Positions 1 to 36,323 of a DNA stretch of 36,323 nt are shown here, piece by piece. Source of the DNA: Chromatiales bacterium (GTDB lineage Bacteria > Pseudomonadota > Gammaproteobacteria > Ectothiorhodospirales > Ectothiorhodospiraceae); assembly GCA_028695255.1 (NCBI GenBank), contig JAQVJI010000008.1, positions 1 through 36,323 of the forward strand, written 5' to 3'. The translations under genes and the position numbers were made by a program. The notes below the pieces were generated by a model that did not search any database, was not told where the DNA came from, and saw only the letters and a program-made list of their open reading frames with translations. How positions within the stretch are numbered: position 1 is the stretch's first letter; the number at the start of each line of letters is the position of its first letter.

Positions 1-455
1 ATGGTGGCGGACTTGGTGATGGTTTGCCCACTGGCCGGGTCGACCACTGATGCGGTCAGCGTTGCCTGACCGGGAATGGAGGTCGACGTGAAGTAGAAAT
101 GTGCGATGCCGCCGGTCGTTTCCTGGTTGATGGTTTCGTCAGTGTTGACGAAATCCTCTGGCGTTTCGGTGGCCACTGACAATAGTCCGTGCTGCACGCC
201 ACTGACGGTCATGTTGACGTTGGTGCCATCCGCGACCGGCGTGTCGTTCTCTCGCATCACTCTGACCGGTACGTGCACCGTGTAGGGAGAACCGAGCGCG
301 GGTTCGACGTTCAGGATATTTGCCGGAACCGTCGTCTGTTCCGGCGTTATCGAGACGCTTATGCTGACGGTGTTGGTGAAGCCGCCACTTTCACCACACC
401 CCGCCAGCCATGTGGCGGCCAGCAGCATCAGCAAGGTGGACAGGAACTTGCGCAT
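1..455 (-). CDS. Ig-like domain lipoprotein (3' end cut off by window edge)
   Basis: The reading frame is open from an ATG at 453-455 to the window edge, so about 151 residues are visible and the C-terminus is missing. A GGGAG ribosome binding site lies about 8 bases upstream. Residues 1-20 form a lipoprotein signal: Arg-Lys, a Leu/Met-rich core, then lipobox LAGC with the lipidated Cys at position 20. The rest is Ser/Thr/Val-rich beta-type sequence with spaced motifs such as VADGTNVNMTVSG and IPGQATLTASV, which resemble bacterial Ig-like (Big_1/invasin-type) repeats. The likely product is an exported, membrane-anchored surface or periplasmic protein of unknown role. Two 60-base lines counted by hand give 53-55% GC, clearly below the neighbours, which hints at acquisition or relaxed codon use. 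The domain family is an inference from sequence style. Confidence 0.72.
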   Translation of the reverse strand, partial: MRKFLSTLLMLLAATWLAGCGESGGFTNTVSISVSITPEQTTVPANILNVEPALGSPYTVHVPVRVMRENDTPVADGTNVNMTVSGVQHGLLSVATETPEDFVNTDETINQETTGGIAHFYFTSTSIPGQATLTASVVDPASGQTITKSAT

Positions 456-659
456 ACGGGTGTCTCCCTGGTCAGAACTCGATGGTGCCCATCATTGGTT
501 TCGTTCGCCCGTACCGATGAGTCGGCACGGGTCCGGTATTCATGGCCGCCATTGGCGGCGTTGTTTCAGGCTCAGGACGTCGTATCGCGTCGGCGCGCGG
601 CCCGAGTGATGCCCTGTTGACGGCGTTCCGCAAATCCCGCCGGCCGATGCCAATTCTCT

Positions 660-712
660 CGTGGGAGCGGCTCTGCCGCGATAGAGCCAATCGCGGCAGA
701 GCCGCTCCCACG
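660..712. repeat. REP/REPIN-type double palindrome downstream of pilQ
   Basis: A perfect inverted repeat has arms at 660-682 and 690-712 (23 bases each) around a 7-base spacer. Each arm begins with GTGGGAG and contains its own small hairpin, GCGGC-TCT-GCCGC. This is the layout of REP sequences: a 5' GTGG/GTAG tetranucleotide followed by a short hairpin, with two inverted copies making a BIME or REPIN. REPs of this style are dispersed by RAYT (TnpA-REP) transposases in Pseudomonas, Xanthomonas and relatives. No transposase is present here. The element starts 11 bases after the pilQ stop and may also act as a 3' mRNA stabiliser or terminator for the pil operon. Confidence 0.8.
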
Positions 713-723
713 GACGACGACCA

Positions 724-2934
724 TCACTGGCGCGTGAACGCGCTCAGGTTGTCGCCGATGAGTTTGGGCGTTACGAAAATCAGCAGTTCGTTCTTGTCTT
801 CCTTGATGCCCTTGGATCGGAACAGGTTGCCGACGATCGGCAGGTCGCCCAGCAGCGGCACCTTCGTCACGCTGTCGGTGGTTTCCTGCTCGTAGATGCC
901 GCCGAGCACCACGGTCTGGCCGTTTTCGACCAGGACGTTGGTGTTGACGCTGCGGGTCTCGATCGGCGGCACGCCGTTCACCTGACGCGAGAAATCCGGG
1001 CGGTCCTTGTTGACGCGGATTTCCATGTTGATGCGGTCGTCGGGTGTGATCTGGGGCGTCACTTCGAGGCTCAGCACGGCCTCCTTGAACGATACGCTGG
1101 TGCCGCCGCCGAGGCCGCCCGCCTGTTCCTGATAGGGGATTTCGACGCCCTGCTTGATCTCGGCCTTCTGCTGGTTGGAGGTGATCACGCGCGGGTTCGA
1201 TACCACCTCGCCGCGACCCTCGGCCTGCAAGGCCTGGAGTTCCAGGTCGACCAGGAAGTTGCTGCCGAGGATGGCGAGCGCCAGGCGTCCGGCCGGGTCG
1301 GCGATCGGCAGGTTCACGGCCAGGCGGTCGTTGTACGACGGCGGGGTTACCGGGAAGGGCTGGCCGGTGTTGTTGAGATTGGTGATCGCCTGACCGACGC
1401 CGCCGGACGCGCCTTCGCCGCTGCCGGTACCGACGATGATGCCGTCGGAACCCGCCTTGCGCACGCCGGCGCCGCCGAAGCGCACGCCGAGTTCGCGCGA
1501 GAAGGTCTCGCTCGCGATGACGATGCGGGATTCGATCATGACCTGACGTACCGGCACGTCGAGGATCTTGATCAGGTTGCGCACGGCCGACAGGTTGTCG
1601 GAGGTGTCCTGCACCAGTAGGGTGTTGGTGCGGGTGTCGACGGTGACGTTGCCGCGTTCGGACAGCAACTGGTTTTCCTTGGCCTTGAGCAGGGCCGCGA
1701 TTTCGCTGGCCTTGGCATAGTTGATCTGGATGAATTCGAGGCGCAGCGGCGCGAGTTCACGTACCTGCTGGCTGGATTCGAGTTCCAGGCGTTCGCGTTC
1801 GGCGATGACGTTGCGCGGGGCGATGAACAGCACGTTGCCGCTCTCGCGTTTGTCGAGGTTCTTGGTCTTGAGAATGATGTCCAGCGCCTGGTCCCATGGC
1901 ACGTCCTTGAGCCGCAGCGTGATGTTGCCGCTGACGCTGTCGTCGATGACGACGTTGAGGCCCGTGAAATCGCCGATCAGCGACAGTACCGAACGCACCT
2001 CGATGTCCTGGAAATTGAGCGACAGCCGTTCGCCGGTGTAGGGGAAGCGGTCCTTCAGTCGCGCCTCGGCCTGCTCCTTGGTCAGCGGCAGGGCCTCGAT
2101 GGTCAGGATGTTGTCCGTCTGGTAGGACATCTGGTCGTAGTCGCCGCTGAGCGCCACGGTAATGCGTGCATTCTGTCCGCGGTTGATGCTCTCGATCGTC
2201 GTGACCGGGGTGGCGAAGTCGGTTACGTCGAGGCGTCGTTCGAGCTGTTTCGGCAGTTGGGTGTCGGCGAGATCGATGACGATCTGGCCCGACTGGTCGC
2301 GCATGTCGATCGGTGTCTTCGGGTCCGACAGCGTGATGACTACGCGTCCCTCGCCGCGCGTGCCGCGGCGGAAGTCCACGTTGGATACCGTCCGGGCAGC
2401 AGTCGGTACCGCGGCGACCGGTATGGTCGCGGCCGCGGCCGCGGCCTCGGCGGCCGGCATGGCCGGTGCGGGTTCGGTGGAGGATGCGGGCGTGGCAACG
2501 ACGCCGCGTTCGATGGTGACGATCACTTCGTTGCCGCGCACGGCGGTCTGGTACGAGGCCAGGCGCGAGAGATTGAACACCACGCGGGTGCGGTCGCGCG
2601 CCTCGACGGCGGTGACGCTGCGGGTGACGCCGACGCCGATGTTCTGCGTGCGCTGCGGCAGCGTGCTGCGCGTGCCGGTGAAGTCGAGCGAGATGCGCGC
2701 CGGGTTGTCGATCGCGAAGGTCGACGGCTGGCGCGGCGGTTGCGCGAACTTCAACACCACCTGCAGGCGTTCGCCCGGCAGGGTGGCATAGGTGATCTCG
2801 CGCAGCGTGTTGGATTCCGCGGCACCCGCCAGCGGGGCGAGCAGACAGCATGCAAGCGTCGCGCATGCCCACAACCAAGCGAGGTGGGGGGCGGTTCGCA
2901 TGCGGGACGACAGTTTCCGGCTCGCCTGATTCAT
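724..2934 (-). CDS. pilQ: Type IV pilus secretin PilQ
   Basis: This 736-residue protein forms the outer-membrane channel through which the type IV pilus leaves the cell. A signal peptide spans about residues 12-39 and ends at AGA-AES. Two AMIN domains, which bind peptidoglycan, lie at about 45-140 and 183-280, joined by an Ala/Pro-rich linker. An STN domain (about 305-375), a secretin N domain (about 395-460, RTNTLLVQDT) and the secretin barrel (about 465-730, including VENGQTVVLGGIYEQ and VPLLGDLPIVGNLFR) follow. The ATG at 2932-2934 is chosen because GAGGAG precedes it by about 9 bases; a longer open frame upstream runs into pilP. It is the last gene of pilMNOPQ, 13 bases after pilP. The usual followers aroK and aroB are absent; a REP element comes next. 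Confidence 0.97.
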   Translation of the reverse strand: MNQASRKLSSRMRTAPHLAWLWACATLACCLLAPLAGAAESNTLREITYATLPGERLQVVLKFAQPPRQPSTFAIDNPARISLDFTGTRSTLPQRTQNIGVGVTRSVTAVEARDRTRVVFNLSRLASYQTAVRGNEVIVTIERGVVATPASSTEPAPAMPAAEAAAAAATIPVAAVPTAARTVSNVDFRRGTRGEGRVVITLSDPKTPIDMRDQSGQIVIDLADTQLPKQLERRLDVTDFATPVTTIESINRGQNARITVALSGDYDQMSYQTDNILTIEALPLTKEQAEARLKDRFPYTGERLSLNFQDIEVRSVLSLIGDFTGLNVVIDDSVSGNITLRLKDVPWDQALDIILKTKNLDKRESGNVLFIAPRNVIAERERLELESSQQVRELAPLRLEFIQINYAKASEIAALLKAKENQLLSERGNVTVDTRTNTLLVQDTSDNLSAVRNLIKILDVPVRQVMIESRIVIASETFSRELGVRFGGAGVRKAGSDGIIVGTGSGEGASGGVGQAITNLNNTGQPFPVTPPSYNDRLAVNLPIADPAGRLALAILGSNFLVDLELQALQAEGRGEVVSNPRVITSNQQKAEIKQGVEIPYQEQAGGLGGGTSVSFKEAVLSLEVTPQITPDDRINMEIRVNKDRPDFSRQVNGVPPIETRSVNTNVLVENGQTVVLGGIYEQETTDSVTKVPLLGDLPIVGNLFRSKGIKEDKNELLIFVTPKLIGDNLSAFTRQ

Positions 2935-2947
2935 GGGTGCGTTCTCC

Positions 2948-3520
2948 TCAATTCGATTCCGAGAGCGAGATCTCTGTGTCCCGCTCCTTGTAACCGCCGA
3001 ATCCGTCGGGGACGATCTCGACCAGTTCGATCTGCGATTCGCCGATGGCCGTGATGAGGCCATGATTCTGTCCGAGATGATTGCCGACGGTGACGCGATG
3101 GATGACGCGGTCGGGGCTGCGGATCAGCGCCCAGGTGCCGTCGCTCTGGTCCAGCCGGCCGACCATGCGCAGCGAATCGAGCGGGAACTGCTCGAGGTGC
3201 TCGCGCGGTCGGTCGCGGTCGATCTGGATGGCGCTTTCCGGGATCTCGGCGATCGTCGCCGCCGGCGGTCGCAACGCAGGTACGGCGGATTGATCGAACG
3301 GGTTCTCGCCGTGCTCCGGATAGGCGTGGGGCTCGTAGGGCCGGATCTCCGGGATCGGCTCGAGCGGCGGCGCGGGACGCCGCTTGACCTCCGCCACGTA
3401 GCGGTGGAGATCGGACATGTCGTGGCTGGCGCAGCCGCCGATGCTCAGGGTAACGGCAGCCAGCAGCATGGCTGCCGCGGACAGCGGCCAGTGACGGTGC
3501 AGAGGGGCTGAATCAGCCAT
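2948..3520 (-). CDS. pilP: Type IV pilus assembly lipoprotein PilP
   Basis: This 190-residue inner-membrane lipoprotein connects the PilN/PilO subcomplex to the PilQ secretin in the periplasm. The signal sequence ends in lipobox IGGC with the lipid-carrying Cys at residue 30. A Pro-rich extended linker (about 45-95) is followed by the compact C-terminal beta domain (about 105-180), which has typical PilP features: FPLDSLRMVGRL, then WALIRSPDRVIHRVTVGN. The start codon overlaps the pilO stop by 8 bases, and AGGGA precedes it by a few bases, so translation is probably coupled. Length and position between pilO and pilQ match the family. Confidence 0.95.
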   Translation of the reverse strand: MADSAPLHRHWPLSAAAMLLAAVTLSIGGCASHDMSDLHRYVAEVKRRPAPPLEPIPEIRPYEPHAYPEHGENPFDQSAVPALRPPAATIAEIPESAIQIDRDRPREHLEQFPLDSLRMVGRLDQSDGTWALIRSPDRVIHRVTVGNHLGQNHGLITAIGESQIELVEIVPDGFGGYKERDTEISLSESN

Positions 3521-4121
3521 CCGATCCCTCCACGTAGCGATAGGTCTTGGCCGTGGCGGTGAAGGTCATCTTGCTGCCATCGTCACTGTTCGGGGTCAGG
3601 GTGACGTCGCCGATGGTGACGATGCGCGGCAGGGCGGCGACGCCGCTGACGAAGTTGCCGAAGTCGTGATAGCCGCCCTTCATGCGCAGCGCGATCGGCA
3701 GTTCCGCATAGAAACCCTTCTTGCTTTCGCCACCGGGTCGGAACAATTCGATTTCCAGCCCGCTGGCCAGGGCGGTTTGCGAGACGTCGACCAGCAGGCC
3801 GGGGATTTCGGTCTGATTCGGCAGTTGCTGGAGCAGGGCGCCGAAGGTGCGTTCCATTTCCTCGAGCTGCTGCTTGAGCGCCTCCAGGTTGGCGGCGCGC
3901 CGCTGTTTGTCCTCGAAGGTCTGTCTGAGCGGCGGCTCCTTCGCCTCTTCGCGTGCGAGTATTTCGCGCTGCGGCTGGGTGTCGAAGTAATAACCCGCAC
4001 CCAGGATGGCGGCGACGGCGAGCAGCATCGCGCCGATACGGATGAACAGCGGCGCCGACCCCATGTTCTTCGGGTCGATGTTGCGGATCTTGTCCAGATC
4101 GAAGTTCATTTTCAGGTCCAT
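3513..4121 (-). CDS. pilO: Type IV pilus inner-membrane protein PilO
   Basis: This 202-residue bitopic protein heterodimerises with PilN and helps align the pilus motor with the secretin. There is a short cytoplasmic N-terminus, one membrane helix (about residues 25-46), a coiled coil (about 60-95, rich in Glu/Lys/Gln) and a C-terminal ferredoxin-like periplasmic domain containing GGYHDFGNFVSGVAALPRIV. The start is uncertain: ATG at 4119-4121 has AGGGG 10 bases upstream, but an internal ATG at 4107-4109 (MNFDLDKIRNID) gives the N-terminus more typical of PilO. The gap to the pilN stop is 6 bases. Identity is clear from both sequence style and gene order. Confidence 0.94.
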   Translation of the reverse strand: MDLKMNFDLDKIRNIDPKNMGSAPLFIRIGAMLLAVAAILGAGYYFDTQPQREILAREEAKEPPLRQTFEDKQRRAANLEALKQQLEEMERTFGALLQQLPNQTEIPGLLVDVSQTALASGLEIELFRPGGESKKGFYAELPIALRMKGGYHDFGNFVSGVAALPRIVTIGDVTLTPNSDDGSKMTFTATAKTYRYVEGSDG

Positions 4122-4127
4122 GGATGA

Positions 4128-4679
4128 CTATCCCCTGGGTCCTGTGGTCTGGGTGACCGTCAACGTGAAATTGCTGATGCGCGCGCCGCGTACCTCGGTG
4201 GCCTCGATCACGGTCAGGCGTGCACCGGAGAACCAGCCAGAGGCTTCGAGACTGCGCATGTAGGCGGAAACGCGCGCGTTCGACTCCGCGCGCCCGGTGA
4301 TGGTCAGGGCAGCGCCCCTTTGCGAAACGGTGTTCAGAACCATGCCGTCGGGCAGGGTGGTCACGAGTTTGTCGAGCAGGTGCACCGCCAGCGGGCGGCT
4401 GGTCTGGAGCTGTTCGATGATTTTCATGCGCTCGATCAGTGCCTTCTTGGTCGCATCGAGCTTCTGGATCTCGGCGATCTGGCGATCCAGGATCTTGATC
4501 TCGTTGTCCAGGAAGCGGTTGCGATCCTGCTGGTGCTCGATCAGTCCTTCCATGTGGAAATGCACGTACAGCATGGCAAGGCAGGCGACGGCGATGGTCA
4601 CGCCGAGTTGAATGAGGAAGCGTTGCTGGCGTTCCTTGCGCAGCGCATCGCGCCAGGGGAGCAGGTTGATGCGTGACAT
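4128..4679 (-). CDS. pilN: Type IV pilus inner-membrane protein PilN
   Basis: This 183-residue protein carries the hallmark N-terminal motif INLLPWR (residues 4-10), which in this family docks into the cytoplasmic PilM groove. One transmembrane helix follows at about 21-41, then a coiled coil (about 45-85) and a small periplasmic domain with VTTLPDGMVLNTVSQRG. Its start shares one base with the pilM stop (TGATG), which indicates translational coupling, and GAGGAG lies upstream inside pilM. It works with PilM, PilO and PilP as the alignment subcomplex. Confidence 0.96.
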   Translation of the reverse strand: MSRINLLPWRDALRKERQQRFLIQLGVTIAVACLAMLYVHFHMEGLIEHQQDRNRFLDNEIKILDRQIAEIQKLDATKKALIERMKIIEQLQTSRPLAVHLLDKLVTTLPDGMVLNTVSQRGAALTITGRAESNARVSAYMRSLEASGWFSGARLTVIEATEVRGARISNFTLTVTQTTGPRG

Positions 4680-5740
4680 CAGTCGAAACTCCTCAGGGCC
4701 AGGCCGCAGGCGATCAGCAATGAGGGTGCATCCTGGCCGAGACGTTGCGGATGGACGCGCGAGCTGAGCGACATCTTGCCGAACGGATTGGCGATGCTGG
4801 TGTGGATGCCGAGTCTGGATTCGATCAGTTCGTCGATACCGGCGATGGCGGCACAGCCGCCGGCCAACAGCAGGCGGTCGACGGCATTGATCTGGCTGGC
4901 GGCGTAGAAGAACTGGAGCAGGCGATGCACCTGTTGCACGAGGGCGTCCTTGAACGGCTCCAGCACTTCGGGCACATAGTTGTCCGGCAGGTTGCCTTCC
5001 TTCTTGGCGATGGCGGCTTCCTCCTGCGACAGTCCGAAACGGCGCATGATTTCGTCGGTCAGCATCTTGCCGCCGAACGGTTGCTCGCGCGTGTAGATCA
5101 GCTTTTCTTCCTTGACGGCGTTGATGCTCGTCATGGTGGCGCCGATGTCGATGATGGCGGTCGGCGCGTTCGGATTGAACTCGGCGAGTTGCTCCGCCAT
5201 CAGTGGGAAGACGTGTTCGATGGCGTAGGCCTCGACGTCCATGACCTTCGGGATCAGGCCGGCATGCTCGACCGCAGCGATGCGCATGTCGACGTTCTCG
5301 CTGCGCGAGGCGGCCAGCAGCACTTCGATCAGCTCGGGGTTTTTTGCCGACGGGCCGACGACCTCGAAGTCGAGATTGACCTCTTCCAGCGCGTAGGGGA
5401 TGTATTGGTCGGCCTCGACCCGGATCTGGGCTTCCAGCTCGTCGCCGTCAAGGCCGCTCGGCATCGTGATGACCTTGGTGATGACCGTCGAGGAAGGGAC
5501 GGCCAGGGCGCAGAACTTGGTTTTGGCACCGGCCCGCCGGACTGCGCGCTTGAGAGCCTCGCCGACCGCCTCGACGTCCGAGATGGCCTTTTCCATCACC
5601 GCGTTGGGCGGCAGGGACTCGACGGCGTAACCTTCCACCCGGTACTTCGAGCCGCTCTTGCTCAATTCCACGAGTTTCACCGAGGTCGAACTGATGTCGA
5701 CCCCGATCAGGGGCTGCTTTTTTTGGCTGAGCGTCAGCAC
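4679..5740 (-). CDS. pilM: Type IV pilus actin-like ATPase PilM
   Basis: This 353-residue cytoplasmic actin/FtsA-like protein binds ATP and the PilN N-terminus and is needed for pilus assembly. The N-terminal phosphate-1 motif GVDISSTSVKLVEL (13-26) is clear, a second nucleotide-binding segment is TAIIDIGATMTSI, and the adenosine motif LLLAGGCAAIAGI is near the C-terminus. Length matches the family. The first codon is GTG at 5738-5740, preceded six bases upstream by AAGGG, which supports that start. It is the first gene of the pilMNOPQ operon and is divergent from mrcA, as in Pseudomonas and related gammaproteobacteria. Confidence 0.96.
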   Translation of the reverse strand: MLTLSQKKQPLIGVDISSTSVKLVELSKSGSKYRVEGYAVESLPPNAVMEKAISDVEAVGEALKRAVRRAGAKTKFCALAVPSSTVITKVITMPSGLDGDELEAQIRVEADQYIPYALEEVNLDFEVVGPSAKNPELIEVLLAASRSENVDMRIAAVEHAGLIPKVMDVEAYAIEHVFPLMAEQLAEFNPNAPTAIIDIGATMTSINAVKEEKLIYTREQPFGGKMLTDEIMRRFGLSQEEAAIAKKEGNLPDNYVPEVLEPFKDALVQQVHRLLQFFYAASQINAVDRLLLAGGCAAIAGIDELIESRLGIHTSIANPFGKMSLSSRVHPQRLGQDAPSLLIACGLALRSFD

Positions 5741-5787
5741 TATTTTCCCTTTCCGGCGCGGGCAGATATCGGACGAGCCTTACAATG

Positions 5788-5815
5788 ATTCTAGATAGTA
5801 GTCCTAAGGTCTCAA
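5788..5815 (-). promoter_or_regulatory. Putative sigma70 promoter of pilMNOPQ
   Basis: Read on the minus strand, TTGAGA (5810-5815) is followed after 16 bases by TAGAAT (5788-5793); each hexamer matches the consensus at five of six positions. The predicted start of transcription is about 40 bases before the pilM GTG. The segment is AT-rich compared with its surroundings. Two copies of ATTCTAG (5788-5794 and 5818-5824) sit 30 bases apart around the promoter and could be an operator. Confidence 0.6.
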
Positions 5816-5944
5816 AAATTCTAGTAGTTGAACCGGACGGACCGCAGCCTTCGCGGTTGCCGGCCGCTGGTCGGTGTGGGTGGCGATAGGGTATCATCAA
5901 ACCCTGATACGCTCCTCCCACATCCTGCCCACCCGCTCGACGAC

Positions 5945-8365
5945 ATGGCGCTGATCCTCAAAACGGTCCGCTGGGGTTTCACGCTGCTGTTCGGCCTCCT
6001 GATGCTGTCGCTGGCCTTCGTTGCCGGCGCCTACCTCTATCTCGCCCCCGGCCTGCCGTCGGTGGAGGTGCTGCGGGACGTGCAGTTCCAGGTGCCGCTG
6101 CGCGTCTACAGCCGCGATGGCAAGCTATTGGCCGAATATGGCGAGAAACGCCGCATACCGCTGCGTTACGACGAAATCCCTCCGCGCATGGTCCAGGCCT
6201 TTCTCGCCGCCGAAGACGACCGCTTCTTCAGCCATCCCGGCGTCGATTACCAGGGCATCCTGCGTGCGGCCGCCAACCTCGTGCTCACGGGCGAAAAGTC
6301 CCAGGGCGGCAGCACCATCACGATGCAGGTCGCGCGCAACTTCTTCCTGGAGCCGGAGAAGACCTATACGCGCAAGCTGCGCGAGATGTTTCTGGCCCTC
6401 AAGATCGAGCGCGAACTCTCCAAGCCGGAAATTCTGGCGCTCTATCTCAACAAGATTTATCTGGGGCAGCGCGCCTATGGCGTGGGTGCGGCCAGCCAGA
6501 TCTATTATGGCGTCGGCGTGGCCGAACTGGATCTGGCGCAGACCGCGATGATCGCCGGGCTGCCGAAGGCACCGTCGCGTTTCAATCCGGTGGCCGATCC
6601 TCAGCGTGCGCTGGCGCGGCGCAATTACGTGCTTGGCCGCATGCGCGATCTCGGTTATATCGGCGACGCCGAACTCCAGGCAGCCCGTCAGGTCCCCAAC
6701 ACGGCACGGGTATACGGACTGTCGGCCGAACTGGAAGCCGCCTATGTCGGCGAGATGGTACGGCTGGAGATGGTCGAACGCTTCGGTGAGGACGCCTATA
6801 CGGCGGGCTATCGCGTCCATGCCACGGTGGACGGCGTCCATCAGCAGGCCGCCAATCGTGCCCTGCGTGCGGCATTGCTGGCCTACGACGAACGTCACGG
6901 TTATCGCGGTCCAGAGGCGCACGTCGAATTGCCGGCCGATGCCGGTGTGGCGGCGTTGGACGGTGTGCTCGGTCGCTATGCGCGGGTCGGTGGCCTGCTG
7001 GTGCCGGCGCTGGTGACGGCGTCGGACGAGCAGCGCGCCGAGGTCTATCTCGGCGAGGGGCGCAAGGCGGTGCTCGATCTGGCTGCCGTCGCCTGGGCGC
7101 GTCCATTCATCGACGAGTCGCGCCGCGGCCCGGCACCGCAGAACGTGTCGCAACTGCTCAAGCGTGGCGACGTGATCCGGCTGATCGCGCGCGCCGATGG
7201 CCAGGGCTGGCTGCTGGCGCAGGTGCCGGACGTCGCCGGCGGATTGGTGTCGATGGATCCGCACAGCGGTGCGGTACTCGCGCTGGCCGGCGGGTTCGAT
7301 TTCTATCAGAGCCACTTCAATCGCATCACCCAGGCCGAACGACAGCCCGGTTCGGCCTTCAAGCCGTTCCTGTTTTCGGCCGCTCTGGAGAAGGGCTACA
7401 CGCCGGCGTCCCTTATCAACGATGCGCCGGTCGTGTTCGAGGATCGGGCGCTCGAAGGCGCCTGGCGACCGGAGAACTACAGCGGCCGGTTCTACGGCCC
7501 GACTCGCCTGCGTGAGGCATTGGCGCATTCGCGCAATCTGATCGCGATTCGTCTGTTGCAGTCGCTGGGTATCGGCGACGCCCTGCGCCATATCGGATCG
7601 TTCGGTTTCGATCTGGCGCGTCAGCCGCGGGACCTGACGATATCGCTCGGCAGCGGCACCGTCACGCCCTGGGAGCTCAATCGCGCCTATGCGGTGTTTG
7701 CCAACGGCGGTTTCCTGGTCGAGCCCTATCTCATCGAACGCATCGAGGACGCGGCCGGGCAGGTCATATTCCAGGCCGAACCGGCGCTGGTGTGCGAGGA
7801 GCCTTGCGCGGCGGCTGCGGCGGAGGCCGGGGGTGAGGTGGCGATGGCCGAGCCCGGTCCGCCATCCGCGCCACGAGTCATCTCCGCAGCCAATGCTTAC
7901 CAGATGGTGAGCATGATGCAGGACGTGATCCGCATCGGCACTGGCCGGCGTGCCCAGGCATTGGGCCGGGGCGATCTGGCCGGCAAGACCGGCACCACCA
8001 ACGATCTGCGCGATGCCTGGTTCGCCGGTCTGAACGGCGACGTGGTGGCCACGGCCTGGGTCGGCTTCGACCGTCACACGCCGCTCGGGTCCAACGAGAC
8101 CGGTGGCGCCGCGGCGCTGCCGATGTGGATCGACTACATGCGCGTCGCCCTCGACGGCAAACCCGAGCGGCTGCCGGCCCAGCCGCCTGGCATGATCACG
8201 GTGCGTATCGATCCCGCCACCGGCCTGCTGGCCGGCAGCGATGCGCGTGATGCCATATTCGAGACCTTCACCCCCGAGCAGATCGCGGCCATCCGCGACA
8301 CCGCGCCGGTGGCGACGCTGCCGGCGGGACGCGACGGTCGCGACACGGCGGAGCAGGTGTTTTGA
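5945..8365 (+). CDS. mrcA: Penicillin-binding protein 1A (bifunctional transglycosylase/transpeptidase)
   Basis: This 806-residue class A PBP polymerises glycan strands and cross-links peptidoglycan in the periplasm. An N-terminal membrane anchor spans about 10-33. The GT51 glycosyltransferase domain contains AAEDDRFFSHPGVD with catalytic Glu90 and GGSTITMQVARNFFL. The transpeptidase domain has SAFK (nucleophile Ser470), SRN (529-531) and KTG (681-683). The 1A-type OB insert lies between them. The ATG at 5945 is chosen because MALILKTVRWG plus the membrane segment match PBP1a starts; no clear ribosome binding site precedes it, and the upstream extension to 5828 looks non-coding. It is divergent from pilM, a conserved arrangement (often called ponA). 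Confidence 0.97.
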   Translation: MALILKTVRWGFTLLFGLLMLSLAFVAGAYLYLAPGLPSVEVLRDVQFQVPLRVYSRDGKLLAEYGEKRRIPLRYDEIPPRMVQAFLAAEDDRFFSHPGVDYQGILRAAANLVLTGEKSQGGSTITMQVARNFFLEPEKTYTRKLREMFLALKIERELSKPEILALYLNKIYLGQRAYGVGAASQIYYGVGVAELDLAQTAMIAGLPKAPSRFNPVADPQRALARRNYVLGRMRDLGYIGDAELQAARQVPNTARVYGLSAELEAAYVGEMVRLEMVERFGEDAYTAGYRVHATVDGVHQQAANRALRAALLAYDERHGYRGPEAHVELPADAGVAALDGVLGRYARVGGLLVPALVTASDEQRAEVYLGEGRKAVLDLAAVAWARPFIDESRRGPAPQNVSQLLKRGDVIRLIARADGQGWLLAQVPDVAGGLVSMDPHSGAVLALAGGFDFYQSHFNRITQAERQPGSAFKPFLFSAALEKGYTPASLINDAPVVFEDRALEGAWRPENYSGRFYGPTRLREALAHSRNLIAIRLLQSLGIGDALRHIGSFGFDLARQPRDLTISLGSGTVTPWELNRAYAVFANGGFLVEPYLIERIEDAAGQVIFQAEPALVCEEPCAAAAAEAGGEVAMAEPGPPSAPRVISAANAYQMVSMMQDVIRIGTGRRAQALGRGDLAGKTGTTNDLRDAWFAGLNGDVVATAWVGFDRHTPLGSNETGGAAALPMWIDYMRVALDGKPERLPAQPPGMITVRIDPATGLLAGSDARDAIFETFTPEQIAAIRDTAPVATLPAGRDGRDTAEQVF

Positions 8366-8395
8366 GCGCAGGCGCAAGGCGCAGGAAACAGGACC

Positions 8396-9013
8396 ATGTC
8401 CCATAACGACGAGCGCGTGCGCCGCCTGATCGCCGACGAGGCGGCGCGGATCATCCTGGACGAGGGGCTCGCCGACTACCGCATGGCGAAGCACAAGGCG
8501 GCCGAGCGGCTGAATGCCGCGCAGACGCGCAATCTCCCCAACAATGCCGAGATCGAACAGGCGGTGCTGGATCGCCGGCGGCTGTTCGGCGATCGCGCGG
8601 CGCAGGATCGTCTGCTGGCATTGCGGCACGCGGCCTTGTCGGCGATGCGCCTGTTCGTGGCCTTCGAGCCGCGGCTGGTCGGGCCGGTGCTGAGTGGTGC
8701 GGTGAGCGGACTGCGTCAGCAGGTCGACCTGCATCTGTTCGCCGACACGGTGGAGGAGGTCATGCTGCTGCTCGACGAACGTGGCATCCCGTGGGAGGCG
8801 GGCGAACGTCGCCTGCGTACCGGCGCGCAGTCCCATGCATTTCTGCCCGTGCTCGGCTTTCAGGCCGGTGACGTCACGTTGGAGGCGGTAGTGTTCCCGA
8901 CCAACGGCATCCGTCAGGCGCCCTTGAGCCCGGTCGACGGCCGCCCCATGCAGCGCGCCGACCTGAAGGAGGTCGAGCGGCTGCTGGCGGGAGAGACCGG
9001 CGCTCAGGCGTGA
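8396..9013 (+). CDS. Conserved protein of unknown function, possible degenerate nucleotidyltransferase fold
   Basis: This gene encodes 205 residues with no signal peptide or membrane helix, so it is probably cytoplasmic. The first 75 residues are charged and helical ([29 protein letters not shown]); the middle reads [25 protein letters not shown] (split here only for description: [14 protein letters not shown] then [11 protein letters not shown]). The spacing of Gly-rich turn and hydrophobic-Asp-hydrophobic strand recalls the minimal nucleotidyltransferase fold, but the usual second Asp and the GSxxxGxxxxSDxD pattern are incomplete, so any activity is doubtful. AGGA lies about nine bases before the ATG. 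It starts 30 bases after mrcA and is probably cotranscribed with it, and its last 10 bases overlap the 3' end of convergent hemE. Function unknown. Confidence 0.85.
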
Positions 9014-10068
9014 TAGGGCCGGCCCAGTTCATGCACCGCGTCGACCAGTGCGGTGACGTGGTCCGGATCGATGTGCTGGTGGATGCCGTGGCCGAGATTG
9101 AACACGTGGCCGGAGCCCTGGCCGTAGTCGGCCAGTACCTTCGCCACCTGGTCGCGGATTCGTTCCGGCCTGGCATACAGCACCGCCGGATCGAGATTGC
9201 CCTGTAGCGCCACACGATCGCCGACGCGGCGGCGCGCGTCACCGATGTTGGTGGTCCAGTCCAGACCGAGCGCGTCGCAGCCGGTGGCGGCCATCTCCTC
9301 CAGCCACTGCCCGCCACCCTTGGTGAACAGGATCACTGGCACGCGCCGGCCCTCGGCCTCGCGCGTCAGGCCGTCGACCACGCGGCCCATGTAGGCGAGC
9401 GAGAACTCGCGGTAGGCCTCGGGCGCGAGTGCGCCGCCCCAGGTGTCGAAGATCATCGCTGCCTGTGCGCCGGCCGCGATCTGCGCATTGAGGTATTGCG
9501 TGACGCTGTCGGCGATCACGCCGAGCAATTTGTGCAACAACGCCGGCTCGTCGTACAGCATGCCCTTGATGTGGGCGAACTCCTTCGAACTGCCACCCTC
9601 CACCATGTAGGTCGCGAGCGTCCACGGGCTGCCGGAGAAGCCGATCAGCGGCACGCGTCCGGCGAGTTCGCGGCGGATCACGCGCACCGCGTCCATCACG
9701 TATTTCAGTTCACCCTCGGGGTCAGGCACGCCGAGACGGTCGATGTCGGCGGCGGAACGTATCGCCTGCTGGAAACGCGGCCCCTCGCCTTCCTCGAAAT
9801 ACAGACCCAGGCCCATCGCGTCCGGCACGGTGAGAATGTCGGAAAACAGGATCGCGGCGTCGAGCGCGAAACGTTCGAGCGGTTGCAGCGTCACCTCGCA
9901 GGCCAGTTCCGGCGATTTGCACAGATCCATGAAGCTGCCGGCGCGCGCGCGGGTGGCGCGGTACTCGGGCAGGTAGCGGCCGGCCTGACGCATGACCCAG
10001 ATCGGCGTGGTGTCCACGGGTTCGCGCAGCAGGGCGCGCAGAAAGCGGTCGTTCTTGAGCGTCGTCAT
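9004..10068 (-). CDS. hemE: Uroporphyrinogen III decarboxylase
   Basis: This 354-residue cytoplasmic enzyme converts uroporphyrinogen III to coproporphyrinogen III in heme synthesis by four decarboxylations. The signature [11 protein letters not shown] spans residues 27-37. The catalytic pocket residues known from the family are visible: Arg27 and Arg31, Asp77 in FSDIL, Tyr154 in TYMVEGGSS and His327 in NLGHGI. AAAGG lies about six bases upstream of the ATG. It follows gltD by 56 bases on the same strand, a gltD-hemE adjacency also seen in Pseudomonas. Heme demand by the cbb3 cytochromes nearby is met by this pathway, though that is no evidence of co-regulation. Confidence 0.97.
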
Positions 10069-10124
10069 GAATTGCCTTTGGTGGTGCCGCGTCGCGGCTT
10101 GTTATGTATGAATGATGGACGGTC

Positions 10125-11531
<1,407 letters not shown>

Positions 11532-11608
11532 TCACCTGCGACGCGGATCGATGCGGATCAGCATGGGCGGGGCGGCGCCGGCGCGCAACCCCATGGGGCG
11601 GGCGTGAT

Positions 11609-12073
11609 TCAGGCCGACAGGCGCTGTTTGACGCGGGCACTGACCGCGCCCATGTCGGCGCGGCCCTGGATCAGCGGGCGCAGGATGTTCATCACCTTGC
11701 CCATGTCCTTGAGCGCCGTGGCGCCGGACTCGCGCACCGCCTCGTCGATCAGGGTGGCGATCGCGTCGTCGGTCAGTGGTTCCGGCATGTAATGCTGGAT
11801 CACCGCGACCTCCGCCCGTTCCTTGGCGGCGAGGTCCTCGCGGGCTGCATTTTCGAACTGCGAAATGGATTCGCGCCGCTGCTTGATCATCTTGTCCAGC
11901 ACCGCCAGCACCTTTTCGTCGTCCATCTCGGTGCGGGTGTCGACCTCGACCTGCTTGATCGCGGCCAGGATCAGACGGATGGTGCCGAGTCGTTCCTTGT
12001 CGCCCGCGCGCATGGCGGTCTTCATGTCCTCGGTGATGCGGGACTTGAGACCGGTGGGCATGTCGGCGGGCAC
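11609..12073 (-). CDS. yqeY: GatB/YqeY domain protein
   Basis: This 154-residue helical protein is of the YqeY family, related to the C-terminal tRNA-binding part of GatB of the amidotransferase. Visible family features are GLKSRITEDMKTAMRAGDK at the start, the charged helix MIKQRRESISQFENAAREDL, and the C-terminal QGRADMGAVSARVKQRL. The GTG at 12071-12073 has AGGA eight bases upstream, so I prefer it over the ATG at 12059-12061, which lies 20 bases from that site. It follows rpsU by 17 bases, the common rpsU-yqeY pair. Its precise role is unknown in this family. Confidence 0.93.
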   Translation of the reverse strand: MPADMPTGLKSRITEDMKTAMRAGDKERLGTIRLILAAIKQVEVDTRTEMDDEKVLAVLDKMIKQRRESISQFENAAREDLAAKERAEVAVIQHYMPEPLTDDAIATLIDEAVRESGATALKDMGKVMNILRPLIQGRADMGAVSARVKQRLSA

Positions 12074-12090
12074 GACGGCGATCCTGAGGA

Positions 12091-12306
12091 TCAGTACAGA
12101 CGTTCGCGGCGGGTGATGTCGCGCGAGGAGCGTTTGATCTGGCGCTTCACCGCGGCGGCGGCCTTGCGCTTGCGGATCTCGGTGGGTTTTTCGTAGAACT
12201 CGCGGCGACGGACCTCGGTCAGAACACCGGCCTTCTCACAGGTGCGCTTGAAGCGGCGCAGGGCGACCTCGAAGGGCTCGTTCTCTTTCACACGTACGTG
12301 GGGCAT
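12091..12306 (-). CDS. rpsU: 30S ribosomal protein S21
   Basis: This 71-residue basic protein of the small ribosomal subunit begins [20 protein letters not shown] and contains [19 protein letters not shown], both characteristic of S21. S21 contributes to initiation on mRNAs near the anti-Shine-Dalgarno region of 16S rRNA. A GGTGAT ribosome binding site precedes the ATG by a few bases. Divergence from tsaD is the standard gammaproteobacterial arrangement. The usual downstream dnaG and rpoD of the macromolecular synthesis operon are missing after yqeY. Confidence 0.98.
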
Positions 12307-12398
12307 GCAATATCACCATTCCTGAAGTGGTTTGAGTCCAGCCGGACCAGCGGTCGATACCCAAGGGTCAACGTCCAGGGGCCGGCAAAGAACCGCAA

Positions 12399-12426
12399 AT
12401 TATAGTGACGCGCCCTTAAAATGCAA
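12399..12426 (-). promoter_or_regulatory. Putative sigma70 promoter of rpsU-yqeY
   Basis: The minus strand has a perfect TATAAT (12399-12404) 16 bases after TTGCAT (12421-12426), a weak -35. Predicted transcription begins about 85 bases before rpsU. On the opposite strand TAAAAT (12417-12422) could be the -10 of divergent tsaD, in which case the two promoters would overlap; no good -35 was found for that one. Confidence 0.55.
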
Positions 12427-12474
12427 AAATAAATGCAATCCCCTCCTCTCGCCCCAACCCAGACGACCCGATCC

Positions 12475-13509
12475 ATGCGCGTACTCGCCATCGAAACCTC
12501 CTGCGACGAGACCGGCGTCGCCATTCACGACCTGGGGCGCGGCCTGCTCGCGCACGCCGTGTTCAGTCAGGTCGAGCTGCATGCCGTCTACGGCGGCGTG
12601 GTGCCGGAACTGGCCTCGCGCGACCATATCCGCCGCCTGCTCCCGCTGCTGCGGCAAGTCATGACCGAGGCGGATACCCGGCCGGCCGATCTCGATGGCG
12701 TGGCCTACACCGCCGGGCCGGGCCTCTTGGGTGCGCTGCTGGTCGGCGCCGCCGTGGCGCGCAGTCTGGCCTGGGGCTGGGGTCTGCCTGCGATCCCGGT
12801 GCATCACATGGAAGGGCATCTGCTGGCGCCGCTGCTGGAACCCGATCCGCCGCCGTTCCCGTTCCTTGCATTGCTGGTTTCGGGCGGTCACACCATGCTG
12901 GTGGACGTGCAGGGCATCGGCCGCTACACCATCCTCGGCGAGAGCGTGGACGACGCCGCCGGCGAGGCCTTCGACAAGACCGCCAAGCTGCTCGGCCTGC
13001 CGTATCCGGGCGGACCGGAACTGGCGCGGCTGGCCGAACGCGGCGTACCGGGGCGGCTGCGTTTCCCGCGTCCGATGACCGACCGGCCGGGACTCGACTT
13101 CAGTTTCTCCGGTCTCAAGACGGCGGCGCTCACGGCGCTGCGTGCGGTCGAGGGCAGTGATCAGGAGCGTGCCGACATCGCGCGGGCCTTCGAGGAGGCG
13201 GTGGTGGAAACGCTGGCGATCAAGAGCCGGCGCGCGCTGGAGCAGACCGGGCTGCCGCGTCTGGTGGTGGCCGGCGGCGTCGGCGCCAACCGGCGCCTGC
13301 GCGAGCGGCTGGCGGAGACGGCGGCCGGGCTCGGCGCGTCGGTGCATTATCCGCGCATCGAGTTCTGTACCGACAACGGCGCCATGATCGCGTTGGCAGG
13401 TGCGTTGCGCTTGGCCGGTTCGGGTGGCGATGTGGCCGACCTGGCGATCCGCGCCCGTGCGCGCTGGCCGATCACCGAGCTGGTGCCGGCGGGGCGTTCG
13501 GCAGGTTGA
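12475..13509 (+). CDS. tsaD: tRNA N6-adenosine threonylcarbamoyltransferase
   Basis: This 344-residue ASKHA-fold enzyme, with TsaB and TsaE, transfers the threonylcarbamoyl group from TC-AMP to A37 of tRNAs reading ANN codons. Visible motifs: [11 protein letters not shown] near the N-terminus, the metal ligands His111 and His115 in [38 protein letters not shown] and the C-terminal CTDNGAMIA with the third metal ligand Asp. The ATG at 12475 gives the conserved start [14 protein letters not shown]; the open frame to 12433 is an unneeded extension. It is divergent from rpsU and convergent with plsY, the usual neighbourhood. Confidence 0.97.
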
Positions 13510-13562
13510 GCGTAAGCGCTACTGACGCTTGGGCGGTCGTTCGGGCGACGCGACAACTCGCG

Positions 13563-14153
13563 TTATTTCGCCCCGATGCGCGTTTCGGTGCCATCGCGCA
13601 GCTTGGCGATGTTGCTGCGGTGACGCCAGAAGACCAGCAGCGTCATCGCGACCGCGGCGGCGCCGAGCCAGGGCGAGCGGGTCAGGACGTACACGTAGAA
13701 CGGCGCGGCGAGCGCGGCGCTGAGCGCCGACAGCGAGGAGATGCGGCTGATCGCGGCGACGACGAGCCAGGTCGCGAGTGCCAGCAGGCCGGCGGCCCAG
13801 TGGATGCCGAGCAGTACGCCGAGCGCGGTGGCGACGCCCTTGCCGCCCTTGAAGCGGTGGTAGACCGGGTACAGGTGACCGAGGAATGCCGCCAGCGCGA
13901 CGGTCGCGAGCCAGCCGTCGGACAGGCCGAGCGCCTGCGCGACGAGCATCGGCAGCAGACCCTTGAGCAGATCGCCGATCAGCGTGACGATGGCGGCCTT
14001 CTTGCCGCCCAGGCGCAGCACGTTGGTGGCGCCCGGATTGCCGGAGCCGTGACCGCGCGGGTCCGGAAGGCCCATCAGTCGGCAGGTTACAATCGCGGTG
14101 GAAACCGACCCCAACAGATAGGCTGCAATGACGACGAAAGGTTCGAGAGGCAT
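13563..14153 (-). CDS. plsY: Glycerol-3-phosphate acyltransferase PlsY
   Basis: This 196-residue polytopic inner-membrane enzyme uses acyl-phosphate to acylate glycerol-3-phosphate, the first step of phospholipid synthesis in the PlsX/PlsY route. The conserved motifs are present: GSGNPGATNVLR (36-47) after the first helix, LGHLYPVYHRFKGGKGVATALG, and a late cytoplasmic WRHRSNIAKLRDGTE. Several hydrophobic helices fill the rest. The ATG at 14151-14153 starts the first helix directly (MPLEPFVVIAAYLLGS) and matches family starts; the longer form to 14195 adds an unlikely leader. It is convergent with tsaD across 53 bases. folB, which often follows, is not present. Confidence 0.96.
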   Translation of the reverse strand: MPLEPFVVIAAYLLGSVSTAIVTCRLMGLPDPRGHGSGNPGATNVLRLGGKKAAIVTLIGDLLKGLLPMLVAQALGLSDGWLATVALAAFLGHLYPVYHRFKGGKGVATALGVLLGIHWAAGLLALATWLVVAAISRISSLSALSAALAAPFYVYVLTRSPWLGAAAVAMTLLVFWRHRSNIAKLRDGTETRIGAK

Positions 14154-14231
14154 GGTGTATGCGCGCGGCGCGATGGCAGGAAGAGCGGCGCACATGATAG
14201 CCGAGAACGTCGTTGCGCTGCCGCTACGCGC

Positions 14232-15011
14232 ATGAATGCGTCTTCACCACTCCATAAGCGGGTCGTCGGTTTCGGTCCGGACCTGGTGCTGCTGCATGGC
14301 TGGGGCTTGCAGGGTGCCGTATGGGACCCGCTGCTGCCGGCCCTGTCCGAGCATCGGCGCGTCAGCGTGATCGACCTGCCGGGGCATGGCCACAGCCGCG
14401 ACGTGCCGCTCGACCAGCCGCCCGAGCAGGCACTGGCCGCGCTCGCCGCGTCGCTGCCGCAGGCGCCGGTCGACCTGATCGGCTGGTCGCTCGGCGGCAT
14501 GCTGGCCCTGGCGTTGGCGGCGGCACATCCCGAACGCGTGCGGCGGTTGGTGATGGTCGCCGCGCTGCCGCGCTTCGTGCAGGGGCCGGGCTGGCCGCAG
14601 GCGATGTCACCCGAGTTGCTGGAACAGTTCGCGGCGGTGCTGGCTGACGGCTACAAGGCCACGCTCACGCGCTTTCTGGCACTCCAGTTTCACGGCGTCG
14701 AAGGCGCGGCCGAGAAGGTGCGCGGCCTGCGCGACCGCCTGCTGGAGCCGGCGCCCGATCCGGATGCGCTGCGCGGTGGACTATCGTTGCTGACGGCGCT
14801 CGACCTGCGCGACACGCTGCGCGACCTGCCGCTGCCGGTGTCGGCCATCTTCGGTCAGCGCGACATGCTGGTGCCGGCCGCCGCCGCCGCTATCCTCGCC
14901 GACCTGCGTCCCGGCCTGCGCACGACGGTGCTGGAAGGCGCCGGTCACGCGCCGTTCCTGTCGCATCCGCAGGCCTTTCTGCACACGCTCGAATCGCACC
15001 TCGATGACTGA
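14232..15011 (+). CDS. bioH: Pimeloyl-ACP methyl ester carboxylesterase BioH
   Basis: This 259-residue alpha/beta hydrolase cleaves the methyl ester of pimeloyl-ACP, ending the disguised fatty-acid phase of biotin synthesis. The nucleophile elbow GWSLGG places Ser86; Asp211 in FGQRDMLVP and His239 in GAGHAPFLSHP complete the triad; LLHGWG with Trp24 is the oxyanion region. The ATG at 14232 gives MNASSPLHK; the open frame extends 5' to 13506 but there overlaps plsY and is a shadow. The last eight bases overlap bioC, which supports BioH over other hydrolases. Confidence 0.94.
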   Translation: MNASSPLHKRVVGFGPDLVLLHGWGLQGAVWDPLLPALSEHRRVSVIDLPGHGHSRDVPLDQPPEQALAALAASLPQAPVDLIGWSLGGMLALALAAAHPERVRRLVMVAALPRFVQGPGWPQAMSPELLEQFAAVLADGYKATLTRFLALQFHGVEGAAEKVRGLRDRLLEPAPDPDALRGGLSLLTALDLRDTLRDLPLPVSAIFGQRDMLVPAAAAAILADLRPGLRTTVLEGAGHAPFLSHPQAFLHTLESHLDD

Positions 15012-15876
15012 CGACGCCTACGCCCTCGACAAGCGCCGTCTGCGCGTGGCCTTCGCGCGCGCCACCGGCAGCTACGACGAATCCGCGGTGTTGCAGGCCG
15101 AGATCGGCCGGCGCCTGCTGGAGCGTCTCGATTACGTGCATCTCGATCCGCGGCGCGTGCTGGATGCGGGCGCGGGCACCGGCCGCGGCAGCCGCGCCCT
15201 GCGCGAGCGTTATCGTCGTGCGGAGATCGTTGCGCTCGACATTGCACAGGCCATGCTGTGTGAGCTGCGCCGTCGGAGCGGCGGCTGGCGCGAGCGCTTT
15301 CGCCGGACGCCCGCGGTCTGTGCCGACGTCGAGCGCCTGCCGCTCGCCGACGGCTGCATCGACCTCATACATTCCAACGTCGCCCTGCAATGGAGCATGT
15401 CGCTGGACGCGGTGTTCGGCGAATTCCGTCGCGTGCTGGCGCCGGGCGGCCTGCTGATGTTCACCACTTTCGGTCCCGATACGCTCAGGGAACTGCGCGC
15501 GGCCTGGGCCGAGGTCGACGATCGCGTGCACGTGCACGCCTTTGCCGACATGCATGACATCGGTGATGCACTGCTGCGGGCGGGGTTTTCCGATCCGGTC
15601 GTCGATCGCGAGGACATCGTCCTCACCTACGGCGACGTGAAGACCCTGATGCAGGACCTGCGGCAGATCGGCGCCACCAACGCCGCCGTCGGCCGCGGTC
15701 GCGGACTGATGACGCCGCGTCGTCTGCGTGCGCTTGAGCAGGCATATGCGCGCCGTCGTGACCGCGATGGTCGGTTGCCCGCGACCTACGAGGTGATCTA
15801 CGGACATGCCTGGTGTCCGCAGCCGATGAGCGTGAACGCTCGGCCGGTGATACCGATACGCCCCGTGTCTGGATGA
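15004..15876 (+). CDS. bioC: Malonyl-ACP O-methyltransferase BioC
   Basis: This 290-residue SAM-dependent methyltransferase methylates malonyl-ACP so that fatty-acid enzymes can extend it towards pimelate. SAM motif I is VLDAGAGTGRGS (52-63), followed by the acidic end of strand 2 in IVALDIAQAML, and LIHSNVALQW plus the post-motif LAPGGLLMFTTFG typical of BioC. The N-terminal RVAFARATGSYDE is also characteristic. Translation is coupled to bioH by an 8-base overlap. The remaining biotin genes (bioB, F, A, D) are not in the window; the next gene is ccoN. Confidence 0.93.
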   Translation: MTDDAYALDKRRLRVAFARATGSYDESAVLQAEIGRRLLERLDYVHLDPRRVLDAGAGTGRGSRALRERYRRAEIVALDIAQAMLCELRRRSGGWRERFRRTPAVCADVERLPLADGCIDLIHSNVALQWSMSLDAVFGEFRRVLAPGGLLMFTTFGPDTLRELRAAWAEVDDRVHVHAFADMHDIGDALLRAGFSDPVVDREDIVLTYGDVKTLMQDLRQIGATNAAVGRGRGLMTPRRLRALEQAYARRRDRDGRLPATYEVIYGHAWCPQPMSVNARPVIPIRPVSG

Positions 15877-15924
15877 CGTTCGGCGTACGGTTTTTTCGCC
15901 GCATTACCTGCCCTGACGCAGCGG

Positions 15925-15953
15925 TTTTTATTTCGCCGTCGATGCTGTATCCT
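15925..15953 (+). promoter_or_regulatory. Weak candidate promoter upstream of ccoNOQP
   Basis: TTTTTA (15925-15930) and TATCCT (15948-15953) are 17 bases apart in the 164-base gap between bioC and ccoN. Both match the consensus poorly. I looked for an FNR/ANR box (TTGAT-N4-ATCAA), the usual oxygen control for cbb3 operons, and saw none in this gap, so control of this locus is unexplained. Confidence 0.25.
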
Positions 15954-16040
15954 GCGCGCCCTTCGCACCGGCACGTCTCCTAATGGACTTTTCGGGTTCA
16001 AAAGTACGGCCCGTCCCGCACAGGCAATTCAGGTGAGGCA

Positions 16041-17498
16041 ATGGCAAACGCAGCGACAATGACCGCGCACGGCGGGCAGCAGTACAACTACGACATCGTC
16101 AAGAAGTTCTCCATCATGGCCCTGGTCTGGGGCGTCGTCGGCATGAGCGTCGGCGTCATGATCGCCTCGCAGCTCGCGTGGCCGGTGCTGAACTTCGACA
16201 TCCCGGAAATCACCTTCGGCCGCCTGCGCCCGGTGCACACCACGCTGGTGATCTTCGGTTTCGGCGGCAACGCCCTGTTCGCGACCTCCTACTACGTCGT
16301 GCAGCGTACCTGCCAGGTGCGCCTGTACAGCGATGCGCTCGCCAGCTTCACCTTCTGGGGCTGGAATCTGGCCGGCGTGCTGGGCGTCGTGACCTACATG
16401 ATGGGCTACACCCAGGGCCGCGAATACGCCGAATTCACCTGGCCGATCGACATCCTGATCGCGGTCGTGTGGGTGGTGTATTTCTGGGTCTTCGTGCAGA
16501 CCCTGGTGCGCCGCAACCAGCCGCACATCTACGTCGCCAACTGGTTCTACATCGCCTTCATTCTCGCCACCGCGCTGCTGCACATCTTCAACAACCTGGC
16601 GGTGCCGGTCAGCCTGTTCGGCCTGGAATCCTACAGCATGTTCTCCGGCGCGCAGGATGCGATGACCCAGTGGTGGTACGGCCACAACGCGGTGGGCTTC
16701 TTCCTGACCGCCGCCTTCCTCGGCATGATGTACTACTTCGTGCCCAAGCAGGCCGGCCGCCCGATCTACTCCTACCGCCTGTCCATCGTGCATTTCTGGG
16801 CGCTGATCTTCCTCTACATGTGGGTCGGCACGCACCACCTGCACTGGACCGCGATCCCCGACTGGACCTCGACGCTGGCGGCGACCTTCTCCATCCTGCT
16901 GCTGATGCCGTCCTGGGGCGGCATGATCAACGGCGTGATGACCCTGTCGGGCGCCTGGGACAAGCTGCGTTCCGACCCGATCATGCTGTTCATGATCACC
17001 TCGCTGTCGTTCTACGGCATGTCGACCTTCGAGGGACCGATGATGTCGCTCAAGAGCGTCAACGCGCTGTCGCACTACACCGACTGGACCGTCGGCCACG
17101 TGCATTCGGGCGCGCTCGGCTGGGTGGCGATGATCTCCTTCGGCGCGCTGTATCACCTGATCCCGCGCCTGTGGAACACGACCCTGTACAGCCTGCGTCT
17201 GGTGTACGTCCACTTCTTCCTCGCCACCGTCGGCATCGTGCTGTACATCACCGCGCTGTGGGTCGCCGGGATCGGCCAGGGCCTGATGCTGCGGGCCTTC
17301 GACGAGTACGGCAATCTCGCCTACTCCTTCATCGAGTCGGTGGTATTCCTGCACAAGCCGTACGTGGTGCGCGCCATCGGCGGCGGCTTCTTCGTCGCCG
17401 GCATCCTGGTGATGGCCTTCAACACCTACATGACCATTTCCCGGGCCAAGCGCGAGGCTGCACAGCCGGCCGCCGTCGCCCATGCGGCCAGCGCCTGA
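16041..17498 (+). CDS. ccoN: Cytochrome cbb3 oxidase subunit I (CcoN)
   Basis: This 485-residue catalytic subunit of the high-affinity cbb3 oxidase reduces oxygen to water and pumps protons in the inner membrane. All expected heme and copper ligands are visible by alignment to the family: low-spin heme b His66 (RPVHTT) and His355, high-spin heme b3 His353 ([11 protein letters not shown]), CuB His215 (WWYGHNAV), His265 and His266 (THHLHW), and the cross-linked Tyr259 in helix VII. About twelve hydrophobic helices are present. GGTGAGG lies just before the ATG. First gene of ccoNOQP-GHIS. Confidence 0.98.
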
Positions 17499-17516
17499 TC
17501 GAGGGAGTTCACGACC

Positions 17517-18254
17517 ATGATGAAGCACGAAACCATCGAGACCAACAGCGGCCTGCTGATCATCCTGACGCTGGCGGTGATCAGCATCGGCGGCCTGGTG
17601 GAGATCGTCCCGCTGTTCTACATCGACGGCACGGTCGAGGAAGTGGAGGGCGTGCGCCCCTACAGCCCGCTCGAACTGCGCGGCCGCGACATCTACGTCC
17701 GCGAGGGCTGCTACACCTGCCATTCGCAGATGATCCGCCCGTTCCGCGACGAGTATCTGCGCTACGGCCACTACTCGCTGGCGGCCGAGTCGCAGTACGA
17801 CCATCCGTTCCAGTGGGGCTCCAAGCGCACTGGTCCGGACCTGGCGCGCGTCGGCGGCAAGTACTCCAACGATTGGCACGTCCAGCATCTGGTCGCGCCG
17901 CGTTCGGTGGTGCCGGAATCGATCATGCCGAACTACCCCTGGCTGCTCGACAACGAACTGCAATATGCCGATGTCGAGGCGCGCATGAAGGCCCTCAAAC
18001 GCGTCGGCGTGCCGTACTCCGAGACGGTGGAGGAGTATCGGGCCAACGTCGAGAAATTCGGCGAGGACGTCGCACGCACGCTCGACATCGGTCGTGCGCG
18101 CGAGAATCTCGTTGCGCAGGCGCAGGCCGGCAACTTCGACGGCAACGGCGCGCGCCTCTCCGAGATGGACGCCGTCGTGGCCTATCTCCAGGTGCTCGGC
18201 ACGATGGTGGACTTCGGTCAGTACGACGAAGGGCACTTCGCCCAGTTCCGTTGA
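17517..18254 (+). CDS. ccoO: Cytochrome cbb3 oxidase mono-heme subunit II (CcoO)
   Basis: This 245-residue membrane-anchored c-type cytochrome passes electrons from CcoP to CcoN. It has an N-terminal anchor helix (about 11-34), the heme c site CYTCH (Cys65, Cys68, His69) and the distal ligand Met137 in [14 protein letters not shown] precedes the ATG (17517; a second in-frame ATG follows immediately). It is 18 bases after ccoN. Length and motifs such as [16 protein letters not shown] match the family closely. Confidence 0.97.
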
Positions 18255-18282
18255 TGCCCGCCGATCCGACGACGCGAGACGC

Positions 18283-18498
18283 ATGATGGATTTCTGGCAG
18301 GCCATCGCCACGGGAAACACCAGGACCTGGCTGTTGCTGGTGTTCTTCGCCACCTTCGTAGGGATCCTGATCTACGTCTTCGGCGGCAAGAAGCGGTCGG
18401 CGCGGCTCGAATCGTACAAACACATTCCTTTCCAGGACGATCCGTCGGCGGATGACGATCGGGACCAGCCCGACGCCGACCGGCGTAACGACGATTAA
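18283..18498 (+). CDS. ccoQ: Cytochrome cbb3 oxidase small subunit CcoQ
   Basis: This gene encodes 71 residues with one membrane helix (about 15-34: WLLLVFFATFVGILIYVF) and a basic then very acidic cytoplasmic tail. This size and topology, plus position between ccoO and ccoP, identify CcoQ, which stabilises the oxidase. Two adjacent ATG codons (18283 and 18286) are possible starts and no strong ribosome binding site separates them. Sequence conservation in this family is low, so the call rests largely on context. The tail is longer than in many CcoQ proteins. Confidence 0.9.
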   Translation: MMDFWQAIATGNTRTWLLLVFFATFVGILIYVFGGKKRSARLESYKHIPFQDDPSADDDRDQPDADRRNDD

Positions 18499-18515
18499 AC
18501 AGAAGACGGTCAAAC

Positions 18516-19442
18516 ATGAACAATCCGAGCGACAAGAAGCAGGGTGTGCAGACCACCGGACACGTGTGGGACGACGATCTGTGCGAGTACAACAATCCGC
18601 TGCCGCGCTGGTGGCTGTGGACCTTCTACGGCACGGTGTTTTTCGCGATCCTGTACTGGCTTCTGTATCCGGCCTGGCCGGTGGGCAGCTCCTACACCAA
18701 GGGCCTGTTCAACGACATCACCTACACGGTGAACGGTGAGGAAGTCACCACGCACTGGAATACGCGTGCGCTGTTCATGCGCGACATGCAGTCGAGCCCC
18801 GCCGCCGTGCGCCAGCGCGAGTTCCTCGACGTGATCGCCGCCACCGACTACGAGGATCTGCTGGCCGACGCCGACAAGCTCGCCTTCGTGCGCTCTTATG
18901 GTCGCGGCATCTTCGGCGACTACTGCGCGGCCTGTCACCAGACCGGTGGTACCGGCATCGTCGGCCGTTATCCGAACCTGAGCGACGACGACTGGCTGTG
19001 GGGCGGCAGCGTCGCCGACATCGAGCGCACCATCATGCACGGACGCCTGGGCTACATGCCGCCGTTCCGCGAGACCTTCGATGCGGAACAGCTCGATGTC
19101 GTGGCCGAATACGTGCTGAGCCTGTCCGGCATCGACGGCGGCGACGCGGCGAAGGCGCAGCGCGGCGAGGTCATCTTCAAGGGCATGGCGGGCGGTTGCT
19201 TCCATTGCCATGGTGCCGACGGCAAGGGCCTGCCCTCGCAGGGTGCGCCGAATCTGACCGACAGCGTCTGGACCATCGCCAACGTGCCGGCGGCCGAGAC
19301 CTTCGATGCGAAGAAGGAAGCCGTCAAGGGTGTGATCCACAACGGCGTGCAGCGCCAGATGCCGGCCTTCGGCGAACGCCTGAGCCCGGTCGAGGTCAAA
19401 GTGCTGACCGCTTACGTGCATCAGCTCGGCGGCGGCCAGTAG
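18516..19442 (+). CDS. ccoP: Cytochrome cbb3 oxidase di-heme subunit III (CcoP)
   Basis: This 308-residue membrane-anchored di-heme cytochrome c accepts electrons from soluble cytochromes. The N-terminus has the typical HVWDDDLCEYNNPLPRWW before a membrane helix (about 33-52). Two heme c sites follow: CAACH (Cys137, Cys140, His141) and CFHCH (Cys228, Cys231, His232), with candidate axial Met residues in GYMPPF and QMPAF. It starts 17 bases after ccoQ and closes the structural part of the operon. A hairpin follows before ccoG. Confidence 0.97.
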   Translation: MNNPSDKKQGVQTTGHVWDDDLCEYNNPLPRWWLWTFYGTVFFAILYWLLYPAWPVGSSYTKGLFNDITYTVNGEEVTTHWNTRALFMRDMQSSPAAVRQREFLDVIAATDYEDLLADADKLAFVRSYGRGIFGDYCAACHQTGGTGIVGRYPNLSDDDWLWGGSVADIERTIMHGRLGYMPPFRETFDAEQLDVVAEYVLSLSGIDGGDAAKAQRGEVIFKGMAGGCFHCHGADGKGLPSQGAPNLTDSVWTIANVPAAETFDAKKEAVKGVIHNGVQRQMPAFGERLSPVEVKVLTAYVHQLGGGQ

Positions 19443-19462
19443 ATCGGCCCGCATTCATGCAC

Positions 19463-19518
19463 GAGGCGTGAACGTGAGCGGCGCGGCGTAGACCCGCCGT
19501 CTTCGCGTCTCACGCCTC
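19463..19518. repeat. Imperfect palindrome between ccoP and ccoG
   Basis: GAGGCGTGA (19463-19471) is the reverse complement of TCACGCCTC (19510-19518). The intervening bases pair further with a bulge and contain a GC-rich core. No T-run follows, so it is not a classical intrinsic terminator. It may attenuate readthrough from ccoNOQP into ccoGHIS or be a dispersed repeat of this genome; only a genome search can tell. Confidence 0.5.
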
Positions 19519-19534
19519 ATCTGTTCATACCTAC

Positions 19535-20947
19535 ATGCCAGACTCCAGCGGTCATTCCTATCAATCGCGTATCGCGGTTCATCCACGTTCCATCAAAGGC
19601 CGGTTCCGCAACCTCAAGTGGGGCGTACTGGCGTTGGCCTACGGCGTGTATTTCCTGCTGCCCTGGCTGCGCTGGACACGCGACCACGGCCCGTCACAGG
19701 CGCTGCTGTTCGACATCCCTGGTCGCAAGTTCTACATCTTCGACCTGGTCGTGTTCCCGCAGGACATCTTCTGGCTGGCGGGATTCCTGTTCATCGCCGC
19801 GATGCTGCTGTTCTTCGTCACCGGCATCGCCGGGCGCGTGTTCTGCGGCTATTTCTGTTTCCAGACCCTGTGGACCGACGCCTTCATGCTCATCGAGCGT
19901 CTGGTGCAGGGCGAGCGCCCGGCGCGCATGCGTCTGGCGAAGCAATCCTGGAACGGCGAGAAACTGCTCAAGCTCGGCGGTACGCATGCCCTGTGGCTGG
20001 CGTTCGCATTCTGGTCGGGACTGAGCTTCACGCTCTACTGGGGTGACGCGCCGACGTTGACCTGGGCGGTGCTGACGGGCAATGCGCCCGCTCCCGCCTA
20101 CATCACGACCTTCCTGCTCACTGCCACTACCTACGTGATGGCCGGTCTCGCGCGCGAGCAGGTGTGCATCTACATGTGTCCGTACGCGCGCTTCCAGAGC
20201 GTGATGTTCGACAAGGACACGCTCATCGTCTCCTACGACCGCAACCGGGGCGAGGGCAGCGCCGGGCGCGCCAAGCCGGTGCGCGATCTGAAGACCCGCG
20301 AGCAGCGTCAGGCCGCCGGGGTCGGCGACTGCGTCGACTGCGGCCTGTGCGTGCAGGTGTGCCCGGTCGGCATCGACATCCGCAACGGTCTTCAGTATCA
20401 GTGCATCCACTGTGCGCTGTGCATCGATGCCTGCGACCAGATCATGGATGCGCAGGGCTGGCCGCGCGGTCTGGTGCGTTACACCTCCGAGCACGCGCTG
20501 GAAGGTGCGAAGACGCGCGTGTTCAAGCTCAAGACGCTCGGCTATGGCCTGGCCGTGCTGGTCGCGAGCGTACTGCTGGTGGTGAGCGTGATCGACCGCG
20601 AGCCGCTGGAAATCAGTCTGGCCCAGGTGCGTCAGCCGCTGTACGTCGTGCTGTCCGACGGCGCGATCCAGAACAGCTACGAGATCAAGGTCAGCAACAA
20701 GTCGCAGCGGCCGCTGACGCTCGACGTGCGTCTGCACGGGCTCGAAGGCGCCGAGCTCGATCTCGGGCGCATCGAGCACATCGAACTCGGACCCGAAGGC
20801 AGTACGCGCATCATGGCCCGCGTGCGTTATCACGAGGCGGATGTATCGCACGGCATCAAGCAGCACGATCTGAGCATCGATCTGCTGCCGGTCGGTCGCG
20901 ACGACGTCGAAGCCGTGAGTCTGCCGACGCACTTCTTTACGCCCTGA
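19535..20947 (+). CDS. ccoG: cbb3 oxidase assembly protein CcoG (FixG/RdxA family)
   Basis: This 470-residue polytopic iron-sulfur membrane protein, in studied species, reduces Cu(II) to Cu(I) for oxidase assembly. It has five or so membrane helices, with Cys104, Cys108, Cys211 and Cys215 near membrane boundaries (FCGYFC, CIYMC). Two ferredoxin-type [4Fe-4S] motifs follow: Cys266, 269, 272, 276 and Cys290, 293, 296, 300. A C-terminal periplasmic Ig-like domain occupies about 350-470. No clear ribosome binding site lies before the ATG, so coupling or a weak site is likely. The next gene begins seven bases after its stop. Confidence 0.96.
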   Translation: MPDSSGHSYQSRIAVHPRSIKGRFRNLKWGVLALAYGVYFLLPWLRWTRDHGPSQALLFDIPGRKFYIFDLVVFPQDIFWLAGFLFIAAMLLFFVTGIAGRVFCGYFCFQTLWTDAFMLIERLVQGERPARMRLAKQSWNGEKLLKLGGTHALWLAFAFWSGLSFTLYWGDAPTLTWAVLTGNAPAPAYITTFLLTATTYVMAGLAREQVCIYMCPYARFQSVMFDKDTLIVSYDRNRGEGSAGRAKPVRDLKTREQRQAAGVGDCVDCGLCVQVCPVGIDIRNGLQYQCIHCALCIDACDQIMDAQGWPRGLVRYTSEHALEGAKTRVFKLKTLGYGLAVLVASVLLVVSVIDREPLEISLAQVRQPLYVVLSDGAIQNSYEIKVSNKSQRPLTLDVRLHGLEGAELDLGRIEHIELGPEGSTRIMARVRYHEADVSHGIKQHDLSIDLLPVGRDDVEAVSLPTHFFTP

Positions 20948-20954
20948 GATATCG

Positions 20955-21797
20955 ATGGACAACGTTGTCGTCAGTATTGGCATCGTCAGCGTCGGCATCG
21001 GCGTCATCGCGGCTTTTCTCGCCTTCGTGCTGCTGTACCGCTTCACGCGCATGCGCGGCAAACAGGTTGCGCTGGTGGTGATCGCCGGCGTGCTGGTGGT
21101 CTATGTCCCGTATGCAGTGTTCAACTGGGCCGGTGCCGATGTCCTCGCCTTGCATCTGGCGCTGTTCATCATCACGCCCTATGGCCTAGCGATCGTCACC
21201 TCGCAGTGGGAGGCGCGCCGGGACGGCGACCGTGCACGACAGGGCGGGCGCTGGTTCCATTGGGCGCCGGCGACCATCGTCGGTTTCTTTCTGGTGATCG
21301 CGCTGGTGCAGGCGGTGGTGGTGACGGTTGCGCAGCACGGTCTGCCGCAGTCGCTGGTCGGCACGCTGTTGCCGGAGCCGCGCGAGGCGCAGGGGCGGAT
21401 CACCTCGCACTTCCCCGGAACGGTGGCGGGTGAACACAAGCGCGACGACGCCGCAACGCGCGCGCAATTGCGCCAGATCGAGGCGCAACAGGCGCGCGGC
21501 TGGCAGTTGCGGCAGGGCTGGCTGGAACCGCCGGTGGCCGGGCGGCCGGCGATTCTGCAACTGGAGGTGCTCGACCGCGACGGCCGGCCGCTCGTCGGCG
21601 CCAAGTCCGAAGGCTGGTTTCAGCGCCCGTCGGATAGCCGCGAGGATCGTGCCTTCGAGATGCGGGCGGTGGCGCCGGGCCGGTTCCAGGCCGAGGTCAC
21701 GTTGCCGCAGGCCGGAACCTGGAACCTTGTGCTGAGGGTGCGGAGCGGCGACGATATGCACGAACTGCGCGCCAGCACCTCCATCAACGACGGCTGA
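20955..21797 (+). CDS. ccoH: FixH/CcoH-family protein with extra N-terminal membrane region
   Basis: The gene encodes 280 residues. The C-terminal half (about 165-278) is a periplasmic FixH-type beta domain: RPAILQLEVLDRDGRPL, then GRFQAEVTLPQAGTWNLVL. CcoH is needed for assembly or stability of the cbb3 complex and associates with CcoI and CcoN. The usual family member is about 150-180 residues with a single N-terminal helix. Here the helix expected for that role is at about 103-127, and in front of it are three more hydrophobic segments (about 7-29, 38-58, 63-82). The ATG follows ccoG closely with only a weak ribosome binding site. The extension is read straight through in one frame with no internal stop. 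Its function is unknown. Confidence 0.88.
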   Translation: MDNVVVSIGIVSVGIGVIAAFLAFVLLYRFTRMRGKQVALVVIAGVLVVYVPYAVFNWAGADVLALHLALFIITPYGLAIVTSQWEARRDGDRARQGGRWFHWAPATIVGFFLVIALVQAVVVTVAQHGLPQSLVGTLLPEPREAQGRITSHFPGTVAGEHKRDDAATRAQLRQIEAQQARGWQLRQGWLEPPVAGRPAILQLEVLDRDGRPLVGAKSEGWFQRPSDSREDRAFEMRAVAPGRFQAEVTLPQAGTWNLVLRVRSGDDMHELRASTSINDG

Positions 21798-21806
21798 ACC
21801 TCCTGA

Positions 21807-24347
21807 ATGTCCTCCAATCCCGCCACGGCAGAACCACAGGTCGGCACGACCGCCGCTGGCGAGGACACGACTGAAAACGAGTGCTTCCACTGCGGCCTGC
21901 CGTTACCGCGCGGCGCGCATTATCCGGCCGAGGTGCTGGGCGAGACGCGCGAGATGTGCTGCCCCGGCTGTCAGGCGGTGGCGCAGGCGATCGTCGCCGG
22001 CGGCCTCGCAGACTATTACCGCTACCGCACCGAAAAGGCCGGCATCGCCGGCGTGCCGGATGCGCTGCGCGATCTCGAACTCTACGACCGGCCGGAACTC
22101 CAGCAGGGCTTCGTGCAGGTCGAGCCCGGCAATCTGCGCGATGCCTCGCTGATCCTCGAAGGCATCGTCTGTGCCGCCTGCGTCTGGCTCAACGAACGGC
22201 ACGTCAAGACGCTGCCGGGCGTGGTCGAGTTCACGATCAACTTCTCCACCCATCGCGCGCGCCTGCGCTGGGACGACAGCCGCATTCACCTGAGCGACAT
22301 CCTGAAGGCGATCGCGGCCATCGGCTATCGCGCCCATCCCTTCGATCCGGGTCGGCAGGAGGCAGTGTACAAGCGCGAGCGCGCCGTCGCGCTGCGGCGT
22401 CTCGCCGTCGCGGGCCTGGGTGCGATGCAGATCATGATGCTCGCTACCGCTCTGTGGGTGGGCGAGGGCGACGAAACCCACGCCGACATGATCCGTTTCA
22501 TGCGCTGGGTATGTTTCGTGGTCGCCACGCCGGTGGTGTTCTATTCCGGCATCACCTTCCATCTCGCCGCCTGGCGCGACCTGCGCCAGCGCCGGCTCGG
22601 CATGGACGTGCCGGTGTCGCTGGCGATCCTCAGCACCTATTTCGCCAGTGCCTGGGCCACCATCACCGACAGCGGAACGATCTACTTCGAGTCCGCGGCG
22701 ATGTTCGTGTTCCTCCTGCTCGCCGGGCGTTTCCTCGAAATGAATGCGCGCCATCGCGCCGGCCAGGCGACCGAGGCACTGGCCAAACTGCTGCCGCCGT
22801 TCGCGATCCGTCTCACCGACGAGGACGGCGAGGAAACGGTGCCGGTCACCGATCTCGCACCCGGCGATCGCGTGCGTCTGCGTCCCGGCGACATCGTGCC
22901 GGCCGACGGCATGGTGATCGAGGGTCGTTCCAGCACCAACGAGGCGATGCTCACCGGCGAGAGCCTGCCGCGCCTGAAGGCGGCCGGCGACTCGCTCACG
23001 GGCGGCACGGTCAACGTCGAGAGTCCGTTGCTGATGCGGGTGGAAAAGGTCGGTGCCGAAACCACCTTGTCGGCCATCCAGCGCCTGCTCGATCGCGCGC
23101 AGTCCGAAAAGCCCGACATCGCACGCCTGGCCGAGCGCGGCACCGGCTGGTTCATTCTGCTGGTGTTGTTGCTGGCGGCAGGTTCCGGACTGGCGTGGTG
23201 GCACTACGTCGATCCCGCGCGCGCGTTCTGGGTCGCGATATCCGTGATGGTCATCAGTTGTCCCTGCGCGCTGGCGCTGGCCGCGCCGGTCGCGATCACC
23301 GCCGCCACCGGCACGCTGGCGCGTCTCGGCGTGCTCACCACGCGCGGTCACGCACTCGAAACGCTGGCCCAGGCCACGCACATCGTGTTCGACAAGACCG
23401 GCACGCTGACCGAGGGCAGGCTGCACCTCGAATCCACCCGGACGCTCGGTGGCATGAGCGAGGCGGACTGTCTCGCACTCGCCGCGGCACTGGAGGTCGG
23501 TTCCGAACATCCCGTGGCACAGGTGTTCCAGCGCGGGGATGCCGGCGGTCGCAGAGCGGAGGAATTGTTCGCCGTCGCCGGCAACGGCATGGAGGGTCGC
23601 GTCAATGGGCTGAGGTATCGCATCGGTACGCCGGCCTTCGTGGCGGAGCTCGCGGGCGATGGCCTGAACGAGCATGCACAGACCATCGGCCGCGAACGGT
23701 CCGACGTCAGCGTCGTCGTGCTCGGTAACGAGCACGGGCCGCTGGCCCTGTTTCAGCTGGCCGATCGCCTGCGCCCGGACGCGCCGGAAACGATCCTCGC
23801 CCTGCGGCGCCTGGGGCTCGAACCCTGGCTGTTGTCGGGCGACGGCGAGGCGCCGGTGGCGCGCATCGCAGGTCAGCTCGGCATCACGAACTGGCGCGCC
23901 GCGCTCACGCCCGAGGGCAAGCTGGCGCAGGTCGAGGCGCTCCAGCGACAGGGCGCGGTGGTGGCGATGGTCGGCGACGGCGTCAACGACGCGCCGGTGC
24001 TGTCGCGCGCCCACGTCTCGGTCGCCATGGCCGGCGGCAGCCAGCTCGCCCATGCCAGCGCCGACATGCTGTTGCTGTCCGAGCGTCTGCCGCACCTGCT
24101 GGCGGCGGTCGGCAAGGCGCGCGACACGCTGCGCATCATCCGTCAGAACGTCGGCTGGGCGTTGGCCTACAATGGCATCGGCCTGCCGCTCGCGGCGGCC
24201 GGTCTGGTGACGCCCTGGATCGCGGCGCTCGGCATGTCGATGAGTTCGCTCATCGTGGTGGTGAACGCCTTGCGCCTGAACGAGGTCTCAAGAGCGTCCC
24301 GCGGCGCGCCCGCCGAACCCTCGCCCAAGCCGTCGGAGGCCCGCTGA
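21807..24347 (+). CDS. ccoI: Copper-translocating P-type ATPase for cbb3 assembly (CcoI/FixI)
   Basis: This 846-residue P1B-type ATPase exports Cu(I) across the inner membrane for cbb3 maturation. The N-terminus has a Cys-rich metal-binding module (Cys26, Cys29, Cys51, Cys52, Cys55) followed by an HMA-like domain whose metal site is CAAC (Cys122, Cys125). Helices follow, with the actuator motif TGES, the intramembrane CPC (Cys485-Cys487) in ISCPCALALA, the phosphorylation site DKTGT (Asp529), SEHPVA, and the hinge GDGVNDAPVL. The Cys-rich front end is typical of FixI/CcoI rather than CopA. No good ribosome binding site is seen. Its stop overlaps the ccoS start by one base. Confidence 0.97.
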   Translation: MSSNPATAEPQVGTTAAGEDTTENECFHCGLPLPRGAHYPAEVLGETREMCCPGCQAVAQAIVAGGLADYYRYRTEKAGIAGVPDALRDLELYDRPELQQGFVQVEPGNLRDASLILEGIVCAACVWLNERHVKTLPGVVEFTINFSTHRARLRWDDSRIHLSDILKAIAAIGYRAHPFDPGRQEAVYKRERAVALRRLAVAGLGAMQIMMLATALWVGEGDETHADMIRFMRWVCFVVATPVVFYSGITFHLAAWRDLRQRRLGMDVPVSLAILSTYFASAWATITDSGTIYFESAAMFVFLLLAGRFLEMNARHRAGQATEALAKLLPPFAIRLTDEDGEETVPVTDLAPGDRVRLRPGDIVPADGMVIEGRSSTNEAMLTGESLPRLKAAGDSLTGGTVNVESPLLMRVEKVGAETTLSAIQRLLDRAQSEKPDIARLAERGTGWFILLVLLLAAGSGLAWWHYVDPARAFWVAISVMVISCPCALALAAPVAITAATGTLARLGVLTTRGHALETLAQATHIVFDKTGTLTEGRLHLESTRTLGGMSEADCLALAAALEVGSEHPVAQVFQRGDAGGRRAEELFAVAGNGMEGRVNGLRYRIGTPAFVAELAGDGLNEHAQTIGRERSDVSVVVLGNEHGPLALFQLADRLRPDAPETILALRRLGLEPWLLSGDGEAPVARIAGQLGITNWRAALTPEGKLAQVEALQRQGAVVAMVGDGVNDAPVLSRAHVSVAMAGGSQLAHASADMLLLSERLPHLLAAVGKARDTLRIIRQNVGWALAYNGIGLPLAAAGLVTPWIAALGMSMSSLIVVVNALRLNEVSRASRGAPAEPSPKPSEAR

Positions 24348-24547
24348 TGGAAATCCTGTATCTGTTGATTCCGCTCGCACTCGGTCTGATGGTGATCGTC
24401 GTGCTGGCGTTCATCTGGACCGTCAAGACCGGACAGTACGACGACCTCGAAGGACCGGCCCACCGCATCCTGATGGACGACGACGACCCGCTGATCCCGC
24501 AGGAAAACCGCCCGCGCAAGCCGGACGGCAAAGGCGACGATGAGTAA
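24347..24547 (+). CDS. ccoS: cbb3 oxidase assembly protein CcoS
   Basis: This 66-residue protein has one N-terminal membrane helix (about 3-24) followed by the family signature WTVKTGQYDDLEGPAHRIL and an acidic/basic tail. CcoS is required for correct insertion of heme b and CuB into the oxidase in species where it was tested. Start and stop overlap (TGATG) with ccoI couples translation. It is the last recognised cco gene. Confidence 0.97.
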   Translation: MEILYLLIPLALGLMVIVVLAFIWTVKTGQYDDLEGPAHRILMDDDDPLIPQENRPRKPDGKGDDE

Positions 24548-24586
24548 GGAAGGTGCGGGAAAAGGAATATCCCCATGGCTTGTCGC

Positions 24587-24615
24587 TTGAACCCGGGTGG
24601 CTGATTCCGTAGCAT
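24587..24615 (+). promoter_or_regulatory. Possible promoter of the 30-residue membrane peptide gene
   Basis: TTGAAC (24587-24592) and TAGCAT (24610-24615) are separated by 17 bases and each matches the sigma70 consensus at four of six positions. Transcription would start near 24622, about 60 bases before the small gene. Readthrough from ccoS is an alternative, since no terminator is seen between 24548 and 24681. Confidence 0.35.
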
Positions 24616-24681
24616 TGCCGCCTTCGCCAAATCTGCCCGCGAAGGTTCACGCCGGCCGGCAGAGACTCAAGGAAATCCGTC

Positions 24682-24774
24682 ATGTTCAGTTTCGAGAATT
24701 TCTCCCTCACCATCATCGTCGCCCTGATCGTTCTGGCCTGGCTGAGCTTCTTCTCGGTCATCTTCGCCGGCTGA
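24682..24774 (+). CDS. 30-residue single-helix membrane peptide, candidate small cbb3-associated subunit
   Basis: An ATG at 24682 opens a 31-codon frame ending in TGA at 24774. AAGGA sits eight bases before it, one of the best ribosome binding sites in the window. After a six-residue start with one Glu (MFSFEN), residues 7-29 form a continuous hydrophobic helix containing IIVALIVLAWLSFFSVIF. The gene lies 134 bases after ccoS and 14 bases before a perfect terminator. Single-helix subunits of this size occur in oxidases (CydX with cytochrome bd, CcoM with cbb3), so a role with the cbb3 complex is plausible, but that is inference from place and size. It could also be a regulatory or toxin-like peptide. 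I do not recognise the sequence. Confidence 0.68.
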   Translation: MFSFENFSLTIIVALIVLAWLSFFSVIFAG

Positions 24775-24788
24775 GGATTCAGCGCCGA

Positions 24789-24826
24789 CCAACGAAAAAC
24801 GGCCCGCGAGGGCCGTTTTTCGTTGG
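24789..24826. terminator. Perfect intrinsic terminator, probably bidirectional
   Basis: Arms at 24789-24805 and 24810-24826 are exact reverse complements (17 bases) around a GCGA loop. The GC-rich top (ACGGCCC) is flanked by A5 on one side and T5 on the other, so it can work in both directions: for the plus-strand peptide gene 14 bases upstream and for minus-strand rpoH, whose stop is 75 bases away. Confidence 0.9.
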
Positions 24827-24843
24827 AAGCAGGGGTTATTCGC

Positions 24844-24871
24844 GTCAGGTAGCGCTTTCGCGCAACCTGAC
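24844..24871. repeat. Hairpin between the terminator and rpoH
   Basis: GTCAGGT (24844-24850) pairs with ACCTGAC (24865-24871). After an A-A mismatch, GCGC pairs with GCGC around a TTTC loop. There is no T-run after it on either strand. It lies in the 3' untranslated region of rpoH and may stabilise or process that transcript. Confidence 0.5.
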
Positions 24872-24900
24872 CTGCGGTGTAAGGGACATTCAGGCAGGGC

Positions 24901-25758
24901 TCAGGCCGCGAGACTCGCCCGCAGCTTGCGCATGGCGTTGCTCTCCAGCTGGCGGATACGCTCCGCCGACACCTGATATTCGTCGGCCAGTTCGTGCAAC
25001 GTCGCCTTCTCGTCGGCCAGCCAGCGCCGCGCCAGGATGTCGTGGCTGCGCGGGTCGAGCGTCTGCAGGGCATGGTGCAGCTTCGACTCGTGATAGGACT
25101 GCCAGTCCTCCTGCTCGGCGATGCGTGCCGGATCGGCATGCGGGTCTTCGAGGTAGGCGGCCGGCGCGAACATCGCATCCTGGTCGTCCTCGGGCTCCGG
25201 GTCGAAACTCACGTCCTGACCGCTCAGGCGCGATTCCATTTCCACCACCTGTTCCGGCGTCACGCCCAGGTCGTTCGCCACCGCCTCCACCTCGCCGCGA
25301 TTGAGCCAGCCGAGACGGCGCTTGGCGCCGCGCAGGTTGAAGAACAGCTTGCGTTGCGCCTTGGTGGTGGCGACCTTGACGATGCGCCAGTTGCGCAGCA
25401 CGAATTCATGGATCTCGGCCCGCACCCAGTGCACGGCGAAGGAGATCAGGCGCACGCCCATGTCCGGATCGAAACGCTTCACCGCCTTCATGAGGCCGAT
25501 GTTGCCTTCCTGGATCAGGTCGCCGAGGTTCAGGCCGTAGCCGCTGTAACCGCGCGCCACCTGCACCACGAAACGCAGGTTGTGCACGACCAGCAGGCGC
25601 GCGGCCTCCAGATCGTTGTCGTCGCGCAGACGGCGGGCGAGGGCGCGTTCCTCCTCGGCCTCCAGGACGGGCAGGGTATAGACGGCGCGGATATAGGCAT
25701 CCAGATCGCCGACCGGGGCGGGCAAGTGGCCCGCGGCCTTGACAAGCGCAGTGGTCAT
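24901..25758 (-). CDS. rpoH: Heat-shock sigma factor RpoH (sigma32)
   Basis: This 285-residue alternative sigma factor directs RNA polymerase to heat-shock promoters. Region 2 contains [19 protein letters not shown] and [19 protein letters not shown]; the RpoH box QRKLFFNLR (135-143), diagnostic for sigma32, follows; region 4 ends with the helix-turn-helix [20 protein letters not shown]. The ATG at 25756-25758 is chosen: GGGGGAA precedes it by eight bases and MTTALVK matches family starts. ftsX, a common neighbour, is not adjacent. A CIRCE operator lies 41 bases upstream, so HrcA repression of rpoH is expected. Confidence 0.97.
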
Positions 25759-25799
25759 CAATTGATTTCCCCCAACAGCGAGTTTTTCTGGGAACGATC

Positions 25800-25826
25800 T
25801 TAGCACTCGTCGGGTTAGAGTGCTAA
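25800..25826. promoter_or_regulatory. CIRCE operator (HrcA binding site) in front of rpoH
   Basis: TTAGCACTC (25800-25808), nine bases, then GAGTGCTAA (25818-25826): an exact copy of the CIRCE consensus TTAGCACTC-N9-GAGTGCTAA. The pairing extends one base on each side. On the minus strand TAAGAT (25797-25802) overlaps the operator edge and is a plausible -10 for rpoH, giving a leader of about 30 bases. HrcA binding would then block the promoter. The site is also 96 bases before the divergent DUF2788 gene and might influence it. Confidence 0.93.
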
Positions 25827-25883
25827 GCAGTGGCGGAGTTCCAGGTCTCGGGAGGCCGAATCCCAGGCCTTACCGCCGGTTTG

Positions 25884-25892
25884 TGGCAGAAT
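25884..25892 (+). promoter_or_regulatory. Extended -10 candidate before the DUF2788 gene
   Basis: TGGCAGAAT reads as TG-N plus CAGAAT, an extended -10 without a recognisable -35, 30 bases before the ATG. The identical nonamer occurs before ampD at 36108-36116, which raises its credibility a little. Confidence 0.35.
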
Positions 25893-25922
25893 TGCCCGCC
25901 AGATTTTGGCCTGGAGGCTTGC

Positions 25923-26135
25923 ATGATCGACATCGACACCTGGGAACAGATCGAAGGCCACGTGCTGACCGGCGGTCTGACGCTCCTAATGGGCTACATG
26001 GCCTTCATCGTGTGGCGCCTCGGTGTCGACTCCAAGGCCGGCAAGATGGGTTTCTTCGCGCTGTTTCTCGCACTCGGTCTCGGCATGCTCGGCTTCATCA
26101 TCAAGGGCGTGCTGGTGGAGATGCTGGGCGGTTGA
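25923..26135 (+). CDS. DUF2788 family small membrane protein
   Basis: The gene encodes 70 residues with two membrane helices (about 13-33 and 44-66) joined by a short polar loop, WRLGVDSKAGKMG. The size, helix pair, SKAG loop and ending LGLGMLGFIIKGVLVEML match DUF2788 proteins of Pseudomonas and relatives as I remember them; their function is unknown. The ATG at 25923 has TGGAGG about six bases upstream; the longer frame to 25830 would begin at the CIRCE edge and is unlikely. It is convergent with the DUF192 gene, 20 bases apart. Confidence 0.85.
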   Translation: MIDIDTWEQIEGHVLTGGLTLLMGYMAFIVWRLGVDSKAGKMGFFALFLALGLGMLGFIIKGVLVEMLGG

Positions 26136-26155
26136 GTTAAGTAAACTGTCCCCGC

Positions 26156-26659
26156 TCACTTCAATCCTGTCAGATCCACGCTATCGCCCGGGCCGATATT
26201 GCGCGCGGCAAACCAGCCCTGATGCATCTCCAGCGCGTATTGCGCCGGCCCGTGCGAGGCGTGGCGCGTTTCGGTCAATGGCTGCATGTCGGCGATGTTG
26301 ATGATCCGGCCGTCGGTATCGAGAAAGGCGACCGACAGCGGCAGGTAGGTGTTCTTCATCCACATCACGAGCCGTCGCGGCTGGTCGTAGACGAAGATCA
26401 TGCCGTGGTTTTCCGGCATTTCGCGGCGGTGCATGAGGCCGCGCGCGCGCGCCGAGCCGGTCGCGACCTCGGCGGTGAAGGGGTGTTCGCCGAGGCGGAG
26501 TTCGACGGTCGGCAGCGGCAGGTAGCGGTTGACGCGCTCCCAGGCCCAGGCCGGGCGTTGCAGGAACACCACCGACGCCGCGAAGGCGAGGAACAGCGTC
26601 GCCAGCAGCAGGGCGAGCCGGAACGGGATGGTGTCGGGGCGGGAGTGTGCTTGCGTCAT
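26156..26659 (-). CDS. DUF192 family exported/anchored protein
   Basis: The gene encodes 167 residues: a hydrophobic N-terminal segment (about 13-34) acting as a signal or anchor, then a DUF192 domain (about 50-165). Family features visible are FTAEVATGSARARGLMHRREMPENHGMIF (seen as ARGLMHRREMPENHGMIF), the MWMKNTYLPLSVAFLD core, and a C-terminal LEMHQGWFAARNIGPGD. The biochemical role of DUF192 is not established. Start choice is open: ATG at 26657-26659 follows a hairpin directly, while an ATG at 26672-26674 (five residues longer) lies inside that hairpin. It is 44 bases after the trpB stop on the same strand. Confidence 0.9.
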   Translation of the reverse strand: MTQAHSRPDTIPFRLALLLATLFLAFAASVVFLQRPAWAWERVNRYLPLPTVELRLGEHPFTAEVATGSARARGLMHRREMPENHGMIFVYDQPRRLVMWMKNTYLPLSVAFLDTDGRIINIADMQPLTETRHASHGPAQYALEMHQGWFAARNIGPGDSVDLTGLK

Positions 26660-26665
26660 CGTGAT

Positions 26666-26691
26666 ACCGGGCATCCTGGCGGATGCCCGGT
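26666..26691. repeat. Perfect hairpin between trpB and the DUF192 gene
   Basis: ACCGGGCATCC (26666-26676) and GGATGCCCGGT (26681-26691) are exact reverse complements around a four-base loop. It sits seven bases before the preferred DUF192 ATG and contains an alternative ATG. No T-run follows on either strand, so it may gate translation or partly terminate rather than act as a classical terminator. Confidence 0.7.
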
Positions 26692-26703
26692 CTCCAGTGG
26701 ATC

Positions 26704-28062
26704 TCAGCCCGCGGCCACCTTCGGCAGCCGGTCGAGGGCGGCGTGGATGGCCGCCTCGGGGTAGGCGTAGTCCTCGAGCTCGCCGCGGAAATAGCGGTCG
26801 TAGGCCGCCATGTCGAAATGGCCGTGGCCCGAGAGATTGAAGAACAGCGTCTTCGGCTCGCCGCTCGCCTTGCAGGCCAGCGCCTCGTCGATGCAGGCGC
26901 GGATGGCGTGGCAGGACTCGGGCGCCGGGATGATGCCTTCGCTGCGCGCGAACTGCACGCCGGCCTCGAAGGTCGGGATCTGCGACACCGCGACCGCCTC
27001 CACCAGACCTTCCTTCACGAGCTGCGACACCAGCGGCGAATCGCCGTGATAGCGCAGGCCGCCGGCGTGGATGCCGGGCGGTACGAAGTCGTGGCCGAGC
27101 GTGTACATGAGCATCAGCGGCGTGAGGCCGACGCAGTCGCCGAAGTCGTAGGCGTAATGGCCGCGCGTGAGCGTCGGACAGGAGGTCGGTTCGGCCGCCA
27201 CCAGGCGCACGTTCCTGCCGGCCGCCTTGTCGGCGAGGAACGGGAAGGCCGTGCCGGCGAAGTTGGAACCGCCGCCGCAGCAGGCGAACACCATGTCCGG
27301 ATACTCGCCGATCTTCTCGAACTGCTTCTTCGCCTCCAGACCGATCACGGTCTGATGCAGGCAGACGTGGTTCAGCACCGAGCCCAGCGCGTAGTTCGTG
27401 TCCTTGCGCGAGGCGGCCTCCTCGACGGCCTCGGAGATGGCGATGCCGAGCGAGCCGGGCGAGTTCGGGTCCTGCGCCAGGATCTGGCGGCCGGACTCGG
27501 TGAGGTTGGTCGGGCTGGCCAGCACCTCCGCGCCCCAGGTCTCCATCATCGAGCGGCGGAACGGCTTCTGCTCGTAGCTGATCTTGACCATGTAGACGCG
27601 CACGTCGATGCCGAACATCTGCCCGGCCAGCGCCAGCGACGAACCCCACTGCCCGGCGCCGGTCTCGGTCGACAGCCGACGGATGCCGGCCTCGCGGTTG
27701 TAGTAGGCCTGCGCCACGGCGCTGTTCGGCTTGTGCGAGCCGGCCGGCGACACGCCCTCGTACTTGTAATAGATCTTCGCCGGCGTGCCGAGTGCGGCTT
27801 CGAGGCGATGTGCGCGCACCAGCGGCGACGGGCGCCACATGGTCAGCGCCTCGCGCACCGGGTCGGGGATCGGAATCCAGCGTTCGGCCGAGACCTCCTG
27901 CATCACGATTGCTTCCGGGAAGATCGCGAGCAGCGCGTCCGGACTTACCGGCTTGCCGTCCGGACCGAGCGGCGGTGCCGGCGGGTTCGGCAGGTCGGCG
28001 ACGATGTTGTACCAGTGGGTCGGGATCTCCGACTCGTCGAGCAGGATCTTGGTCTGGGCCAT
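26704..28062 (-). CDS. TrpB2-type tryptophan synthase beta chain
   Basis: This 452-residue PLP enzyme is about 50 residues longer than classical TrpB and has the TrpB2 layout: an N-terminal extension ([19 protein letters not shown]), [12 protein letters not shown], the PLP lysine K111 in [18 protein letters not shown], and the PLP phosphate loop GGGSNFAG. TrpB2 makes tryptophan from indole and serine, often without a TrpA partner. No trpA, trpF or other trp gene is in the window. GAGGGG lies nine bases before the ATG at 28060-28062. An HMA-domain gene precedes it by 68 bases. It may scavenge indole or back up a TrpAB complex elsewhere; both are inference. Confidence 0.93.
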
Positions 28063-28130
28063 GCTGGTGTTCCCCTCTTGCCTGGGTGGTATGAATGCGT
28101 TGAATGAAGCGACGGACTTCTGTGGTCCGC

Positions 28131-28412
28131 TCAGTCCTGCCCGCCCATGCGGCCGACGGCGCAACTCACGAAGGACTTGGCCTTGGCCTTGAAGGCGTCG
28201 GTGCCGCTCACCGAGCCGCGCTCGGGATAGCCGAGGCCGGCCAGCCGGCGTGCGATCTCGGCGCGGATGTCGTCGGCGGCGTTGACGGTCACGCGGCCGT
28301 TCTCCACGTCCACTTCAACGCCCTGCACGCGGGCATCCTCGGCCAGGCCCTTCTTGATGCTGTTGGCGCAGCCGCCGCACTTGATGTTGTCGACTTCGAT
28401 GCTGAATTCCAT
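28131..28412 (-). CDS. Heavy-metal-associated (HMA) domain protein, CopZ-like
   Basis: The gene encodes 93 residues. Residues 1-65 form a ferredoxin-like HMA fold with metal site KCGGC (Cys12, Cys15) and the strand pattern [14 protein letters not shown]. The C-terminal 28 residues are an unusual tail with SCAVGRMGG and a third Cys. Most HMA chaperones handle Cu(I), but the metal here is not shown; the MxCxxC methionine is replaced by Lys. GGAGG precedes the ATG by seven bases. It is divergent from ilvD and on the same strand as the TrpB2 gene. A supply role for nearby CcoI is conceivable but unsupported. Confidence 0.9.
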
Positions 28413-28488
28413 GGGAATGCCTCCGGAATCTGTCGGATGGGAATGCCGCCAATATGCCACAGAGCCGCGACCGGACACAGGCCCGGTG

Positions 28489-28494
28489 TAGAAT
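28489..28494 (+). promoter_or_regulatory. -10 candidate for ilvD
   Basis: TAGAAT matches the -10 consensus at five of six positions and lies 37 bases before the ilvD ATG. No clear -35 was found at the right distance. The same hexamer is the -10 of the proposed pilM promoter. Confidence 0.35.
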
Positions 28495-28531
28495 GTGGAC
28501 GCATTCCAATCAGCCGAGCCGGAGTCCCGCC

Positions 28532-30382
28532 ATGCCCGAGTATCGTTCCCGCACCTCCACCCACGGCCGCAACATGGCCGGCGCGCGTTCACTGTGGCGT
28601 GCCACCGGCATGCAGGACGGCGACTTCGGCAAGCCCATCATCGCCATCGTCAATTCCTTCACCCAGTTCGTGCCGGGCCATGTGCACCTGAAGGACCTGG
28701 GCCAGATGGTCGCGCGCGAGGTGGAAAAGGCCGGCGCGGTGGCGAAGGAATTCAACACCATCGCCATCGACGACGGCATCGCCATGGGCCACGGCGGCAT
28801 GCTCTATTCGCTGCCCTCGCGCGACCTGATCGCCGACAGCGTGGAATACATGGTCAATGCGCATTGCGCCGACGCCATGGTCTGCATCTCCAATTGCGAC
28901 AAGATCACGCCCGGCATGCTGATGGCGGCCATGCGTCTGAACATCCCGGCCGTGTTCGTCTCCGGCGGGCCGATGGAGGCCGGCAAGGCGGTGATCCACG
29001 GCAAGCCGCTGCATCTCGACCTGATCGACGCGATGATCGCGGCCGCCAATCCGAACGAGTCGGACGCCGACGTGGCGGCCTACGAGCGCAGTGCCTGCCC
29101 GACCTGCGGTTCCTGCTCCGGCATGTTCACCGCCAATTCGATGAACTGCCTGACCGAGGCGCTGGGCCTGTCGCTGCCCGGCAACGGTTCGCTGGTCGCC
29201 ACCCACGCCGACCGGCGCGAGCTGTTCCTCGAAGCGGGCCGCCTGATCGTCGAGATCACGAAACGCCATTACGAAGGCAACGACGCCTCCGTGCTGCCGC
29301 GTTCGATCGCGAGCTTCGAGGCGTTCGAGAACGCCATGACCCTCGACATCGCGATGGGCGGTTCGACCAATACCGTGTTGCACTTGCTGGCCGCCGCGCA
29401 GGAGGCGGGCGTGAACTTCAGCATGGCCGACATCGACCGCCTGTCGCGCCGCGTGCCGAACATCTGCAAGGTCGCGCCGGCGACGCAGCAGTTCCACATG
29501 GAGGACGTGCATCGCGCGGGCGGCGTCATCGGCATCCTGGGCGAGCTCGACCATGCCGGCCTGATTCATCGGGATTGTCCGACCGTGCACGCGCCGAGCA
29601 TGGGCGCGGCACTCGACCAGTGGGATATCGCACGCCCGAGCGCCAGCGCTGCCGCGCGTCTGCGCTACACGGCGGCGCCCGGCGGCGTGCCGACGCAGCA
29701 GGCCTTCTCGCAGGAGGCGCGCTGGGAACTCGACCTCGATCGCGAGAAGGGCTGCATCCACAGCGTCGCGAACGCCTATTCGAAGGACGGCGGCCTGGCC
29801 GTGCTGTACGGCAATCTGGCCGAGGACGGCTGCATCGTGAAGACCGCGGGCGTGGACGAGAGCATTCTGAAGTTCTCCGGCCCGGCGCGCATCTGCGAGA
29901 GCCAGGACGCGGCGGTGGAGGCGATCCTCGCCGACCGCATCCAGCCCGGCGACGTGGTGGTCATCCGCTACGAAGGCCCGCGCGGCGGACCCGGCATGCA
30001 GGAGATGCTGTATCCGACCTCGTATCTGAAGTCCAAGGGTCTGGGCAAGGCCTGTGCGCTCATCACCGACGGCCGTTTCTCGGGCGGCACGTCCGGACTC
30101 TCGATCGGTCACGTCTCGCCCGAGGCGGCCGAGGGCGGCACGATCGGCCTGGTGGAGGAAGGCGACGTCATCGACATCGACATCCCGGCGCGGCGCATCC
30201 ACCTGCGCGTCGACGACGCCACGCTCGCCGCACGCCGCAAGGCGATGCAGGCACGCGGCGATGCGGCGGCCTGGCAGCCGGTCGGCCGCGAGCGGGCGGT
30301 GAGTACGGCGCTCCGCGCCTACGCCGCGATGACGACCTCCGCTGCGCGCGGCGCGGTGCGGGATCTGTCGCGCCTGAAGTGA
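28532..30382 (+). CDS. ilvD: Dihydroxy-acid dehydratase
   Basis: This 616-residue iron-sulfur enzyme dehydrates dihydroxy acids to the 2-keto acids of isoleucine and valine, also feeding pantothenate and leucine. The sequence follows the E. coli enzyme almost block for block and has the same length: [29 protein letters not shown] (Cys122, Lys124), [20 protein letters not shown] (Cys195), [23 protein letters not shown] precedes the ATG at 28532 by seven bases; upstream in-frame codons lack support. pilU follows 17 bases after its stop with no terminator, so the two may share a transcript. Confidence 0.98.
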
Positions 30383-30399
30383 TGCCGGCTGCCTGAACG

Positions 30400-31581
30400 A
30401 TGGAGTTCAAGGACTATCTCAAGATCCTGGCCGTCAAGGACGGCTCGGATCTCTATCTCGCCACCGGCGCGCCGCCCTGCGCGAAATTTCACGGCATGCT
30501 CAAGCCGCTGGAACGCGATCCGCTGCCGCCGGGGCGCGTGCGCCAGATCGCGCTTCAGGTGATGGACGAGGGTCAGGCGCGCGAGTTCGAGACGCGTCTG
30601 GAAATGAACCTCGCGATCTCCGAGCCGGGCGTCGGGCGCTTCCGCGTCAACATCTTCCGGCAGCGCAACGAGGTCTCGATGGTGGTGCGCAACATCAAGA
30701 CCGAGATTCCGAACATGCAGGACCTCGGTCTGCCGGAGATCCTGGCCAGGGTCATCATGGAAAAGCGCGGTCTGGTGCTGTTCGTCGGCGGCACGGGTTC
30801 CGGCAAGTCGACCTCGCTGGCGGCGCTGATCGACCACCGCAATGCCAACAGCGGCGGCCACATCATCACCATCGAGGACCCGATCGAATTCGTGCACCGG
30901 CACAAGAAGAGCATCGTCAACCAGCGCGAGGTCGGCGTCGACACGCTGTCCTTCGCCGACGCGCTCAAGAACACCCTGCGGCAGGCGCCGGACGTGATCC
31001 TGATCGGCGAGATCCGCGACCGCGACACGATGGAACACGCGCTCGCCTTCGCCGAGACCGGGCACCTCGCCATCTCCACGCTGCACGCCAACAACGCCAA
31101 CCAGGCGCTCGACCGCATCATCAATTTCTTTCCCGAGGAAAGGCGCAATCAGTTGTTGATGGACCTGTCGACCAACCTGCGCGCCTTCGTCTCGCAACGC
31201 CTGATCCCGACTGTCGACGGCAAGCGCGCGGCGGCGATCGAGATCCTGCTCGGCACGCCGACGATCCGGGAACTCATCAAGCGCGGCGACTTCCATTCCA
31301 TCAAGGAGAACATGGAGAAGTCGGAGATGATCGGCATGCAGACCTTCGACAGTGCGCTGTTCAAACTCTACAAGGCCGGTCGCATCTCGCTTGAAGAGGC
31401 ACTCAAGAACGCCGACTCGCCGAACAACCTGCGGTTGCGCATCAGCCTGGCGGAGAAGGCCGCCGTCACCGGCGGCGAGGGCGAGATGGCCTTGAGCCTC
31501 GAAGCGGTAGAGGAAGAAAAGACAGAAGAGAAGCCCGAGGGCCCGGCCGATTTCGCGTTGCCGGAGGAAGGTCCGGCCTGA
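30400..31581 (+). CDS. pilU: Type IV pilus retraction ATPase PilU
   Basis: This 393-residue hexameric ATPase is PilT-like and supports pilus retraction in the cytoplasm. The N-terminal PAS-like region starts MEFKDYLKILAVKDGSDLYL as in PilU. The motor has Walker A GGTGSGKS (130-137), the Asp box ITIEDPIE, Walker B LIGEIRD and the His box GHLAISTLHANN. The C-terminal tail is long, acidic and Pro-rich (about 350-393), unlike PilT. pilT, which usually precedes pilU, is not here; the upstream gene is ilvD. Distinction from PilT rests on the N-terminus and the tail. Confidence 0.92.
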   Translation: MEFKDYLKILAVKDGSDLYLATGAPPCAKFHGMLKPLERDPLPPGRVRQIALQVMDEGQAREFETRLEMNLAISEPGVGRFRVNIFRQRNEVSMVVRNIKTEIPNMQDLGLPEILARVIMEKRGLVLFVGGTGSGKSTSLAALIDHRNANSGGHIITIEDPIEFVHRHKKSIVNQREVGVDTLSFADALKNTLRQAPDVILIGEIRDRDTMEHALAFAETGHLAISTLHANNANQALDRIINFFPEERRNQLLMDLSTNLRAFVSQRLIPTVDGKRAAAIEILLGTPTIRELIKRGDFHSIKENMEKSEMIGMQTFDSALFKLYKAGRISLEEALKNADSPNNLRLRISLAEKAAVTGGEGEMALSLEAVEEEKTEEKPEGPADFALPEEGPA

Positions 31582-31723
31582 GGCTGCCCGGCTCTCCGGG
31601 CGATGACGGCGGGCACGACGGCTTCGTCAGGTCCCGATCGCCGAGAGGGCTCGGCTCCTGCGGTGATCGGCGGCCGACCTGGAACGTCGTGCGCGCGTCC
31701 CGGCCGCCTGCTAAAGTCGCCGC

Positions 31724-33442
<1,719 letters not shown>

Positions 33443-33455
33443 GGAGGGGTTCCGT

Positions 33456-34013
33456 ATGAAGACCGAGCATGCGGCCGCCTACCGGCGCGAAGGCAGATAC
33501 TGGCTGATCGAGCTGTCGTTGAGCGACATGCGCCAGTTCTTCAACTCGCTCGATCCGTCGCCGTTTCCCGAGAAAGACATCGACGACGAGATCGAGAACT
33601 ACCTGGTCGAATCGGTACGGGAATTTCATCTCAAGACGCCGCTGCGGCTGGTGATCCACGTGCCGGGTGATGAACTCGGTCGCGCGGCGCAGACCATTCC
33701 GGAATCCGTGCGCCACTACTTCGACTACCGCGCGCAGGGCGCGACGCGCGAACTGCGCTACTGCCTGCGCCTCGGACGCACCAGTCTGTTCGTCGGGCTC
33801 GCGTTTCTTTCTCTGTGCATGATCGGCAGCGAACTGGCCGGGCACTTCGAGACCGTGCTCGGACGCGTCTTGCAGGAGGGTCTGATCATCGGCGGCTGGG
33901 TGGCGATGTGGCGGCCGATCCAGATCTTTCTCTACGACTGGTGGCCGATCGCGCGCCGCCGCCGCGTGTATCAGAAGTTGACGCGCATGGAGGTGGAGAT
34001 CCGCGTGCGCTGA
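33456..34013 (+). CDS. Conserved membrane protein of unknown function
   Basis: The gene encodes 185 residues. The N-terminal soluble half contains YWLIELSLSDMRQFFNSLDP and SPFPEKDIDDEIENYLV; two membrane helices lie at about 108-126 and 136-158, and a conserved-looking juncture GWVAMWRPIQIFLYDWWP is followed by a strongly basic cytoplasmic end. I have a sense of similar unnamed proteobacterial proteins with this FNSLDPSPF and DWWP pattern, but know no function. GAGGAGG lies before the ATG. It begins 13 bases after the antiporter gene and probably shares its transcript, so a role in ion or envelope stress is possible (inference). It is convergent with rep, 12 bases apart. Confidence 0.88.
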   Translation: MKTEHAAAYRREGRYWLIELSLSDMRQFFNSLDPSPFPEKDIDDEIENYLVESVREFHLKTPLRLVIHVPGDELGRAAQTIPESVRHYFDYRAQGATRELRYCLRLGRTSLFVGLAFLSLCMIGSELAGHFETVLGRVLQEGLIIGGWVAMWRPIQIFLYDWWPIARRRRVYQKLTRMEVEIRVR

Positions 34014-34025
34014 CCGGCGCGGCGG

Positions 34026-36029
34026 TCACGAATCTCCAAGCAGTCCCTTGAGATTGGCGAGGTGCGCGCGCCCCGAGAGCTTCACCTGTTCCGGATCGGG
34101 CGGCGCGGCGTCCGGCCATTCGAGGTGTTCGGCCGGCAGTTCGGCCAGGAAGCGCGAGGGTTCGCAGTCGGTGGTTTCGCCGAAGCGCGTGCGCTTCTCG
34201 GCGTGGGTGATCGTCAGCGTCTGTTGCGCGCGCGTGATGCCGACGTAGCACAGGCGGCGTTCCTCTTCGAGGTTTTCCTCCTCGATGCTGACGCGATGCG
34301 GCAGCAGGTCTTCCTCCATGCCGACCAGGAACACGTGCGGGAATTCGAGACCCTTGGCGGCGTGCAGCGTCATGAGCTGAACGGCGTCGGCCTGGTTCTC
34401 CTCGTTGTTGCGATCGAGGATGTCCATCAGCGTCATGTGGGCGACGATCTCGCCGATGCCGCGACCGTCCGTGCCCTCGCGCGCCAGCCGCGTCATCCAG
34501 TCCAGCACCTCGTTGACGTTCTCCATCCGTCGCGCCGCGGCCTTGGGATCGCGCGACTGGTCGATCAGCCAGTCCTCGTAGCCGATGTCGGCGACGAGCT
34601 TGCGCGCGACCGCGGCCGGGTCGCCTTCCTCGGCCTCGCGCGCGAGCTCGCGCAGCGTGTCTGCGAAGGCCTGCACGCGCGTCAGCGCGCGCGCGCCGAC
34701 GGCCTCGGCGAGTCCCAACTCGAAACAGGCGGTGTAGAGGCTGACGTGGCGCCGCGTCGCGTATTCGCCGAGTTTTTCCAGCGTGGCGGTGCCGATCTCG
34801 CGTCGCGGTACGTTGACGATGCGCAGGAACGCGGCGTCGTCGTCCGGATTGGCGAGCAGACGCAGATAGGCCATCACGTCCTTGACCTCGGCGCGCTCGA
34901 AGAAGGACTGGCCGCCGCTCACCTTGTACGGGATGCCCTGCTCGCGCAGCATCTTCTCGAACGGCCGCGACTGGTGATTGCCGCGGTACAGGATCGCGTA
35001 GTCGCGGTATTCGCCGCGGCTGCGGAAGCGGTGCTTCATGATCTCGCCCACCACGCGCACCGCCTCGTGCTCGGCGTCGCGCGCGCTCAGCACGCGGATC
35101 GGCTCGCCCTCGCCGAGCGTGCTCCAGAGGCGTTTCTCGTGCACGTGCGGATTGAGCGCGATGAGTCGGTTGGCGCTGCTCAGGATGCGGTTGGTCGAGC
35201 GGTAGTTCTGTTCCAGCTTGATGACCTGGAGGCGCGGGAAGTCGCGTTCGAGCTGCGCCAGATTCTCCGGCCGCGCGCCGCGCCAGGCGTAGATCGACTG
35301 GTCGTCGTCGCCGACCGCGGTGAGGCCGCCGGTCACGCCGACCAGCAGTTTCACCAGCCGGTACTGACAGGCGTTGGTGTCCTGGTATTCGTCCACCAGC
35401 AGATGCCGCAGCCGGTTCTGCCAGCGCTCGCGCGTCTCCGGGTCCTGTTCCAGCAGCCGCACCGGCAGCACGATCAGGTCGTCGAAGTCGACCGCGCTGT
35501 AGGCGCGCAGGGCCTGTTCGTAGCGCGCGTACAGTCGCGCCTGCGCGACCTCGCGGTCGTCCTGCGCGCCCGCATGCGCGGCCTCGGGCGTCACGAGGTC
35601 GTTCTTCCAGCGGCTGATGCGATGGCGCGCGGCCTCGACCTCGACCGGCGTGTCGTCGCGGTGCGTGAGTTCGCGCAGCAGGCCCAGGCTGTCGGTGGCG
35701 TCGAAGATCGAAAACGCCTTCTTGATGCCGAGCCGCTTGTGCTCGCGGCGGATGAAGTCCAACCCGAAGGTGTGGAATGTCGAGACCGTCAGCCCGCGCC
35801 CCTCGCCGCGTTCCAGCAGCCGGCCGGCGCGCTCCTTCATCTCGCGCGCGGCCTTGTTGGTGAAGGTGATGGCGGCGATGCGGGCCGGATCGAGTCCGCA
35901 TTCGCGGATCAGATGCACGATCTTGTAGGTGATGACGCGCGTCTTGCCCGAGCCCGCGCCGGCCAGCACCAGCAGGGGGCCGTCCAGATGCAGCACGGCG
36001 GCGCGTTGTTGGGGATTGAGATCGTGCAT
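34026..36029 (-). CDS. rep: ATP-dependent DNA helicase Rep
   Basis: This 667-residue superfamily 1A 3'-5' helicase clears protein roadblocks ahead of replication forks. Motifs in order: Walker A LAGAGSGKT (22-30), ITFTNKAAREMKERAG, STFHTFGLD, VDEYQDTN, GDDDQSIYAWRGA, QNYRSTNRIL, YKVSGGQSFF, TLHAAKGLEFPHVFLVGMEE and VGITRAQQTL. The sequence follows E. coli Rep more closely than UvrD or PcrA (for example FHTFGLDFIRREHKRLG and HVHEKRLWSTLGEG). The ATG at 36027-36029 yields MHDLNPQQRAAVL, the family start. No ribosome binding site is visible: the leader has a run of seven C on this strand. A longer start at 36098 also lacks one. Confidence 0.96.
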   Translation of the reverse strand: MHDLNPQQRAAVLHLDGPLLVLAGAGSGKTRVITYKIVHLIRECGLDPARIAAITFTNKAAREMKERAGRLLERGEGRGLTVSTFHTFGLDFIRREHKRLGIKKAFSIFDATDSLGLLRELTHRDDTPVEVEAARHRISRWKNDLVTPEAAHAGAQDDREVAQARLYARYEQALRAYSAVDFDDLIVLPVRLLEQDPETRERWQNRLRHLLVDEYQDTNACQYRLVKLLVGVTGGLTAVGDDDQSIYAWRGARPENLAQLERDFPRLQVIKLEQNYRSTNRILSSANRLIALNPHVHEKRLWSTLGEGEPIRVLSARDAEHEAVRVVGEIMKHRFRSRGEYRDYAILYRGNHQSRPFEKMLREQGIPYKVSGGQSFFERAEVKDVMAYLRLLANPDDDAAFLRIVNVPRREIGTATLEKLGEYATRRHVSLYTACFELGLAEAVGARALTRVQAFADTLRELAREAEEGDPAAVARKLVADIGYEDWLIDQSRDPKAAARRMENVNEVLDWMTRLAREGTDGRGIGEIVAHMTLMDILDRNNEENQADAVQLMTLHAAKGLEFPHVFLVGMEEDLLPHRVSIEEENLEEERRLCYVGITRAQQTLTITHAEKRTRFGETTDCEPSRFLAELPAEHLEWPDAAPPDPEQVKLSGRAHLANLKGLLGDS

Positions 36030-36107
36030 GTGGGGGGGAACGTTTTCGAAGGGCGCGTATTGTACCCGCCCAATGCCCGCCAAGGGCGTCGCGTCCATGG
36101 CGGATCG

Positions 36108-36116
36108 TGGCAGAAT
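36108..36116 (+). promoter_or_regulatory. Extended -10 candidate for ampD
   Basis: TGGCAGAAT, identical to the nonamer before the DUF2788 gene, lies 33 bases before the ampD start. No convincing -35 accompanies it. The gap between rep and ampD (36030-36149) must hold both divergent promoters. Confidence 0.35.
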
Positions 36117-36149
36117 GCACGCGTTCCTCTGCGGATTACCTGATTCATC

Positions 36150-36323
36150 GTGAACGTCGACATTGCCACCGGCTTGCTGGACGCGGCTCGCCAGGTTCCA
36201 TCACCCAACCGGGACGCGCGCCCGCCCGGCATGACGCCGGAACTGATCGTGATCCACGCCATCAGCCTGCCGCCCGGCGAATTCGGCGGGCCGTGGATCG
36301 ATGCGCTGTTCCGGAATGGGCTC
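36150..36323 (+). CDS. ampD: 1,6-anhydro-N-acetylmuramyl-L-alanine amidase AmpD (5' part)
   Basis: A GTG at 36150 opens a frame of 58 codons that runs off the window end. The visible N-terminus is classic AmpD: TGLLDAARQVPSPNRD, then PELIVIHAISLPPGEFGG with the first zinc ligand His36, and PWIDALF. AmpD is a cytoplasmic zinc amidase that removes peptides from anhydromuropeptides during cell-wall recycling and, in many gammaproteobacteria, thereby keeps AmpR-controlled beta-lactamase low. The C-terminal ligands are outside the window. No strong ribosome binding site is seen. It is divergent from rep. Confidence 0.92.
   Translation, partial: MNVDIATGLLDAARQVPSPNRDARPPGMTPELIVIHAISLPPGEFGGPWIDALFRNGL

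Follow-up and report, generated by a model that had tools for sequence, protein, structure and literature searches.

A CIRCE operator superimposed on a putative RpoE-type promoter upstream of rpoH in a member of the Ectothiorhodospiraceae

In descriptions modelled on E. coli and Bacillus, the heat-shock response is governed either by a sigma factor (sigma32) or by a repressor (HrcA/CIRCE), the two being treated as alternatives. The window considered here, a stretch of 36,323 nucleotides from a Chromatiales bacterium, places a perfect copy of the HrcA operator directly upstream of the gene for sigma32, which raises the question of whether the repressor governs the sigma factor and, if so, which promoter lies beneath the operator. 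Sequence comparisons indicate that in many relatives HrcA may directly govern the sigma32 gene, and would do so on a promoter read by a third stress regulator, RpoE. The features on which the argument depends are as follows.

24901 to 25758, minus strand: rpoH, sigma32, 285 aa (TIGR02392, NF005143, Pfam sigma70 r2 and r4)
25800 to 25826, palindrome assigned to neither strand: CIRCE, exact HrcA operator, TTAGCACTC-N9-GAGTGCTAA, 0 mismatches
25826-25818, 25817-25809 and 25808-25800, as read on the rpoH strand: left arm, spacer and right arm of the CIRCE
25836 to 25842, minus strand: putative RpoE (sigmaE) -35 element GGAACTC, read in the sequence and supported by the conserved offset of GAAC
25815 to 25819, minus strand: putative RpoE (sigmaE) -10 element TCTAA, 16 nt from the -35 and supported by covariation with GAAC
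25797 to 25805, minus strand: candidate sigma70 extended -10, TG-C-TAAGAT, formed by the right CIRCE arm and GAT
25826-25821, minus strand: -35-like hexamer TTAGCA, identical with the start of the left arm, 18 nt from TAAGAT
25923 to 26135, plus strand: divergent gene for a DUF2788 protein of 70 aa (PF10981, 65.8 bits)

The assignment of the downstream gene to rpoH is based on the curated equivalog model TIGR02392 (rpoH_proteo, 403.5 bits against a cut-off of 323.1) and on NF005143 (421.2 bits), with Pfam sigma70 regions 2 and 4 also found, and its best start is the ATG at 25758, preceded by a Shine-Dalgarno-like stretch, GGGGGA. A preliminary description of this DNA had claimed a perfect CIRCE 41 bases ahead of rpoH, and both parts of that claim are borne out, the operator at 25800-25826 being free of mismatches and 41 bp removed from the ATG at 25758. 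It is the sole match in the window, even when three mismatches are allowed, and the chance expectation in the window, taken from 100 dinucleotide-preserving shuffles, is zero.

Conservation extends the observation well beyond one genome. Directly upstream of rpoH, a CIRCE with zero to two mismatches is present in 37 of 37 sampled genomes of the same family, which rules out an oddity of a single metagenome-assembled genome. Across the class, an evenly drawn sample of 369 genomes was searched with a strict pattern, a CIRCE followed 393-453 bases later by the ATTK codons of the RpoH box, and the pattern matches 177 genomes and 134 of 272 genera, frequencies that are lower bounds because the patterns are strict; the reversed control pattern matches none. 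HrcA is detected by PF01628 in 268 of the 369 genomes, and the rpoH CIRCE occurs in 165 of these as against 12 of the 101 genomes without detected hrcA (p=8e-19, a value that treats relatives as independent, as do all genome tallies given here except the one-per-family test below, the genomes being drafts). Nine of the 12 are less than 90% complete, and three genomes that are at least 96% complete (G130, G170 and G349) carry the rpoH CIRCE with no HrcA found by PF01628, which may reflect a gap in the assembly, divergence of the repressor or a site that is a relic. A chance match is ruled out by the zero expectation in shuffles together with this conservation; the broader notion of a chance match or functionless relic, for which a draft genome from an organism of unknown physiology leaves some room, has a probability close to nil, given that the site is present in every sampled member of the family and is associated with hrcA. 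Conservation in the family and the class and the tie to hrcA presence make it very likely that HrcA controls rpoH.

The preliminary description had made its proposal of HrcA control depend on the presence of hrcA, and the source assembly, a draft of 2.9 Mb that is 82% complete, does encode it (PF01628, 224.8 bits against a cut-off of 22.2), within an hrcA-grpE-dnaK-dnaJ cluster. It had also proposed a search for further CIRCE copies at groESL and dnaK, and here the outcome is divided: a second CIRCE with one mismatch lies before groES of groESL (C55:6870-6896), while a search of the hrcA-grpE-dnaK-dnaJ cluster returned none, the best match having eight mismatches and none within seven being found at grpE and dnaK. 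Within three mismatches, rpoH and groESL are the only sites in the assembly. Stretches of the form CTTGAA...CCCAAT upstream of grpE and dnaK resemble sigma32 promoters. With no CIRCE at the dnaK cluster, HrcA would therefore reach dnaK in this genome only through rpoH, and thus through sigma32, its CIRCE targets found here being rpoH and groESL. RpoE is also encoded (TIGR02939, 305.7 bits against a cut-off of 236.15), its gene being adjoined by that for RseA (RseA_N, 63.2 bits) and preceded by an RpoE-like GAACTT-N16-TCAAT.

The canonical elements of RpoE promoters are GGAACTT at -35 and TCAAA at -10 (PMC4890791), and a promoter was assigned to RpoE on the basis of a GGAACTT-like -35 separated by 15-17 nt from TCnnA. 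On the rpoH strand, GGAACTC-N16-TCTAA conforms to this description, and its -10 element straddles the boundary between left CIRCE arm and spacer, taking TC from the end of the arm and TAA from the start of the spacer, such that promoter and operator share bases. In 30 of 30 close loci GAAC stands upstream of the CIRCE, at an offset of -15 (21 loci), -16 (eight) or -14 (one). When GTDB contigs were scanned for GGAAC-N11-CIRCE without regard to gene content, at least 117 stretches matched, and among the matches listed 106 have an RpoH box downstream, while five of the other 11 end less than 400 bp from the site. An unbiased sample of 90 rpoH CIRCE sites from 52 families, picked regardless of the -35 region, was set against 30 groES sites as a control: GAAC occurs at the exact offset of -15 in 59 of the 90 rpoH sites and in none of the 30 groES sites, other offsets being rare. 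The third spacer base, which supplies the closing A of TCnnA, is an adenine at 55 of the 59 sites with GAAC as opposed to seven of the 31 without (p=8e-12), and the association holds when each family contributes a single site (27 of 30 versus six of 22, p=5e-6); the next-best spacer position reaches p=3e-4. That -35 and -10 covary at the spacing of a promoter has no ready explanation other than use of these elements by RpoE. The interpretation of the locus as HrcA control of rpoH was in this respect incomplete, since the promoter under the operator, overlooked in the preliminary description, appears to be largely of the RpoE type.

About a third of the rpoH CIRCE sites (31 of 90) lack GAAC at offset -15, and several of these carry GAAC...TCnnA in another register, often with GAAC 15-16 bases further upstream and TCTAA right before the CIRCE. 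Six loci (L153, L154, L222, L235, L260 and L261) have an RpoE -35 30-31 bases upstream of the CIRCE, and in the same six a TCTAA-like -10 ends just ahead of the operator and not inside it.

A second candidate promoter faces the same gene. The span given in the preliminary description, 25797-25826, comprises the CIRCE and the GAT that follows its right arm and completes the hexamer TAAGAT, presumably the 'candidate -10' that the operator was said to overlap. The hexamer is indeed there, and since TGCTAAnAT is conserved it gains support, but taken alone it is weak: TGC-TAAGAT in the window scores four of six to a TGnTATAAT-like hexamer, and a generic sigma70 scan of the region returned no consensus promoter. 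The rpoH sites continue with nAT past the right arm, giving TGCTAAnAT, the final T of which is found in 87 of 90 rpoH sites as against three of 30 groES sites, and also in 30 of the 31 rpoH sites without the RpoE element. TGCTAAnAT resembles a sigma70 extended -10 and is regarded as a probable one at rpoH. Its greater constancy compared with the RpoE element could be taken to mean that HrcA represses rpoH via a sigma70-type promoter and no other, with the RpoE-like bases incidental; this we regard as unlikely, as GAAC at one offset is confined to rpoH sites in the comparison with groES, with the -10 adenine covarying, and the genome encodes both RpoE and RseA.

The position of these promoter elements also bears on two further ways of reading the operator. 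In RNA the palindrome pairs into a stem of 10 bp capped by a 9-nt loop, and might serve as a hairpin in the rpoH leader affecting mRNA stability or translation, instead of or besides acting as a DNA operator. The predicted start sites, however, fall inside or after the CIRCE, such that the main transcripts would lack at least part of the palindrome; the whole leader folds no better than shuffled sequences (z -1.1), and the DNA consensus is conserved base by base and tracks hrcA presence. Such a role for the RNA is thought highly improbable. Equally, a palindrome has no direction, and with the divergent DUF2788 gene starting just 96 bp away the CIRCE could in principle serve that gene, at 25923, and not rpoH; rpoH at short distance is nonetheless the constant partner across 52 families, and the embedded promoter elements face rpoH, which leaves this assignment with only the slightest probability.

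The reading favoured here, with good confidence, is that of a genuine HrcA operator over the rpoH promoter region, from which HrcA would block the RpoE-type and probably the sigma70-type promoter and be released, through a link to GroEL, at rpoH and groESL alike. For the HrcA of other bacteria it is established that activity is lost once GroEL is occupied. In the unstressed cell, GroEL would keep HrcA active and HrcA would sit on the CIRCE, where it is predicted to exclude RNA polymerase with RpoE from GGAACTC-N16-TCTAA, the -10 of which lies inside the operator, and probably also to block the sigma70-type extended -10 TGC-TAAGAT. Unfolded proteins would draw off GroEL and leave HrcA inactive, derepressing groESL and rpoH together, and sigma32 could then switch on grpE and dnaK from their sigma32-like promoters, which carry no CIRCE. 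RpoE would feed an envelope-stress input into the same rpoH start region and, as it would read one of the promoters there, envelope stress and cytoplasmic folding stress would meet at a single operator. The same bases would then act as sigmaE -10 and as operator arm, and envelope stress and GroEL load would be combined at the sigma32 gene. Repression of rpoH by HrcA, as proposed in the preliminary description, draws support from the presence of hrcA, the groESL CIRCE and the conservation tied to hrcA. What the analysis shows directly is the sequence, its conservation, the full set of regulators and the covariation of -35 and -10; binding, repression, start sites and GroEL feedback at rpoH are inferred. 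As the composite recurs in many relatives, three stress circuits appear genuinely to be joined here, and the arrangement does not look like an oddity of one genome.

The operator before groESL, in this genome and across the class, is identical in kind to that at rpoH, and the repressor is presumably shared. At groES the CIRCE lies past a TTGAC...TATnA promoter, with a spacer that mostly begins with AC; the operator is therefore downstream of the -10, whereas the operator at rpoH contains -10 elements. A change in the right arm, from GAGTGCTAA to GACTGCTAA, recurs at rpoH in several genera and in other families (e.g. L013, L014, L016, L019 and L024), and at some groES sites the left arm is altered in mirror-image fashion, to TTAGCAGTC. 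This recurrent half-site change may mark a tuned, weaker half-site.

The link between CIRCE and rpoH is not in itself new, having been predicted in Geobacter sulfurreducens, for which Table 8 of Rodionov et al. 2004 (PMC545781) lists an exact CIRCE at -51 of rpoH; the remark in the preliminary description that HrcA control of rpoH had been proposed by comparative genomics elsewhere is thereby confirmed. The two cases share the exact CIRCE consensus, the short distance to rpoH and the prediction that HrcA controls the gene for sigma32, but G. sulfurreducens belongs to another phylum-level lineage and has a CIRCE at hrcA-grpE-dnaK-dnaJ, which is absent here, and the passages of PMC545781 consulted describe no overlap of CIRCE with an RpoE promoter at the G. 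sulfurreducens rpoH. In E. coli, control of rpoH by RpoE is classical and P3 is an RpoE promoter (PMC8103513); P3 reads GAACTT-N16-TCTGA as compared with GGAACTC-N16-TCTAA here, with equal spacing. The E. coli rpoH region contains neither a CIRCE nor a remnant of one, the best match having eight mismatches, and the E. coli control genome yielded no hrcA.

The composite at rpoH points to a possible evolutionary origin of E. coli P3. A fused RpoE promoter and HrcA operator may be how rpoH is usually controlled in beta- and gammaproteobacteria that possess hrcA, P3 being what remains after the loss of hrcA, a generalisation for which we see even chances. A partial and spelling-bound search of the literature found no account of an RpoE promoter and an HrcA operator superimposed at rpoH. 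Permina and Gelfand are said to have probably surveyed beta- and gammaproteobacterial CIRCE sites earlier, in 2003, and priority for the superimposed arrangement is uncertain.

Other genes around rpoH were noted in passing. The divergent 70-aa DUF2788 product is a membrane protein. On the other side of rpoH, positions 19535-24347 of the window hold ccoG (442.6 bits), with a gene for a copper-type P1B ATPase farther along that strand; together these presumably form a cluster for cbb3-oxidase maturation. Positions 26704-28164 encode a TrpB-like pyridoxal-phosphate enzyme (TIGR01415, 632 bits), a TrpB2-type relative of the tryptophan synthase beta chain.
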